A DNA stretch of 64,000 bases from Pseudidiomarina piscicola (GTDB taxonomy: Bacteria; Pseudomonadota; Gammaproteobacteria; Enterobacterales; Alteromonadaceae), in assembly GCF_902806985.1 (NCBI RefSeq), contig NZ_CADCXY010000001.1:62001-126000 (forward strand), given 5' to 3'. The notes under the pieces were generated by a model. That model saw only the letters and a program-made list of their open reading frames with translations, did no database searches and had not been told where the DNA came from. Position numbers and translations under genes: made by a program. Shown piece after piece: positions 1 through 64,000 of the stretch. Within the stretch, counting starts at the first letter, position 1; each line of letters opens with the position of its first letter.

Positions 1-1
1 A

Positions 2-883
2 GACTTTGATAGCGAACTGGACGGTGTTGTGCAGTTGCGCTTTGATACCCAATGCTGCTACTTAGTTATTGACCGAAGTGCCCGTGAAATGGCGGTGATT
101 GACCCGATCCCACAGCTTGCCGAGCGCATCGAAAAGCTCGTTGAATGTCAGCATTATCGGGTGAAAGCAGTGCTTAGCACTGAGCCACAAAAAACCGAGA
201 GTACCGCCGCGATGCTGGCGCAATTGCTTTGTGCCAGTGGCTGTGATGCGGCGCGCGACAGCTTAGGCTGGCCATTGGCGGCACAAGCCGATTGCAGCAG
301 CCCGGAAGACTGCGATGTGCCCACTGATGGCTGCCTATTAGTGGGGAACCGGCGCTTGTATCGAGTAGGTCAGCGCCAGCCTGTGTATCTGTTGAGTTCA
401 CCTATTCAGCCAACCGCTGCCGCCCGTGTTGATTTTGCCTTTATCGGCGAACAGACCGCACCTGAGCTATTAGCATCGGTGCTTGGTGACAGCACCTTAG
501 TGTGCCCGAAGTGGGACGAAGACTTTAAGGTGACCACCAAACTAAGTGAATTGAACGGTGATGCTAAGCCTTACGAGTTGGTTAATATTGCGCCTGAACA
601 GCAGCATGAGTGGTTGCGTCGGCCTGAAACCTTAGTGCTTGATGTGCGCGAGCAACAGGAACATCAAGTGACGCCGTTAGACCTACCAGCGCAGGTGATG
701 AACGTTCCGTTGACCCGCTTGATACAGTTTCTGTACGACTACCGAGACGACTTTAGCGGCCGTCCGGTGGTGTGTTTGTGTCGTTCGGGCAATCGTAGTG
801 GTGTTGCCGCGCAAGTGTTAACTCGCTTTGGCTTTTGCAACGTAAGCCATGTGGCCGGCGGCATGGCACTGTTAGAGAGCTAA
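2..883 (+). CDS. Rhodanese-domain protein with degenerate metallo-beta-lactamase-like half (5' end probably outside window)
   Basis: The reading frame is open to the left edge, and the GTG at 29 has no convincing ribosome binding site, so the N-terminus probably lies outside the window. The last ~100 residues form a rhodanese domain with an active-site loop CLCRSGNRS, so thiosulfate or persulfide sulfur transfer is possible. The preceding ~180 residues follow the outline of the ETHE1/glyoxalase II-like metallo-beta-lactamase fold (an AVIDPI strand near the start, later LVCPKWDED where the family has YPGHDY). However, the THxHADH metal motif is replaced by STEPQKTE and the other ligands also appear lost. 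I infer a persulfide-dioxygenase/rhodanese fusion that kept only the rhodanese chemistry. The 3' end overlaps the convergent downstream gene by 12 bases. Confidence 0.72.
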   Translation, partial: DFDSELDGVVQLRFDTQCCYLVIDRSAREMAVIDPIPQLAERIEKLVECQHYRVKAVLSTEPQKTESTAAMLAQLLCASGCDAARDSLGWPLAAQADCSSPEDCDVPTDGCLLVGNRRLYRVGQRQPVYLLSSPIQPTAAARVDFAFIGEQTAPELLASVLGDSTLVCPKWDEDFKVTTKLSELNGDAKPYELVNIAPEQQHEWLRRPETLVLDVREQQEHQVTPLDLPAQVMNVPLTRLIQFLYDYRDDFSGRPVVCLCRSGNRSGVAAQVLTRFGFCNVSHVAGGMALLES

Positions 884-1873
884 GCGTGCGGTAAAGCCGT
901 CTTTGCCGACGAAGTAACATTCGTCGGCATTACATGAAGCATTCCAAATATTGGCCTCACTCAAGGTTAACCATTCACTAGCGCTTATCGACGGCAATAA
1001 AGCGGCGCCGGAAGGGTTAGTGACAATCAACTGTTGCTGATCGGTAATGGTTAAGCTGTAAAGTGCACCTTCTAACGGTGGCTCTGCCAAAGCCGTGAAG
1101 TTATCGTCTTTGTATTCAACAATGCGTGGCCGCCGCTCGGGATGATTTAAGTCGCCCCCCACCATCACTACATGTTCATGGCTAAACGGCCACACGCTGG
1201 CAATACCGGCACTAGGGCCCGCAGCAATGGGCGTATCAATGGCTTTAAAGCGAATACCAAAACTCCGTTTTACCAGTAACCGTGCCGTACTTGCGTTGGC
1301 GGTACCCATGGCCCATGCGCCTTCGGTATAGCGAACACAACCGCCGCTTGCGGCAAGGCCGCCCTCGGCGCTTTGTGGTGGGCTATCGATAGCATTGCTC
1401 GACGACAGCCAATTGCGGCCATCGGTGGCTCGTAAAAGGTCCCACTGGCCATCAATACTGTCACCATATCCCCATGCTTCGTTGGTTTTCGGCGCCACCG
1501 CAAAACAGTTGAGGAACTGCTCACCGCCGGCGCGATAACGTAGCTGCCAGCTGGAACCGCCATTATTGGTGTAGTAAATACGTGAGTTGCCATTTTTGCC
1601 AATACTAAGTGCAAAGGCGTGCTGGGTATCGAGTGCTTCGATATCGCGGAATTCTAACGCGGTATTTGAGGGTTGGCTGTAGCTCCAAGTTTTGCCGCTA
1701 TCGATGCTACGCGCAATGGTCGCCTTGCTACCGCTTATCCACACCACTTCTGGGCTGGGGGAACTGACGCCAATCCAATTGACGTCTGGGCGCGAGGGGA
1801 GCGGTTGTAAGCCGCTCGCGGTAGAGTTCGCGAGAAGCGCGATCATCGTGCTCGTCATCATACTTGTGATCAT
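872..1873 (-). CDS. Secreted BNR/YCF48-like beta-propeller protein
   Basis: This 333-residue protein has a hydrophobic N-terminus that could be a signal peptide, followed by repeated Asp-box-like blades such as SIDSGKTW and TNNGGSSW. Such blades are typical of sialidase/BNR and YCF48-like propellers (Ycf48/HCF136 and many uncharacterised exported proteins). No enzyme active site is recognisable. The start is uncertain: several Met codons lie within the first ten residues and none has a good Shine-Dalgarno site. The gene converges on the rhodanese gene and overlaps its 3' end. The role is unknown; a folding or assembly function is only an analogy to Ycf48. Confidence 0.65.
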   Translation of the reverse strand: MITSMMTSTMIALLANSTASGLQPLPSRPDVNWIGVSSPSPEVVWISGSKATIARSIDSGKTWSYSQPSNTALEFRDIEALDTQHAFALSIGKNGNSRIYYTNNGGSSWQLRYRAGGEQFLNCFAVAPKTNEAWGYGDSIDGQWDLLRATDGRNWLSSSNAIDSPPQSAEGGLAASGGCVRYTEGAWAMGTANASTARLLVKRSFGIRFKAIDTPIAAGPSAGIASVWPFSHEHVVMVGGDLNHPERRPRIVEYKDDNFTALAEPPLEGALYSLTITDQQQLIVTNPSGAALLPSISASEWLTLSEANIWNASCNADECYFVGKDGFTARLAL

Positions 1874-1952
1874 AGGGTACTCAAATTAACGAATGTACCT
1901 AGTTAAGATAAACCAAGCACTGCGTCGCCACAATGCTTGTCGTCACAAGTGT

Positions 1953-4184
1953 TTATGATTTCGATAATTTCACTCGTTGTAATCGTAACGCGTTGACCAC
2001 AACCGAGACCGAGCTTAAGGCCATGGCGCCACCGGCAAGCCAAGGTGCAAGCAGTCCCGAGGCGGCGATAGGAATACCGACGGTGTTGTAGGCAAACGCC
2101 CAAAATAAATTTTGCCGAATGTTGCGCAGGGTCAACTCGCTCATTTCGATGGCGTGCACCAAGCTATCAAGATCCGCGCGAAGCAGGGCGATATCCGCGG
2201 CTTCAATAGCAACATCCGTGCCTGAGCCCATGGCGATACCTACGTCCGCAACAGCAAGGGCTGGGGCATCATTGACGCCGTCACCAACCATAGCGACTCG
2301 TTTACCCGCCGCTTGTAGTTGCTCTATATGCTTGGCTTTGTCTTCTGGCAGCACTTCGGCGATGACTTGATCAAGGCCGAGTTCATCGGCGATGGTTTGG
2401 GCGGTGCGCTGGTTATCGCCGGTCAACATCACAAGGTTTAAATGACGTTCACGGAGCCGTTGCAAGGCCTGTTTGGAGCTTTTACGAAGCGTGTCGGCGA
2501 CGGCGACATAGGCGCTTAACTGTTGGTTTACCGCAACCGCCATCACGGTTTTACCCTGTTGTTGAAGCTCAGTGAAGCGCTGCTCAGCCGTATCACTGAT
2601 ACTGATCCCATGGTCACGCATTAATCGTAGGTTCCCAATCAGCACTTCGGTGGGGGTGTCAGTTTCAAGTTGCGCCACGACCCCTTTGCCGTGTTCGGCG
2701 TTAAATTCGCGTACTGAGACTGGCTTATTAGAGCCGTTGTCGCTTTCGACACCGCTCACAATCGCTTGTGCCAATGGGTGTTCCGATTGTTTTTCGACGG
2801 CAATTAGATAACTGGCGAGGATTGCTTTGTCCCACTTATCACCAAGTAACTCGAAGTCGGTGAGTTTTGGCTTGCCTTCGGTTAAGGTGCCGGTTTTATC
2901 GAACACAATGGTGTCCACTGAGTGCGTTATCTCTAACACGTCACTTTGCTTAAACAACACCCCCGCCTGGGCGGCACGACCTGAACCGGCCATGATAGAT
3001 GTGGGAGTCGCAAGGCCAAGCGCACATGGGCAGGCGATCACTAACACCGCCACCGTAGCTTCAAACGCCTGGCGCCAATCACCCGGTGCTAAGTAACTGA
3101 TCCAGGCAATAAAGGTCAGTAGCGCAATAACCAACACGACAGGTACGAAGACGCCGGCAACTTTATCGGCTAAGCGCTGTATCGGCGCTTTTGAATTTTG
3201 TGCCTGCTCAACCACGGCAACAATTTTAGCTAGGGCAGTATCCGCGCCTGTTTGCTGAACTTTGATGCGAATAAAACCACTGGTATTTAAGGTCCCGCCG
3301 ATAACCTTGCTACCGCTGGACTTGCTTACCGGCATGCTTTCACCGGTTAACATGGACTCGTCAATTGCGCTTTCACCACTGATAACCTCGCCATCCACTG
3401 GAATGGTCTGGCCGGGGCGAACCTGCACGATATCGTCGATCTGCAAATCGGCGACCGCAACTTCTTTGGTGGTGTCGGGGCCTTGCTCGACGCTAGCTTT
3501 TGCCGGTTGCAGTTCAAGCAGTTGGCGAATGGCGTTCGACGAGCGACCTTTGGCGCGAGCCTCGAACCATTTACCCAAGACAATCAGGGTGATAAGCACT
3601 GCACTGGTTTCAAAATACAAGCCGTCGTGCGGATGGTAGTCGGCAGCGAACCAAGCCAAGTAAATGCTGTAAAAATAGGCGGCTGAGGTACCAAGGGCGA
3701 CGAGCACATCCATATTGGCACTACCGCCGCGCAGAGCGTGATAGCTGCCCCGATAAAATTGCCAACCGATGACAAACTGTACCGGCGTTGCCAGCGCTAA
3801 TTGGAACCATGGCGACATGAGTAGATCGGGTACTGGAACACCGGCCGTCCAACTGAAATGGCCAAACATGGTGTACAGTAGCGGCAGTGAAAGTAGCGCC
3901 GCCACAATAAACTTCACAAACTGTTTATGTTGAGCCCGCTGGCGTGGGTCCGCACCATCGTTGGCACTATGATCGACCACTTGTGCATCATAGCCTGCGT
4001 CTTTTACCGCTTTAATTAAGCGTTGCGCATCTAAGTTCGAGCCTTTAACTGCTGCCACCTCGGTGGCAAAGTTAACTTGCACATCAGTGGTACCTGAAAC
4101 GCTGGTGAGGGCGCGTTCAATGCTTTTTGCGCAGCCGGCGCAACTCATACCGCTTAGCTGTAATTGCAGATGTTGCTGTTTCAC
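1953..4184 (-). CDS. copA: Copper-translocating P1B-type ATPase CopA
   Basis: The 743-residue inner-membrane pump exports Cu(I) using ATP. One N-terminal heavy-metal-associated domain carries GMSCAGCAKS. The catalytic core shows the LTGES actuator motif, the intramembrane CPC (ACPCALGLATP), the phosphorylation site DKTGTLTEG, the SEHPLA motif of the nucleotide-binding domain and GDGVNDAPAL. A MALSSVSVV signature in the last membrane segments supports Cu(I) specificity. The start is a GTG directly after the stop codon of yciK, with a GGAGG Shine-Dalgarno site inside the yciK 3' end, so the two genes are probably cotranscribed and translationally coupled. E. coli CopA has two metal-binding domains; one is common in other bacteria. 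No CueR-type operator was seen upstream of the pair. Confidence 0.95.
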   Translation of the reverse strand: MKQQHLQLQLSGMSCAGCAKSIERALTSVSGTTDVQVNFATEVAAVKGSNLDAQRLIKAVKDAGYDAQVVDHSANDGADPRQRAQHKQFVKFIVAALLSLPLLYTMFGHFSWTAGVPVPDLLMSPWFQLALATPVQFVIGWQFYRGSYHALRGGSANMDVLVALGTSAAYFYSIYLAWFAADYHPHDGLYFETSAVLITLIVLGKWFEARAKGRSSNAIRQLLELQPAKASVEQGPDTTKEVAVADLQIDDIVQVRPGQTIPVDGEVISGESAIDESMLTGESMPVSKSSGSKVIGGTLNTSGFIRIKVQQTGADTALAKIVAVVEQAQNSKAPIQRLADKVAGVFVPVVLVIALLTFIAWISYLAPGDWRQAFEATVAVLVIACPCALGLATPTSIMAGSGRAAQAGVLFKQSDVLEITHSVDTIVFDKTGTLTEGKPKLTDFELLGDKWDKAILASYLIAVEKQSEHPLAQAIVSGVESDNGSNKPVSVREFNAEHGKGVVAQLETDTPTEVLIGNLRLMRDHGISISDTAEQRFTELQQQGKTVMAVAVNQQLSAYVAVADTLRKSSKQALQRLRERHLNLVMLTGDNQRTAQTIADELGLDQVIAEVLPEDKAKHIEQLQAAGKRVAMVGDGVNDAPALAVADVGIAMGSGTDVAIEAADIALLRADLDSLVHAIEMSELTLRNIRQNLFWAFAYNTVGIPIAASGLLAPWLAGGAMALSSVSVVVNALRLQRVKLSKS

Positions 4185-4952
4185 TTAGACCTCCGAAAGA
4201 GTTCTTGTTGGCATTGATTGCGCGTCTAACGACTGACCGTTGCTATCAATGCTGGCATCACTCATCAGGTATAAATAGGTTGGCATAAGCTCGGCCGGGG
4301 TTTTTAATTTCATGGCATCTTCACCTGGGTAGGCCCGTGAACGCATGGTGGTGCGAGTTGCACCTGGATTAATCACGTTAACGCGGACCTTAGTGCCTTC
4401 GTATTCGTCAGCCATGACCTGCGCCATGCCCTCAGTGGCAAACTTGCTCACCGCGTAGGGTCCCCAGAACGCCCGGCCCTTACGACCAACACCTGAAGAA
4501 GTAAAGACAATACTGGCATGAGGTGCTTTCTTTAAGGCCGGCATCAGTGCTTGTGTCATCATAAACTGGGCGGTGACATTGACTTGCAGCACATCGTTCC
4601 AACTTTCGTGGTCGATATGCTCAAATGGCGACAACACGCCCAATAAACTGGCATTTTGTAATAACCCGTCAAGCTGGCCAAACTGTTCTTCGATGGTTGC
4701 ACAAAGGCCTTGGTAGTGTGTTTTGGTGGCACCTTTCATATCCAGCGGCACAATAGCCGGCTCTGGTGCGCCTGCGGCAACAATGGTGTCATACACTTGT
4801 TCAAGTTTACTCACCGTGCGGCCGAGTAAAATAACCGTAGCGCCGGCCTTGGCAAAAGTGACGGCAGCTTCTTTACCAATACCGTCGCCAGCACCAGTGA
4901 CTAAGATTACTTTCCCTTTAAGGTCGTAATTTGCTACGTTGTGTTTATGCAT
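4185..4952 (-). CDS. yciK: YciK-family short-chain dehydrogenase/reductase
   Basis: The protein is a classical SDR: a Rossmann glycine motif TGAGDGIG near the N-terminus, NAS where the family has NNAG, a catalytic serine in FTSSGVG, and YAVSK as the YxxxK pair. The sequence follows E. coli YciK over its full length (RKGRAFWGPYAVSKFATEG region, C-terminal LKTPAELMPTYLYLMSD). I chose the ATG giving MHKHNVANYD because it aligns with the YciK N-terminus; ATGs at 4961 and 4994 would add 3 or 14 residues, and none has a clear ribosome binding site. The substrate is unknown. The gene sits immediately before copA in the same orientation. Confidence 0.88.
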   Translation of the reverse strand: MHKHNVANYDLKGKVILVTGAGDGIGKEAAVTFAKAGATVILLGRTVSKLEQVYDTIVAAGAPEPAIVPLDMKGATKTHYQGLCATIEEQFGQLDGLLQNASLLGVLSPFEHIDHESWNDVLQVNVTAQFMMTQALMPALKKAPHASIVFTSSGVGRKGRAFWGPYAVSKFATEGMAQVMADEYEGTKVRVNVINPGATRTTMRSRAYPGEDAMKLKTPAELMPTYLYLMSDASIDSNGQSLDAQSMPTRTLSEV

Positions 4953-5199
4953 ATCTGTCATTTTCGGCTTACACTTGCTGTGAATGTTGGGCATCAGTTT
5001 ACTGTTTTTTGCATAGATTCTCAGCTATCGGCGAGAAATTCTTGGAAAATACTTTCAACTTAGGCTGCAGCGGTGTATAAAATTTTGTTAAGTTTGAGTC
5101 TTGTCCTACCAGTTAGAAAAGGCGATGATAGGCGAGACAGATAAAAGCATCAGCAGGTGCTCAACAGATAACAACTCGAACAAGGATTGGGGAAGCCTC

Positions 5200-7590
5200 A
5201 TGAAAAAACTCTTGCTTGTAACGGCCATTGCTAGTGCCTTTACCTTAGCTGGTTGCGGTAGCGGCGAAGAAGCGCCACCATCGGCAACCACAGAAGTCGA
5301 AGTGAATGCGACACGCGCAGTATTTGATCCCAGTAACGGTGAAATACCCGTACCTTCGAACATACTTTTAAGCGGTAGTGTTGACGGTACTTTAAATATT
5401 CCAGTTGCGGATCCATCCGATAACAGTAACCCACAAGTTGCCCTCAACGGCCTCGATGGTTGGGGAACACATTCGACATTGACCTTCAGCTTTTCATTGC
5501 CAAACGATGAAAACGGCAACCCTGTTGAAGTTGACGCAGCTTCACTTGAAGCGGCAGGTAGCATTCGCGTATTTGAAACCATCATGGGTGGCACGGCAGT
5601 GAGCCCTGAATGTGCGGCGGCGAGCCCAGCGGCGACCTGCGCGGTTGCAGCTGAACTGACACACGGTGTCGACTTTATTGTGCGGGCCACGGGCGCCGCA
5701 GGTGTCGCAGTAATCCCACTACGGCCATTGAAAGCGAAAACCGGCTACATGGCGGTGTTAACCAGCAACATTCAAGACACCATGGGTCGCGATGTTAAAC
5801 CATCTCAAACCTACGGCTTGATGAAACGCGACGCAGACACTGATCCAGTGTCGGGTGATGCTTCTGCGGTAGGGTTACAGCAATTAATTAATAGCCATGA
5901 AGACGCCCTCGTTGCGGCAGGTGTGAATCGTGATGAAGTGATCATGACCTCGAGCTTCACCACCCAATCTATTACCGATGTGTTCGGCGCAATTAAAGGG
6001 TTAATGGCTCAGCAGTTCACTCAAGGCGGTGGTCCAGCGTTAATGGCACAACCAACGGGTATGACCGTAGGTGATGCATTAGTTGCTGCGGGTCGCATGC
6101 AAGCGAACCCAGAAGACCCTGCTTATCTGGCTGCGGCATCGGCACAGTTGTATCAAGGCCAAGTGACCTTGCCATACTATTCAGCGGTGCCCACAGCTGA
6201 GAACCCGCAGGCACCACTTAACGGTCGCTGGCAGGCGATGTGTGATAGCCCAGTATCTATTTTAGGTGCGGTGCAAGCTGGCGCGCTTCCAGCCGAAGCC
6301 ATCGATCCGTTGGCGTTTGAAGACCCATCGCGATTACTGCCACCGTACAACTGTTATGACTTCCCTGGTATTGACGAAGAACGTCACTTGACCAAGTATA
6401 ACCCAGTACCCGCAACCACAGCGGCTGTTGATGTACCGGCAATTGTGACAGTACCAGAAGTGAATACGGCCAACATGGTGCGTGCAGCACAAGGTTTAGA
6501 CCCAATCTCAGAGCCTGCCAATGGCTGGCCAGTGGTTATTTTCCAGCACGGTATTACTGGCGAGAAGACTAATGCCTTTGGTATTGCTGGCACCCTTGCA
6601 GTCATGGGCTTTGCGACAGTTGCTATTGATCATCCGTTGCACGGCGATCGTGGTTATGGCCCGATCAATGCAACTACCGGTAGCGCCACGGCTTATATGA
6701 ACTTGGGTAGTTTGTTGACAGCGCGAGATAACCTGCGTCAGTCGATTTCAGACTTACTTGGTTTACGTCTTAGCTTAAACGCTGCGATGGGCGCGCCTTT
6801 GAATGGTCAAGATGTCTACTTCGTCGGCCACTCGTTAGGTGCCATCGCGGGTACTGGTTTCACCGCTATGACGAACCAACCAATGTCAGGTCAGTTAGCT
6901 CCTGCATCAGCGTTGTTTAACGTTAAAGCAACGAGCTTAATGGCACCTGGTGCGAGTGTGGCGAACTTCTTGCTGGCCTCACCGTCATTTGGTCCAGTCG
7001 TGAAGAGCCAGTTGCTTTACTCAGCGAATGAAGACTTTGCTGCCGCAGTCAATAGTGCTGCGCAACAAGGTGGTGTGTCTCCAACGTCGCCAGAGTTCCA
7101 GGGCTTGTTGATTCAAGTTTATCAACAGTTCTGGGCAGGTTTGTCAGCGGCTGAGCAAGCCGAAGTCAATGGTGTGTTCGAGCAGTTTGCATTTGCTGCA
7201 CAAGCAGCGATTGACTCTGCGGACCCACTTAACTTCGCTGGCCAAGTGGTTACTAACGAAAGTCCGGTACACCTGATTGAGGTGGTTGGTAATGGCAGTG
7301 ATGTATTACCTGACCAAGTGATTCCGAACGCGGTTCAAGGTAAGCCATTGGCTGGTACCGAACCCTTAATCGGAGCATTGCAACTACCAGCGGTAACGCA
7401 AACGGTGGCAAGCACCGACGGCACAACGGTGTCGGGTGCAGTGCGCTTCGTGGCAGGTGATCATGGTTCAATTGTTGACCCAACGGCGTCGGCCGCAGCA
7501 ACCATGGAAATGCAGCTGCAAGCCGCAGGTTGGTTTAGCACCGGAGCGACAGCGATTCCGGTCACCGACACCAGCGTGATTAAACAATAA
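5200..7590 (+). CDS. VolA/Pla-1/cef-family surface lipase lipoprotein
   Basis: The start was set at the ATG giving MKKLLLVTAIASAFTLAGCG, which is a lipoprotein signal peptide with an LAGC lipobox; an ATG or TTG further upstream would put ~33 charged residues before it. The 796-residue mature region begins with Ig-like modules and has the lipase nucleophile elbow GHSLGAIAG near residue 543, preceded by an IFQHGITG oxyanion-type strand. Length and layout match the VolA/Pla-1/cef lipases of Vibrio, Aeromonas and Alteromonadales, which release fatty acids from lysophospholipid outside the cell. A strong terminator follows, so it appears to be a single-gene transcript. Confidence 0.85.
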   Translation: MKKLLLVTAIASAFTLAGCGSGEEAPPSATTEVEVNATRAVFDPSNGEIPVPSNILLSGSVDGTLNIPVADPSDNSNPQVALNGLDGWGTHSTLTFSFSLPNDENGNPVEVDAASLEAAGSIRVFETIMGGTAVSPECAAASPAATCAVAAELTHGVDFIVRATGAAGVAVIPLRPLKAKTGYMAVLTSNIQDTMGRDVKPSQTYGLMKRDADTDPVSGDASAVGLQQLINSHEDALVAAGVNRDEVIMTSSFTTQSITDVFGAIKGLMAQQFTQGGGPALMAQPTGMTVGDALVAAGRMQANPEDPAYLAAASAQLYQGQVTLPYYSAVPTAENPQAPLNGRWQAMCDSPVSILGAVQAGALPAEAIDPLAFEDPSRLLPPYNCYDFPGIDEERHLTKYNPVPATTAAVDVPAIVTVPEVNTANMVRAAQGLDPISEPANGWPVVIFQHGITGEKTNAFGIAGTLAVMGFATVAIDHPLHGDRGYGPINATTGSATAYMNLGSLLTARDNLRQSISDLLGLRLSLNAAMGAPLNGQDVYFVGHSLGAIAGTGFTAMTNQPMSGQLAPASALFNVKATSLMAPGASVANFLLASPSFGPVVKSQLLYSANEDFAAAVNSAAQQGGVSPTSPEFQGLLIQVYQQFWAGLSAAEQAEVNGVFEQFAFAAQAAIDSADPLNFAGQVVTNESPVHLIEVVGNGSDVLPDQVIPNAVQGKPLAGTEPLIGALQLPAVTQTVASTDGTTVSGAVRFVAGDHGSIVDPTASAAATMEMQLQAAGWFSTGATAIPVTDTSVIKQ

Positions 7591-7618
7591 CTGTTACACT
7601 GACAGTTCGTTAAAGACT

Positions 7619-7648
7619 AAAAGGGCCGCATTGTCGGCCCTTTTTTAT
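7619..7648 (+). terminator. Intrinsic terminator after the lipase gene
   Basis: A GGGCCG-CATTGT-CGGCCC hairpin is followed directly by six T residues. It lies 30 bases past the lipase stop codon and ahead of sohB. Confidence 0.9.
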
Positions 7649-7682
7649 CGGACAAGGTTAATTTCGGTAGAGTGAGGGCTCG

Positions 7683-8675
7683 ATGGACTTTTTATTAGAA
7701 ATAGCTGATTTTGTGGTAAAGGCAGCGATTATCGTGATTGCAATGACCCTAGTTATTGCAGTGATCAGCAATGTTGCACAGCGTCAGAAACGCCAAGAAG
7801 GCGAACTTCAAATACGTGATCTCGCTGAAGAATTGCGCAGCGGTGCGCGGCATTTAAGCCTAAAAATGCTGAGCAAAAAACAGCGTAAACAGCAGCAAAA
7901 ACAACACAAAAAAGAAGCCAAGAAGCAAGAGCCTTCTGCCCAAGCGCGCATCTTTGTGATTGACTTTAAGGGCAGCATGGACGCCCATGAGGTAGAAAAC
8001 CTGCAGCGTGAAATCAACGCCATCATTGGCGCTGCCAAGGCCGGTGACACGGTGTTTGTACGGTTAGAAAGCCCAGGTGGCGTGGTGCATGGCTATGGGC
8101 TTGCAGCGGCGCAATTACAGCGCTTGCGTGATGCTGAGCTGAAGCTAATTATTGGCGTTGATAAAGTAGCCGCCAGCGGTGGCTATATGATGGCGGCAGT
8201 TGCCGAGCAGATTGTCGCGGCACCTTTTGCGATTATCGGGTCTATTGGCGTCGTTGCGCAACTGCCGAACTTCCATCGTTGGCTGAAAAAACATGATGTT
8301 GAGTTTGAACAGGTCACCGCGGGTGACTACAAGCGTACACTGACCATGTTTGGCGAAAATACCGACGCTGGTCGGCGTAAGTTTAAAGAAGATCTCGAGC
8401 AAATTCATGAGCAGTTTAAACAGCATATTGTTGACTATCGACCGCAGGTCGACTTAGCTAAAGTGGCGACTGGCGAATACTGGACTGCTCAACAGGCGAT
8501 TGGCTTCGATTTAGTTGATGAGCTTTGCACCACCGATAGCTGGTTGTTACAGCGCAGCAAAGATCATGATATCTACCAAGTTCGCTACCAGAGCAAACGA
8601 CCGATCGGTGAAAGGATCGGAAAGAACGTTAGCGCCGTATTGATGAGTATTCGGGAGTTTTTGACAAAGTCGTAG
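7683..8675 (+). CDS. sohB: Probable inner-membrane serine protease SohB
   Basis: The 330-residue protein belongs to the S49 (signal peptide peptidase SppA/SohB) family. It has an N-terminal membrane segment (about residues 10-30), a charged Lys/Gln-rich linker (about 60-85), and then the protease domain with nucleophile Ser165 in AASGGYMMA and general-base Lys217 in GDYKRT. The family cleaves peptides in or near the membrane on the periplasmic side; SohB was found in E. coli as a suppressor of degP loss. The gene leads a three-gene run with smrA and an AsmA-like lipoprotein, 12 bases from the next gene. Length and layout match E. coli SohB (349 residues). Confidence 0.93.
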   Translation: MDFLLEIADFVVKAAIIVIAMTLVIAVISNVAQRQKRQEGELQIRDLAEELRSGARHLSLKMLSKKQRKQQQKQHKKEAKKQEPSAQARIFVIDFKGSMDAHEVENLQREINAIIGAAKAGDTVFVRLESPGGVVHGYGLAAAQLQRLRDAELKLIIGVDKVAASGGYMMAAVAEQIVAAPFAIIGSIGVVAQLPNFHRWLKKHDVEFEQVTAGDYKRTLTMFGENTDAGRRKFKEDLEQIHEQFKQHIVDYRPQVDLAKVATGEYWTAQQAIGFDLVDELCTTDSWLLQRSKDHDIYQVRYQSKRPIGERIGKNVSAVLMSIREFLTKS

Positions 8676-8687
8676 GCTGAGGTTGTT

Positions 8688-9260
8688 ATGAGTGACGATT
8701 TTGATGAATTTTTACGCGAGATGGCCGGGGTTAAACCCTTGGCCAGTGATGTTATTGAGCCTAAGAAAGAAAAGCCGACTGCGGCGCAGTTAGCGCGTCG
8801 CGAGGCCGCTGAAAAACACCTTGCGGATGATATAAATTACTTGTCGATGGAGTTCGTTGAGTTTGTTGAACCAGAAGCAATGATTGAATTTCGCCGTGAT
8901 GGTGTGCAGCACGGGGTGTTTAAACGACTCAAACAAGCGCAGTATGGTATTGAAGCAAGTTTAGACCTACACCATCACTCGCTGCGCCGTGCGCGTGAAG
9001 CATTATTTGAATTTATTCAGCTGTGCCATCGACGCGGTGTGCGATCGGCGATTGTGGTGCATGGCATGGGGCGGCACTCGAAGCCGCATCCGGCCTTACT
9101 AAAGAGCTATGTTGCCAAGTGGCTGAAGCAGCTAGAGCCTGTGATGGCGTATCATAGTGCGCAACGTCACCATGGCGGCGCGGGGTCGGTGTATGTGATG
9201 CTACGCAAGAACTCCGAGCACAAGAATGAAAATCGCGAGCGCCATCAAAAGCGCTCTTAA
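8688..9260 (+). CDS. smrA: Smr-domain protein SmrA (YdaL-like)
   Basis: The 190-residue protein aligns with E. coli SmrA/YdaL along its length: an N-terminal LEFRREG-like stretch (here IEFRRDGVQHGVFKRLK), then the Smr domain with DLHHHSL, IVVHGMGRHSKPH, YHSAQRHHGGAGSVYVMLRK and a C-terminal ENRERHQKR tail. Smr domains are small RNA/DNA endonuclease-type folds; the SmrB paralogue cuts mRNA at collided ribosomes. The first motif reads DLHHHS where the canonical DLHG has glycine. Function is inferred from family only. A GAGG ribosome binding site precedes the ATG. Confidence 0.85.
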   Translation: MSDDFDEFLREMAGVKPLASDVIEPKKEKPTAAQLARREAAEKHLADDINYLSMEFVEFVEPEAMIEFRRDGVQHGVFKRLKQAQYGIEASLDLHHHSLRRAREALFEFIQLCHRRGVRSAIVVHGMGRHSKPHPALLKSYVAKWLKQLEPVMAYHSAQRHHGGAGSVYVMLRKNSEHKNENRERHQKRS

Positions 9261-9286
9261 AGCCTTTAACCAAAGGGAGTCGCCCG

Positions 9287-9985
9287 ATGAAGCACCTGGT
9301 AACGGCCGCAATGCTTGCTTTACTTAGTAGTGGCTGTGTTGAGGCAAAGCCCGAGCAAACCCTGTCTGAACACGTTGCACAACAATTGCGTGAACGGGTA
9401 GACCAGCGCTACGATGCGAGCCTGAGCTATGCGGCGTTTGAGTTAAATACCTTGACCGCAGAGCTGGTGGTCACTGATGTCGGTGTCAAGACGCGAGTAG
9501 CTGCCCTTGATGATGGCCTGAATCAATTGTTATGGGCGGAACATTTGCGACTAACGGGCGACTGGCTATCGCAACAACGTAACCAATTACAACTGGATAG
9601 TGCCTTGATAAGCAATGCTCAGTTGACGATTGCCTATTATGGGTCGGGACAGTCCAACTTACACACTCTCATTGATAATGTGCAAGCGCAGTTGCCTGTG
9701 CATCGCGCCAGTGAGGAAGTTCTGTGGCAGGTCGATAAGGTGATGCTGGAAGACGTCGTGGTGAATTTATTTGACCAAGGGCGGCCATTAGTGAGTGTTA
9801 AATTAGCTCGGTTGGAGTTACCACCTTTGCATAGCCAACAAACCAGTCAGCAATGGGTAGATAGTGTGTTAGGGCCGTTACTTGAGCAGTTGATACAACA
9901 AGTGATGCGTGGTGATAACGAAACGATGACCGTCGATATGCCAGCGTTAATGCAATTTGCTTGGCGTGAAATGGGGGCGTTTTAG
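9287..9985 (+). CDS. Putative AsmA-like lipoprotein
   Basis: The 232-residue protein starts with a short signal peptide ending in LLSSGC, a plausible lipobox. The remainder has alternating hydrophobic beta-strand patterns (LTAELVVTDVGV, LRLTGDWL, ALISNAQLTIAYYG, VMLEDVVVNLFD) like the repeated strands of the AsmA/TamB/DUF748 beta-groove proteins that handle lipids between membranes. I did not recognise a specific family. GGGAG precedes the ATG by 7 bases. It closes the sohB-smrA run. Confidence 0.6.
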   Translation: MKHLVTAAMLALLSSGCVEAKPEQTLSEHVAQQLRERVDQRYDASLSYAAFELNTLTAELVVTDVGVKTRVAALDDGLNQLLWAEHLRLTGDWLSQQRNQLQLDSALISNAQLTIAYYGSGQSNLHTLIDNVQAQLPVHRASEEVLWQVDKVMLEDVVVNLFDQGRPLVSVKLARLELPPLHSQQTSQQWVDSVLGPLLEQLIQQVMRGDNETMTVDMPALMQFAWREMGAF

Positions 9986-10015
9986 TCCGCCCCCAATTTT
10001 TGCGTGAGCAGCCGA

Positions 10016-11314
10016 CTAAAGCTGCTCGGAAATATCACGTTCTTTCAGATCAGCGTTCTGATCGTTAAACACGTCTTTGTCGAGTTCACCTTCGCTTTTC
10101 GCTACGATTAAACTCACCATGGCATCACCCGTGACGTTCACCGAGGTACGTGTCATATCGAGCAGGCGATCAACACCGATAATCAGGCCAATACCTTCTA
10201 CCGGAAGCCCCACTTGGCCAAGTACCATCGCCAACATAATCAAGCCGACGCCAGGTACACCAGCGGTACCAATACTGGCAAGTGTCGCGGTCAGCACGAC
10301 CATCGCGTAATCAGCAATGCTTAGGTCAACTAAGTACACTTGGGCGATAAAGACCGTTGCCACACCCTGCATAATGGCTGTGCCGTCCATATTAATGGTG
10401 GCGCCTAAGGGAACGGTAAAGGAACCGACTTTATTGCTAACGCCAAGGCGCTTAGTGACGGTTTCTAGGGTAACCGGAATGGTGGCGTTACTACTGGAAA
10501 TGGTGAAACCAAAAATCTGTACTTCACGCATTTTTTTCAAGAATATCCACGGATTTAAACCGGTGAAGCCCTTGAGAATCAGTGAGTAGGTGATCACACC
10601 GTGCAAAATGAGTACAGAGAACACCAACAAGAAATACTTGCCGAGGCTAAAGATAGTTTCGAACTGAGTTTCACTGAACAGTTTCGCCATCAAAGCGAAG
10701 ACACCGTATGGGGCAAGGTTCATAAGAATCACAACCAGCTTCATGATCACTTCGTTGAAGTCTTCGAAGAAGCCTTTCAGTCGATCGCTGGACTTGCCGA
10801 TTAATGCCATCGAAATACCAAACAGCAGGGCGAACACGATGATTTGCAACATGTTGCCGTTGGCCATGGCCGAGAAGGGGTTTTTCGGGAACAGGTCGAT
10901 AATCACTTGAGCCAAAGACGGTGCTTGAGAGGCTTCAAAGGTTGCATCAGACTGTAGCTCGACACCAGAGCCTGGTTGAATCAACACGGCCGCAAAAATT
11001 GCGAACGAAATCGCAATAGCGGTGGTGATCATGTAGAGCACCACGGTTTTGCCACCAAGTCGCCCTAGGGTCGATGGATCGCTGATAGAACAGGTTCCAA
11101 GTACCAAAGAGACGAATACTAAGGGCACAACTAGCATTTGTAGCGAGCTAATGAAGATTTGCCCGACCACATGAAAGAGCCCTTTGGTAAGGTAACCTTC
11201 TACCAGAACACTTTCAGGAAAGAGGAATTTCAGCAAAAAGCCGACAGCAATACCGGAAAACATACCGATGACGATACGCGTCGTTAAGCTGAGCTTGTTA
11301 TTATTATCACTCAT
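10016..11314 (-). CDS. Dicarboxylate/amino acid:cation symporter (DAACS family)
   Basis: This 432-residue multi-spanning protein has the features of the GltP/GltT/DctA family: the serine-rich FTISSSNATIPVTLE loop, the NMDGTAIMQG motif in TM7, and the VPGVGLIMLAMVLGQVGLP segment leading to the substrate-binding DRLLDMTRTSVNVTGD helix. The Arg in TRTSVNV and the preceding Asp are the residues that bind the side-chain carboxylate in glutamate and aspartate carriers. It probably takes up glutamate, aspartate or C4-dicarboxylates with Na+ or H+; which one cannot be settled from sequence alone. Monocistronic on the minus strand. Confidence 0.9.
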   Translation of the reverse strand: MSDNNNKLSLTTRIVIGMFSGIAVGFLLKFLFPESVLVEGYLTKGLFHVVGQIFISSLQMLVVPLVFVSLVLGTCSISDPSTLGRLGGKTVVLYMITTAIAISFAIFAAVLIQPGSGVELQSDATFEASQAPSLAQVIIDLFPKNPFSAMANGNMLQIIVFALLFGISMALIGKSSDRLKGFFEDFNEVIMKLVVILMNLAPYGVFALMAKLFSETQFETIFSLGKYFLLVFSVLILHGVITYSLILKGFTGLNPWIFLKKMREVQIFGFTISSSNATIPVTLETVTKRLGVSNKVGSFTVPLGATINMDGTAIMQGVATVFIAQVYLVDLSIADYAMVVLTATLASIGTAGVPGVGLIMLAMVLGQVGLPVEGIGLIIGVDRLLDMTRTSVNVTGDAMVSLIVAKSEGELDKDVFNDQNADLKERDISEQL

Positions 11315-11407
11315 GGAAATACCTGTCTTTGAATGTTTGATCTGTCATAGCCTACCAGAAACCCAGCAGTGATTTCACTTTTCTGCGTCACTGATGCGGT
11401 AAAGCAG

Positions 11408-11440
11408 CGAAAAAAAACGCTGACCTAGGCCAGCGTTTCG
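11408..11440 (-). terminator. Intrinsic terminator after the Yip1-family gene
   Basis: Read on the minus strand, AAACGCTG and CAGCGTTT form an 8-bp stem around a CCTAGGT-type loop, followed by a run of T residues. It lies 34 bases beyond the stop of the Yip1-family gene and before the symporter start. Confidence 0.8.
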
Positions 11441-11473
11441 ATGTTTTAGTGCGAGCTCGCTAAGCGAGCATCG

Positions 11474-12070
11474 TTACATGTATTGCGGGCCGAAGCCGTT
11501 GGTCCAGATCATCGCCGAGGTAACCATTAATACCACCAGCATAATAAGGCCCGCGGTAACCACTGAGCTGGCGTAGATAAAGCCGCGCTCCTCGGGGATA
11601 TGCATCAGGATAGGTACGCCCGAATAAAGTAAGTAAACCGAATAGGCGACGCCTGCCAGGAAACCTAGGGTAACGAACCACAGCTCTGGGTACAGTGCGG
11701 CGATACCAGACATGATTGCTGGCGTTGCAGTATAAGCTGCAAGTTCCATTGACTGGGTAAAGGTGGGGGCTGCGCCAAAGGTTTTGGCCATCCAGTGAAT
11801 CAGGTATGCCAACGCAAAAGCCGCGGCAATAATACCTATGTACATGGCAATAGAAAGTGTCAGTGCACTGCTTTGGGTTAGATACGTTGCCTCTCGGGCG
11901 CCGATGCTCCAGCCCAGTTGGGCAGACGCATAATACGCGGCGATACAGGGTATTAATGCAATGATAAGGATATGACTTAAGGCAAACGTCATGCTTTCAT
12001 GACGTGCATCAATACTTTTCCACTCTTCGCGTGGATGTGCATATAGTCCCCAAATGTGATTCAAAATCAT
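11474..12070 (-). CDS. Yip1-domain membrane protein
   Basis: A 198-residue protein with about five predicted membrane segments and the N-terminal signature ILNHIWGLYAHPREEWKSI that is typical of bacterial Yip1-domain proteins. Hydrophobic stretches include FALSHILIIALIPCIAAYY and ITAAFALAYLI-like segments. The family has no established function in bacteria. A TTGACT/TATAGA pair upstream (12177-12147, 19-base spacer) is a possible but imperfect promoter. Confidence 0.82.
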   Translation of the reverse strand: MILNHIWGLYAHPREEWKSIDARHESMTFALSHILIIALIPCIAAYYASAQLGWSIGAREATYLTQSSALTLSIAMYIGIIAAAFALAYLIHWMAKTFGAAPTFTQSMELAAYTATPAIMSGIAALYPELWFVTLGFLAGVAYSVYLLYSGVPILMHIPEERGFIYASSVVTAGLIMLVVLMVTSAMIWTNGFGPQYM

Positions 12071-12264
12071 GGTGAACCTCTACTTCTATGTTGTTTTGTA
12101 AAGTTTATTATTATTTTTCTACGTCGAATTTTTAGTCGACTTATCATCTATATTGGTCGGATTTTCAGCAGAGTCAAGGCTTTTTCAGTGACACTTTGGG
12201 TATTTACCGAGTACACTGGTCAACAATGAAGTCCACTTTTAAATCAAGATGTTTGATCCACTCC

Positions 12265-13047
12265 ATGAATTCACAGACCTTTGAAAAACTGCTGCAACCG
12301 ATAAATAGCTTTTTACAGTGTGAGACCCCACCCGAATGGGTCGCTGAAGCAGCGAAGCCAGAAAATTTACCGGTGTTGCTACGCGACCATATGGTTTGCG
12401 AGCTTAAAGCCGCGCAAAGTGCGATGCTATTGATTCGTCGTTATGCGGTGGATAGCGCCAGTGGTGAGGCGCTTCTGCAATGGCTAAAACCCTACGAAGA
12501 TTTTACCTATAGGCTACGCGGCGACTGGCGCACCTTGTCGGCGAAAAAGGGTTTGAAAAAAACACTGACGCCACGCTCTGATGCGGTGTATAGCCAAGAC
12601 CTCATTGATAAAATGGTGATGTTAATTAAAGAGGAATTGCATCACTTTTATCAGGTGCTGGAAGTGGCTGATGCCCAGGGTATTGCCTATCAGACTGTCG
12701 CTTCGAGCCGGTATGCGCGTGAGTTATTCCGTCACGTACGTACTCACGAGCCAGCAACGTTGGTCGATAAACTTATTTGTGGGGCCTACATTGAGGCGCG
12801 CTCGTGTGAACGGTTTGCCAAAATAGCGCCCCATTTGCCAGCCGACATCGGCGCATTTTATCAGTCACTTTTACGTTCTGAAGCACGCCATTATCAAGAC
12901 TATTTGAGCTTAGCTGAAACGATTGCCACGACGGATATTAGCGACAGAATTCGATTTTTTGGCGAGCGCGAAGCGGAGTTAATCCAAGGCTTTGACGACG
13001 ACTTTAAATTTCACAGTGGTCGCCCTAAGGTAGCGGTTGTTGAATAA
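12265..13047 (+). CDS. miaE: tRNA-(ms2io6A) hydroxylase MiaE
   Basis: MiaE is a diiron monooxygenase that hydroxylates the isopentenyl group of ms2i6A37 in tRNAs reading U-initial codons. The 260-residue form starting MNSQTFEKLLQPI aligns with Salmonella MiaE; an upstream in-frame ATG at 12196 would add 23 residues of low resemblance. Diagnostic stretches are ENLPVLLRDHMVCELKAAQSA, LIKEELHHFYQVLE (EExxH iron ligands), YIEARSCERF and LLRSEARHYQDYL (ExxH ligand). The 3' end overlaps lpxH on the other strand by 23 bases. Confidence 0.93.
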   Translation: MNSQTFEKLLQPINSFLQCETPPEWVAEAAKPENLPVLLRDHMVCELKAAQSAMLLIRRYAVDSASGEALLQWLKPYEDFTYRLRGDWRTLSAKKGLKKTLTPRSDAVYSQDLIDKMVMLIKEELHHFYQVLEVADAQGIAYQTVASSRYARELFRHVRTHEPATLVDKLICGAYIEARSCERFAKIAPHLPADIGAFYQSLLRSEARHYQDYLSLAETIATTDISDRIRFFGEREAELIQGFDDDFKFHSGRPKVAVVE

Positions 13048-13759
13048 GTTCTGCAGCGCTGGCTGTGACCTTTAACATACTGCCCTGAGTGTACCAATCG
13101 CCGAGCACAAGGCGTTGACCTTCTGCGCCTGAAGACAACAGGTGTTGGTGGGTGGCTGGTCGATGGGTGTGCCCATGAATCATCTGCGGCACCTTATAAC
13201 GGTTAAAATAGTCCACTACCGTCTGTGGATTCGCGTCCATAATGGCTAGTTCGGCTTCGCTCAGTGGTTTCTGCGTTTTACTGGTTTGGCGCAACTTACT
13301 GGCAATTTTCATGCGTAGGCTTAAGGGTAAGCGTTGTAATGCGCTTAGCAGCCATGGTTTGCGAATCCAGCGCCGAAAACGTTGATAACTATGGTCGTCG
13401 GTGCACAACAGGTCACCGTGTAAGATCAGCGTGGGCGTACCGTAAAGGTCAATCACACAAGGGTCGGGTAATAGCTCAATACCAGTGGCATGGGAAAATC
13501 GCTCGCCGATCAGGAAATCGCGGTTACCGGCAATAAAATAAGTGGGAATGCCGTGCTCGGTATATAGGCGCAACTCCTGTTGGACTTGCGCCGCAAAGGT
13601 ACTGGTATCGTCATCACCAATCCACGCATCAAAAAGATCGCCAAGAATGTAAAGGCGGTCTGCGCCCCGCGCCGAATCACGCAAAAAATCGAAAAACAGG
13701 TGCGCAATATCGGGCCGTGCAGGGCTTAGATGAAGATCAGCAATAAACCAGGTTGCCAA
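13025..13759 (-). CDS. lpxH: UDP-2,3-diacylglucosamine diphosphatase LpxH
   Basis: LpxH hydrolyses UDP-2,3-diacylglucosamine to lipid X, the fourth step of lipid A synthesis, at the inner membrane face. The 244-residue calcineurin-like phosphoesterase shows the Mn-binding motifs FIADLHL, LGDLFDAWIGDD, GNRDFLIG, LHGDLLCTDD and HGHTHRP in order. Its stop codon is 23 bases inside the convergent miaE. The start lies 3 bases after the stop of ppiB, an arrangement conserved with cysS in many gamma-proteobacteria. Confidence 0.96.
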   Translation of the reverse strand: MATWFIADLHLSPARPDIAHLFFDFLRDSARGADRLYILGDLFDAWIGDDDTSTFAAQVQQELRLYTEHGIPTYFIAGNRDFLIGERFSHATGIELLPDPCVIDLYGTPTLILHGDLLCTDDHSYQRFRRWIRKPWLLSALQRLPLSLRMKIASKLRQTSKTQKPLSEAELAIMDANPQTVVDYFNRYKVPQMIHGHTHRPATHQHLLSSGAEGQRLVLGDWYTQGSMLKVTASAAELIQQPLP

Positions 13760-13762
13760 AGC

Positions 13763-14263
13763 TTAGTCGCCTTCGACGGTGGCTTTTTCAATCAATACGT
13801 CGTCTTTTGGCACGTCTTGATGGAAGCCAGCTTGGGTTGTATACACTTGACCGATTTCTTCGACGACGTCCATACCTTCAACCACTGCACCAAATACACA
13901 GTAGCCCCAACCGCCGACGCTTTCGTTTTTAAAGTTCAAAAACTCGTTATCAGCAAGGTTGATAAAAAACTGACTGGTGGCGGAATGTGGGTCTTGGGTA
14001 CGCGCCATTGCCACAGTGCCTTTGGTGTTTTTAAGGCCGTTGTCGGCTTCGTTTTCGATGGCTTCATGAGGTGTTTTTTGCACCATTTCATCATTAAAGC
14101 CGCCACCTTGGACCATAAAGCCTTTGATCACGCGGTGAAATAAGGTGCCACTGTAAAAACCTTCTCGTACATAGCGAACAAAGTTCTCTACAGTTTTAGG
14201 GGCTTTGTCTGCGTACAATTCTAACGTGATCGCACCGTGATTGGTGTGCAAAGTAACTTGCAT
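13763..14263 (-). CDS. ppiB: Cytoplasmic cyclophilin-type peptidyl-prolyl isomerase PpiB
   Basis: A 166-residue cyclophilin without a signal peptide. The catalytic FHRVIKGFMVQGG motif, ATSQFFINLADNEFL and the GYCVFGAVVEGMDVV C-terminal strand are present. It catalyses cis-trans isomerisation of proline bonds in the cytoplasm. It is upstream of lpxH in one transcription unit and is divergent from cysS across a 149-base spacer. Confidence 0.95.
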   Translation of the reverse strand: MQVTLHTNHGAITLELYADKAPKTVENFVRYVREGFYSGTLFHRVIKGFMVQGGGFNDEMVQKTPHEAIENEADNGLKNTKGTVAMARTQDPHSATSQFFINLADNEFLNFKNESVGGWGYCVFGAVVEGMDVVEEIGQVYTTQAGFHQDVPKDDVLIEKATVEGD

Positions 14264-14412
14264 GGGCTCAACTCCATATTTAAGACAGATAGATTAGATG
14301 AGATTAAACTTTGGTATTTAATTCTGGCAATAGTTTAGCACTGTTTGTGAGATGGCTACACCATGCGTTATCATTACCAGCTTAAACAGTTTAGTTTGGA
14401 GTCGTAAATTGC

Positions 14413-15792
14413 ATGTTGAACATTTTTGATACCCTGCGCCGCAGTAAAGACGTATTTCAACCCATCACCCCAGGCGAAGTAAAACTCTACGTTTGCGGCG
14501 TCACCATTTACGACTACTGTCATATTGGTCATGCGCGTACCTATGTTGCCTTTGACGTGGTCGTACGTTATTTGCGAGCCAAGGGCTATAAAGTTACCTA
14601 TGTACGCAATATTACCGATGTGGACGATAAAATTATTCGTCGCGCCAACGAAAACAACGAAGCGATTGATGCCGTGACCGAGCGCTTTACCGCCGCCATG
14701 CACGACGACTTTGACAAGCTGAACCTGTTGCGGCCAGATATTGAACCGACAGTGACCGGGCACATGGGCGATATCATTACCATGATTGAAACGCTGATCG
14801 CTCGAGGTCATGCTTACGTGGCGGACGATGGTGATGTGTTATTTGATGTCAGTTCGTTCAACAACTACGGCAAGCTGAGTAAGCAGAATCTTGAGCAGTT
14901 GCAAGCCGGCTCGCGAGTGGACGTGGCGCAAAATAAAACCGATCCACTTGATTTTGTGTTGTGGAAACGCGCTAAAGCCGACGAACCTAGTTGGCCTTCG
15001 CCTTGGGGCGAAGGGCGTCCAGGCTGGCATATTGAATGTTCGGCAATGAACAAACGTCATCTGGGCGAGCATTTTGATATTCACGGTGGCGGCTCCGACC
15101 TTATTTTCCCTCACCATGAAAATGAAGTGGCGCAAAGCTGCTGTGCCAACGATAGCGACTATGTGAACTATTGGATGCACAGCGGTATGGTGCAGGTAGA
15201 TGCGGTAAAAATGTCGAAGTCATTAGGTAACTTTTTTACCATCCGCGATGTGCTTGCCGAGTATGACGCCGAAACCGTGCGCTACTTCTTGGTTTCAAGC
15301 CACTATCGTTCGCAATTAAACTATTCGACGGATAACCTTGACCAAGCGCGAGCAGGACTTGAGCGGCTGTATACCGCGCTGAGAGACGCGGCTCCGGCCG
15401 AGTTTGATGAAACCTTGGCAGGGCCTTATGTTCGCAGCTTTGAACAGGCGATGGATGATGATTTCAATGTCCCGGAGGCGTTGCCGGTACTATTTGACTT
15501 AGCGCGTGAAGTGAACCGTGCCGAGCCCGAGCAAGCAGCCAAGTTTGCTGCCATACTTAAACATCTCGGCGGTGTGTTAGGCTTACTACAACAGGCGCCG
15601 GAACACTTCTTACAAAGCGGGGCGAGTGGCTCTGAAACCGATAATGCCGCCATCGAAGCGCTGATCGCACGTCGCAACGAAGCGCGAGCCAACAAAGACT
15701 GGGCTGCGGCAGATGCAGCGCGCGATGAATTGCTCGCGTTAAAGATCGAACTTGAAGATACTCCGCAGGGAACACGCTGGCGGCGCATCTAA
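14413..15792 (+). CDS. cysS: Cysteinyl-tRNA synthetase
   Basis: A 459-residue class I aminoacyl-tRNA synthetase. It carries the HIGH-type CHIGHART motif near residue 37, the [11 protein letters not shown] connection, zinc ligands in YVCGVT, HIECSAM and HHENEVAQS, and KMSKS in [10 protein letters not shown]. The C-terminal domain with [18 protein letters not shown] and the closing [10 protein letters not shown] tail is typical. GGAG precedes the ATG. It is divergent from ppiB-lpxH and followed within 22 bases by an M17 aminopeptidase. Confidence 0.98.
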
Positions 15793-15814
15793 ATTAACCA
15801 CAACGAGGATAGCT

Positions 15815-17344
15815 ATGGCATTTCCAACAGTTGAAGTAGTTGAAAGTTACAGTGCTGCACACAACGACTACGATGCAGTGATCTTGGTGGGTGATTATGC
15901 ACAACAGCTACCCGCTGAATTTGCCGACTTTGTCGAACGTGCACAACAAAATGACCAACGCATTGGTAAACAGCCGCTATTGGTGACGGCCGATGTGTTC
16001 GGGGGCCGTTTAATTACTGCGCCCACCGGGCCATTAACCCGAGATTACGACGATGTTCGCCAGCTTGCCGATGCCGCCGGTGCAGCGGCTCATATTGCCC
16101 AGCAAGCAGGCGCTACGAAACCTTTATTGGTGGTGTTTGGTACGCAGAGCGACGCCCGCTACGGACAAGCAGAAGCGGTGGCCTATTGGGGTTTATGCCA
16201 GGCACTTTATGAGCCGCTGGAAGCCCGTGAAGCACTTGGCGAAGACGCTATCGAGACGATTAGCACCGTGGGTGTAGTCGGGGCGCTCGACCATGAATGG
16301 TTAACCGCTGTTGAAGCGGGCAAGCGCGTGGCGCGTGATTTATGTGGTACCGAGCCTGAGCGTATGGCACCGCCACGCTTTGCTGAATATTGTCAGCAAG
16401 CCTTTGCCCATACGCCGGTGAAGGTAACGGTGATTGATGACATCCAGCAGTTACATCATGAGTACCCGTTATTGATGGCTGTAGGTCGTGCGTCATTAGA
16501 TGTCGAGCGACACTGGCCTTGTGTGGTGCGGCTCGAGTATTGTGCGCCAGCGGCGGAGCAGACACTGATGTTCGCCGGCAAAGGCATTGTTTATGACACC
16601 GGTGGTGCCGACTTAAAAACCGGTGGCCATATGGCTGGTATGAGTCGTGATAAAGGCGGTGCGGCTGGCGTCGCGGGCTTTATGAAAACCGTTGCAGAAA
16701 TGCGCCCAGACACAGTAAATGTGGTCGCTGAATTAGGCGTGGTGCGGAACAGCATTGGTGCCGAAGCCTTTGTGGCTGATGAAATTATTAAAGCCCACAG
16801 TGGCGTTCGGGTGCGCATTGGTAACACCGATGCAGAAGGTCGCTTGGTGCTTGCCGATTTACTCTCGCACCTGCGTAGCCAAGCGGGAAATTACCCACGG
16901 CCGCAGTTGTTCAGCGTGGCGACCTTAACCGGTCATGCAGCACTCGCCAAAGGCCCTTATAGTGCACTGGTACCGAATGGTCCAGCACGTGCGACTGGCT
17001 TACCTGAACGCTTGTGGGAAGCCGGTGAAGTCTATGGCGATCCAACGGAAATCAGTTGGTCACGGCGTGAAGACTTCGCGTTCGTTGCGCCGCGGACCAA
17101 AGCAGACGATGTGTTATCGAGCAATAATGGTTCGTCGGCGGCGACACCGCGCGGGCATCAATTCCCAATGGCTTTTCTAACCATCGCTGCAGGCCTTGAC
17201 CATCACGGTAATGATAGTGACCATCCGATCCCTTATGTGCATGTAGATATTGCAGGTAGTGGGGTGCAAGGTGGTGATTGGCAGCACGGTAAACCCAGTG
17301 CTGCGCCGGTGACGTGCTTTGCAGGTGCTTATCTGCACAAGTAA
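15815..17344 (+). CDS. M17-family leucyl aminopeptidase
   Basis: The start at 15815 follows an ACGAGGA ribosome binding site; an earlier in-frame ATG lies inside cysS. The 509-residue protein has the macro-like N-terminal and catalytic C-terminal domains of the M17 family. Metal ligands are recognisable in GKGIVYDTGG and NTDAEGRL, and the bicarbonate/catalytic region follows. The segment after the first motif reads MAGMSRDKGGAAG where the usual PepA has MKxDMxGAAA, so this belongs to a divergent subgroup rather than orthodox PepA. It should release N-terminal residues from peptides in the cytoplasm. A strong terminator follows. Confidence 0.87.
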   Translation: MAFPTVEVVESYSAAHNDYDAVILVGDYAQQLPAEFADFVERAQQNDQRIGKQPLLVTADVFGGRLITAPTGPLTRDYDDVRQLADAAGAAAHIAQQAGATKPLLVVFGTQSDARYGQAEAVAYWGLCQALYEPLEAREALGEDAIETISTVGVVGALDHEWLTAVEAGKRVARDLCGTEPERMAPPRFAEYCQQAFAHTPVKVTVIDDIQQLHHEYPLLMAVGRASLDVERHWPCVVRLEYCAPAAEQTLMFAGKGIVYDTGGADLKTGGHMAGMSRDKGGAAGVAGFMKTVAEMRPDTVNVVAELGVVRNSIGAEAFVADEIIKAHSGVRVRIGNTDAEGRLVLADLLSHLRSQAGNYPRPQLFSVATLTGHAALAKGPYSALVPNGPARATGLPERLWEAGEVYGDPTEISWSRREDFAFVAPRTKADDVLSSNNGSSAATPRGHQFPMAFLTIAAGLDHHGNDSDHPIPYVHVDIAGSGVQGGDWQHGKPSAAPVTCFAGAYLHK

Positions 17345-17367
17345 ACACTGCACAAGTAAATAGTGAT

Positions 17368-17401
17368 AAAACGCCGGAATTATTCCGGCGTTTCTATTTT
17401 T
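17368..17401 (+). terminator. Intrinsic terminator whose loop holds the stop codon of the opposing gene
   Basis: AAACGCCGGAA and TTCCGGCGTTT form an 11-bp perfect stem with a TTA loop, followed by CTATTTTTAT. It terminates the M17 aminopeptidase transcript. The loop TTA at 17380-17382 is the TAA stop codon of the thioesterase gene on the minus strand, whose last codons therefore form one arm. The stem may also act on minus-strand transcripts, since AAAACG-side complement gives a short T run. Confidence 0.85.
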
Positions 17402-17781
17402 ATCGACTCGAGCTCAGCTTTGGTTTTGCCATGCGCTTCAGGTTTACGCGTGGCGGGGTCAATGTGGACAAAGACAATATCGTCGGCAACACAGATATTC
17501 TGTTTGGTTTGCTTGTTACGCACCACACAGGTTAAGGCCAACGACGTACGACCTACTTTTTTCACGCCTAAACCAAATTCAACCACATCGCCCTGATAGG
17601 CCGATGTTTCGAAGCTAATAGCGCCAATATGCTTGGTTACCAAACTCTTGGCTTCTAGCTGGCAGGCGGCAAAAATATAGGCTTCTTCATCAATCCATTC
17701 AAGAATACGACCGCCAAACAGTGAGCCAGCGAAATTGAGGTCGTTGGGCATAACTAAGCGACGGGAAAGAAAGCGCATCAT
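17380..17781 (-). CDS. Hotdog-fold acyl-CoA thioesterase (YciA-like)
   Basis: A 133-residue single hotdog domain with the active-site region MPNDLNFAGSLFGGRILEWID and the later VEFGLGVKKVGRTSL strand. This resembles the YciA/ACOT acyl-CoA hydrolases, which release CoA from short- to long-chain acyl-CoAs. The key catalytic Asp is plausibly in WIDEEAY. The gene ends in the loop of the converging terminator. The substrate is not determinable here. Confidence 0.83.
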   Translation of the reverse strand: MMRFLSRRLVMPNDLNFAGSLFGGRILEWIDEEAYIFAACQLEAKSLVTKHIGAISFETSAYQGDVVEFGLGVKKVGRTSLALTCVVRNKQTKQNICVADDIVFVHIDPATRKPEAHGKTKAELESIKIETPE

Positions 17782-17824
17782 AAAAAAATCACTCCGTGAG
17801 TTGCATTGATGCGCTCAGTATATC

Positions 17825-20086
17825 TTATTGCAAGTGGCGCGCAAAAAAGTCTGCGATCAAGCGATAGCGGTGAATCGATGTTTCACGCCCGCGTAAGCCG
17901 TGTTGTTTACCTGGATAGGCCATAAGCTCGAACGGCAGCATGGCTTGTTGCAAGGCATACGAGAGCTTCGCGGTGTGGGTATACAGCACGTTGTCGTCGG
18001 CCATCCCATGATAAATAAGTAACGGTTGCTCGAGTTGCTCTGCATAGCTCAGTACGTCTGCAGCTTGATAACCTTCAGGGTTGTCGGCAGGCGTGCCCAT
18101 GTAACGCTCGGTGTAGTGGGTATCGTAAAGTTGCCAGTCGGTTACGGGGGCACCCGCGACGGCGGCATTAAAATACTCGGGGTGGCGCAAAATCAAATGC
18201 AACGCCATATAGCCGCCATAACTGTGACCAAATACGCCGATGCGCTCAGCATCGATATACGGCAGTGATTGCAAGAACTTTGCACCAACCACCTGATCGG
18301 CAACTTCGGCTTGGGCCAAGTTGCGATAAATCACTTGCTCGAACGCTTTGCCGCGTTGTCCGCTACCGCGGTTATCGAGTTGAAACACCACATACCCTTG
18401 CTGCGCTAGATACTGGCTAAAATAATCGCCCCAACTATTGGTAACACGTTGGGCTCTGGGCCCGCCGTATACCATAACAATGACCGGATAGGACTGATTA
18501 TCGACCATCCGCGCAGGCTTGGTGAGCTTATAGTACAACGTCTGTTCGTCGGCGGCGCTGAGTTCACCAAATTCAGGATAAGACCAATCAGCGAGATAAC
18601 TGGCAAGCGGATGTTTCTCATCGATTAGGTTTTGTTGCAACCACACGATGCGCTCTCCCGTTGGCCCGTGCAAACTCACTTGTGGTGGCTGTGTGCTACT
18701 TGAAAAAAAGTCGATGTAGCTGCGTTGATCACCGGCAAAGGTGATCGTGTGCATACCGGCACGTTCGGTTAACTGAGTCGGTTGGCTGGGGTTTGCAGTG
18801 GTCATGCTGGCGCGATAAAGGTGGCGCTCAAGGGGCGTTTTTTTACGTCCAGTGAAATACACAAAGCCGGTGGTATCGTCTACCGCACTTAACCCATCCA
18901 CTTGCCAGTCGCCGCTAGTGAGCTGGCGAATTAAGCTACCGTCGGTACGGTATAGGTACAAGTGTTTGAAACCACTGCGCTCTGAGCTCCAAATGAAGTG
19001 GCGCGAGTCTTCAAGAAATTTTAAGTCGTTGTGCAAGTTAAGCCAGCTGGTACTGGTCTCAGTCAGCACGGCGGTGGCGTCGTTACCGTTTCGTGGTTGC
19101 AGGTACAGTGTCAGTTGTTGTTGGTTGCGTGTTTGCCATTGGTAGCTGACGTTGGCGCTATTCGGGAGCCAATTGACGCGGGCTAGGTAGCCTGGTTGAT
19201 GGCGCTTAGGTAGTCCTAACCAACGAGTTGTACGCTGTTCAAGGTGGTAGATACCAAGGTCAACGGTGGCATTGGTCGAGCCGGTAAAGGGGTAGCGTTG
19301 TTGTACTAATTCGGTGCGCTCGGCATAAACGTCAGTGCGCGAGTGTATTTCGACTGCTGAGGTATCGACGCGAGTCAGTGCAATACTAGCTTCGTCCGGG
19401 CTCCACCAGTAACCCGTCATACGTTTCATTTCTTCCTGCGCCACAAATTCAGCGACGGCATAGCCCAGGGTAGCGGTGCCATTGGTGCTAACTTGCTGGG
19501 TTTGCTCATTAACTAAATCAATGGTGTAGAGCGTACGATCGGCAACATAGCTGACATAGTTGCCCTGCGGTGAAAAGCGCGCATCGGTCGCTTTGGTGCT
19601 GCTGTCGAGCAGGCGTTTGACCGCAACGGGCTGTTGGTCATCGGTGGTTAACGTCGCTAAGTAAAGTTGCCCGGCGATAGGTATCAGTAACTGCGAGCCA
19701 TTTGGCGACCATTGATAGTCGACGATGCCACTGGCACGAATACGCAGGCGTTCACGCCGCGCGCGTTCGGCCGCAGACATAGCGGTTGGGTCGGCGACCA
19801 GTTGGCTTGCGGCAACAATTAAGCGATGGCGTTGCTGACGAACGTCATACAACCAAAGATCGTTTACCTGAGGCTGGTCGACACTGCCTTTAAGATAAGC
19901 AATGCGGTTACCATCAGGCGCAAATTGCAGGTTCACCGGTGCGTCAGCGGTTAGGTTGGGCGCCGAAAAAATGCGCTCAATCGAGAGTTGCGCACGGCCG
20001 AAATTCTCGTTGCTTGTGATGCCCTGTGCGGCCACCGCGGTGGTCACAAAAAGGCCTACTATAAAACTCAGCGCGAGGGCTCGCAT
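17825..20086 (-). CDS. Secreted S9 prolyl dipeptidyl peptidase (DPP IV family)
   Basis: A 753-residue exported protein with signal peptide (cleavage probably after TAVAAQ). The N-terminal ~480 residues are a DPP IV-type beta propeller, including the YVAQEEMKRMTGYWW glutamate motif (here FVAQEEMKR) that anchors the peptide N-terminus. The C-terminal alpha/beta hydrolase has the triad Ser622 in GHSYGGYM, Asp697 or 698 in GMADDNV, and His729 in GKQHGL. The enzyme removes X-Pro or X-Ala dipeptides from peptide N-termini in the periplasm. It fits the peptidase-rich neighbourhood. Confidence 0.93.
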   Translation of the reverse strand: MRALALSFIVGLFVTTAVAAQGITSNENFGRAQLSIERIFSAPNLTADAPVNLQFAPDGNRIAYLKGSVDQPQVNDLWLYDVRQQRHRLIVAASQLVADPTAMSAAERARRERLRIRASGIVDYQWSPNGSQLLIPIAGQLYLATLTTDDQQPVAVKRLLDSSTKATDARFSPQGNYVSYVADRTLYTIDLVNEQTQQVSTNGTATLGYAVAEFVAQEEMKRMTGYWWSPDEASIALTRVDTSAVEIHSRTDVYAERTELVQQRYPFTGSTNATVDLGIYHLEQRTTRWLGLPKRHQPGYLARVNWLPNSANVSYQWQTRNQQQLTLYLQPRNGNDATAVLTETSTSWLNLHNDLKFLEDSRHFIWSSERSGFKHLYLYRTDGSLIRQLTSGDWQVDGLSAVDDTTGFVYFTGRKKTPLERHLYRASMTTANPSQPTQLTERAGMHTITFAGDQRSYIDFFSSSTQPPQVSLHGPTGERIVWLQQNLIDEKHPLASYLADWSYPEFGELSAADEQTLYYKLTKPARMVDNQSYPVIVMVYGGPRAQRVTNSWGDYFSQYLAQQGYVVFQLDNRGSGQRGKAFEQVIYRNLAQAEVADQVVGAKFLQSLPYIDAERIGVFGHSYGGYMALHLILRHPEYFNAAVAGAPVTDWQLYDTHYTERYMGTPADNPEGYQAADVLSYAEQLEQPLLIYHGMADDNVLYTHTAKLSYALQQAMLPFELMAYPGKQHGLRGRETSIHRYRLIADFFARHLQ

Positions 20087-20184
20087 GCCTGCTTTCCTTG
20101 TAAACGTTAGTGTTTAAACGTTACCAGTGTAACAAAGCAGGCAGCGAGCTTGCTCTCGCTGCGTTAAGTTGTCTAAGGAATGCG

Positions 20185-22347
20185 CTAGAATTCGCCACGC
20201 AAACCAATGCTGAAGTTGCGGCCGGCAACAGGGGCGTTCATTTTCAAATAAGAGGTATGCACGTAGGCCAGTTTATCGGTGAGGTTTTCCGCTTTTAGAT
20301 AAATGCTTAAGTTTTGCTGTGCAAAAGCTTGCGGGAACCAGTTGAACTGCGCATTCACTAAGCCGTAGCTGGGCGTCGCTGATTCGTTTGCCGCCGTACG
20401 GTTCTGTCGACTATGCCAAATATAGCCCACTTGAGTTTCCCAATTGCCCTGGTTGTAGGTTAGATCTGCACCAATACGTTGTGACGGAATACGCGGCAAG
20501 TTGCTCTGGTCGTCGCGAGTGTAGGCGCGGGTGTAGTCACTGAACGCCTGTAAGCGCCATTGTTCGTCGAGCTGCCAGAGACCGTTGATTTCATAGCCGA
20601 ACAGCACAACGTCACGCTGGGTATATTCAACCACGGTGAGCCCTTCATCATGGTCATGCTCATCGTGTTGCTCATGCTCGTCGTGTTCATCATGTTCATC
20701 GTGGCTTTCGAGGTCGGCACTGTTGACGCCCGTGAAGCTTTCGAAAATATAATTATCGATGTGGTTAGCGTAAAAATTTATATTCAAATGATGGCCGTTT
20801 GATTCAAAATGTGCGCCTAAATCAAGACCTGTTGAAGTTTCCAACGCTATGTGTTGCTGACTGGGCTCGACAGCATAGCTGTGCTCACCCTCTTGATGTA
20901 GTTCGTAACCTAGCCCTAACTCGTAGGTTTGGGTGGCCAAATGGGCGCCATTGGCGAACAGTTCATTGGCCGTTGGTGCGCGTTGTGCATGGCTAACATT
21001 AGCATTGAAACGAATTTCAGGGTGCCATTGGTAACTGGCGCCAAACGACGCCGAAAAAGGCTCGAAGTTGTAACTGTTCTGCCCCGTCATTAGGCTGGGT
21101 GCCTCGGCCGAGACTTTTTCATAACGGATACCTGTTTGCCAGTTTAGATCTGCGCCTTGGGTTTCCGCTAACCAAAAGAAGCCATGGCGGTCGGTTTCAC
21201 TGGGCGGCGCATAGGCTTCTTCACCGAAGGTCGTTTGTTGTTGACTGAAGCCATGGTAACCGATCGCGCCATACCAGTTGCCACTAAGGTGGTGGTTGGC
21301 GGTCAAACGCAATTCATGCTGTTTATTGGTAAAGCTGGTCGCTGTAATGTCAGCTTCTATTTCCTGGTGCTGGTAATCCGTGTAGGCGTAGCGTACTTCA
21401 AGCTTTTCAATGCCAGCGATGGGGTCCATGACGCCAGCATGGAGCTGAAATCGATCTTGCTCCAAGTCGGCGTAGGGTTGGGCTTCGGTCTCTTCTTCGT
21501 GCTCAGCGTGTTCCTGTTCTGATTCACCTTCGTGGTCATCATGGCTATGGCCGGGAATGCCGTAGCTTTGTTCAAGTCGGCCATAGGAGATGCCGGCGTA
21601 GCCATTATCGAAAAGATAACTTACGCCTAAGGTACCGCCTGCCGCATCAACAAAAGAGTTATTAATGGTGTCGACCTGTTCACCTTCTTCATTGGTAAAT
21701 GTCGGCACGCTATAATCATCACTTTGCCGGGTAAAGCCGTCGAGGTGCCATACCGAAGACCCGACATCGGTAGTGATTCCGGCATTAATGTCGCGCAGGT
21801 TATCGACGCTGGCAAGGTTGCCACCAAAGAAGCCGCGCGTACCACCCACAAAATCTTGTGCGATACGCTCATCCACCACGTTGACGACACCACCAATGGC
21901 GCCACTACCGTATAACAACGTCGCCGGACCACGCATGATTTCGACTTGTTGTGCCACTGACGTTTCAGTCGTTACCGCATGGTCGGGGCTTCCTCGTGAC
22001 ACGTCTGCAGTATCGAGGCCGTTTTGCATGATCTTCACTCGTGGCCCATCCAGGCCACGAATAATTGGGCTTGAAGCTACTCGGGCAAAGTGTGTGGCGT
22101 TAATGCCAGGCTCTTTGGCCAGCGTTTCACCTAGGGTATGCGCTTGTTTTTCACGCAGCTCATCACCGCTTAGCACAGAGATAGGCTGGGCTGAGTTCAG
22201 TTCAGTCCGATTTAAGGGCGATGCACTTATAACAATAACTTCAGTGTCTTGGTGTTGGTGTTCTTGGGCTTGTTCATCGGCATTCGCCGGGCTAGCAAGT
22301 GCTTGCATCACAAGCAAAGCTAAAGGACTGTACTGCAACATAACCAT
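20185..22347 (-). CDS. znuD: ZnuD-type TonB-dependent zinc receptor with His-rich loops
   Basis: A 720-residue outer-membrane receptor. It has a signal peptide, a TonB-box region (TEVIVISASP), a plug domain with VKIMQNGLDTADVS and EIMRGPATLLYGSGAIGG, and a beta barrel ending in the aromatic-terminated strand NFSIGLRGEF. Two external loops are His/Asp/Glu rich: HSHDDHEGESEQEHAEHEEE near residues 270-290 and a DEHDEH repeat series near 550-570. His-rich loops of this type in Neisseria ZnuD catch Zn2+. A near-perfect Zur operator lies 64 bases upstream of the ATG, which supports zinc-starvation control. The closest alternative is a copper or nickel receptor. Confidence 0.9.
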   Translation of the reverse strand: MVMLQYSPLALLVMQALASPANADEQAQEHQHQDTEVIVISASPLNRTELNSAQPISVLSGDELREKQAHTLGETLAKEPGINATHFARVASSPIIRGLDGPRVKIMQNGLDTADVSRGSPDHAVTTETSVAQQVEIMRGPATLLYGSGAIGGVVNVVDERIAQDFVGGTRGFFGGNLASVDNLRDINAGITTDVGSSVWHLDGFTRQSDDYSVPTFTNEEGEQVDTINNSFVDAAGGTLGVSYLFDNGYAGISYGRLEQSYGIPGHSHDDHEGESEQEHAEHEEETEAQPYADLEQDRFQLHAGVMDPIAGIEKLEVRYAYTDYQHQEIEADITATSFTNKQHELRLTANHHLSGNWYGAIGYHGFSQQQTTFGEEAYAPPSETDRHGFFWLAETQGADLNWQTGIRYEKVSAEAPSLMTGQNSYNFEPFSASFGASYQWHPEIRFNANVSHAQRAPTANELFANGAHLATQTYELGLGYELHQEGEHSYAVEPSQQHIALETSTGLDLGAHFESNGHHLNINFYANHIDNYIFESFTGVNSADLESHDEHDEHDEHEQHDEHDHDEGLTVVEYTQRDVVLFGYEINGLWQLDEQWRLQAFSDYTRAYTRDDQSNLPRIPSQRIGADLTYNQGNWETQVGYIWHSRQNRTAANESATPSYGLVNAQFNWFPQAFAQQNLSIYLKAENLTDKLAYVHTSYLKMNAPVAGRNFSIGLRGEF
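20648..20706 (-). repeat. Short tandem His/Asp/Glu codon repeat within znuD
   Basis: Reading on the minus strand, imperfect repeats of a GATGAACAT-like unit encode DEHDEHDEHEQHDEHDHDEG. This low-complexity tract sits in a presumed surface loop of the receptor and could change length by slippage. Confidence 0.7.
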
Positions 22348-22410
22348 CTCCAGTGTTATTGGGCTACGGTAAACTAGGTACTCGCTGAGTGTAGCGGCAC
22401 CCTAAACAAT

Positions 22411-22433
22411 GTAATGTTATAATATAACACTCG
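22411..22433 (-). promoter_or_regulatory. Zur operator upstream of znuD
   Basis: The core TGTTATAATATAACA at 22415-22429 is a perfect palindrome and matches the known gamma-proteobacterial Zur box (GAAATGTTATANTATAACATTTC) at 16 consecutive central positions. It lies in the spacer between znuD and the divergent M28 peptidase, 64 bases from the znuD start and about 120 from the peptidase start. It also contains a TATAAT-like hexamer, so bound Zn-Zur would occlude RNA polymerase. Confidence 0.85.
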
Positions 22434-22551
22434 CGTTGAGGTTCAAGTCTTTTGAAACAATCCATTACAAAGCTTTAGAACAAAGGCTCGTGTCTGGGCG
22501 TCAGCTTCGCTAAAATCTAGTTTTTAGCTAATCGTTGATAGAGGAAGAACT

Positions 22552-24186
22552 ATGCGAATTCGTACTCTCGTTGCAGCAGCGGTGCTGTCGACAGGCCTTC
22601 TGGCCTGTACAGAGCAAGCCGCACCTGTTGCACATGCTGCGGTAAGTGGCGATGCCAAAGCCTTGCAAGCTCACTTAGAGTTTCTTGCGAGTGATGCATT
22701 GGAAGGGCGTGACACTGGTAGTCGTGGTCATGAAATTGCCGCGCAGTACATTGTGTCAAATTTTAAAGCTCTAGGTTTAGAGCCGGCAGGTGATAACGGT
22801 ACTTACTATCAACGTATTAAATTTCGCCGTAGTAGCCTCAAAGAGGGGAGTGCGAGCTTTAGTATCGACACCGGTGAAGAAGTGGTTGAGCTGGAGTATG
22901 GTAAAGAGTTTTTAACCGGCCCTAGCGCCTATGCCGAGCAAAGCGAAGTGACTGCGCCCGTGGTCTTTGTCGGCTACGGTTTAGTTTCTGAAGAATTCGG
23001 ACTCAACGATTATGCCAATGTTGATGTCGACGGCAAAATTGTGATGATGGTGAGCGGTCGCCCAGCGGATCTTCCGAGCGAAGAAGGCGCCCATTTAAAC
23101 AGCAGTAAAAAGCGCTTCGCGGCAGAACGTGGTGCGGTAGGGATCATTACCCTGCATACGCCAGCGCGTGAAGAAGTTCGGCCATTCAAAGTGAGCGCTA
23201 TGTACCAGCGCGCACCAAGCGTGACTTGGCTTAATCAAGAAGGCGAGCCTAACCGCGCCTATAAGTCGCTGGTAGGTGGCGCCTATATTGACTTTAATGC
23301 AGCTGAGCCATTGTTTGCCAAGGCAGCGATCAGCATGGATGAAGTTTTTGCGCAGTTAGAAAAAGAACAGCAGCCGAAACCATTCGAGTTAGGTGTTTCG
23401 GTGACGCTGAAGCTGGCATCAGAGCATGACGAAATCAGTAGTCCTAATGTGGCTGCGATTTTACCCGGCAGCGACCCTGAATTAAAAAATGAATACGTGG
23501 TGTATACCGCACATTCAGATCACATCGGTATGACTCAAGATCTAAGCCAAGACGATCACATCAACAACGGCGCCATGGACAATGCTAGCGGTGTCAGTGT
23601 GTTACTAGAAACGGCACGGATGTTCGTTGAGTCAGGCGAACGGCCGAAGCGTTCAATTTTGTTCTTGTCGGTCACCGCAGAAGAGCGTGGCCTGTTAGGT
23701 GCAGACTATTTTGCGCACTTCCCTACGGTTCCTTTGCAGCAAATCGTGGCCAATGTGAACCTCGATATGCCGGTATTGTTGTATGACTTTGCTGACGTCA
23801 TTGCTTTTGGTTCAACGCACTCAACGTTAGGAGAGTCGGTTGCCGAAGCGGCTGGACAGTATGGCATTGAATTAAGTGAAGACCCTATGCCGGAGCAAGC
23901 AATTTTCACCCGTTCAGATCACTACCCATTTGTGAAGAAAGGCGTTCCTGCGGTATTTCTGATGACCGGCTTTACCGCTAAAGGTGAAGACGAAAACGGT
24001 GGCGAAATTTGGGGGCAGTTCTTTGCTGAGCACTATCATCGGCCGAGTGACCAACCTAGCTTGCCAATCAACTATGAAGCAGGCGTGGTGTTCACCAACA
24101 TTAACTATGAAATCGGTAAAACCATTGCTAATGACGCAGAACGTCCGCGCTGGTTAGCTGATTCATTCTTTGCCGACCTCGACTAA
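22552..24186 (+). CDS. M28-family zinc peptidase lipoprotein
   Basis: The 544-residue protein starts with a signal peptide and LLAC lipobox, so it is probably anchored to a membrane. An inserted PA-like domain lies between about residues 120 and 240. The M28 catalytic core shows ligand motifs YTAHSDHIG (near 320), GAMDNASGV, EERGLLGADY, VNLDMP and RSDHYPFVKKGVPA in order. This fits an aminopeptidase or peptide-trimming enzyme of the periplasm. The ATG has a GAGGAAG ribosome binding site. The gene is divergent from znuD and ends in a strong bidirectional terminator. Confidence 0.92.
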   Translation: MRIRTLVAAAVLSTGLLACTEQAAPVAHAAVSGDAKALQAHLEFLASDALEGRDTGSRGHEIAAQYIVSNFKALGLEPAGDNGTYYQRIKFRRSSLKEGSASFSIDTGEEVVELEYGKEFLTGPSAYAEQSEVTAPVVFVGYGLVSEEFGLNDYANVDVDGKIVMMVSGRPADLPSEEGAHLNSSKKRFAAERGAVGIITLHTPAREEVRPFKVSAMYQRAPSVTWLNQEGEPNRAYKSLVGGAYIDFNAAEPLFAKAAISMDEVFAQLEKEQQPKPFELGVSVTLKLASEHDEISSPNVAAILPGSDPELKNEYVVYTAHSDHIGMTQDLSQDDHINNGAMDNASGVSVLLETARMFVESGERPKRSILFLSVTAEERGLLGADYFAHFPTVPLQQIVANVNLDMPVLLYDFADVIAFGSTHSTLGESVAEAAGQYGIELSEDPMPEQAIFTRSDHYPFVKKGVPAVFLMTGFTAKGEDENGGEIWGQFFAEHYHRPSDQPSLPINYEAGVVFTNINYEIGKTIANDAERPRWLADSFFADLD

Positions 24187-24205
24187 TCTCAAGGTTTGTA
24201 ATAGA

Positions 24206-24240
24206 CAAAAAAAACAGCGCCTCGGCGCTGTTTTTTTATG
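24206..24240. terminator. Bidirectional terminator between M28 peptidase and metalloprotease genes
   Basis: ACAGCGCC-TC-GGCGCTGT forms an 8-bp stem with a run of A residues on the left and T residues on the right, so it can end transcripts from both convergent genes. Confidence 0.9.
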
Positions 24241-24272
24241 CCTTAAGAGTTCTAAGGAACCCCTTAGCGCGG

Positions 24273-26636
24273 TTAGATAGGTGAGCCAGGAGGTAACGCT
24301 GGTGACCCCTCTAATGGCCACTCACCCTGGTTAAATAGCTGTTCTAAGGCGTCAACCGCAAGTGTGCGTGCGGCACTTTCTGGCGCTGCTTGCCAGGCGG
24401 CATACTCAGCTTTTAAAAAGTGTAAGACCCGGCCTTTGAGCACAGCACTTAGTGGCTGTTGATATAGCTCTGCGGTGGCAGTGAGCGCTTCAAATGCGAT
24501 GCGTTCTTCAACCGTTGAAGCTTGCTGCTGGCGCGCCGGTTCAATAGCTGTGGTCGCTACTTGTGCAAACACTTGTGCCACCGACAGTCCCTGTGACTGG
24601 TCGTGTTGCTGGGCCAAGCGCTCCAAACGTTGGGGGTTCAACAATAGTTTCAAACTAAACCGTGCGGCACTGGCGGCCATGGTATCTGGGTCAGGAATAA
24701 GCCCGGTTTTGCCACTAAAGTTTTCACGGCTGGCGCGACTACCGTACGCATAGGGTAGTAATACATTGGCCACATCGGCGGGTAAGCTCAATTGCTCAGC
24801 CGAGAACGTTTGCGCGAGAATGTTTAATGCGCGCTGTTGTTGATTGGTATTGACGGGGCGTCGCTCAACTTTGCTGTCACCTTTGACCGCATAGGTATAG
24901 TGCTCACCGGCGATCATTTTCACCGCGGCTTCCGCTTGGTAACGATGCAATAGATAGGTGGGTACCAAAATAGCACGCAAGTCGCTCACCGGGGCGTCGG
25001 CCTTTAAATTGGCTAAACCGAACTGCTCAAGTGCCGTCGTGCGCACCGCCAGAATGCGTTCCAGTTCAGTGACCGGATCGCTGCCATTGTCCCACAGATG
25101 GGCGTCGGGGTGCGCACCACCCACCGGCCGAGCATCGGCGTCAGAAATAAAGGCTAACCCAAGTTCACGGTTTTCTTCGATGATGCGCGCCAGTTGTTCG
25201 CCGCCTTCACCATAGCCGTAACGCACGACTTGTTTATCCCAAATGCCCATACCCTCAGCATAAGCGTCGGCTAAGCTCAATTGGCCGCTGGTTCTATCGA
25301 TACTGACCAACGGATGAGGGTAGTCCATCACCGAGGCGCGGTCGTGGCTGCTGGCGGCAAAGTTATGAGCAATACCCAAGGTGTGACCCACTTCATGGGC
25401 CGACAATTGACGAATACGCGCTAACGCCATAGCTTTAATGTTTGCTTCAAGCTGTTGCTGTTGCTCAGCACTTAAATCTTCGGCATAGGGCGCTAACAGG
25501 CTTTGGGCGATGAGCATATCTTGGCGGACTCGCAATGAACCTAAGGTAACATGACCTTTAAGTATTTCACCGGTGCGCGGGTCAATCACAGATGAGCCGT
25601 AGGACCAGCCACGCGTAGCGCGATGCACCCATTGAATAACGTTATAACGGATGTCCATTGGGTCTGCTTCAGCTGGCAGTTCTTTGACTTCAAATGCGTC
25701 CGGGTGGCCAGCTGCGGCAAATGCATCTTGCCACCAACGAGCACCGTCGAGCAGCGCACTGCGCACGGGCTCTGGTACCCCTGGATCTAGGTAGTAAGTA
25801 AGGGTGTCACCTTTGGCTAAACGATGCCGTGGGATATGTTTCACCGCCATCGACGCGCCAAGCGGAGCTGCGTAGTCACGGTGCTCTTCAGCCCAAAAAC
25901 CACTTTGTGGGTGGAATTTACGTGGCTGATAGTTGGCATCGGGCAGGCGAATAAATGAGTGGTGCAAGTGAAGCGTTAAATGATCAGCATCAGCGGCTAC
26001 TTGGCGCACATAACGACCGTTGCCTTGACCGCTAAAAGTGACCTTGGCTTCAAGTTCTAGGTTATCGGGAAAAGCTTTGCTACGCGCGGGGTAAACCACA
26101 CTGCGATCGCTCGCTACTTTATAATTGCCTTGCTCGCTTTGCCCCAGTCGCTGCACCACGCCATGGGTATCACTGAGCAAGAACGGTGTGTAATTCACCA
26201 CAATGGCAGTGCTATTGCTTGCGACCACTTTAAAGCCGGCAATCACCGAGTCGGCGAAAGCTTCGTCAATACTGGCGCGCTCTGCTTGGTTATCGGTATT
26301 GGCACGAAAATAGCTATTGTGGTGTACCAACAGCGCTTTATCGCCTTCAATTTGAAAGCTTGCTAAGCGGGTGGCACCAAGTTGACCACGGTCCAAGCCA
26401 ATATCATTTGAGCCAAGGCCCCAAGGTAAACTGGTTTGAAAAATAAATTGTTGCTCGTCACGCGGGATCTCTAAAAAGTATTGCCCGGTTTGGCGGTCAT
26501 GGTAGTACGTGAAAAAGCCCTTGTGGGCTTCCATGTCTGCGGTAAAGTCGTTAATGGCTGGCGTCGTCGATGCATTGGCAGCTAAGCTAAAGCCTGCCAT
26601 GATGGCGAACACCAATGCCAACATGAGTTTTTTCAT
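24273..26636 (-). CDS. Secreted zinc metalloprotease of the DUF5117/DUF5118 type
   Basis: The 787-residue exported protein (signal peptide ending ANA|ST) has the metzincin zinc site HEVGHTLGIAHNF near residue 415 followed by a Met-turn-like SVMDYP. The N-terminal part, with the GFFTYYHD and FLEIP motifs, matches the DUF5117/5118 proteins that accompany this catalytic domain. It is expected to degrade extracellular or periplasmic protein. Its start is only 36 bases from the divergent HIT-family gene, so promoters must overlap the neighbouring coding sequence. GGAAC upstream is a weak ribosome binding site. Confidence 0.88.
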   Translation of the reverse strand: MKKLMLALVFAIMAGFSLAANASTTPAINDFTADMEAHKGFFTYYHDRQTGQYFLEIPRDEQQFIFQTSLPWGLGSNDIGLDRGQLGATRLASFQIEGDKALLVHHNSYFRANTDNQAERASIDEAFADSVIAGFKVVASNSTAIVVNYTPFLLSDTHGVVQRLGQSEQGNYKVASDRSVVYPARSKAFPDNLELEAKVTFSGQGNGRYVRQVAADADHLTLHLHHSFIRLPDANYQPRKFHPQSGFWAEEHRDYAAPLGASMAVKHIPRHRLAKGDTLTYYLDPGVPEPVRSALLDGARWWQDAFAAAGHPDAFEVKELPAEADPMDIRYNVIQWVHRATRGWSYGSSVIDPRTGEILKGHVTLGSLRVRQDMLIAQSLLAPYAEDLSAEQQQQLEANIKAMALARIRQLSAHEVGHTLGIAHNFAASSHDRASVMDYPHPLVSIDRTSGQLSLADAYAEGMGIWDKQVVRYGYGEGGEQLARIIEENRELGLAFISDADARPVGGAHPDAHLWDNGSDPVTELERILAVRTTALEQFGLANLKADAPVSDLRAILVPTYLLHRYQAEAAVKMIAGEHYTYAVKGDSKVERRPVNTNQQQRALNILAQTFSAEQLSLPADVANVLLPYAYGSRASRENFSGKTGLIPDPDTMAASAARFSLKLLLNPQRLERLAQQHDQSQGLSVAQVFAQVATTAIEPARQQQASTVEERIAFEALTATAELYQQPLSAVLKGRVLHFLKAEYAAWQAAPESAARTLAVDALEQLFNQGEWPLEGSPALPPGSPI

Positions 26637-26672
26637 GAGGGGTTCCTTTTTAAAAAACGAAACGAGTGATGC

Positions 26673-27125
26673 ATGCGTTATAACAAACCTACAGATGAAA
26701 GTAACCTGTTCGTTCTTGATCAGCGGTTAGCGAACGATAGTTTGCGATTAGGGGCGTTTGAGTTGTGTGACGTGCGGTTATTTAATGATAGCCGCTACGA
26801 CTGGCTCATGCTGGTACCACGGGTACCGCTGGCGGTCGAGTGGCTTGATTTATCGGAGCTTGAGCAGCAACAACTGGGGCGTGAACTAAAACATGTAAGT
26901 CAGTGTTTGAAGCACTGGCAGCCCAACGCCAAGTTAAATGTCGGTGCCTTAGGTAATGTGGTTGCGCAACTGCACGTTCATTTGCTGCTGCGCTCACCCG
27001 ATGATCCGGCTTGGCCGGGCCCGGTGTGGGGGCACTCACCCGCAGTTGCTTATAGTGCTGAGGAGGCCGCGGTACAGTGCGAGTTTTGGCAACGTCGGCT
27101 GGGCTTGCTGGTCGATCAGGATTAA
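26673..27125 (+). CDS. HIT-family (histidine-triad) protein
   Basis: A 150-residue protein with the histidine triad QLHVHLLLR near residue 95 and the family start LDQRLANDS. HIT proteins hydrolyse nucleoside-phosphoramidate or dinucleoside polyphosphate bonds; the substrate of this branch (common in Alteromonadales and Vibrio) is not known. The triad reads HVHLLLR, where the last position of HxHxHxx is not a third histidine, a pattern seen in other members of this branch. The stop codon overlaps the convergent fldB stop by 4 bases. Confidence 0.85.
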   Translation: MRYNKPTDESNLFVLDQRLANDSLRLGAFELCDVRLFNDSRYDWLMLVPRVPLAVEWLDLSELEQQQLGRELKHVSQCLKHWQPNAKLNVGALGNVVAQLHVHLLLRSPDDPAWPGPVWGHSPAVAYSAEEAAVQCEFWQRRLGLLVDQD

Positions 27126-27646
27126 CCTACTTCGGTCAGCTCTTGTTGTAATTGCGCAACCCACTGTTGAATACGCTCTTCGCTAAGCTCGTATTGGCTG
27201 TCTTCATCCAGTGCTAGGCCAACGAAAAACTCATCATCGGCAGTCAGCGCTTTTGAGGCAGCAAACTCATACCCTTGGTTAGGCCAGAAGCCAATGCGGG
27301 TGCTGCCACTTGCGGCAAGTTCGTCGTGCAGCATGCCGAGGGCATCTTGAAACCAGTCGGTATAGCCCACCTGATCACCCATGCCGAATAAGGCCACCAC
27401 TTTACCTTCAAGGTTTAAGTCCGCAATGTCGGGCCAGTGGCTTTCCCAGTCTTCTTGAATTTCGCCAAAGTCCCAGGTTGAAAGACCAAATATTAGCGTA
27501 TCGAACGACTCGGCTTCTTTAAGTGGTACATCTTTGATATTGAACAACTCAACTTGCCCCGGTGGAAATTCTGCTTGAATTTTCTCTGCAGCAATTTCTG
27601 TAAAACAGGTGGTTGAGCCGTAAAACAGGCCGATTTTGTCTGTCAT
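27122..27646 (-). CDS. fldB: Flavodoxin 2
   Basis: A 174-residue FMN flavodoxin. The FMN phosphate loop is GLFYGSTTCFTE, and the STWDFGEIQEDWE, FGMGDQVGYTDWFQDALG and VGLALDEDSQY segments match E. coli FldB rather than FldA. FldB is a low-potential electron carrier induced by oxidative stress; its partner is unknown here. The gene converges on the HIT-family gene. Confidence 0.94.
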   Translation of the reverse strand: MTDKIGLFYGSTTCFTEIAAEKIQAEFPPGQVELFNIKDVPLKEAESFDTLIFGLSTWDFGEIQEDWESHWPDIADLNLEGKVVALFGMGDQVGYTDWFQDALGMLHDELAASGSTRIGFWPNQGYEFAASKALTADDEFFVGLALDEDSQYELSEERIQQWVAQLQQELTEVG

Positions 27647-27785
27647 TTCGTTACCTTTACGTCAAAGCTTAGGGTGCCGTTATGGGTCACACTAGTGTAC
27701 CAGAAAGCCGTGGTTTTGTGGTATTCTGCGGCGCCATAAAATCATGTAATTGCAGCAACCCGTGAACAGCGCAGTGAGGTAGAAC

Positions 27786-28064
27786 GTGCAACAGGAAAAC
27801 TTTGATCAGTTTATTGAGAAGTTAGAGCTGGTTTTTGATCAGGCAGTACAACAAGGTGATGATGACGAACTCTTCGCCAGTGGCTATTTACGAGGTCATT
27901 TCGACCTTGTGGTCGCGCAAATGGAGCTGCAAGACCAAGCCCATCCTGAAGCGGTATTACCGAGTTTGAGAGCGGCGCTCGAGGCGACCAAACATGAATT
28001 GAACCCGGTCGATCAGCAGCATATTGCCGCCATGGTCAATAAGCTCGAAGCAGCCGCCGACTAA
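27786..28064 (+). CDS. yfcL: YfcL-family protein
   Basis: A 92-residue protein that starts at a GTG with a GTGAGGTAG ribosome binding site. It contains the family motif DDELFASGYLRGH. The function is unknown. In E. coli yfcL also lies directly next to mnmC and fabB, so this arrangement is conserved synteny. The stop overlaps the stop of mnmC on the other strand. Confidence 0.88.
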   Translation: MQQENFDQFIEKLELVFDQAVQQGDDDELFASGYLRGHFDLVVAQMELQDQAHPEAVLPSLRAALEATKHELNPVDQQHIAAMVNKLEAAAD

Positions 28065-29902
28065 TCGTGCAGCAAGCGTTGGGGTTGTAGTCGCTGCCAC
28101 AGCTCGGCAGGTAACGGTAGCGGCCGCTTGGTAAGAGCTGAAGCCAGTGCGTTAGCGGCTAAGGGCGCAGCGGTAAAACCGCGTGAACCGAGGCCGCCGA
28201 GCACCCACAAACCTTGATCAATTTCACCCACTAAAGGCAGGTGATCTTTGGTAGTGTTGCGAACCGCTGCACGATTGTTAACTGGTTCAAGCTGTGCCGG
28301 CCAACTGGCCGGAGCTAAGTTATCAACCAAGTTTTGTAAGTTTTCCTGTTGGTCGGCAGCGCGCGGTGTTAGGTCTTCACCGTCCCGTTCGTAGGTAGCA
28401 CCAACACAGTGTTTATGGTCCGCGACAGGGGTAAAGTAACCTTTGTAACAAACCACCAATGGGCAATCGGCCGAGGTCTTGGTGGCGCGCACTTCGGTCA
28501 CTTGACCGCGCACGTTTTGTAGCCCGATGGAAAAGGGTTGTAGCAATTCACGCAGGCCCGCGCCGCAGGCCAGAATCACGACACTTCGTTGCAGTACCTT
28601 GCCGTTAGCAAACTCTAACTGCCAACGGCTACCGGAGCTTGCCTTGGTGACACTGGTTAACTCGGCAGTTGTGGTCACCTCATAGCCATTTAAAAGGGCT
28701 TCCACCGTGCGCGCCGGTGCTAACCACCCGCCATTAGGGTAATAAAGGCTGGGACAGGCGGGCAAGTGTTGCCAAAGCTGCTGGGTTTGTTCAGCATTAT
28801 AGAGCTGTACTAAAGATGAATCATAACCAGGGCCACCGTTGGCTTGGCTGCGAGTGATTTTTTCATAGCGTTGCGCCCGCGCTTCGGTGTAACCCAACTG
28901 CACCACACCAACAGGGTGCCATGTAGCTGCGCTCGTTTGTGTATAAAAATGCCTAGCGTAGTCAAAGGCTAAACTGAAATAGTTGGCAAGTGGGCTGCGC
29001 TGGGCATGCAGTAACGGATAAATGGCCCCCTGGCTGTTGCCCGAGGCCGCATCAGCCACCCCGCAACTGATGATTTCGATGGTTCGACCTAACCGCTGCA
29101 GTTCATGGGCTAAGCACGCAGCGGCAATGCCGCCTCCAATAATAGTGACCGGGCTGTCGGCAGCAGCAGGTTTAGCGGTTTGCGCCGTCACTGATTGGCC
29201 GTAGAGCATTTCGCGCTTACGGCCAAAGCCTTTGTCTTTGGTTACCTCAAAGCCGGCTTTTTGCAAGCCACGGCGCACATCACCTGCCGCAGTAAACGTG
29301 GCAAAGGTGCCTCCTGCAGCGGTGCTTGTCGCCATAGCGTCGTAGATATGTTGTTGCCACATTGCGGGATTTTTATCGGGGGCGAAGCCGTCTAAAAACC
29401 AGGCGTCGACAGAGTGCTGCGCGTGTTCCAGCCACGAAGGCAATTGGTCACTGATATCGCCTATCCACAAATCAAGAATAACGCGCCCGCCGGCAAGGTA
29501 ACGTCGGTGACAGCCGGGTTCTGCCGGTGGATACACCGCCAATAGCTCGTCGGCGAGTGTTGCAAGCTGGGGAAAGGCGGTGAGGGCCTGAGCAAGATCT
29601 TGCTGTCGCAACGGAAATTTTTCAAACGAAATAAAATGCAGTACTAAATCTTCCGGTGCCTGTTCAAGCAACAGTTGCCAACAGGCCAGTAAGTTGAGCC
29701 CAGTGCCAAAACCCGTTTCAGCAATAACAAAGGGAACCGCGCGGGGAATTTGCCAGCGCGGCAGTAGATCATTATGCTGAATAAAGACGTAGTTGCTTTC
29801 GGCAAGGCCATTTTCGTTGGTAAAATAGATATCATCGAAATGCGTTGCCACCGGCAACCCGAACTCATTAAAAGTAATTTCAGCGTGTGTAGAGTTTGAC
29901 AC
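28061..29902 (-). CDS. mnmC: Bifunctional tRNA mnm5s2U34 biosynthesis protein MnmC
   Basis: The 613-residue protein catalyses the last two steps of mnm5s2U34 synthesis in tRNA. The N-terminal ~240 residues are a Rossmann methyltransferase (AETGFGTGLNLL, WFLDGFAPDKNPAMW). The C-terminal part is an FAD-dependent oxidoreductase opening with IIGGGIAAACLAHEL near residue 252 and ending with LGGLGSRGFTAAPLAANAL. The bifunctional fusion is normal for gamma-proteobacteria. It is divergent from fabB. Confidence 0.97.
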   Translation of the reverse strand: MSNSTHAEITFNEFGLPVATHFDDIYFTNENGLAESNYVFIQHNDLLPRWQIPRAVPFVIAETGFGTGLNLLACWQLLLEQAPEDLVLHFISFEKFPLRQQDLAQALTAFPQLATLADELLAVYPPAEPGCHRRYLAGGRVILDLWIGDISDQLPSWLEHAQHSVDAWFLDGFAPDKNPAMWQQHIYDAMATSTAAGGTFATFTAAGDVRRGLQKAGFEVTKDKGFGRKREMLYGQSVTAQTAKPAAADSPVTIIGGGIAAACLAHELQRLGRTIEIISCGVADAASGNSQGAIYPLLHAQRSPLANYFSLAFDYARHFYTQTSAATWHPVGVVQLGYTEARAQRYEKITRSQANGGPGYDSSLVQLYNAEQTQQLWQHLPACPSLYYPNGGWLAPARTVEALLNGYEVTTTAELTSVTKASSGSRWQLEFANGKVLQRSVVILACGAGLRELLQPFSIGLQNVRGQVTEVRATKTSADCPLVVCYKGYFTPVADHKHCVGATYERDGEDLTPRAADQQENLQNLVDNLAPASWPAQLEPVNNRAAVRNTTKDHLPLVGEIDQGLWVLGGLGSRGFTAAPLAANALASALTKRPLPLPAELWQRLQPQRLLHD

Positions 29903-30036
29903 CGGTGTATCTCGAAATTAATTCGTTGATCATGCGCAGTAGTGTAACAATTTTAGCTAATAATTGCGGAAAGCAGACCACTTTTTTATTGAACTAAGCT
30001 AACATACACAAGCGCTCAGCAAGACAGGAAACTAGA

Positions 30037-31248
30037 ATGAGAAGAGCAGTGATTACCGGTATCGGCATCGTGTCGAGTATCGGCGTGAACCAAAAGGAAG
30101 TACTTGAGTCGTTGAAAAACGGTCGTTCAGGTATTGAATATTCTCAAGAATTTGCCGATATGGGCTTGCGTTGTCAGGTCTGGGGACCCGTACGCGCTGA
30201 ACCTAAAGATCATATCGACCGCAAAGCTTTACGCTTTATGGGTAACTCTGCGGCCTACGCCTACATGGCTATGGCGCAAGCGGTTGAAGACGCCGGCCTA
30301 GAAGAAGCCGACGTGTCAAATCACCGCACCGGTCTGGTGGTAGGCTCTGGTGGCGCTTCTGGCGAGCATCAAGTTGCTGCGGCAGATACCTTACGCGAAA
30401 AAGGCGTGAAGCGGGTAGGCCCTTACATGGTGCCACGTTGCATGGCTTCGACCACATCGGCGTGTCTGGCAACACCGTTCAAAATTAAAGGTGTGAACTA
30501 TTCAATTAGCTCAGCATGTGCAACATCAGCGCACTGTATTGGTCATGCCTTGGAATTAATTCAACTAGGCAAACAAGACCGCGTATTTGCCGGTGGTGGT
30601 GAGGAGCTTCATTGGACCCTCGGCATGGAGTTTGATGCCATGGGAGCCTTGAGTACCAAGTACAATGACACCCCGCACAAAGCGTCACGCACCTATGACA
30701 CTGACCGCGATGGCTTTGTGCCTGCTGGCGGTGGCGGTATTGTGGTGATTGAAGAGCTTGAAACAGCACTTGCGCGTGGGGCTAAAATTTACGGTGAAAT
30801 CGTTGGTTACGGTGCCACTTCAGACGGTTATGATATGGTTGCACCTTCAGGTGAAGGCGCCGTTCGCTGCATGCAAATGGCCATGGAAAACGTCGATACG
30901 CCCGTTGATTACCTAAATACTCACGGAACAAGTACGCCTGTAGGTGATACCAAAGAGCTGGAAGCGATTCGTGAAGTATTCCCCGAGCAGACACCGATGA
31001 TAAGTGCGACCAAAGCGATGACAGGTCACTCACTAGGTGCAGCCGGTGTGCATGAAGCTATTTATTCGCTACTGATGTTGGAACATGGGTTTGTGGCACC
31101 TTCCATTAATGTGGAAAACCTTGACCCTGGTGCCGATGGCATGAACATCATCACCGAAATGAAGCCCATGGAACTCACCACAGTGATGTCGAACAGCTTC
31201 GGCTTTGGTGGTACGAACGCCACCTTGGTGATGCGTAAATATAAGTAA
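30037..31248 (+). CDS. fabB: 3-oxoacyl-ACP synthase I
   Basis: FabB condenses acyl-ACP with malonyl-ACP and is needed for unsaturated fatty acid elongation. The 403-residue thiolase-fold enzyme has the nucleophile in [12 protein letters not shown] (Cys near 163) and the histidines in [11 protein letters not shown] and TGHSLGAAG, and a [12 protein letters not shown] ending. A strong terminator follows. It is monocistronic, divergent from mnmC, as in other gamma-proteobacteria. No clear FadR or FabR operator was recognised upstream. Confidence 0.98.
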
Positions 31249-31290
31249 CGCAAGGTTTTTACCCACGAATTGAGTGGGTCAATGAAGCTG

Positions 31291-31319
31291 AAAAAGGTGC
31301 GCTTTGGCGCACCTTTTTG
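31291..31319 (+). terminator. Intrinsic terminator after fabB
   Basis: AAAAAGGTGCGC-TTTG-GCGCACCTTTTT forms a 10-to-12-bp stem with A and T flanks. A second small hairpin ACCCAC-GAATTGA-GTGGGT precedes it at 31261-31279. Confidence 0.93.
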
Positions 31320-31354
31320 TATGCTAAGGGTTTTCAACCAGAGCCCACGGAATT

Positions 31355-32551
31355 ATGTACATACTGGCCGATGCAAACCTACCTGAGCTCGATACCCTGA
31401 TTGCGGCGCTAAAGCGCCAGACCGAGATGCCATTGCAGCTTGAACGTTTCAGTGGACGCCAGCCGAGTGCCCAGCAACTTGCTGCGGCCCACGTCATGTT
31501 TATTCGTTCGATCACCCGTGTTGACCAAAAACTTTTACAGCAGGCGCCGAATTTGCGTTGGCTTGGTAGTGCGACCATAGGTACCGACCATGTTGACCAA
31601 GCTGCGCTTGCAGCGGCTGGCGTCACTTTTCACAGCACGCCGGGGGTGAACGCCAACGCAGTGGGCGACTACGTGGCAAGTGCCATCGCCGCCATCGCCA
31701 TAGAACAGCAACAATTGCCAACGGGTGAAGTAGCGATTGTAGGCGCAGGAAATACCGGCCGAGCTGCGGGGCAGCGGTTGGCAGGGCTAGGCTTATCGGT
31801 GCATTACTATGACCCGCCAGCGCTGGCGCGGGGCGAACAAGTGGTACCGGTGCATGACGATTGGCAACGTGTGCTGCACTCAAAGGTGATTAGTTGCCAT
31901 GTTCCGATACAGCGCCACGGTCGTTATGCGACACATCATCTATTTGATCACGCAGCGCTGGCTGAGCTAAAACCCGAAACAATTCTAGTGAATGCCAGCC
32001 GCGGTGCCGTCGTTGCTGAACAGGCGTTGATCGAGCGCTTGCAACACCGGCCTTTAACGGTGGTGCTTGACGTTTGGGAACATGAACCGCAAATGGCTCT
32101 TGAGCTGTTGCAGCAGGTGACCTTAGCGACGCCCCATATTGCTGGGCATAGTTTGGCAGGAAAACTTGGTGGCAGCTGGCAGCTGCTTAATAAATGGTTG
32201 ACGGACCAACAACTAAGCCTACAATTGCCGTCGCTTGCCGAGCTGTTGGCAAGCTATCCGCAAGGGCAAACTACAGCGCTGGCGGCCCCTAATGAACCAA
32301 ATTGGCGCGAGCTGGCGCAGTGGGTGTTGCATTGTTACGATATTCGTGAGGATGATGCCGCACTGCGGGCCACCGCCTGCACTGCCGAAGACTTTGACCG
32401 TTTGCGGGCAAATTACGCAGTACGAAGGGAGCTTAATCAGCTACACTTGAACACAGGTGAGTGGGCGTTGTCAGCGCTATGGCAACAGCGCTTAGCCCAG
32501 CTTACATTTCAGATGCCAAACGAAAGGAGTAACTATGTCACGAGCATTTAA
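31355..32551 (+). CDS. pdxB: Erythronate-4-phosphate dehydrogenase
   Basis: PdxB oxidises 4-phosphoerythronate in the de novo pyridoxal phosphate pathway. The 398-residue protein shows the D-2-hydroxyacid dehydrogenase layout: VAIVGAGNTGRAAGQRL Rossmann motif near residue 125, catalytic Arg in NASRGAVV, Glu in DVWEHEPQM and His in TPHIAGHSLAGK. The C-terminal PdxB dimerisation domain is present. It starts the pdxB-to-purF gene block and its 3' end overlaps asd by 17 bases. Confidence 0.96.
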   Translation: MYILADANLPELDTLIAALKRQTEMPLQLERFSGRQPSAQQLAAAHVMFIRSITRVDQKLLQQAPNLRWLGSATIGTDHVDQAALAAAGVTFHSTPGVNANAVGDYVASAIAAIAIEQQQLPTGEVAIVGAGNTGRAAGQRLAGLGLSVHYYDPPALARGEQVVPVHDDWQRVLHSKVISCHVPIQRHGRYATHHLFDHAALAELKPETILVNASRGAVVAEQALIERLQHRPLTVVLDVWEHEPQMALELLQQVTLATPHIAGHSLAGKLGGSWQLLNKWLTDQQLSLQLPSLAELLASYPQGQTTALAAPNEPNWRELAQWVLHCYDIREDDAALRATACTAEDFDRLRANYAVRRELNQLHLNTGEWALSALWQQRLAQLTFQMPNERSNYVTSI

Positions 32552-33551
32552 TGTCGCTATTCTTGGTGCGACAGGGTTGGTTGGTCAGCATATGATCGAA
32601 CTTTTAGAGCAACGCGACTTTCCAGTAGCGGAATTGTTTCCGCTGGCAAGTAGCAAATCCGCTGGCACCACCATTAAGTTTCGTGGCGAAGACGTTGAAG
32701 TGTTGGACGCTGAAAGTTTTGATTGGACCCAGGTCGAATTAGGCTTTTTCTCGGCGGGCGGCGCAATTTCACGAGAATTTGCGCCTCGAGCCGCTGATGC
32801 AGGTTGTATCGTCATCGATAATACCTCTGAGTTCCGCTACGACGAAGATGTTCCCTTGGTGGTGCCAGAAGTAAATGCGCATGCCTTGGCTGACTTTAGG
32901 AACCGCAATATTATCGCCAATCCGAATTGCTCAACGATTCAAATGTTGGTGGCTTTAAAACCTATCTACGATGCCGTTGGCATTGAACGCATCAATGTCG
33001 CGACCTATCAGTCGGTATCCGGTGGCGGTAAAGAAGCGATGGATGCTCTGGCCCAGCAAACCGCCCAGCTGATGAATGGCCGACCGCTCGAAAACGACTA
33101 CTTTGCGCGACAAATGGCCTTCAACTGTATTCCACAAATCGATGCATTTATGGATAACGACTACACCAAAGAAGAAATGAAAATGCTGTGGGAAACGCAG
33201 AAAATATTCGCCGACCCAAGTATTGGAGTGAACGCCACGGCAGTTCGCGTGCCGGTGTTTTATGGTCATGCCGAAGCTGTGCACATCGAAACCCAACAGC
33301 CGCTTGATGCGTTACAAGCAAAAGAATTACTGCGGCAAGCACCGGGCGTGGTAGTGTTTGATAATAACGAAGACTTTCCGACTCAGGTGAGTCATGCGAC
33401 AGGTACCGACGATGTTTATGTCGGCCGTATACGAAATGATATCTCTCATCCACAAGGCTTAAACCTATGGGTGGTTGCTGATAATGTTCGCAAAGGAGCC
33501 GCGACCAACAGCATCCAAATTGCTGAACATTTGATAAACGACTATATTTGA
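32535..33551 (+). CDS. asd: Aspartate-semialdehyde dehydrogenase (Asd, in the usg position)
   Basis: The 338-residue enzyme has the N-terminal NADP motif ILGATGLVGQ, the catalytic cysteine Cys132 in NPNCSTIQ, the YQSVSGGGKEAMD stretch, and the RVPVFYGHAEAV and DVYVGRIRND motifs. It reduces aspartyl phosphate to the semialdehyde that feeds lysine, methionine and threonine synthesis. The position between pdxB and truA is the one that E. coli gives to usg, an ASADH-like paralogue of unclear activity; this copy keeps the catalytic cysteine. An AAAGGAG ribosome binding site lies inside pdxB. Confidence 0.94.
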   Translation: MSRAFNVAILGATGLVGQHMIELLEQRDFPVAELFPLASSKSAGTTIKFRGEDVEVLDAESFDWTQVELGFFSAGGAISREFAPRAADAGCIVIDNTSEFRYDEDVPLVVPEVNAHALADFRNRNIIANPNCSTIQMLVALKPIYDAVGIERINVATYQSVSGGGKEAMDALAQQTAQLMNGRPLENDYFARQMAFNCIPQIDAFMDNDYTKEEMKMLWETQKIFADPSIGVNATAVRVPVFYGHAEAVHIETQQPLDALQAKELLRQAPGVVVFDNNEDFPTQVSHATGTDDVYVGRIRNDISHPQGLNLWVVADNVRKGAATNSIQIAEHLINDYI

Positions 33552-33608
33552 TTAAGCAATTGATTTCTTTAGAATCCGATAATAACAGCTAAAAAGGACG
33601 AAAACGCG

Positions 33609-35444
33609 ATGGCACGGATAATCATAGTTGCATTAATTGCAGCACTGGTTGCATTCTCGGCGGCAACAATGGCGCAGCAGGGTTCGCGTGCGTCGCGTTG
33701 GCAGCCAGAGCAGTTTGGTCCTATTGTTCCGACCGATACCATGTGGAGTATCGCCACTTACTATGGCCGTCAGCGCGGGGTGAGCCTATTTGAGATGATG
33801 GATGCCATTGTCGCAGCAAACCCTCGTGCTTTCCGCGATAATCGACCGGACTTTATGTTAACCGGGTTCTACTTGGAAATTCCTGAGCTAGGCAGTCTTG
33901 CCACTGCGCAAGACACTCCCAAAGCAGCCGTTCCAGCGCCTTCGAGCGACGCAGCCAGCACGGCCGAAAGCTCTGAAGCTGAAAGCCCTGAGGCCAAAAG
34001 CCCTGACGTAGAAAGCACTGCGGTGGAGAGCACTGCGGTGGAAAGTGAAATTGCGATCTCAGTTTCAGAGATGCAAGCCTTGCGGGGTCAACTATCTGAA
34101 TCTATTGGATTAATTGAAAGCCTACAAACAGAGAATAGTGATTTACAGCAGCGCTTGGAAGCAGTCACCGAAGAGTTGAATTTATTACGCCAGCGCGCCG
34201 CCGAAGAGCAGCGTGCTTCGGCCGAAATCGAAACCTTAGCCAGTGAACTTAATCGCCAAGATCAGCAAGAACTGACCACGACGGACGTGCAATCACAGCC
34301 AAGTGAACGTAATCCAGCATTAGATGTTGAGCAACCTGTCGAGCAGACGACAGCAGAGCCAGACGCTGCATCAGAGTCTAATGCCGATAGCACAACCGCA
34401 AGCGCAGCAGAGACAGACGCCGCGACGGCAGTGGTAGAGGAAAAAGCTGAGGTGGTTAGCAAGCCTGTGGTGAACCGTCCACGTAGCCAACAGCGTAGCT
34501 GGCTGGACTGGCTGCTGAAGCCACTTCATTTGGGCCTGATGGCACTGGTTTTAGTGATTGTGTTAGGCGCGCTTTGGTACCTCGCTTATGTCCGTCGACT
34601 TGAGCGGGAAATGGCTGCAGAGCCTGCCGCCGACCAGCAAAGCGATAAAGGCGAAGAGTACAGCGATAAGGGTCAAGAGCACAGCGATAAAGCTGAAGAG
34701 TCAGCAGCGGGCCAAGAAGAAAGTATAAGGGACACGAGTACAGCGGATGATGGCGATGGCTTAGCCCCCGAAGACTGGCAGGAGATGCCCAGTGAACTAA
34801 TGTCGACAGCTGATGAAGATGTTGAAATCACTGACGTTGATCTTGAGGCGTACCTAAGTCAACAGTCTGATGCGACTGCCGAGAGCGACGATGATGACGA
34901 TGCAATCTCTCGTGAAGTCGATGCCTTGTTGGCATTTGAGCCTAGTGAGCAGGAATCTGACGACGAAGACTCTAAAGAATCCGCCGCGCCTGAACCTGTC
35001 AACGAGTATCGACAACCTGAGCCCGAGCCAGAAGACGACTCTTTTGGTGGTTTGAGCTTAGACGATAACTTTACCACCAGCGATAGCAAGGAAAGCGACG
35101 CTGAAGCGGCGGACGATGACTACGTGTCCATTGAAAGTTTGATGGAAGAAGCTGAGAGTGAAGCCAGCGAAGAGCTCGACGACCCTTACGACAAAGATAA
35201 ACTGAACGAAGCGTTAGTCGGAGATGACGATAAACCGGTTGATTACGATATCTCCACCGAAGCCATGTTAGATGAGAGCAAATCGCCCGCAGCGCGGTTG
35301 GACTTAGCTCAAGTGTATATTGATATGGGTGAAATCGACGACGCTCGTAATTTGTTAGAAGGGATACAGGGCTGCGACGACGAAGAAGCTGAACAAGAAG
35401 CCGCGGCGTTATTAAAACAACTAAGTGAACAGGGCGGTCGATGA
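33609..35444 (+). CDS. fimV: FimV-like protein with LysM, one TM segment and FimV C-terminal domain
   Basis: The 611-residue protein opens with a signal peptide (ATMA|QQ) and a LysM-like module ([16 protein letters not shown]), which fits peptidoglycan binding. A coiled-coil stretch (about 170-215) and a disordered acidic linker follow. One membrane helix lies near 305-328 ([21 protein letters not shown]). The cytoplasmic tail is very acidic and ends in the FimV C-terminal TPR-like domain ([20 protein letters not shown]). FimV homologues organise cell-pole structures and type IV pili in Pseudomonas and Vibrio. Its stop overlaps the truA start by four bases. Confidence 0.9.
34008..34045 (+). 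repeat. Tandem 15-base repeat in the fimV periplasmic linker
   Basis: Imperfect units GTAGAAAGCACTGCG and GTGGAGAGCACTGCG encode [10 protein letters not shown]. Degenerate preceding copies ([11 protein letters not shown]) suggest earlier expansions of the same unit. Confidence 0.6.
34641..34703 (+). repeat. Three 21-base tandem repeats in the fimV cytoplasmic linker
   Basis: Three in-frame imperfect copies of AGCGATAARGGYGAAGAG-type units encode [14 protein letters not shown] and SDKAEES. They lie just after the membrane segment. Confidence 0.75.
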
Positions 35445-36250
35445 GTAGTACGCGCTTTGCGCTAGGAATTGAATACGACGGTAGTAACTATTATGGCTGG
35501 CAACGACAACGCGAAGTGACCTGTGTGCAGGAAGTGTTGGAACGGGCCCTCAGTAAGGTTGCCAATCATCCGGTCGAGGTTGTGTGTGCAGGGCGGACCG
35601 ATGCGGGTGTGCACGCCACCGGGCAGGTGGTGCATTTCGATAGTCAAGAACCACGTAATGCACCGGCTTGGACCATGGGAGTGAACAGTAACTTACCTGC
35701 GGATGTTGCCGTGCGCTGGGTACGTGAAGTACCCGCAGACTTTAGCGCACGTTTCAGTGCGACCGGTCGCCGTTATCGTTACATCATTTGTAACACACGT
35801 TTGCGCCCGGCCATACTCGGCCGCGGGGTGAGTCACTACCACTTTGACTTACAGGTAGAGCGCATGCACCAAGCGGCTCAAGCATTGCTTGGTGAAAATG
35901 ACTTTAGCGCCTTTCGCGCAGCGCAGTGTCAATCGCACTCACCAAACCGTTGTGTGACCCACATAGACGTCAGCCGCCACGAAAACTTTGTGGTTATCGA
36001 TATCGCTGCCAATGCGTTTTTGCATCACATGGTACGGAATATCGTCGGCACCTTGCTTGAAGTTGGCAAGGGTGAGCAGGCAGTTACTTGGCCTGGTGAG
36101 TTGCTGGCGCAGCGCGATCGCACCCTGGCAGCAGCGACCGCTAAGGCCGAAGGCTTGTACCTGGTTGCCGTTGATTACCCGGAAACCTTTGGCTTACCAA
36201 CACAAGCGGTGGGGCCACTTTGGTTGCCCGAAACTAGGCCTGCGAACTGA
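35441..36250 (+). CDS. truA: tRNA pseudouridine(38-40) synthase
   Basis: The 269-residue TruA isomerises U38-U40 in the anticodon stem of many tRNAs. The nucleophile Asp is in [14 protein letters not shown]; other signatures are [40 protein letters not shown] and [17 protein letters not shown]. The start overlaps the stop of fimV (ATGA). E. coli has dedA between truA and accD; here dedA is absent. Confidence 0.97.
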
Positions 36251-36352
36251 CTAATAAGACCACTTTTTACTGCAAGGTCGGGGTAGATTGTGCTTTAATA
36301 TGGCAAGTTTAGGCGACACGCCGTAATCACCAATTGAGATAAATGAGACGAT

Positions 36353-37216
36353 ATGAGCTGGATAGAGCGAATTCTTGCAAAGCCAAAAAGTGGAAAACGC
36401 CGCAATATTCCTGAAGGAGTATGGGCGAAATGCACCAGTTGCGATGCAATTATCTATAGTGCAGACCTCGAGCGTAATCTCCATGTTTGTACCAAGTGCG
36501 ACCATCACATGCGGATGTCAGCACGAGGCCGTTTAGATAGCTTTTTAGATAGCGACACGGGCACCGAAATTGGCGCTGAGCTAGAGCCCAAAGACATTCT
36601 CAAATTTCGTGACTCAAAAAAATATAAAGACCGTATCGCCGCAGCACAAAAGGCGACCGGTGAAAAAGACGCGTTAGTGGCACAAAAAGGCAAGCTCAAA
36701 GGCATGCCGGTAGTGGCTGTGGCATTTGAGTTTAACTTTATGGGTGGCTCAATGGCATCAGTCGTTGGCGCTCGTTTTGTTAAAGCGGCAGAGGTCTGCT
36801 TGCGCGAACGCATTCCATTGGTGTGCTTTTCAGCGTCTGGTGGCGCACGTATGCAAGAAGCGTTGATGTCGTTGATGCAGATGGCCAAAACCTCGGCCGC
36901 CCTTGCGCGTATGAGCGAAGAAGGCTTGCCGTTTATCTCGGTGTTAACCGATCCAACCATGGGTGGTGTGTCGGCCAGTTTGGCGATGTTAGGCGATGTT
37001 AATATTGCCGAACCTAAAGCGTTGATTGGTTTTGCTGGGCCGCGCGTTATTCAACAGACGGTTCGTGAAACCTTACCTGAAGGTTTCCAGCGCGCTGAAT
37101 TCCTGCTGGATCATGGCGCGGTTGATATGATTGTTGATCGTCGACAAATGCGTAACCGTGTCGCTTCGTTACTGGCGAAGTTCCAGCATCACGCGCCGGT
37201 GGCGGACGAATACTAA
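36353..37216 (+). CDS. accD: Acetyl-CoA carboxylase carboxyltransferase subunit beta
   Basis: The 287-residue beta subunit pairs with AccA to transfer carboxyl groups to acetyl-CoA for malonyl-CoA synthesis. It has the N-terminal zinc ribbon CTSCDAI...CTKCDHHMR (residues 27-50) and the crotonase-type core with [27 protein letters not shown] and [13 protein letters not shown]. It lies 103 bases after truA and 8 before folC. Confidence 0.98.
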
Positions 37217-37224
37217 GTCGCAGT

Positions 37225-38502
37225 ATGAATTCAACTGTTTCAGCACCTTCAGCAACAGCCGGGCTCGATGCCTGGCTGTGTTATTTAGAAGCCCTGCACC
37301 CGACGGAAATAGACCTGGGCCTGAGCCGCGTTCAGCAGGTCAAAGAACGACTGAATATCGACCCTGGCAAAGCGCAAGTGTTGACCGTTGCAGGCACCAA
37401 TGGCAAAGGCTCAACAGTGCGCTACCTTGAGAGTATTTTGCGCGCTGCTGGCTACCGTACGGGCGCCTATATTTCCCCCCATATTTATCGTTACGAAGAG
37501 CGGGTTCGACTTCATGGGGCGCTGGCAAGCGCCGATGATTTTGTCCGTGCCTTTGCCGCGATTGAACAAGCGCGCGGTGATATATCCTTAACGTACTTTG
37601 AGTTTGGCACCTTAGCTGCCTTTTGGTTGCTGCAGCGCAGTGAACTTGATGTATGGATTTTAGAAGTTGGTCTAGGTGGGCGTTTAGATGCCGTCAATTG
37701 CTTAGCTGCAGACGTGGCCATGGTAACCTCGGTAGGCATTGACCATATTGGTTTTCTCGGCAGTGATCGCAACGGCATTGCCGCGGAAAAAGCCGGGGTT
37801 TTCCGAGCTGGAAAAGGCGCGGTGATAGGGGAACCAGACTTTCCAAAACAAGTGTTAAGCGAACTGCAAACCAAGGGTATCGAGCCACAATGTGTGGGTC
37901 ACCAGTTTAATTATCAGCAAACCAGTGCCGACCACTGGACCTTTACCGGGCGGCGCAGTCAATTGCAGGCACTGCCGATGCCGCAATTGCCATTACCCAA
38001 TGCTGCGACGGCACTAATGGCGCTTGAACTATTGAATTTACCGGTGACCGAGCAGGCCATTCGAGAAGGTTTAGTGAAGGCGGCAGAGCCGGGGCGCCTA
38101 CAGTATGTGGCCGGTAATCCGGACTATTTGTTAGACGTTGCACATAACCCCCATGCCGCTGCCTTTCTGGTTGAGCATTTACGCAACCGGTTCGGCTCAC
38201 GGCCAATTTACGCGGTGTTGGGGATGCTCAAAGACAAAGACATTGCAGGTACGCTGGAACAACTCAAACCGGCGGTTAGTGCATGGTACCTTGCGGATCT
38301 TGAAGGACCTCGTGGCGCCAGTGCTAAGGAGTTAGCGTCGGCGTTAGGTGAGGTAACGAACCAGCAACCGCCGCTTAGCTATCCCTGCGTCACCGATGCG
38401 TTTCGCAGCGCCTGTGACGCTGCTAGAGAGTCGCAACAACAACCACTAGTATTGGTGTGCGGGTCGTTCTACACTGTGGCTAAAATACCCAACGCGGAGT
38501 AA
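37225..38502 (+). CDS. folC: Bifunctional folylpolyglutamate synthase/dihydrofolate synthase
   Basis: The 425-residue Mur-ligase-like enzyme adds glutamate to dihydropteroate and to folates. The P-loop is VAGTNGKGSTV near residue 57; other motifs are SPHIYRYEERVR, VGLGGRLDAVN, SVGIDHIGFLG and DVAHNPHAA. Its ribosome binding site is weak, and it probably depends on coupling with accD, whose stop is 8 bases upstream. Confidence 0.96.
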   Translation: MNSTVSAPSATAGLDAWLCYLEALHPTEIDLGLSRVQQVKERLNIDPGKAQVLTVAGTNGKGSTVRYLESILRAAGYRTGAYISPHIYRYEERVRLHGALASADDFVRAFAAIEQARGDISLTYFEFGTLAAFWLLQRSELDVWILEVGLGGRLDAVNCLAADVAMVTSVGIDHIGFLGSDRNGIAAEKAGVFRAGKGAVIGEPDFPKQVLSELQTKGIEPQCVGHQFNYQQTSADHWTFTGRRSQLQALPMPQLPLPNAATALMALELLNLPVTEQAIREGLVKAAEPGRLQYVAGNPDYLLDVAHNPHAAAFLVEHLRNRFGSRPIYAVLGMLKDKDIAGTLEQLKPAVSAWYLADLEGPRGASAKELASALGEVTNQQPPLSYPCVTDAFRSACDAARESQQQPLVLVCGSFYTVAKIPNAE

Positions 38503-38504
38503 GC

Positions 38505-39089
38505 ATGGCATCGCAATTACAAAATCGTATTGTTGGCACGATTATTTTGGTCGCCTTGGCGGTCATTATTTTACCGGAGCTGTTAGATGGCAAGGAAGTT
38601 CGTCAACAACAGGAATTTGAGGCCATGCCCTTACAGCCTGAGACAGACGTGGTAGAGCAGGAGGTTCAGTTACCCGCCACCGAGCTTGAAGGCACCCCCA
38701 TTGAGGTCGGCCAAACGGACGCCGCTGAGGACCCCACGCAAGCAACGCTTGAGACCGCAGCGAAGGCACCGGAGATGACCGAACCTGAACCTACTTCGAC
38801 CACCAGCACCGACCAGCCGCAAACTGCACCACCGACTGAGTCGCTCGCCGAACCTGGCTATGTGATTCAATTGGGGGCTTTCAGCAATGCAGAGTCCGTT
38901 GATAAATTAATCGAACAGTTGCAAGGGCAAGGTTTTACCGCCTACGGAGAAACCGTGCAGGCGAATGGCAAACAGCTGACGCGACTGTTAGTGGGACCGG
39001 CCTTGACGGAAACCGAGTTGCAACAACAACTGCCCAAGTTAAAAGAATTGACTGGGCTCAACGGTCGAGTGGTTCGCTTTGAACCGTAA
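38505..39089 (+). CDS. dedD: DedD-like SPOR-domain protein
   Basis: A 194-residue protein with one N-terminal membrane helix (about residues 8-24, IVGTIILVALAVIILPELL), a long Pro/Thr/Glu-rich linker, and a C-terminal SPOR domain (GYVIQLGAFSNAESVDKLIEQL to RVVRFEP). SPOR domains bind denuded septal glycan; DedD contributes to cell division. The start lies 2 bases after folC with a GGAG site overlapping the folC stop. Confidence 0.9.
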   Translation: MASQLQNRIVGTIILVALAVIILPELLDGKEVRQQQEFEAMPLQPETDVVEQEVQLPATELEGTPIEVGQTDAAEDPTQATLETAAKAPEMTEPEPTSTTSTDQPQTAPPTESLAEPGYVIQLGAFSNAESVDKLIEQLQGQGFTAYGETVQANGKQLTRLLVGPALTETELQQQLPKLKELTGLNGRVVRFEP

Positions 39090-39167
39090 AGCTCAATAAA
39101 AAGTGGCGTTTTTCCGATCGATTTCTGGTAAACTGCGCGCCTCTTCAACAGCCTTAGGATAGCCCTT

Positions 39168-39653
39168 ATGGTCTGGATTGATTATGCCATTTTAATTGTT
39201 ATTTCGCTGTCGACACTCGTGAGTTTAGTGCGTGGCTTTGTTAAAGAAGCAATGTCGCTTGCCGTGTGGGTTGCAGCCTTCTTTATTGCCAGCTGGTATT
39301 ATGCTGATCTCGCCAGTTGGTTTACCGGTCTTGATGATCCCATGATACGCAATGCGGTTGCCGCACTTGCGCTGTTCGTAAGCACCTTAATTGTTGGTGC
39401 AGTGGTCAACTATGTGTTGGGCCAACTGGTACAGAAAACCGGTCTCACCGGAACCGATCGCGTTCTAGGTGGTGTTTTCGGTGCCTTACGTGGCGTTCTC
39501 ATCGTCAGTGCACTGTTATTTTTTATGGACAGCTTCACCGGCTTGGCAAGTGTCGAGTGGTGGCAGCAGTCGGTGTTGATCCCGCATTTTGGTATCTTCA
39601 TTCAGTGGTTTTTTGAATATTTTGAGCAAACATCTAGTTTTCTCCCCAACTAA
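39168..39653 (+). CDS. cvpA: Colicin V production family membrane protein CvpA
   Basis: A 161-residue membrane protein with four hydrophobic segments, starting MVWIDYAILIVISLSTLVS. It has the FVKEAMSLAVWVAAFF and LVQKTGLTGTDRVLGGVFG signatures of CvpA. In enteric bacteria CvpA lies directly before purF and helps tolerance to bile and antimicrobials. Here it lies 20 bases before purF, so the two genes are probably cotranscribed. Confidence 0.93.
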   Translation: MVWIDYAILIVISLSTLVSLVRGFVKEAMSLAVWVAAFFIASWYYADLASWFTGLDDPMIRNAVAALALFVSTLIVGAVVNYVLGQLVQKTGLTGTDRVLGGVFGALRGVLIVSALLFFMDSFTGLASVEWWQQSVLIPHFGIFIQWFFEYFEQTSSFLPN

Positions 39654-39673
39654 GCAAATGAGGTTGTCGTAGC

Positions 39674-41194
39674 ATGTGTGGCATTGTGGGCATAGTAGGT
39701 AAAGATCCGGTCAATCAAGCGTTGTACGACAGCTTGACGATGTTGCAGCACCGTGGACAAGACGCTGCAGGCATTATGACCGTACATAATAAGACGTTGC
39801 GTTTGCGTAAAGGCAACGGGTTGGTGCGTGACGTATTTCATACCCGTCATATGCATCGTCTTCAAGGGCGTATTGGTATTGGCCACGTGCGCTATCCTAC
39901 AGCGGGCAGCTCTAGTTCTGCTGAGGCGCAGCCGTTTTACGTGAATTCACCGTTTGGTATTGCCATGGCGCATAACGGTAATTTGACGAATGCCGCTGAG
40001 TTGCAAGAACGCCTGTTTGCCAAAGCCCGTCGTCACATCAACACCACGTCAGACTCAGAAATTTTACTGAACATTTTTGCCCATGAGCTCTATCAGCAGC
40101 AAAGCCTAGAACTTAGCCCTGATGATGTGTTTGCCACCGTGAGTCGTGTGCATCGTCAAATTCGTGGTGCCTATGCCGTCGTAGCTATGGTGATCGGCCA
40201 TGGTGTGGTTGCCTTTCGTGACCCTTGGGGTATTCGGCCATTGGTCTTAGGACAACGAGAAACCGAGCACGGTAACGAGTATATTGTCGCTTCAGAAAGT
40301 GTCGCCATTGACGGTACTGGCTTTGAATATTTGCGTGACGTTGAGCCCGGTGAAGCAATTTACATTACTGAAAACGGTGAGTTGTATTCGCGTCAATGTG
40401 CGGATAACCCACAGCATTGTCCATGTATTTTTGAGTACGTTTACTTCGCTCGGCCTGACTCGTTTATCGACAAAATTTCCGTTTACGCATCGCGCGTGAA
40501 CATGGGCCGTAAGCTAGGTGAAAAGATAAAACGCGATTATGCCGATCTAGCGATTGATGTAGTGATTCCGATCCCTGAAACCAGTTGTGATATTGCGTTG
40601 CAAATTGCCAATGTGCTGGAAATTCCATACCGTCAGGGCTTCGTTAAAAACCGCTATATAGGCCGTACGTTCATCATGCCGGGACAAACCCTGCGACGTA
40701 AAGCCGTGCGCCGTAAATTGAACGCTATTGGCGCAGAGTTCCGTGGCAAGAATGTGTTACTGGTCGATGACTCGATTGTGCGAGGCACCACATCGGAACA
40801 AATTATCGAAATGGCGCGTGAAGCCGGAGCAAAGAACGTTTACTTTGCGTCAGCAGCGCCGGAAATTCGTTTTCCTAATGTCTATGGTATTGATATGCCA
40901 AGTGCTAACGAGCTTATTGGGCATGGCCGTGAAGCCTCTGAAATCAATGCGCTGATTAAAGCTGATGGGCTTATTTATCAAGACTTATCAGACTTAATTG
41001 CCGCGGTTAAAGAAGAAAATCCATCGATTAACCAGTTTGAAACCTCGGTATTTAGCGGTGAATACATCACCGGAGATATTAATCAAGGATACCTCGATCG
41101 CCTTGATGCCGCGCGCAATGATATTGCTCGTAACGGTGAGGAAGATACTGAAGATGCAAACCTTGAGATGCATAACGAAGACGACGAAAACTAG
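39674..41194 (+). CDS. purF: Amidophosphoribosyltransferase
   Basis: PurF makes 5-phosphoribosylamine from PRPP and glutamine, the first step of purine synthesis. The 506-residue protein has the N-terminal nucleophile Cys2 (MCGIVGIVG, no propeptide), the glutaminase stretch [13 protein letters not shown] and AHNGNLTNA, and the PRPP-binding motif [14 protein letters not shown] near residue 365. The C-terminal tail is long and acidic. A strong terminator follows. No PurR-type operator was recognised upstream of cvpA. Confidence 0.98.
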
Positions 41195-41222
41195 TCGTTG
41201 TCTGCTAGGTAGCTGAAACTAA

Positions 41223-41250
41223 ATGCCCGCGTTACAACGCGGGCTTTTTT
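41223..41250 (+). terminator. Intrinsic terminator after purF
   Basis: GCCCGCGTT-ACA-ACGCGGGC forms an 8-to-9-bp G/C-rich stem followed by six T residues, between the convergent purF and astB. Confidence 0.93.
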
Positions 41251-41252
41251 CG

Positions 41253-42599
41253 TTAGTCCAGTTGGAACGGGTACACCGAACCGAGCTTTAAAATTTGAGT
41301 GAGTTCATCAAGAGCTGTGCGCGACTCAGTAAGTAGCTGGGGGTCGCGTAGATCAGCAACACTAAGTTCGTCACGGTAATGTTGGTCAACCCACTGATTC
41401 AATCGCTCGAACAAAGTGTCGTTCATCAGTACTGCAGGGTTCACCGCTGCTAATTCATCGTCGTTTAGCGCAACGCGTAAGCGCAAGCAGGCCGGCCCAC
41501 CACCGTTACGCATGCTTTGTTTAACATCGAAGAAATGCACCTTCTTAATCGGTGTATCACGTTGTACCAACTGCTCTAAGTACGCCGCAACCCGTGGATT
41601 ATCCTGACATTCGGTGGGGGCGATAATCGCCATGGTACCGTCAGGCATTGTCAGCAGCTGGGTATTAAACAAGTAAGTCTGTACCGCGTCAGCTACCGAC
41701 ACTTCGCTGGTTTTAACACAAATAAAGTGCAGCGGCTCATCGCCAAACTTTTGTTGTATTTCAGCGAGCTTGGCTTCGGTGTCTAAAAACGCTTGCTCGT
41801 GATAGAAAAGCACGTTCTGGTTACCGACGGCAATCACGTCATTATGGAATACGCCCTGATCAATAACATCGGGGTTTTGCTGAATATAAACGGTATTCTC
41901 ATCACTCAAGCCATGGAGTCGTGCAATCGCTTGCGATGCCTCAAAGGTTTGGCGAGCTGGGAACTTTTGCGGCGCTGGTTGGCTGGCATCAAAGGCATAA
42001 CGGCCAAAGGTGAAAATTTCGACCCCGGCATGGCCGTACTGCGAGCATAAGCGCGTATGGTTGGCCGCGCCTTCATCACCAAAGTGTTCATTATCGGGTA
42101 AATGTAAGTGATGCTCGAAATAGCGTGAATTGGCGAACATAGCTTGTAGTATTCGGCCGCTGGTCATCGGCTCAAGCGAGCGATGAAACTTATTGGTCAG
42201 GTTGGCTGGGGTAAACTGCACGCGACCATTGGCTGTGTCGGCGCCAGGAGATACCGTCGCGGCATTGGCGGTCCACATACTCGAGGCGGAGCACACCGCT
42301 TGATAAATCTGCGGCGCTTCGGTGGCGGCTTTATAAAGGACATCGCCATCGGTACCGGTAAAACCAAGGCGCCGCAATATGGTGATATTAGGGCGTTCAT
42401 GGGGGGCGAACACGCCTTGCACCATACCCATGTCGTGCAGCGCTTTCATTTTTGCCAGCCCTTGCTTTGCAGCTGAACGTGGACTCGAGACCGCTTTAGC
42501 GTTCGACAGTGAGGCCACATTACCGAATGATAATCCGGCGTAGTTATGGGTAGGGCCTACTAAACCATCGAAATTGACTTCAAAGTGCTTAGTGCTCAC
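41253..42599 (-). CDS. astB: N-succinylarginine dihydrolase AstB
   Basis: AstB hydrolyses N2-succinylarginine to N2-succinylornithine, CO2 and ammonia in the arginine succinyltransferase pathway. The start is a GTG (first residues [12 protein letters not shown]) preceded by GGAGG at 6-base spacing; the upstream ATG at 42635 lies at or before the probable transcription start and is rejected. The 448-residue length matches the family (about 447). Diagnostic stretches are [51 protein letters not shown] and [16 protein letters not shown] (catalytic Cys). No astA, astC, astD or astE lies beside it. Confidence 0.96.
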
Positions 42600-42640
42600 G
42601 AATTTCCTCCATTGCAGTTGCAAGCCAGTTAACAATGGCT

Positions 42641-42670
42641 ATTATACTCACATGTGAGCGCTTGTGTAAG
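42641..42670 (-). promoter_or_regulatory. astB promoter with palindromic candidate operator
   Basis: On the minus strand a perfect TATAAT (42646-42641) is preceded at 18 bases by CTTACA (42670-42665, four of six -35 matches). The palindrome CTCACATGTGAG (42647-42658) fills most of the spacer and is a good candidate repressor site. The predicted start near 42634 gives a leader of about 35 bases to the GTG. Confidence 0.6.
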
Positions 42671-42756
42671 CCTTACTGTCGTGCAACGCCGCGTGTTTTG
42701 AGGTGATCCGAAATGTCCCTGCATGGCTATAAGCGATAAACGAATTTTTATTAATT

Positions 42757-42785
42757 TTGACAGGTATGGTTGTTTCATCTGTGTA
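42757..42785 (+). promoter_or_regulatory. Possible topA promoter
   Basis: A perfect TTGACA (42757-42762) is followed at 17 bases by TGTGTA, a poor -10 hexamer. It lies 50-80 bases ahead of the topA ATG, so it is plausible in position but weak in sequence. Confidence 0.3.
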
Positions 42786-42837
42786 GAAACGATATATCTA
42801 AAAAAGAATCCCATCTTATTAGGTTGCAAAGAGACGC

Positions 42838-45471
42838 ATGGCAAAATCGCTAGTTATTGTCGAGTCGCCGGCCAAGGCGAAGACCATTAATAAATATTTA
42901 GGCAACGATTTCGTAGTTAAATCGAGCGTTGGCCACGTGCGTGACTTACCCACTCGAGCTACAGTGGAAGTTGCTAAGAAGTCGCCAGCGGAAGTTCGGA
43001 AGATGTCGCCAGAGGCGAAAGAAGCCTATCGTCAAGAACGTGAGTTTCGCAAGCTGGTGGTGCGTATGGGGATTGATCCTGAGCACAACTGGGATGCCCA
43101 TTACGAAGTTCTGCCGGGTAAAGAAAAAGTCGTTAATGAATTACAGAAGCTAGCCAGCAAGGCAGATGCGATTTATCTCGCAACGGATTTGGACCGCGAA
43201 GGGGAAGCTATTGCATGGCACCTGCGGGAACTTATTGGTGGTGAAAGTGAGCGTTTTCGTCGGGTGGTTTTTAATGAAATCACAGAAAATGCGATTCAAG
43301 AGGCGTTTTCAGAGCCCGCAAGCCTGAATATAGATCGGGTTAATGCCCAACAGACTCGGCGCTTCTTAGACCGCGTGGTCGGCTTTATGGTTTCGCCTTT
43401 GTTGTGGAAGAAAATTGCCCGCGGCCTTTCTGCTGGGCGCGTCCAGTCGGTTGCAGTGCGTTTGGTTGTTGAGCGGGAGCGAGAAATCAAAGCCTTTGTG
43501 CCAGAAGAGTATTGGGACATCTACGCCGACTTGACCACCGAACAGCAAGCCGCCGTGCGCATGCAGTTGGCGAAGCACTTAGGTAAAACCTTTAAAGCGA
43601 CCAACAAAGAGCAAGCGCAACAGGTTGTTGAGGCCTTGCGAAAGGCTAAGTTTGAGGTGGTTAACCGCGAAGACAAGCCTACGAGTAGTCGTCCGTCGGC
43701 ACCTTTTATTACCTCCACCTTGCAACAAGCGGCCAGTACGCGGCTTGGCTTTGGCGTGAAGAAAACCATGATGTTGGCCCAGCGTCTCTACGAAGCTGGT
43801 CACATTACTTACATGCGTACCGACTCAACGAACCTTAGCGGCGAAGCAGTTGCAACCTGCCGTGACTTTATCAATAAAGAGTTTGGTAAAGACTATTTGC
43901 CAGAAAAGCCCAACCGCTATGGCGCCAAGAAAAACGCACAAGAAGCGCACGAAGCGATTCGTCCATCGAGTGTCAAAGTTCGCTCTGAGCAACTGAAAGA
44001 CATGGAACGCGATGCTCAGCGTTTGTATGAATTGATTTGGCGGCAGTTTGTTGCCTGTCAGATGACTCCGGCACGCTATGACGCGACCACTATTACGGTC
44101 GCTGCCAGTGATTACGAGTTGAAAGCGCGAGGCCGCGTGATGCGCTTTGCGGGTTGGACAAAGGTTCAGCCACCGGCAAGTTCGAAAAGCGCCGAAGACG
44201 CAACCTTACCGGATGTGAAAAAGGGTGATCACCTGAACTTAAAGGACATCGACCCACAGCAACACTTCACCAAACCGCCAGCGCGTTTCGGCGAAGCTTC
44301 ATTGGTAAAAGAATTAGAAAAACGTGGTATCGGTCGGCCGTCGACCTATGCCGCAATCATTTCCACGATTCAAGATCGTGGTTATGTACGCGTCGAAAAC
44401 CGTCGCTTCTATGCGGAAAAAATGGGTGAAATAGTTAACGACCGACTGGTTGAAAACTTTGCGCGCTTGCTTAACTACAATTTCACTGCGGAAATGGAGC
44501 AGGCCTTGGATGACATCGCCGAGGGCAACCGTGAATGGAAAGAAACCCTAGACGCATTCTATGCCGAATTTTCCGATAAGCTTGCGCAAGCAGAAATGCC
44601 TCCGGAAGAGGGCGGTATGCGTGGCAATGAAATGATACTCACGGATATCGATTGCCCTAAGTGTGGCCGTAAAATGGGTATTCGCACCGCATCTACCGGG
44701 GTATTCCTGGGGTGCTCGGGTTACGAACTACCGCCAAAAGAACGTTGTACGCAAACCATCAATTTGCTACCGGGCGAAGAAGCGGTAAAAGTCACCGATG
44801 AGGACGAAGCCGAGACCGAAGCGTTACGAGCCAAGAAGCGTTGCCCTGAGTGCGGTACAGCAATGGACAGTTACCTTATCGATAAAGAACGCAAGCTGCA
44901 CGTCTGTGGTAATAATCCAGCGTGTCCTGGCCAGTTAGTCGAGCAAGGTGAGTTCCGTATCAAAGGCTATGATGGGCCAGTACTCGAGTGTGATCGTTGT
45001 GGCAGTGACATGCAGTTGAAAACCGGGCGTTTTGGCAAGTACTTCGATTGTACCAATGACGATTGCAAAAACACCCGGAAACTACTTAAAAGTGGCCAGC
45101 CTGCGCCACCGAAAGAAGATCCCGTGCCGTTTCCAGAGTTGCCATGTGAAGACTCCAAAGCACACTTTGTGCTGCGTGATGGCGCCTCGGGCGTATTTCT
45201 ATCGGCCAATACTTTTCCCAAGTCGCGTGAGACTCGAGCGGTAAAAGTTGCTGAACTGAAGCGCTTCAAAGATCGCATTCCGAAAAAGTTCTATTATTTA
45301 GCTGATGCTCCGACCGAAGACAGCGCTGGCAATGAAGCCATTGTGCGTTACAGCAGAAAGCAGAAAGAACAGTACGTGATCACCGAAGAAAACGGTAAGC
45401 CTACCGGTTGGCAGGCCCATTACCGTGATGGCGAGTGGGTCGAAAAGGAAACCAAAAAACGTAAGAAATAA
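42838..45471 (+). CDS. topA: DNA topoisomerase I
   Basis: TopA relaxes negative supercoils by single-strand passage. The 877-residue protein has the Toprim domain ([19 protein letters not shown] and the metal site [15 protein letters not shown]), the active-site Tyr in [10 protein letters not shown] near residue 325, and a C-terminal set of Cys4 zinc ribbons ([25 protein letters not shown]). The C-terminus ends in a basic KKRKK tail. The length matches gamma-proteobacterial TopA (about 865). A new operon (type IVb pilus genes) begins 104 bases after it. Confidence 0.98.
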
Positions 45472-45575
45472 CCCGTCCACAATTGCGTTTTCGGACGCTT
45501 GTGCGAGCTCCATCTAGCGACTAAAGTTGCTAGACATCGTCAAGGAAGGCGATGCATGAATGACATGGAGGTCGT

Positions 45576-45983
45576 ATGTTTTTGTTCTCTACATGGACAT
45601 CAGTCCTATGGCGCATCGTCGCAAGCAGTCTGTTCTTTAGCTGCTTGTCGGCGACGCCAGCTTACGCTCAGCAAAGCTGCCCACCCTTTAGTTTCGATTC
45701 GGCGCCACCAGTAGCAACCGAACGCGCCACTAATAAGGTTACCTTTGAGTTACAAGCGGGCTTACTCAAGCCGCAAATTGAGCGTCTGCTCGCCCGCCAC
45801 TTTGATGTGCAAGAACTTGATTGGCAGGCCTCTCCGCATTATCGCTGGTCGACGGACTTTACCTTAACGGCGGCGAACTGGGACCTTGCACTTGAAAAGC
45901 TGTTAACCCCCTATCAGCTACACCTCACCCTCTATGCGAATCATTCTGCTGTCGTTCGTGCCAACGCTGGAGCACGGCCATGA
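45576..45983 (+). CDS. TcpQ/PilL-like exported protein (first gene of the type IVb pilus operon)
   Basis: A 135-residue protein with a signal peptide (cleavage after ATPAYA) and a C-terminal region resembling the TcpQ C-terminal domain that works beside the secretin in type IVb pili: ALEKLLTPYQLHLTLYANHSAV at the end and a LLARHFDVQELDW segment before it. GGAGG lies 6 bases before the ATG. Its stop overlaps the start of pilN (ATGA). The identity is inferred from position and a modest sequence resemblance. Confidence 0.65.
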   Translation: MFLFSTWTSVLWRIVASSLFFSCLSATPAYAQQSCPPFSFDSAPPVATERATNKVTFELQAGLLKPQIERLLARHFDVQELDWQASPHYRWSTDFTLTAANWDLALEKLLTPYQLHLTLYANHSAVVRANAGARP

Positions 45984-47488
45984 ACCTATGGCGGGGCGTC
46001 GGCAGCCTGACCTTGACGATACTGTTGCTCAGTTGCAGTGCGGCGCCTGAGCCGCAGCAACTTGCGCAACGCCAAGCGCGCGCACTTGCCGAGTTAGCGC
46101 AGTTAGCAGCCCCCGCAACCACGGACTCAATCGCCGGCACTGTCAGGCGCACAGAACAACTTTATGTACCGCAAAGCGCTGACATAGCTGCGGATCTGCC
46201 GGCATGGTACAGCAAGCCGGTCAACATTAATGCCAAAGGCGTCGCCCTCGAAGATTTGCTAGCGGATGTGTTTGCCGATCTGCAGCTGAGTATCACCTAT
46301 AGCGACACGGAGTTACGGCAACAGCCGGTGCAGCTCAACTTTGCTGGCGCCCGTGGTGTCGTTTTACAACGCTTGGCAGCGCAGTTTGATTGGTATTTAG
46401 AAATGACTGAGCACAGTATTCGTTGGAGTCGTTGGCGCACAGCAGAATTTGACGTGGCGTTTATCGCTGGGGCCAGTGACTTCTTTATGGGAAATAAAGA
46501 ACGGCGACAACAGCAAGCGAATCAGGGTACCGCGCAACCACGTGCAGCGATGCAAGAAAGTAGTGATCAATTCAGTAATTTTAGCCATGCAAACTTAAGC
46601 GTCTGGGATGATTTACAACGGGCCCTTGGTTTATTGCTGTCAGAGCAGGGAGTGTTGAGCATCAACCAAAGCTCGACCTCAGTGTTAGTGAAAGATCGAC
46701 CGCGCCATGTTGCGCAGATAGAAGCCTATCTTAGTCAACAAAACGAACGTCTAACGCGCCAAGTGGCCATCGAGGTGCGCATTGTCGAAGTGAGCTTTAG
46801 CGATGAAGATCAACTGGCCATTGATTGGCAGGCACTGGCTCAAAGTGCCGGAGGGAATGCCGTCGTGGGGCTCGCCAGTGGGCCTCTTAATGACCTCGGC
46901 GAAGCCTTGGGCGGGCAATTGTTTTGGCAACGTCAAAGCGGCCGTGCGGCAGGCTCTGAGGTGTTTATTGAAGCCTTGCAACAACAAGGTTTAGTGACCA
47001 TTAATAATCAGCCTCGCTTACTGGGGTTAAACAATCAAATTGCGAAAATTGCGCTGCAAGACAACGCCACCTACTTAGCTGCAGCGAGTACCACCAATAC
47101 ACTGAATGTTGGCGCGACGACAAACTTAGAGCCAGGTATTGTGACCACCGGGTTTGAGCTTTATGTGTTGCCCAGTATTCGTGAAGATGAAGTCATTTTG
47201 CAATTATCGACCGAGCTTTCTGACTTACTGCGGATCGACGAAGTGCGCTCCGGAGAACAACTCATCCAAACGCCCCATACCAATCGCAAACAGTTCTTTA
47301 TGCAAGCGGTAGTGGGTGATGGACAAACGCTATTGTTGTCAGGTCTGCGTAATGAACGTGAGCAACTAACCGAGCAGCAGTCGTGGCTAAGCTTTTTGTT
47401 GGGCGGAAAGCAACAGCAGCAGCGCCACCACAGCGAAACTCTGGTACTGCTAACACCGACCATAGTGCGTCGTGGGGTGGCGCAATGA
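45980..47488 (+). CDS. pilN: Type IVb pilus lipoprotein secretin PilN
   Basis: A 502-residue outer-membrane secretin. The N-terminal signal peptide ends in LLLSC, a plausible lipobox, as in R64 PilN, which is a lipoprotein. A short N-domain (about 60-150) precedes the secretin core, which includes VAIEVRIVEVSFSDEDQLAIDW, LEPGIVTTGFELYVLPSI, TPHTNRKQFFMQAVVGDGQTLLLSG and a final ETLVLLTPTIV strand. It forms the pore through which the pilus leaves. Its stop shares bases with the start of the next gene. Confidence 0.88.
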   Translation: MNLWRGVGSLTLTILLLSCSAAPEPQQLAQRQARALAELAQLAAPATTDSIAGTVRRTEQLYVPQSADIAADLPAWYSKPVNINAKGVALEDLLADVFADLQLSITYSDTELRQQPVQLNFAGARGVVLQRLAAQFDWYLEMTEHSIRWSRWRTAEFDVAFIAGASDFFMGNKERRQQQANQGTAQPRAAMQESSDQFSNFSHANLSVWDDLQRALGLLLSEQGVLSINQSSTSVLVKDRPRHVAQIEAYLSQQNERLTRQVAIEVRIVEVSFSDEDQLAIDWQALAQSAGGNAVVGLASGPLNDLGEALGGQLFWQRQSGRAAGSEVFIEALQQQGLVTINNQPRLLGLNNQIAKIALQDNATYLAAASTTNTLNVGATTNLEPGIVTTGFELYVLPSIREDEVILQLSTELSDLLRIDEVRSGEQLIQTPHTNRKQFFMQAVVGDGQTLLLSGLRNEREQLTEQQSWLSFLLGGKQQQQRHHSETLVLLTPTIVRRGVAQ

Positions 47489-48675
47489 GCGACTTTTGGC
47501 TAATTGATGGTTGGCGACAACAAAGTCGTACCACTCGAGACATCGACAATTACCTGCAACAAGCTAAGCAACGTGGTTTTAAAGGTTATGTTGTAGGTCG
47601 TCAGGGGCGCACTTACTGGTTAGCATGCGGCAGTGATGCTTTAACCAGCCCTACCCATGATGCTGCACTCTGTGTGCGGAACCATTTTAAGAAGTTAAAG
47701 CAAGCGGTTTACCTGAGCTTGTGGCAGGGAATGATTGTTTGTATTGCCTGGCAGGGTGAGCGGTTACAGCATTGTTTGAGCTGTCCGCACGATACCGACG
47801 GCATGTTGCAACTAGAGCTGGTGCTGCAGCGTATTAAACGTCAGGCCGAGGCACAGGCCACGGTGTTGATCGCCAAACAAACACCGACGACCTTGGCTGA
47901 GTTTTGTCAACAGCAGTTAGCGCAATGGCAACTGCTGCTTGAACAGCCACAGTTACGAGATTTAAAACCCACCGCCGCGTTGCAGTTGCGCTCATTGCAA
48001 CAGTTGCCACCATGGCAGCGTCGGCAACGTATTTGGACCAGTTGTTTGTTACTTATGCTAGGTGGTGCTGCCAGTGCTTGGTATCTATGGCCGCAATTTG
48101 AAGCGCCACCGAACGAAGTAGTGCAACGCCGATTGGCGCCACCGCCAGGTACGGCGGTGCAGTTATTAGAGCAGTTGCCGCAATTGTTTGCTGGGTTCGA
48201 ACATTTCGCAGGTTGGCAATGGCGCTCAGCGCAACTTCAAGGGCAAAGTTTACAGGCCATCGTGGTTGCTAGCTATGGCCGTGATGATGAGCTCGGTAGC
48301 CAGTTACCGGCCGGTTGGCAACATCAGGAGCAAGCGCAACAAGTCGTACTGACACGCGCTGTTGTAAGCCATGAGTTAGACCTATCGAGCCCGGCGCCTG
48401 AAACAACGTGGTTGATCGAAGGCCAGCGCTATTTTCCACAGCTGAGTATCAGCCGGGTGCAGTCCAATCAGAATACCGATTACCGCTGGCAACAGTGGCA
48501 ATTAACCTTGCCGACAACGACCTTGACGGAACTTACTCGCTTGGCCGCATTGCTGCAGCAGCCCAATCTGCGTATTGCCGCGTTGAAGTTACAAAATGGT
48601 AAACAGCTAACCGCACAAATTACACTACGCCTTTATGAACCTTTACCGTTAACACAAGGAGAAGCGAACTCATGA
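47485..48675 (+). CDS. pilO2: Type IVb pilus inner-membrane protein PilO2
   Basis: The 396-residue reading is chosen because its ATG overlaps the pilN stop (ATGA) and gives MSDFWLIDGWRQQ; a longer in-frame ORF reaches into pilN. It has a cytoplasmic N-terminal domain (about 1-185), one membrane helix near 190-208 (LLLMLGGAASAWYLWP) and a periplasmic domain. This is the layout of R64 PilO and the PilO2 family, which link the cytoplasmic ATPase to the secretin. It is not homologous in detail to Pseudomonas PilO. Confidence 0.78.
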   Translation: MSDFWLIDGWRQQSRTTRDIDNYLQQAKQRGFKGYVVGRQGRTYWLACGSDALTSPTHDAALCVRNHFKKLKQAVYLSLWQGMIVCIAWQGERLQHCLSCPHDTDGMLQLELVLQRIKRQAEAQATVLIAKQTPTTLAEFCQQQLAQWQLLLEQPQLRDLKPTAALQLRSLQQLPPWQRRQRIWTSCLLLMLGGAASAWYLWPQFEAPPNEVVQRRLAPPPGTAVQLLEQLPQLFAGFEHFAGWQWRSAQLQGQSLQAIVVASYGRDDELGSQLPAGWQHQEQAQQVVLTRAVVSHELDLSSPAPETTWLIEGQRYFPQLSISRVQSNQNTDYRWQQWQLTLPTTTLTELTRLAALLQQPNLRIAALKLQNGKQLTAQITLRLYEPLPLTQGEANS

Positions 48676-49130
48676 TTGAATTTAGTTTTGTGATAATGGT
48701 CATGGCTGGTTGGTCAAATGACCTTGCGGTTCCTGCAACCAACACGCCGTTGCAACAGCAGCTTAAGCAGGTCAGTGAGTTGCGCATTGAAGAATTAGAG
48801 GAGTTAAAGTCAGCGGCGCAGGTTCGTAGGTTACAGCACCAACTTCAGGTGGCGCAATTGCGGCAACAGATCACCGAGGTCACCACCGGCCAGGTGACGG
48901 CAACAGGCCCCCAGCCCAGCACTAGCCATGGGCTTGATAATGTGAACTTGCTCAGTGTGGTACGCAACGGGCAACAGGTAACCATATGGCTGCAACGCGG
49001 TGAAAAACGCTTTAGCGTGCAACCGAATCGTAGCAATGGTGAACAACTGCAGGTGCAGCTACAGCGCGACGAATTAATTTTGCGCCAGGCTGGCGAGCAG
49101 CGCCGTTTTTACTTGCAAGGAGATTGGTAA
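48672..49130 (+). CDS. pilP: Type IVb pilus biogenesis protein PilP-like
   Basis: A 152-residue protein with an N-terminal hydrophobic segment (FSFVIMVMAGWS), a coiled coil (about 30-70, rich in Leu/Gln) and a small C-terminal beta domain (VNLLSVVRNGQQVTIWLQRGEKRF). This matches the PilP family of IncI1/TcpD-type systems, which has an SVxGxxG-type strand. The coiled coil should contact PilO2. Start overlaps pilO2 stop (ATGA). Confidence 0.72.
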   Translation: MIEFSFVIMVMAGWSNDLAVPATNTPLQQQLKQVSELRIEELEELKSAAQVRRLQHQLQVAQLRQQITEVTTGQVTATGPQPSTSHGLDNVNLLSVVRNGQQVTIWLQRGEKRFSVQPNRSNGEQLQVQLQRDELILRQAGEQRRFYLQGDW

Positions 49131-49131
49131 C

Positions 49132-50532
49132 ATGCGCTACATCACGCCAACGGAATGGCAAGAAGTGTCCGCTGACCAGCACTATTTGAATGAGTGCTTG
49201 GCCATCACCGAACAACAGAATGAAAGTGATACGGCAGTGGTAGTGACCGCCGACGGTTGCCTCATAGCGACCGCAGAGGCTTGGCAGCATGCCTCGTTGG
49301 CACTGCTCAATTTAAAAGTAGAACTGCAAGCTCGCCAACAATTTCGCACCAGCTTGCTTGGCGAAGTACGTGATGTGCGAAGTTTTCTCCATGATGCTGA
49401 AGCAAAGCGCCAACAGCAACAGCAGCAAGCAGGGGCTGCCAGGCCGTTTGACCGAACTCGAGCCCAGCTTGCGTTAGAAGATCTCATTTCCCAAGCATTG
49501 TTGTTGGGCGCGTCGGACATTCACTTAGTGTTTGATCCACAACGGGCAAGTTTGGCGTTTCGCGTGCATGGCTGCATGGTAGGGCATGTCGAGCGCTCCC
49601 GTGAAACTCTAGCGGCAGCTATCGCCGCAGCGCTGAATACGCGTTCGGATGACTTTCATGAACTATTCGATGAGCAACGCTTGTCGAGCGCGAGTATCAA
49701 TGTAGTGGTGATGCAGCATGGCGAGCCGCAACGCTTGCGTTTACGGGTGCAAAAATCACCGACCCGAAATGGCTTCGCGGTGACGATGCGATTGCAGCTT
49801 GAACGTCAATCTATTCAACGTTTTACTGAGCTGGGCGCAAGCGCAGAGCTGATCGCTAAACTTAGCATTGCGCTGGAACAGGCGAACGGTCTGTTGATTA
49901 TTGTGGGGCCTACGGGGCAAGGCAAAACCACCAGTTTAGCGGCGCTTAACTTAATGATTCCACCAGATCATAAAATCATTTCACTGGAAGACCCGATTGA
50001 AATTATCCAACCACATATTGAACAAAAGCCGGTGGCAGTTGATCACCCCGAGCTGAACTTTGCCAACATGGTTAAAGTGGCTTTGCGTGAAGACCCCGAT
50101 GTGATCTCAATCAGTGAAATTCGTGACGCGAAAACCGCCCAAGCGGCGTACACGGCCGCCTTAACCGGTCATCTGGTGACCGCAACCTTGCATGCACATG
50201 ACTGCTTCGGGGCGTTGCAGCGGTTAAATGACTTGGGACTGACAAATCGTGTACTTGCACAGCAGGGCGTGCTCTGTGGTGTGTTAGCTCAGCGGCTGGT
50301 AAAGCAAGTGTGTCAGCACTGTCAGGGGCAGGTTCCGGCTAGTGGTTGCAGCGGCTGTCAGAATAGTGGGGTAGGCCAGCGTCGGTTGGTGACTGAGTTT
50401 TTAGAGGTGACCGGCGAACTTTGTAACGCCTTACGCAACGATGAACTTGATAACTACCGCATGGAGTTACAACAGCGTGGTTGGCGCACATTGACACAGC
50501 AACTGCAGGCGGAGGATCTATGTCAGGTTTGA
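49132..50532 (+). CDS. pilQ: Type IVb pilus secretion ATPase PilQ
   Basis: A 466-residue GspE/PilB-superfamily ATPase. The Walker A motif GPTGQGKTTS lies near residue 260, the Asp box is ISLEDPIE, the Walker B-like segment is PDVISISEIRD and the His box is LVTATLHAHD. A short tetracysteine zinc motif, C-x2-C-x8-C-x2-C, lies near residue 395-410 (CQHCQGQ then CSGC). The protein powers pilin extraction and assembly. It is the only ATPase in the cluster, so a retraction partner would have to be encoded elsewhere. Confidence 0.9.
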   Translation: MRYITPTEWQEVSADQHYLNECLAITEQQNESDTAVVVTADGCLIATAEAWQHASLALLNLKVELQARQQFRTSLLGEVRDVRSFLHDAEAKRQQQQQQAGAARPFDRTRAQLALEDLISQALLLGASDIHLVFDPQRASLAFRVHGCMVGHVERSRETLAAAIAAALNTRSDDFHELFDEQRLSSASINVVVMQHGEPQRLRLRVQKSPTRNGFAVTMRLQLERQSIQRFTELGASAELIAKLSIALEQANGLLIIVGPTGQGKTTSLAALNLMIPPDHKIISLEDPIEIIQPHIEQKPVAVDHPELNFANMVKVALREDPDVISISEIRDAKTAQAAYTAALTGHLVTATLHAHDCFGALQRLNDLGLTNRVLAQQGVLCGVLAQRLVKQVCQHCQGQVPASGCSGCQNSGVGQRRLVTEFLEVTGELCNALRNDELDNYRMELQQRGWRTLTQQLQAEDLCQV

Positions 50533-51557
50533 AGACATCGTTGAAGCGTGCGAATCAATTGGCCTTAATTGAGGATATTGCGTTGGCCATTGGCGACGGA
50601 CTTTCAGTTGCACAGGCGTGTCAGGAGCTACAGCAACATGCAATGCAGCAAGGTTTAAAGCGTGAACAACGTGCCATCGAGGCAATGCAGGGAGCCGTAT
50701 TTAGCGGTGTACCGATGGCAACGGCCATGCAGCAGTGGTTCGCTAACGATTTGTGTATGTTGGTGAGTATTGGTGAGCGTAGCGGTTTGCTCGATCAACT
50801 GGTTGCCGCCCAGCGCCAGTTCGAGCAACAAAGAGCGGCGGCGATTCAAGGCTTCTGGCGGCCGCTGATTTACCCTTTTTTAATGCTGCTGATAACGATG
50901 TTTGCTTGCTATGCCGTCGGCCAAAACGTCATGCCCAAACTGGCAGGTGGCTTACCAGAACTGCATTGGCCGGTACTCAGTCACTATTTATTAAACCTGA
51001 GTTCGGGCCCCTGGCTACCGCTTCTGGGCTTGGTGTTGATAGTGGTGCTGGTGGTGACGTGGGGGCCGTATCCGTTGATTGATCTACGGCGTGCTGGTTG
51101 GCGCTGGAGCGCGGCACGAGGAGCCTTTGTGATCCGCCGCTATTTTGATGGGGTGCTGTTATTGCAATCGCTGACCGTGTTACTGCGGGCAGGCACGCGG
51201 CTCGACCGTGCGTTACAGGCAATGCAGGAGTATGGCGCAGGCTCGTTAGCTTACGCCTTACCAGAATTGCGGCAACGACTTGCCAATGGCGAGCGCCGCC
51301 TAGTGGCGATTCTTGATTGCGGACTCCTATCACCAAGAATGCTTTTTAGGCTTAGCAATGGCAGTCGTAATGCGACCGAACATGGCACCTTACAGCGAGT
51401 TGCCCGCTATGCAGCGGCGGATGCGGTAGCGGCGTTGCGGCGTTTACGGGTGACGCTACAGGCGTGTTGCTATGCACTTATTTTAGGATTGCTGTTGGTC
51501 ACTGTCGGAGGCATGGGCAGTATGCTGATGGCCGTGACCCAGCAGCATGTTCGTTAA
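50520..51557 (+). CDS. pilR: Type IVb pilus platform protein PilR (type II secretion F family)
   Basis: The 345-residue platform protein starts at the ATG after a GGAGGA site inside the end of pilQ. Two T2SSF domains (about 15-130 and 215-330) enclose membrane helices near 125-145, 175-195 and 315-335. The SIGERSGLLDQLVAA and LLLQSLTVLLRAGTRLDRALQA motifs are diagnostic. It forms the inner-membrane centre of the assembly machine and recruits PilQ. Confidence 0.87.
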   Translation: MSGLKTSLKRANQLALIEDIALAIGDGLSVAQACQELQQHAMQQGLKREQRAIEAMQGAVFSGVPMATAMQQWFANDLCMLVSIGERSGLLDQLVAAQRQFEQQRAAAIQGFWRPLIYPFLMLLITMFACYAVGQNVMPKLAGGLPELHWPVLSHYLLNLSSGPWLPLLGLVLIVVLVVTWGPYPLIDLRRAGWRWSAARGAFVIRRYFDGVLLLQSLTVLLRAGTRLDRALQAMQEYGAGSLAYALPELRQRLANGERRLVAILDCGLLSPRMLFRLSNGSRNATEHGTLQRVARYAAADAVAALRRLRVTLQACCYALILGLLLVTVGGMGSMLMAVTQQHVR

Positions 51558-51593
51558 AACGTGGCAGTAAATAATCAACATGGAGTGTTAAAA

Positions 51594-52034
51594 ATGAAGA
51601 AACAACAAGGTTTTACCTTTATTGAAGTGCTCACCGTACTAGGCATTATTGCACTAGCGACGATTGGAACATTAGCTGTGCGCGATTGGGCGGTGGGAAA
51701 TTCGCGGGTGAGTGAGGCCAAAAATCAAATTATAACGGTGCAAGCGGGAGCGCAGTTATGGCGCCCGCGCAGCGGAGACTTTACCGGTATTACCATGAGC
51801 TCAATGTCTGCCATTGCGGCGGTACCTGAGGCATGGGGAGATGGTGCTGGCATCAACCCATGGGGAGGTGCCATTGCGGTCGAAGCTGACCTAAGTGATT
51901 CCACACATTATGTAGTGACTATGTCAGGAATCGCTCAAGATGGTGAAGGGGCGCGTCTAGCTCGTGATTTCACCGACTATACCATCGATAGCAGCTATAC
52001 CTCGGGCACGCTGACGCTGCGCTTTCAGGGATAG
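51594..52034 (+). CDS. pilS: Type IVb prepilin PilS-like (major pilin candidate)
   Basis: The 146-residue protein begins MKKQQG|FTFIEVLTVLGI, a classical prepilin leader with a six-residue leader, cleavage after Gly, Phe+1 and Glu5, followed by the hydrophobic assembly helix. A GGAG site 8 bases before the ATG fixes this start. Mature length is about 140, like IncI1 PilS. The body contains ARDFTDYTIDSSYTSGTLTLRF. It is the best candidate for the main pilus subunit. Confidence 0.82.
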   Translation: MKKQQGFTFIEVLTVLGIIALATIGTLAVRDWAVGNSRVSEAKNQIITVQAGAQLWRPRSGDFTGITMSSMSAIAAVPEAWGDGAGINPWGGAIAVEADLSDSTHYVVTMSGIAQDGEGARLARDFTDYTIDSSYTSGTLTLRFQG

Positions 52035-52051
52035 GGAAGGGAGGATCACGC

Positions 52052-52297
52052 ATGCAGCACAAACCCCCTATGGCTCATCAGTCTGGTTACTTACTCGTCG
52101 AGTGGGTGATTGCGGCAGCAAGTTTAGCGGGGTTTGCGCTATTGCTAATGACCTTACTACAGGCCCGCGAGCCTCAGTATCAAAGGCAACAGCTGCAGCA
52201 ACAGCAGCAACGCGATGACCATCGACAACAGCAGCGCTTACGTGACGTAAACGAACAGCGTTGGTTGCTGCAAATGCAACAAGGACCCTTAGGATGA
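52052..52297 (+). CDS. Mini prepilin-like protein with Gln-rich tail
   Basis: An 81-residue protein with a prepilin-type leader ending Gly-11 and YLLVEWVIAAASLAGF, with Glu5 and a hydrophobic helix. The rest (about residues 45-81) is very Gln/Arg rich with no globular pilin body. It overlaps the next gene by the ATGA pattern. I did not recognise a family. It might be a minor pilin that initiates assembly, or a degraded prepilin. Confidence 0.6.
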   Translation: MQHKPPMAHQSGYLLVEWVIAAASLAGFALLLMTLLQAREPQYQRQQLQQQQQRDDHRQQQRLRDVNEQRWLLQMQQGPLG

Positions 52298-53013
52298 AAC
52301 ATCGTGGCTATATTTTATTTGAGTTGGTGCTGGCATTAAGCTTGCTAGCCGGTTTACTAGTATTGAGTCAGCAATGGATGGCACGTGAACAAGCGGCACA
52401 GCAACGCAGCCATTGGCAACTGGAGGCTCATGCGCTACTGACTGCGATAGAGCAGTTTTGGCTGTCTGAAGCACGCCTACCAGAGCCGTTAAGTGAGCTA
52501 ATTACGAAAGGCTATATCGCGCAAATATGGCAACCATGGGGCGCGCCATGGCAGTTATCCACCCAGGCAAATTTGCTGCGCTTACAGACACCAGCAGCGT
52601 CGGTAAGTGAAGCAAACTGGTTAGCACAACGAATTGCCGGGGCCGACGTGAGTCACACTGGTGATTTGCGCTTGCATGTTTGGCAGCCGGCGGTGTTAGC
52701 GCTGCGAGAGCGCTACCTGCATCGTATTGAAGATCCGCAACATCCGCAGTACTCGACCATGGCGGCCGACTTAAATATGAATGGCTATAGCGTCAAAAAT
52801 GCGGGCTTGGTCGAAGCACAGTTAGTGGTTGCCCAAAGAGCGAGTGCACAACATGCTGACATTGACGACTTACGTAGCTCAAGTTTGACGGCAGCTGATC
52901 TAACTGCACAGCAAGCGATCATTGCTGGGTATGATGTTCAAAGCGTCGTAGCGCGACTCCAGCAACTAGAACAGCAATGGCAAGCCTGTCGAACGCAAGG
53001 TGGCTGTCAGTGA
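52294..53013 (+). CDS. pilV: PilV-like pilus tip protein with prepilin leader
   Basis: The start is set at the ATG that overlaps the preceding stop, giving MKHRG|YILFELVLALSLLAG, a type IV prepilin leader with Glu5. The 239-residue protein has an LNMNGYSVKNAGLVEA stretch (around residues 160-180), which recalls the DMNGxxINNAG repeats of PilV tip adhesins and of phage tail fibres. The C-terminus contains a short coiled coil. No shufflon, recombinase or alternative C-termini are visible. Confidence 0.68.
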   Translation: MKHRGYILFELVLALSLLAGLLVLSQQWMAREQAAQQRSHWQLEAHALLTAIEQFWLSEARLPEPLSELITKGYIAQIWQPWGAPWQLSTQANLLRLQTPAASVSEANWLAQRIAGADVSHTGDLRLHVWQPAVLALRERYLHRIEDPQHPQYSTMAADLNMNGYSVKNAGLVEAQLVVAQRASAQHADIDDLRSSSLTAADLTAQQAIIAGYDVQSVVARLQQLEQQWQACRTQGGCQ

Positions 53014-53726
53014 CTGGCTCTGGTTGGCGGCGCCGCCGCCGAGCGAATTCTCAATCAGGACAAGCCGCCGTTGAGGCATTAATTGTGCTGCCGGTGGTCG
53101 TGCTAACGGTATTGCTAGTGGTGCAACTATTGTGGTTAGTGTTTGCCAACGCAACCTTTCGCGTGGCTGTTAGTTACAGCCTGCGAGCCGGCAGCATAAA
53201 CCATGGCTCGCGGCTGGCGATGGAGCGCACCTTAGTAGCGGCAATGGCAAGCCTTGAGCCAGTTTGGTTTGCCGGCGAAGCGCCAGAACCAAGTCGGTTT
53301 GAGCTGCGCCGAATGCAGTTAAAGGTAACGGCCAAACAGTGGCTGCATTACCAACTGACAGGTAGGTTGCAGGTTCATCGTCCCACTGCTGAAACGTCAC
53401 GCGAGGAATCAGAGCGACGCTACGATTTAACGTCGGCGCGCTGGCTTCAGGAGCTAGCTATCGATCATGCCAGGACGCGTACGAGCCAGGCGGATGCCCA
53501 GCGTTGGCAGCGACAGCGTGAGTTAGATATTGAGGTGTGGTGGTGCCTACCGCTTGAAGTGCCCTTTGCTGCTCAGGTCCTAAGCCAGATGAAACAGTGG
53601 TGGGGCGATCCGGCTCAACGTCACTGTGCCGTGCGAGAACAACTGCTTGGCCGGCCTATGTGGGCGTTACAGCGGCGCCTAGCCGCGCCGCTGCAAAGTG
53701 GTTACCGTGAAGGGCTTAACCCTTAG
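53010..53726 (+). CDS. TadE-like membrane protein
   Basis: A GTG start overlapping the previous stop (GTGA) with an AAGGTGG site 5 bases upstream gives a 238-residue protein; an in-frame ATG at 52977 is the other option. [21 protein letters not shown] membrane segment near residue 25 is the TadE/TadG signature seen in Flp/tad pilus loci. The remainder is a soluble, Arg- and Trp-rich domain. A TadE-like protein in an R64-type operon is unusual. The 3' end overlaps the folD stop by 4 bases. Confidence 0.7.
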
Positions 53727-54583
53727 CCGGGGGCATGCCAAGTGTCACAGGCTTGCAAGGTATTTTGCATTAGGGTTGCAACGGTCATTGGGCCAACGCC
53801 ACCGGGTACCGGCGTGATGTAACTGGCGCGTTCAGCAGCAACTTCAAACTCTACGTCACCCTTAAGTTTACCGTCAGCGCCACGATTGATGCCGACATCA
53901 ATGACGACAGCGCCAGGTTTAATCCATTGACCCGGAATAAAGTTCGTTTTGCCAACTGCAACCACCACCACATCGGCGCGTTCGACGTGCTTTTGCAGGT
54001 CGTTGGTGAAGCGATGGCAGACGGTTGTGGTTGCGCCGCCGAGCAGCAACTCAAGGCTCATGGGCCGACCAACAATATTTGAGGCGCCAACAACCACCGC
54101 ATTAAGACCATGCAGGTCGAGGTCGATAGATTCAAATAGCGTCATGACACCGCGCGGCGTACAAGGGCGTAATGCTGGGTTGCGCTGAGCCAAGCGCCCC
54201 ATGTTAAAGGGATGAAACCCGTCAACATCTTTAAACGGGTCAATGCGCTCGAGTAATGCTTGGGCGTCTAACCCTTCAGGAAGAGGGAGTTGCACTAATA
54301 TACCGTCAACGCTGCTATCAGCATTGAGTTCATCGATTAAACTCAATAATTCACTCTGGCTGGTGCTTGCCGGAAGGTCGTAAGACTTAGAGCTAAAGCC
54401 AACTTCTTCACAAGCGCGGCGTTTACTGCCGACATATACCTCTGAGGCCGGGTCTTCACCAACTAAAATAACCGCTAAGCCAGGTGCCCGAAGCCCTTGT
54501 TCAATACGTTGCTGAACACGTTCTTTCACTTGCGTGCGAACCTGTTGTGCGACTTTTTTTCCGTCAATAAATTGCGCGGTCAT
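53723..54583 (-). CDS. folD: Bifunctional methylene-THF dehydrogenase/methenyl-THF cyclohydrolase
   Basis: FolD interconverts 5,10-methylene-THF, 5,10-methenyl-THF and 10-formyl-THF with NADP. The start is the ATG ([10 protein letters not shown]) with GAGGAG 5 bases upstream; 286 residues. The catalytic [13 protein letters not shown] Lys, the [12 protein letters not shown] region and the [12 protein letters not shown] Rossmann-like motif are present, with the [12 protein letters not shown] tail. It is convergent to the pilus operon and divergent from the tRNA cluster. Confidence 0.97.
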
Positions 54584-54750
54584 GTTGCTCCTCAAAGCTC
54601 ACTCTAAAAAAGGTCTATAAAGATGCTTATTTTTACACGTTTTATGGCATGATTGTAGTTAAGTTTGCGGCATCGCACGGTCGCTGGTGTTGAATTTAAC
54701 GACGAATTGTTGCAAATTTCAGCAGTCAGGCGAATTCACCAAAAAAAGGT

Positions 54751-54779
54751 TTGACGCTGCCATGAGCAGCAGGTAATAT
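54751..54779 (+). promoter_or_regulatory. tRNA operon promoter with GC-rich discriminator
   Basis: TTGACG (54751-54756), a 17-base spacer and TAATAT (54774-54779) form a strong sigma-70 promoter, followed by the discriminator TCGCCCCCG. GC-rich discriminators mark stringently controlled stable-RNA promoters. It lies about 40 bases upstream of the first tRNA. Confidence 0.85.
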
Positions 54780-54825
54780 TCGCCCCCGTTGTCAGGCCGC
54801 GTCCTGCACGGGTTTTTGAAGATGT

Positions 54826-54902
54826 CGGCGAGTAGCGCAGCTTGGTAGCGCACTTGTTTTGGGTACAAGGGGTCGCTGGTTCGAATCCAGTCTCGCCGAC
54901 CA
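54826..54902 (+). tRNA. tRNA-Pro (UGG), copy 1
   Basis: A 77-base cloverleaf with acceptor stem CGGCGAG/CTCGCCG, T-loop GGTTCGAATCC and encoded CCA. The anticodon loop TTTGGGT contains TGG. It is base-for-base identical to the copy at 55150-55226. Confidence 0.97.
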
Positions 54903-54931
54903 TTTTCAGTAGTACCGCGATGTTGTACCAT

Positions 54932-55008
<77 letters not shown>

Positions 55009-55039
55009 ATTTGCCCTGGCAAGACATAACAACAGTAGT

Positions 55040-55116
55040 GGTGGCTGTAGCTCAGTTGGTAGAGCCCCGGATTGTGATTCCGGTGGTCGTGGGTTCGAAT
55101 CCCATCAGCCACCCCA
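55040..55116 (+). tRNA. tRNA-His (GUG)
   Basis: Starts with the extra G-1 that tRNA-His carries, opposite the discriminator C, then GTGGCTG/CAGCCAC. The anticodon GTG is in TTGTGAT, and the T-loop GGTTCGAATCC and encoded CCA are present. It closely follows the E. coli sequence. Confidence 0.97.
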
Positions 55117-55149
55117 TTTTTCTGAAAGTCCCCCAAAGATTTATACGTT

Positions 55150-55226
55150 CGGCGAGTAGCGCAGCTTGGTAGCGCACTTGTTTTGGGTACAAGGGGTCGC
55201 TGGTTCGAATCCAGTCTCGCCGACCA
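55150..55226 (+). tRNA. tRNA-Pro (UGG), copy 2
   Basis: Identical over 77 bases to the first tRNA-Pro. It is the last gene of the cluster. No T-run terminator was recognised after it; a 5-bp AACCT...AGGTT stem at 55257-55274 lacks a poly-T tail. Confidence 0.97.
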
Positions 55227-55412
55227 TTCGTATAATCTCTTGCCGTTGTTTCAATGAACCTCCCCTATAGGTTGAAAAATTCTTAATCTTAGAGCATATT
55301 GCTTAACTATTTGTTAATAAACTAATGAATGTGTTGAGATGAACTGTGCGGTTATCTGCAGAAGGCATGACTGCAGTTCGTTTGCCGAAAAAAACAAACA
55401 TAAGAATTTAAA

Positions 55413-56525
55413 ATGGCTCAAACTTCAGACAAACCGGCTTCTGTATCAACAGAAGACAGCGCAGCAAGCTTTGCGTATCTCATTTCCGAGCTCAGCACGA
55501 GCTTAATTAATGCGGCGCCAGACGAAGCTGAACTGCATATCGAACGCTCCCTTGCGGCGCTTGGAAGTAACGACCGCAAAGATCGTTGCTATGTGTTCTT
55601 ATTCACCGATGACTATCGCCATATGACGAATACCCATGAGTGGGTGAATCGCGGTATCAGTTCACATAAAGACGACTTACAAAACATTCCGCTCGAAGCC
55701 ATGCCTTGGTTCTTCACCAGCATGCGCGCCGACGGTAAAGTAGTGGTTTCTTGTACCGATCAGCTACCGGACGTTACCGGTGGTTTCAAAGAAGAGTTAC
55801 AACGCGAGCAGATTCAGTCGATGCTGGCCGTGGGCATGTACTTAGAAGGTAAGTTGATTGGCTTTGTCGGCTGTGACCTTGTGCAACGCAGTACGCTTTG
55901 GAGCGACGAAGATGTGCGGCAAATGCAACTGGTGGCTGACATGATCGCTAACACCATTGCCCGCCATCGTACCGAGTCACAGCTTCATCAAGTGCAAAGT
56001 GAGCTGCGCGCGGCCAACGAACGCCTTGCCCAGCTAGCTCATGAAGATAGCCTGACCGGCTTAATTAATCGACGGGGCTTAGATGCCGTGTTAGAAACTG
56101 AGTTGCGCCGCACTCAGCGTAAGCAACAGTTTTTAAGTGTTCTTATGGTCGATATCGACCACTTCAAAGCGCTGAACGACAAGCACGGGCACTTAGGTGG
56201 AGATGCTGCACTGTGTTCTGTGGCGGGTATTCTATTAAAGACCTTCCAACGTAGTGGTGAAAAAGTTGCACGCTTTGGCGGTGATGAGTTTGTAGTGATT
56301 TGTCCGGTTATGAGCGCCGAGGTTGCAGAGCAACGCGCGACGGAATTATTGCAAGCCATTGCCAGCAACACCAGTGTCGCTCCAGTTACTGTGAGTATTG
56401 GCGTGCTGAGCTTTATTCCAGCCGCAGACACCACTCCAGGTAGTGTGCTGAGACAGGTTGATCGAGCCGTTTATGAGGCGAAAGATAAAGGCCGGAATTG
56501 CTTTGTTCGGCGCCCATTCGGCTAA
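55413..56525 (+). CDS. GAF-GGDEF diguanylate cyclase
   Basis: The 370-residue cytoplasmic protein has a GAF-type sensor domain (about 20-185, FVGCDLVQRSTLWSDED), a short coiled coil (about 185-210) and a GGDEF domain with DSLTGLINRRG, DIDHFKALND and the active site RFGGDEF near residue 290. It should make cyclic di-GMP. The inhibitory RxxD site, normally five residues before GGDEF, reads RSGE, so product inhibition is probably absent. The signal sensed by GAF is unknown. There is no membrane segment. Confidence 0.9.
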   Translation: MAQTSDKPASVSTEDSAASFAYLISELSTSLINAAPDEAELHIERSLAALGSNDRKDRCYVFLFTDDYRHMTNTHEWVNRGISSHKDDLQNIPLEAMPWFFTSMRADGKVVVSCTDQLPDVTGGFKEELQREQIQSMLAVGMYLEGKLIGFVGCDLVQRSTLWSDEDVRQMQLVADMIANTIARHRTESQLHQVQSELRAANERLAQLAHEDSLTGLINRRGLDAVLETELRRTQRKQQFLSVLMVDIDHFKALNDKHGHLGGDAALCSVAGILLKTFQRSGEKVARFGGDEFVVICPVMSAEVAEQRATELLQAIASNTSVAPVTVSIGVLSFIPAADTTPGSVLRQVDRAVYEAKDKGRNCFVRRPFG

Positions 56526-56554
56526 TTTCTACGGAAAAAAATAAGTCACACTAC

Positions 56555-56583
56555 TCGACGCGACCGCATGCCTTCGCTATAAT
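56555..56583 (+). promoter_or_regulatory. Probable tig promoter
   Basis: TCGACG (56555-56560), a 17-base spacer and a perfect TATAAT (56578-56583) lie 71 bases before the tig ATG. Confidence 0.6.
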
Positions 56584-56653
56584 GCGTCGTCATTTTCAAG
56601 GGCCCCAATAGTGGTGGGCTCAAGGCCATTAGTGAAGCCGAGGTAAGAAAGCA

Positions 56654-57955
56654 ATGCAGGTTTCTGTAGAGACAACCCAAGGATTAGAGCGCCGCGCCAC
56701 CATTACTGTGCCAGCGGCAACCATTGACGAGAAAGTCAAAGAGCTACTAAAAAACGAGTACCGTAATCGCCGTATCAACGGTTTCCGTAAAGGCAAGGTA
56801 CCACCGAATGTATTGCAAAAATTATTCGGCAAAGAAGCTCGCGGACGTGCTGCGCAAGAATTAATGCAGAGCAAATACTTTGAAGCGATCATGCAGGAAA
56901 AAATTAACCCTGCGGGTCCTCCATCCATCGAACCTAAAGTAAACGAAGCTGGTAAAGACCTAGAGTTTGTTGCCACGTTTGAAGTTTACCCAGAAGTTGA
57001 AGTGCAAGGTCTCGACAAAATCACCGTCGAAAAGCCTGATGTAGCTGTCACCGATGCAGATGTTGACACTATGCTGGAAACCTTGCGTAAGCAACACGCT
57101 GATTGGAAAGAAGTGAAGCGTAAGTCGAAAAAAGGTGAGCGTATCACCATCGACTTCACCGGTCGTATCGACGGCGAAGAATTTGAAGGCGGCAAAGCAC
57201 AAGACTTCGCTCTTGAGCTTGGCCAAAGCCGTATGATTCCTGGCTTCGAAGACGATATTATCGGTATGAAAACCGGTGAAGAAAAAACCATCGAAGTAAG
57301 CTTCCCTGACGATTATCACGCTGAAAACCTTAAAGGTAAGAAAGCGGAATTCGATATTGTTGCGAAAAAAGTTGAAGAACAGGTGTTACCTGAGCTTAAC
57401 GACGACTTCGTAGCAATGTTCGGTGTTACCGAAGGCGGCGTTGACGCGCTGAAAGCTGAAGTTCGTAAGAACATGGAACGTGAACTTAAAAACACCGTGC
57501 AAGCGAAAGTTAAAGAGCAGGTGTTGAAAGGTTTGGTTGAAGGTAATGAAGTTGATTTACCAAGTGCGATGGTACAGCAGGAAATTGATGGCTTACGTCG
57601 TCAAGCAATGCAGCGTTTTGGCGATAACCAAGCGCAAATGCCAGAGCTGCCTGCGAACCTATTCGAAGAACAAGCCAAAGAACGCGTAAAAGTCGGTTTG
57701 TTACTTGGTGAAGTAATTCGTACTAACGAACTTAAAGTCGACGATGCAAAAGTAGACGAAATTATCGCTAACAATGCATCAGCTTATGAAGACCCTGAAG
57801 AAGTTATTACCTACTATAAAGGTAACGACGAGTTGCTGCAGCAAGTGCGCAATGTTGCACTTGAAGAGCAAGCAGTTGACTTCATTCTTGAACAAGCAAA
57901 AGTTTCGGCGAAAAAGACCAGCTTTGATGAGTTGATGAACCCGAAAGAGAAGTAA
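56654..57955 (+). CDS. tig: Trigger factor
   Basis: Tig is the ribosome-bound chaperone that meets nascent chains. The 433-residue protein has the ribosome-binding domain with the FRKGKVPPN loop (about residues 44-52), an FKBP-type domain (about 150-245, [19 protein letters not shown] and [11 protein letters not shown]) and the alpha-helical C-domain. GAGG lies 9 bases before the ATG. It leads the tig-clpP-clpX-lon cluster; a hairpin terminator separates it from clpP. Confidence 0.97.
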
Positions 57956-57980
57956 GTTTGTCGATTCCGTACGCTAAGCG

Positions 57981-58010
57981 TTGACGGAGTGACTCGCAAC
58001 TTGGTTTAAT
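57981..58010 (+). promoter_or_regulatory. Probable clpP promoter
   Basis: TTGACG (57981-57986), an 18-base spacer and TTTAAT (58005-58010) match the sigma-70 consensus at ten of twelve positions. The predicted start near 58017 lies inside the left arm of the hairpin at 58008-58037. Confidence 0.75.
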
Positions 58011-58042
58011 GGCTCGTATAGTCTTATACGAGCCATTTTTAT
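58008..58042 (+). terminator. Intrinsic terminator between tig and clpP
   Basis: AATGGCTCGTATA (58008-58020), loop GTCT and TATACGAGCCATT (58025-58037) form a 13-bp perfect stem followed by TTTTATTT. It stops tig transcripts. Its right end lies only 18 bases before the clpP ATG and its left arm overlaps the clpP promoter. Confidence 0.9.
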
Positions 58043-58059
58043 TTGCAGGAGTAGTTTCT

Positions 58060-58677
58060 ATGTCGGATCTCGCGCACGATCCTATCGCGCAATTAGTACC
58101 TATGGTGGTTGAACAAACTGCCAAGGGTGAGCGTTCTTACGATATTTATTCACGCTTGTTGAAAGAGCGAGTGATATTTATGTGTGGTCAGGTTGAAGAC
58201 CACATGGCTAACCTGATCGTAGCGCAGTTGCTATTTTTAGAGTCAGAGAGTCCAGATAAAGATATTTTCCTTTATATCAACTCACCAGGCGGCGCCGTGA
58301 CAGCAGGTATGGCCATTTATGACACGATGCGTTTCATTAAACCTGACGTTAGCACCGTATGCATGGGCCAAGCGGCAAGCATGGGCGCCTTCTTGTTAGC
58401 TGGCGGCGCCAAGGGTAAGCGCTATTGCCTACCGAACTCGCGGGTAATGATTCACCAGCCGCTTGGAGGTTTCCAAGGCCAGGCATCGGATTTTGAAATT
58501 CATGCCCGTCAAATTTTAGATATTAAAGAACGGATGAACCGCATGCTTGCGGAAAACACCGGTCGCGATTATGAACAAATCGCTAAAGATACTGATCGTG
58601 ATTACTTTATGTCGGCCGATGAAGCCGTAAATTACGGCGTGGTTGATAAGGTACTCACTCAACGAGCTGGAGAGTAG
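58060..58677 (+). CDS. clpP: ATP-dependent Clp protease proteolytic subunit
   Basis: ClpP forms the 14-subunit proteolytic chamber fed by ClpX or ClpA. The 205-residue start at MSDLAHDP follows a CAGGAG site; upstream in-frame codons fall within the terminator. The catalytic Ser107 is in [11 protein letters not shown] and His132 in [10 protein letters not shown], with Asp at EAVNYGVVD distal. The sequence starts with a short propeptide-like region before IVPMVVEQT. clpX begins 2 bases after the stop. Confidence 0.97.
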
Positions 58678-58678
58678 C

Positions 58679-59956
58679 ATGACTGATAAAACCGAAGGTA
58701 ATGGCGAACAGCCATTGTTTTGTACCTTCTGCGGAAAAAGTCAGCACGAGGTTCGCAAATTAATTGCTGGGCCTTCAGTTTTTATTTGTGACGAATGCGT
58801 AGAGTTGTGCAATGACATTTTGGAAGAAGAGATCCAAAATATTGCGCCGCAAGAAGGCTCAGAAAAATTACCAACACCGAAAGAGATCCGCGAACATCTA
58901 GATGCGTACGTGATCGGTCAAGAATTCGCTAAGCGGGTGCTGGCGGTCGCGGTTTATAATCACTACAAACGTTTGCACAATACAGGTAAAGGTAAAGACG
59001 AAATTGAACTAGGCAAGAGTAATATTTTGCTGATCGGTCCAACGGGGTCAGGTAAAACCTACCTTGCGGAAACCCTAGCTCGTTTTCTCGATGTGCCTTT
59101 CACCATGGCGGACGCCACCACCTTAACCGAAGCTGGTTATGTGGGTGAAGATGTCGAAAACATTATCCAGAAGCTGCTGCAAAAGTGTGACTATGACGCT
59201 GAAAAAGCGCAACGCGGCATCGTTTATGTCGATGAGATTGATAAAATCTCGCGTAAGTCGGATAACCCATCGATTACTCGTGATGTTTCCGGTGAGGGCG
59301 TGCAGCAAGCATTGCTGAAGCTGATTGAAGGTACTGTTGCATCAGTGCCGCCACAAGGCGGACGTAAGCATCCACAGCAAGAATTTGTGCAGGTCGATAC
59401 CTCAAAGATTCTATTTATCTGTGGTGGCGCCTTCTCTGGGCTTGATAAAGTCATTGAGCAGCGGGTAAGTGTCGGCACTGGTATTGGTTTTGGTGCTGAA
59501 GTGAAAGCCAAAGCGACCGAGCAAATGGCCAACCTAATTAAGCAAGTTGAACCAGAAGACTTGGTGAAATATGGCTTAATTCCAGAGTTTATCGGTCGTT
59601 TGCCGGTTGTCGCAACGCTAGAAGAACTTGACGACGAAGCCTTAGTGCAAATTTTGCAAGAGCCGAAGAACGCTCTTACCAAGCAATACGCGGCGTTATT
59701 TGAAATGGAAGACGTTGAGCTAGAGTTTCGAGATGATGCGTTGCGGGCGATTGCTCGTAAAGCAATGACTCGTAAAACTGGCGCTCGAGGTCTGCGTTCG
59801 ATTGTCGAAGGCGTGTTATTGGACACTATGTACGATCTGCCGTCGATTGATAATGTTAGTAAGGTTGTGATCGATGAATCGGTGATTACCGGTGAGTCCA
59901 AACCTATTATGATTTATGAAAATCAAGATCAAGAAAAGCAGGCTTCAGGTGAATAA
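58679..59956 (+). CDS. clpX: ClpX ATPase subunit of ClpXP
   Basis: ClpX unfolds tagged proteins for ClpP. The 425-residue protein has the N-terminal Cys4 zinc-binding domain ([10 protein letters not shown] and CDECVELC), Walker A in [13 protein letters not shown], Walker B in VYVDEIDKI, and the pore and ClpP-contact regions with IGFGAEVK. The start is 2 bases after the clpP stop. A terminator follows, so lon has its own promoter. Confidence 0.98.
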
Positions 59957-59984
59957 CACCTAGTTTTAGTTTGATATTTATGCA

Positions 59985-60010
59985 AAAAGGGCCATTTAGG
60001 CCCTTTTTTT
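59985..60010 (+). terminator. Intrinsic terminator after clpX
   Basis: AAAAAGGGCC-ATTTA-GGCCCTTTTTTT makes a 6-to-10-bp stem with long A and T tails. Confidence 0.92.
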
Positions 60011-60020
60011 GTGCAAAACA

Positions 60021-60047
60021 TTGAACTTTATCTGTATAGCCTCATAT
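60021..60047 (+). promoter_or_regulatory. Sigma-32-like heat-shock promoter of lon
   Basis: TTGAA (60021-60025), a 14-base spacer and CCTCATAT (60040-60047) fit the sigma-32 consensus (CTTGAA, 13-17 bases, CCCCATNT) apart from one base in the second element. It lies 54 bases before the lon ATG. Confidence 0.65.
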
Positions 60048-60100
60048 TAGAGGGTAAGATAATTAAATCTGACCTGACGTCATTAAATCTGGAGACATAT

Positions 60101-62446
60101 ATGAGCGAAGAACGGGTTGAACACCTGAGTATTCCTGTTTTACCACTGCGTGATGTAGTGGTGTACCCGCATATGGTCATCCCGCTATTTGTGGGGCGCG
60201 AAAAGTCAATTCGTTGCCTAGAAGCGGCCATGGAAAACAACAAGCAGATTTTTCTTTCAGCTCAAGAAGACGCTTCAATTGATGAGCCGGAAGAAAAAGA
60301 CATCCACCGGATCGGAACTGTAGCCAATATCTTGCAACTACTGAAATTGCCTGATGGCACGGTTAAAGTTCTGGTTGAAGGCTCACAGCGCGCCGAAATT
60401 GATGCCTTTGAAGCTCATGAGGATTTCTTCCGTGCCAAGGTGCATTACTTAGATTCTGAAGTGATGCCGGAAAAAGAAGAAGAGGTCATGATTCGCTCGG
60501 CGGTGAATCAATTTGAAGGCTATGTGAAGCTTAATAAGAAGATACCGCCTGAGGTGTTAACCTCTCTGTCGGGTATCGAAGAAGCCGATCGGCTGGCAGA
60601 TACCATGGCAGCGCATATGCCGTTGAAGCTAAATGATAAGCAGAAAGTACTAGAAATTACCGAAGTACGAGACCGTCTCGAATTTTTGATGGCGCTGATG
60701 GAAGGTGAAATCGACCTGTTGCAGGTTGAAAAGCGGATTCGTACCCGAGTTAAAAAGCAGATGGAAAAGAGCCAGCGCGAATACTATTTGAATGAGCAAA
60801 TGAAAGCTATTCAAAAAGAGCTGGGGGAAATGGAAGACGGGCCTGACGAATTTGAAGCGTTAGAGAAGAAAATTCAAGAAGCGAAAATGCCCGAAGAAGC
60901 GGAAGTTAAAACCCGTGCTGAGTTGCAAAAGTTAAAAATGATGTCGCCAATGTCGGCCGAGGCGACTGTGGTACGAGGTTATATCGATTGGATGGTCTCG
61001 GTGCCGTGGAAAAAGCGCTCGCGGATCAAGAAAGATCTCGCCAATGCCGAGAAAATTCTTGATGCCGATCATTATGGCTTAGAAAAAGTTAAAGAACGCA
61101 TTCTCGAGTATCTTGCGGTGCAACAGCGTACCAGCAAGGTGCGTGGCGCTATTTTATGTCTGGTGGGGCCACCAGGGGTAGGTAAAACATCTCTTGGGCA
61201 ATCCGTTGCCAGAGCAACCGGGCGCAAATATATCCGTATGGCGTTAGGTGGTGTTCGTGATGAAGCTGAGATTCGCGGCCATCGACGCACTTATATTGGT
61301 TCTATGCCAGGTAAATTGATTCAAAAAATGGCCAAAGTAGGGGTTCGCAACCCGCTGTTTTTACTTGACGAAATCGACAAGATGGCGGCCGATATGCGCG
61401 GTGATCCTGCTTCGGCGTTACTGGAAGTATTAGACCCCGAACAGAACGTTAACTTTAACGATCACTACCTTGAAGTTGACTATGATCTCTCCGATGTGAT
61501 GTTTGTTGCAACCTCAAACAGCATGAACATACCGGCACCATTACTTGACCGTATGGAAGTAATTCGACTGTCTGGTTATACCGAAGACGAGAAGCTGAAC
61601 ATTGCTAAGCGCCACTTGTTGACCAAGCAACTCGAACGCAATGGTTTGAAAGATAAAGAGTTGTTGATCAAAGACGACGCGATCTTAGGCATTATTCGTT
61701 ATTACACTCGTGAAGCTGGGGTGCGCAACCTCGAGCGTGAAATTTCTCGTTTATGCCGCAAAGCAGTGAAGAAAATTGTGCTCGATAAGCGGCTTAAGAA
61801 AGTTGAGATCAACGCCGACAACCTTAACGAGTATTTAGGTGTGCAGCGGTTTGACTACGGTAAAGCTGAAGAGAAAAATCAAGTCGGTCAGGTGACTGGC
61901 TTAGCCTGGACCGAAGTCGGTGGCGACTTGCTGACGATTGAAGCGACGAATGTTGCGGGTAAAGGCAAAATCACCTCAACGGGCTCGCTGGGCGATGTGA
62001 TGCAAGAGTCGATTCAGACGGCGTTAACCGTAGTTCGCAGTCGCGCGGATATGCTGGGTATTCCAGCGGACTTCCACGAGAAACGTGATTTACACGTGCA
62101 CGTACCTGAAGGGGCAACACCTAAAGATGGGCCAAGTGCTGGTACTGCCATGGTAACCTCGTTGGTTTCATCGCTGACAGAAATACCGGTGCGGGCGGAC
62201 GTTGCCATGACGGGTGAAATCACCTTGCGTGGTGAAGTGTTAGCCATCGGTGGCTTGAAAGAGAAACTGTTAGCGGCCCATCGCGGCGGCATTAAGCACG
62301 TGTTGATTCCGAAAGACAACGAACGCGACCTCGAGGAAATCGCCGACAATGTTAAAGGTGATTTGACAATTCAGCCGGTGCAATGGATTGACGAGGTGTT
62401 ACAAGTGGCCCTTGAACGTCAACCTGAGGTTAAAAACGCCAACTAA
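60101..62446 (+). CDS. lon: ATP-dependent Lon protease
   Basis: Lon degrades misfolded and some regulatory proteins. The start MSEERVEHLS follows TCTGGAG; an in-frame start further upstream is inside the promoter region. The 781-residue protein has the LON N-domain (to about residue 310), AAA+ domain with Walker A GPPGVGKTS near 350 and Walker B LFLLDEIDK, and the S16 domain with catalytic Ser679 in KDGPSAGTAM and Lys in GGLKEKLLAAHRGG. Numbering of Ser679 equals E. coli. Sigma-32 control is likely. Confidence 0.98.
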   Translation: MSEERVEHLSIPVLPLRDVVVYPHMVIPLFVGREKSIRCLEAAMENNKQIFLSAQEDASIDEPEEKDIHRIGTVANILQLLKLPDGTVKVLVEGSQRAEIDAFEAHEDFFRAKVHYLDSEVMPEKEEEVMIRSAVNQFEGYVKLNKKIPPEVLTSLSGIEEADRLADTMAAHMPLKLNDKQKVLEITEVRDRLEFLMALMEGEIDLLQVEKRIRTRVKKQMEKSQREYYLNEQMKAIQKELGEMEDGPDEFEALEKKIQEAKMPEEAEVKTRAELQKLKMMSPMSAEATVVRGYIDWMVSVPWKKRSRIKKDLANAEKILDADHYGLEKVKERILEYLAVQQRTSKVRGAILCLVGPPGVGKTSLGQSVARATGRKYIRMALGGVRDEAEIRGHRRTYIGSMPGKLIQKMAKVGVRNPLFLLDEIDKMAADMRGDPASALLEVLDPEQNVNFNDHYLEVDYDLSDVMFVATSNSMNIPAPLLDRMEVIRLSGYTEDEKLNIAKRHLLTKQLERNGLKDKELLIKDDAILGIIRYYTREAGVRNLEREISRLCRKAVKKIVLDKRLKKVEINADNLNEYLGVQRFDYGKAEEKNQVGQVTGLAWTEVGGDLLTIEATNVAGKGKITSTGSLGDVMQESIQTALTVVRSRADMLGIPADFHEKRDLHVHVPEGATPKDGPSAGTAMVTSLVSSLTEIPVRADVAMTGEITLRGEVLAIGGLKEKLLAAHRGGIKHVLIPKDNERDLEEIADNVKGDLTIQPVQWIDEVLQVALERQPEVKNAN

Positions 62447-62750
62447 AAACGAGAAAATGCGGCCTTGAAGGCCTTAACATCGCTGGAGGCCGCATTCTTT
62501 CGTCAAAAAAATTGTGAAAAAGGGTTCTCAATCGAAATTGTTGTGGTAGCCTAGAGTCAAAGTGATTGGTCAAGCATAACTAATAAAAGCTCTGGCATAC
62601 CACTTTAACGACAGGGACACGTAACTGTAGTCGGAGACCTGTTGTACGGCTTGAACCATATGTTCGAGCTTGTTATAACCTTCGCTGGACCATTCGAATT
62701 GCAAATGGAACCATGCAAATCTGATAATAACAATCTAAGGGGATGATACT
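62447..62750 (+). other. lon-hupB intergenic region, 304 bases
   Basis: The stretch contains the lon terminator and the hupB leader. A CTTGAAC-CATAT-GTTCGAG hairpin-like inverted repeat (about 62650-62668) lies 80-100 bases before hupB. No other ORF, tRNA or clear -35/-10 pair was recognised. Confidence 0.4.
62456..62500 (+). terminator. Probable terminator after lon
   Basis: AATGCGGCC and GGCCGCATT form a 9-bp stem around a 23-base loop, followed by CTTTCGTC. The loop is long and the T-run weak. A smaller GGCCTTGAAGGCC stem lies inside. Confidence 0.5.
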
Positions 62751-63023
62751 GTGAACAAGTCTCAGTTAGTTGACAAAATTGCAGACGGAGCAGAGATTTC
62801 TAAAGCTGCTGCTGGACGTGCTCTCGACTCTTTCATCGAAGCGGTAACAGATGCTTTGAAAAAAGGTGAGCAAGTTGCACTTGTAGGTTTTGGTACATTC
62901 AGTGTACGTGAGCGTTCAGCTCGCACTGGCCGTAACCCACAAACTGGTCAAACGATTCAAATCGCTGCAGCAAAAGTACCTTCTTTCAAAGCCGGTAAAG
63001 CGCTGAAAGACTCAGTAAACTAA
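62751..63023 (+). CDS. hupB: HU-beta DNA-binding protein
   Basis: The 90-residue histone-like protein bends DNA as a dimer and shapes the nucleoid. It starts at GTG, as in E. coli, with an AAGGGGAT site. [25 protein letters not shown], the [21 protein letters not shown] arm and the [16 protein letters not shown] end are typical of HupB. A tRNA-Asp gene begins 7 bases after the stop. Confidence 0.98.
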
Positions 63024-63030
63024 TCACTGC

Positions 63031-63107
63031 GGAGCGGTAGTTCAGCTGGTTAGAATACCGGCCTGTCACGCCGGGGGTCGCGGGTTCGAATCCCGTCCGT
63101 TCCGCCA
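63031..63107 (+). tRNA. tRNA-Asp (GUC)
   Basis: A 77-base cloverleaf with acceptor GGAGCGG/CCGTTCC, anticodon GTC in CTGTCAC, T-loop GGTTCGAATCC and encoded CCA. It lies 7 bases after hupB, with the terminator 15 bases downstream. Confidence 0.97.
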
Positions 63108-63121
63108 GCGAATAGCGAAAG

Positions 63122-63153
63122 TAACCCGAAGCATGTCTTCGGGTTATTTTTTT
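63122..63153 (+). terminator. Intrinsic terminator after tRNA-Asp
   Basis: TAACCCGAAG-CATGT-CTTCGGGTTA forms a 10-bp stem followed by eight T residues. Confidence 0.92.
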
Positions 63154-63217
63154 TCCGCGTAATGGGATAGAATAACGCGCGGTAAAAAATCGAACACTTT
63201 TTGAGGTTAATAGAATT

Positions 63218-64000
63218 ATGTTGGACAGGATTCGTGAAGGGTCACAGAGCTTTCTTGTGAAAGCTATATTAGTACTCATCGCGTTAACGTTTGCACTAGC
63301 AGGGATCGGCGGGTATATCTCGAATACTCCTGAACCATCAGTCGCTATCGTTAATGGTGAAGAGATTACCCAGACAGAGTTTGATCGTGCAGTTGAAAAT
63401 GAACGTGCACGTCAGCAACAGCAGCTCGGTGACTTCTATGAGCAACTGGCGAGAGACCCGCGCTATACGCAAAACTTGCGCAGCCGTGTTGTGAACGATC
63501 TGGTCAATCAAAAATTATTAGAGCAAGCAGCAAAAGCGCAAGGTTTGCGCGCGTCTGCGGCTCAAGTGAAAGCGGCCATTCGCGATATTTCTAGCTTTAA
63601 AGTGGCAGGTCAGTTTGACAACGAAATGTATCAAACGACCCTACGTAGCTTGGGTTATACCCCAGACGGTTTTGCCGCTTTAATTCGTCGTGACTTGGTG
63701 ACCCAACAGTATGTTCAGGGCCTTGTTGATAGCGAATTCGTGTTGCCCAGTGAAGTCGATGCCACCCAGCGTTTACTTGGCCAACTACGTAGTGGCCGAT
63801 TTGCCCAATTGGCAACCGCCGACTATCTCGATCAAGTTGAGGTGTCTGACGCACAAGTGCAGAGCTGGTATGACGATAACCTTGACCGCTTTGCTATTCC
63901 AGAGCAGGTGAAAGTTGCATATGTAATGGTCGATGCGGGGACTGTTGCCGAAGCCGTAGAAGTTAGCGACGAAGAAGTCCAAGCCTATTACGAGGGCAAC
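63218..64000 (+). CDS. ppiD: Periplasmic chaperone PpiD (partial, continues beyond window)
   Basis: The frame is open from the ATG at 63218, with a TGAGG site 9 bases upstream, to the window end (261 codons, no stop). The protein starts MLDRIREGSQSFLVKAILVL, with one membrane helix (about 13-35), followed by a SurA-like chaperone domain (VNGEEITQTEFDRAV, VVNDLVNQKLLEQAAKAQGL). This is the N-terminal third to half of PpiD, which is tethered to the inner membrane and assists newly exported proteins. The parvulin domain is outside the window. It follows hupB as in E. coli. Confidence 0.95.
   Translation, partial: MLDRIREGSQSFLVKAILVLIALTFALAGIGGYISNTPEPSVAIVNGEEITQTEFDRAVENERARQQQQLGDFYEQLARDPRYTQNLRSRVVNDLVNQKLLEQAAKAQGLRASAAQVKAAIRDISSFKVAGQFDNEMYQTTLRSLGYTPDGFAALIRRDLVTQQYVQGLVDSEFVLPSEVDATQRLLGQLRSGRFAQLATADYLDQVEVSDAQVQSWYDDNLDRFAIPEQVKVAYVMVDAGTVAEAVEVSDEEVQAYYEGN

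Follow-up and report, generated by a model that had tools for sequence, protein, structure and literature searches.

A type IVb pilus operon between topA and folD

The window analysed here is a 64,000-nucleotide stretch of the Pseudidiomarina piscicola genome, in which ten co-directional open reading frames (ORFs) occupy positions 45576-53726, flanked by topA and folD. The genes and their flanks are as follows:

42838-45471, plus strand: topA, upstream flank
45576-45983, plus strand: tcpQ/pilL-like gene, name taken from position; some members weakly similar to STN
45980-47488, plus strand: pilN, secretin; closest model TIGR02520, under its cut-off; lipoprotein-like start by eye
47485-48675, plus strand: pilO2-like gene, named by position, without family match
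48672-49130, plus strand: pilP-like gene, named by position, without family match
49132-50532, plus strand: pilQ, assembly ATPase (T2SSE match)
50520-51557, plus strand: pilR, inner-membrane platform protein (T2SSF match)
51594-52034, plus strand: pilS, major prepilin, leader G/FTFIE
52052-52297, plus strand: mini prepilin gene, leader G/YLLVE
52294-53013, plus strand: pilV, minor prepilin with a stalk and a C-terminal W..C...GGC end
53010-53726, plus strand: tadE, Tad-type minor pilin (PF07811)
stop at 53723, minus strand: folD, downstream flank

The ORF coordinates bear out the gene overlaps that an earlier note on this DNA had placed at 45980, 47485, 48672, 52294, and 53010. Moreover, pilP and pilQ are separated by 1 base, pilQ and pilR overlap by 13 bases (pilR ATG at 50520), gaps of 36 and 17 bases precede pilS and the mini prepilin gene, respectively, and the convergent tadE and folD share 4 bases at their 3′ ends. 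The same block is found again in related genomes and is therefore not a product of chance; the ten-gene type IVb operon described in that note is real. The three prepilin leaders with Glu5 that it had listed are present, and the leader of TadE (GQAAVE) is by eye a fourth. As it had also stated, none of the ten ORFs codes for a prepilin peptidase, a transglycosylase or a retraction ATPase.

For PilN, TIGR02520 is the best of all secretin models at 202.6 bits, short of the curated equivalog cut-off of 287.65, while PilQ and PilR match T2SSE (228 bits) and T2SSF (35.5 bits), respectively. N_methyl is matched by 25 of 25 PilS members, PilS_N (PF08805) by 11 of 25, and Bundlin by 10 of 25; the window's own PilS, 67-91% identical to 24 genus members, matches N_methyl only (neither PF08805 nor Bundlin). 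Shufflon_N (PF04917) was detected in 9 of 25 PilV members (best 6.6e-7), the window's own copy being without a match, and PF07811 in 25 of 25 TadE members, with 25.3 bits for the window copy against a cut-off of 22.9. No convincing family was obtained for TcpQ, PilO2 or PilP from single-sequence scans of Pfam and NCBIfam, from 24-25 members of each scanned with one library, or from their counterparts in relatives with larger genomes. STN matches weakly in 5 of 24 TcpQ members, and these three names are assigned from gene order and size alone. The HMM searches that had been proposed as a check thus gave matches for PilN (under the cut-off) and TadE, and nothing convincing for the PilO2, PilP, and TcpQ models. 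At E<=0.001, no solved structure matched the AlphaFold2 models of PilV (pLDDT 83) or TadE (pLDDT 90).

R64-type loci have the gene order N-O-P-Q-R-S-V, and a prepilin peptidase within a type IVb locus is usual, not essential. The window operon has this gene order and a PilN-like secretin in common with the R64/IncI PilL-PilV systems and the Tcp/CFA-III pili, and part of its family members show similarity to PilS_N and Shufflon_N; its classification as an R64/Tcp-like type IVb pilus operon is supported. Unlike those systems, it has no peptidase or transglycosylase gene among its ten ORFs, occupies a fixed chromosomal site, bears tadE at its end, and is accompanied by a further PilV-like gene at a different locus of the host. 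The absence of a retraction ATPase, which had been listed as a difference from Tcp, is instead a likeness, as passages of one source state that TCP has none (PMC5207764). In the IncI2 plasmid pilus, PilV is described as a tip adhesin in passages of another (PMC9045228). A whole-genome search gave a single Peptidase_A24 (prepilin peptidase) match for the host, near pilB, and a PilT/PilU pair.

A type II secretion or MSHA locus taken for a pilus is a highly improbable reading of the operon. PilQ and PilR are indeed matched by GspE and GspF models, but the matches to GspE, GspF, GspD, and MshL all lie far below their cut-offs (for the secretin, 69.3 of 351.35 bits with GspD and 107.6 of 250.2 bits with MshL). 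These models fit far worse than the PilN model, with which the secretin scores best, and separate ATPase and secretin loci exist elsewhere in the genome.

Distribution and partial loss of the operon

A survey of topA-folD intervals in relatives, as the earlier note had advised, found the operon at the same site in 40 of 42 Idiomarinaceae loci, 3 of these 40 being remnants, and the remaining 2 run off their contigs. tadE follows pilV in 38 of the 42 loci and in L259-L271, which covers every complete locus with an intact core. In 13 of 24 genus loci, automatic start choice gives a 1- or 4-base overlap between the tadE start and the pilV stop. Seven relatives outside the family that possess PilN were examined: a related operon is present in four (L252, L255, L256, and L257), and only pilN and tcpQ are clear in L253, L254, and L258, the last of which is incomplete. 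No tadE match lies beside the four operons, of which just 0.8-2.4 kb 3′ of pilV is visible, and host-type TadA is absent from the three of these genomes that were searched.

Four genomes of one clade are devoid of PilQ and PilS orthologues genome-wide. In this clade pilO2 to pilV and the PilVt gene described below were lost, whereas tcpQ-pilN-tadE and the Tad genes flp to tadD, including the Tad locus's own secretin, were retained; the core loss is one event. A. maris is an example of a strain without the core. tadE is cut at the contig end in the core-loss MAG, and absence calls in the MAG of L099, whose completeness is not given, carry less weight. dN/dS amounts to 0.15, 0.13, and 0.08 in the one close pair, A. 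sedimenti/A. soli. Both the joint retention of the three genes in genomes without PilQ or PilS and these ratios would fit a module of its own, in which TcpQ, PilN, and TadE would interact as a pore in the outer membrane plus a TadE-type subunit, drivable by another machine such as Tad. We consider such a module quite unlikely, as the loss happened a single time and tcpQ-pilN may persist as leading genes with their promoter.

TadE and the Tad locus

The Tad locus of the host lies on contig C9 and tadE on contig C1, i.e., outside the tad locus, and PF07811 occurs once in the host genome, in the window operon. Fourteen genomes outside the Idiomarinaceae have a TadE match, and 12 were examined (all but G265 and G417). 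Eleven, chosen for having TadE, carry collinear Tad loci from other families, with the order rcpC-rcpA-tadA-tadB-tadC-DUF192-tadD-tadE in 11 of 11; L144 has a pair of TadE matches before tadA and belongs to another Tad type. The post-tadD gene of those 11 loci is a homologue of the window operon's TadE, which over most of its length resembles TadE-family proteins encoded in Tad loci of other families. The host tad locus follows the same order up to tadD, where pilVt stands in place of tadE. The tadE profile retrieved no tadE from 43 Idiomarinaceae Tad loci (3 weak matches are all tadE2), and 37 of the 43 carry this other prepilin-like gene, pilVt, after tadD. For the genus, the reading of Tad loci covered 18 of 26 genomes; L105 was outside the Tad search. 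TadEFG has been proposed as the Tad tip in the Kil system, according to passages of the source (PMC12075869). The window operon shares the TadE family with such Kil-type Tad/Flp pili (TadE-TadF-TadG tip) and differs from Tad/Flp systems in that Idiomarinaceae tadE sits in a type IVb operon, not in the tad locus.

The earlier note had read the operon as combining two pilus families. Its type IVb character and TadE-like end stand, but the kin of TadE follow tadD in Tad loci, the host Tad locus is without tadE, and tadE outlives the loss of the core. The operon is probably not a pilus fusing two families, and the window TadE probably serves as a minor pilin in the Tad pilus of the C9 locus. Tad genes elsewhere in the genome, an outcome that the note had set against its own reading, are in part what the analysis shows. 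The position of tadE behind pilV, so regular and so often overlapping, would suit a TadE that truly belongs to the type IVb pilus as a minor pilin, the filament being a chimera of two families. This is unlikely, given that TadE is kept where the type IVb motor and major pilin are gone, that its relatives are located in tad operons, and that the visible flanks of the four outside-family operons yield no tadE match. Branch-rate co-variation of TadE favors no side: the mean is about −0.14 for five genes of the type IVb set and about −0.02 for ten Tad genes, against a within-Tad mean of 0.02. It was computed over 38 of 43 genomes, without the four core-loss genomes and UBA6142, which lacks topA.

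PilV and its counterpart in the Tad locus

The second PilV-like gene lies outside the window:

contig C9, 35595-36338, after tadD: pilVt, candidate partner of PilV

It overlaps tadD by 4 bases. PilV and PilVt lengths are correlated (Spearman 0.89, n=43; 0.87, n=37) in samples that include two spurious 49-residue "PilVt" ORFs (A. sedimenti and A. soli), scored as absent in the contrasts. Length contrasts give r 0.95, compared with −0.37 to 0.51 for controls, with 5 large contrasts of one sign, and a long PilV is accompanied by a long PilVt in 29 of 29 genomes. Stalks could be measured in 19 of these 29 long pairs, the PilVt motif being picked by eye from regex candidates: both have 69 residues in the host genome, and lengths lie within 7 residues of each other in 18 of 19 pairs, I. 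xiamenensis (167 vs. 151) being the outlier. Sequence similarity between the two proteins resides chiefly in the repetitive stalk. Glu5 is absent from 37 of 37 PilVt and present in 35 of 39 PilV, after reassignment of eight leaders by eye. A Pfam scan of the host PilVt was empty, N_methyl included, and among the 8 short PilVt genes, 5 owe their name to position and leader only. PilVt is absent from 4 genomes without PilV and from 2 with a PilV of 129-137 residues, though Tad genes are present; in the other 8 short-PilV genomes PilVt is also short.

GspK-type tip pseudopilins, as described in passages of PMC5207764, offer a comparison case. PilVt resembles them in having no Glu5, in being the last gene of its cluster, and in exceeding the major pilin in size in the 29 long forms, though not in the 8 short ones. 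Unlike GspK, its stalk sequence is PilV-like, and the model comparison, by Pfam alone, gave no match.

Alternatively, the two proteins could sit at the tips of different filaments, PilVt on the Tad pilus and PilV on the type IVb pilus, their lengths agreeing through a common target or sequence exchange, not contact. This accords with the place of pilVt inside the tad operon, where it overlaps tadD, and with a much larger C-terminal part of PilVt in some genomes. It is nevertheless rather unlikely: PilVt is missing where PilV is missing or cut, the two are short together in eight genomes, and the PilVt leader is by eye closer to type IV prepilins than to Flp, a likeness without profile support.

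A proposed exchange of minor-pilin genes between two pilus loci

The explanation that we favor, and hold to be somewhat probable, is that the last minor-pilin genes of the two loci were exchanged, TadE serving Tad in trans while PilV and PilVt make up the type IVb tip. PilQ would drive PilS subunits via the PilR/PilO2/PilP platform and out through a TcpQ-PilN secretin pore, the prepilins being matured by the sole prepilin peptidase, encoded elsewhere; the operon has no retraction motor of its own. As to the direction and age of the exchange, we infer that in an ancestor of the Idiomarinaceae the last genes of the type IVb and tad operons were swapped, tadE moving from behind tadD to behind pilV and the PilV-like pilVt taking the slot after tadD. 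TadE would have kept its role as a minor pilin at the Tad pilus tip, and PilV and PilVt, as presumed partners, would jointly make up a stalked type IVb tip. Being without Glu5, PilVt may be the first and most distal subunit, whose extra Cys-rich C-terminal part in long forms may bind a surface or cell. Several observations sit less easily with this exchange: tcpQ and pilN survive core loss beside Tad's own secretin, which a pure tadE-for-Tad reading leaves unaccounted for, tadE overlaps pilV as if it were a type IVb gene, the branch rates of TadE favor neither side, the core was lost a single time, and the length co-variation depends on about five events.

A stronger form of the exchange model would make the two machines obligately linked: PilV and PilVt would intertwine in a single hetero-oligomeric stalk of matched length, Tad would be served by TadE and perhaps by the TcpQ-PilN pore, and either tip would need expression of both loci; this is possible, though we are inclined to doubt it. 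A literature search by title and abstract openings found no description of this operon or of such a tip-gene exchange.

The operon in which a minor pilin is encoded is usually taken to indicate the machine that it serves. The evidence presented here suggests that this rule fails in the Idiomarinaceae, and does so in both directions at once. The family offers a natural system for studying by what means a tip subunit reaches its own machine, whether tips can be shared or coupled between two type IV filament families, and how length stays matched in a stalk encoded at two loci.

The operon and its genomic place

As claimed in the earlier note, the interval between topA and folD (45576-53726) holds ten genes in one direction, most of them overlapping (tcpQ, pilN, pilO2, pilP, pilQ, pilR, pilS, a mini prepilin gene, pilV and tadE). 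HMM searches placed the secretin closest to the type IVb PilN model and identified PilQ as the ATPase and PilR as the platform; PilS_N matched part of the PilS members, Shufflon_N part of the PilV members, and the last protein was TadE in 25/25 members. TcpQ, PilO2 and PilP are named by gene position only. The operon is, on solid grounds, a type IVb pilus system. Across 24 genus members, PilS (51594-52034; relatives L043-L071) is 67-91% identical to the window copy, exceeding the ATPase PilQ (52-81%). An in-frame TAG lies inside the pilO2 match of genome G022 (L019/L044). Four tRNA genes (Pro, Arg, His, Pro) follow one another just past folD (54826-55226).

PilO2 was matched in 25/26 genus genomes (own counted) and in 0/33 others; the one exception, G020, has PilN. 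All ten genes occur in P. planktonica (L096). When GTDB species genomes were scanned with a PilN pattern, a method blind to genomes without pilN, 42 loci came up, all labelled Pseudidiomarina, Idiomarina or Aliidiomarina save one MAG labelled Gammaproteobacteria. The survey of topA-folD intervals proposed earlier bore out the location: both genes flank the block in 40 of the 42 (three being a three-gene remnant), and contig ends cut off the other two (L080, L099). At E<=1e-60, PilN was found in 59/395 genomes of the GTDB family. Nine loci under another genus code (L259-L267) share the genomic place; two of them repeat the contigs of L112 and L111, which are labelled Idiomarina. Other genera supplied seven PilN loci (L252-L258), four of which (L252, L255, L256, L257) contain a related operon; the seven stretches, reaching only 0.8-2.4 kb past pilV, contain no topA, folD or tadE, the last sought to E 10. 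The PilV counterparts of two larger-genome relatives have 637 and 688 residues (L256:13723-15636, L257:1493-3559) and a C-terminal motif, W..C...GCQ, resembling the own PilV end. By eye, A. haloalkalitolerans has a PIN-domain (VapC-like) ORF between tadE and folD (L106:16825-17271).

The Tad locus of the same genome

In the own assembly (2.51 Mb, 16 contigs; its closest named relatives belong to Pseudidiomarina), the proposed whole-genome search for prepilin peptidase and PilT found one peptidase match, near pilB, and PilT/PilU scoring above the TIGR01420 cut-off. Eight ATPase places lie above cut-off, and there are six secretins. The single PF07811 match is the operon TadE. A Tad locus is located on contig C9.

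Genes of the C9 Tad locus
Flp-like protein: PF04964, below its cut-off
CpaB: above its cut-off
Secretin
TadA: 342 bits, below the 373 cut-off
Two T2SSF proteins
TadD: TPR protein
PilVt: PilV-like, 247 residues, 4-base overlap with tadD
TadE2: TadE-like, 177 residues, by eye
Protein in TadG position: 397 residues, no Pfam match
DUF192 protein

The type IVb pilV profile matched PilVt at 1.0e-10, mostly within the stalk. In G009, tadA is in two overlapping pieces (G009:C13:23824-24961), a frameshift or assembly error. A second type II secretion-like locus (L053, G000:C3:186500-206000; names by eye) encodes pseudopilins, ATPase, platform and secretin, and lies, also by eye, 3' of exopolysaccharide-like genes (Yjb/Gfc kind) and 5' of a 590-residue secreted-looking protein.

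The TadE profile had matches in 17/394 genomes of the order; 14 of these genomes lie outside Idiomarinaceae, and most matches span more than 2/3 of the profile. Eleven fetched Tad loci are collinear with that on C9 from rcpC to tadD, and in 11/11 the gene after tadD is a TadE homologue. In 43 Idiomarinaceae Tad loci tadE was absent, the three weak matches all being tadE2. From these comparisons, the Idiomarinaceae lack tadE in the slot where these relatives have it and carry it as the last gene of the type IVb operon. A prepilin-like gene fills the slot in 37/43 loci; the PilVt profile matches all 29 long forms and 3/8 short ones.

Natural deletion of the pilus core

In A. maris, A. sedimenti, A. 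soli and one MAG, pilN is followed directly by tadE, overlapping it in three and separated by 9 bases in the MAG, whose contig stops within tadE. Genome searches found PilQ and PilS orthologues in 0/4 (the control A. iranensis has both), and PilVt is absent from all four; the Tad genes flp to tadD, secretin included, are present. Since the four form one clade, the loss counts as one event. The pair A. sedimenti and A. soli gave dN/dS values of 0.15 for tcpQ, 0.13 for pilN and 0.08 for tadE, compared with 0.01 (topA) and 0.03 (folD) for the flanking genes; a second pair had synonymous sites close to saturation. The tcpQ-pilN-tadE remnant is under selection, consistent with TadE serving Tad.

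TadE is probably part of the Tad pilus, judging from its homology, the slot, its absence from the tad locus and the fact that it outlasts the core loss. Against this counts the overlap of tadE with pilV; the rate test is uninformative, and this reading does not account for TcpQ and PilN being retained too. In the TadE model (pLDDT 90), the first helix is 58 residues long and the head is of alpha-beta type. The PilV model (pLDDT 83) combines a long N-terminal helix with a few strands, a stalk of low confidence and a helix at the C-terminus. No solved structure matched either model at E<=0.001.

Length coupling of PilV and PilVt

Lengths were counted from the hydrophobic segment onward in the 43 genomes for which both loci had been read.

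Length classes, PilV/PilVt
Pseudidiomarina: ~233/235
Aliidiomarina: ~298-300/483-490 and 369-374/546-552
P. planktonica: ~349/449
I. xiamenensis: ~326/507
Idiomarina: ~123-129/118-125
2 genomes: ~129-137/absent
4 genomes: absent/absent

Independent contrasts on a quick-method species tree (TopA, FolD, TadA) gave r 0.96 when absences were set to zero and 0.95 when restricted to the 37 genomes that carry both genes, a signal carried by about five large contrasts; 0/10,000 shuffles of the contrasts reached 0.95. Controls ranged from -0.37 to 0.51 (PilV with nine other Tad proteins) and from -0.16 to 0.37 (PilVt with seven other type IVb proteins). The short forms have no stalk. In the others, with the L-x-M-type motif as start and the x..C end as stop, stalk lengths are 69/69 for the own genome; the difference is no more than 3 in 11/11 measured genus pairs, P. 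planktonica (187/180) excepted. Stalks are 208-209/204-205 in six Aliidiomarina-type genomes and 167/151 in I. xiamenensis. After four leaders in each set were reassigned by eye, Glu at +5 occurs in 0/37 PilVt vs 35/39 PilV. The signature proposed in PMC5207764 for a filament's first subunit is a minor pilin that is large, lacks Glu5 and is encoded at the 3' end of the cluster; PilVt shares the absence of Glu5 described there, but the short PilVt are not large.

PilVt is present in 29/29 genomes with long PilV and is missing, with Tad genes present, from the four without PilV and from 2/10 with short PilV. This pattern and the length coupling suggest that PilVt, encoded in the Tad locus, may be part of the type IVb tip.
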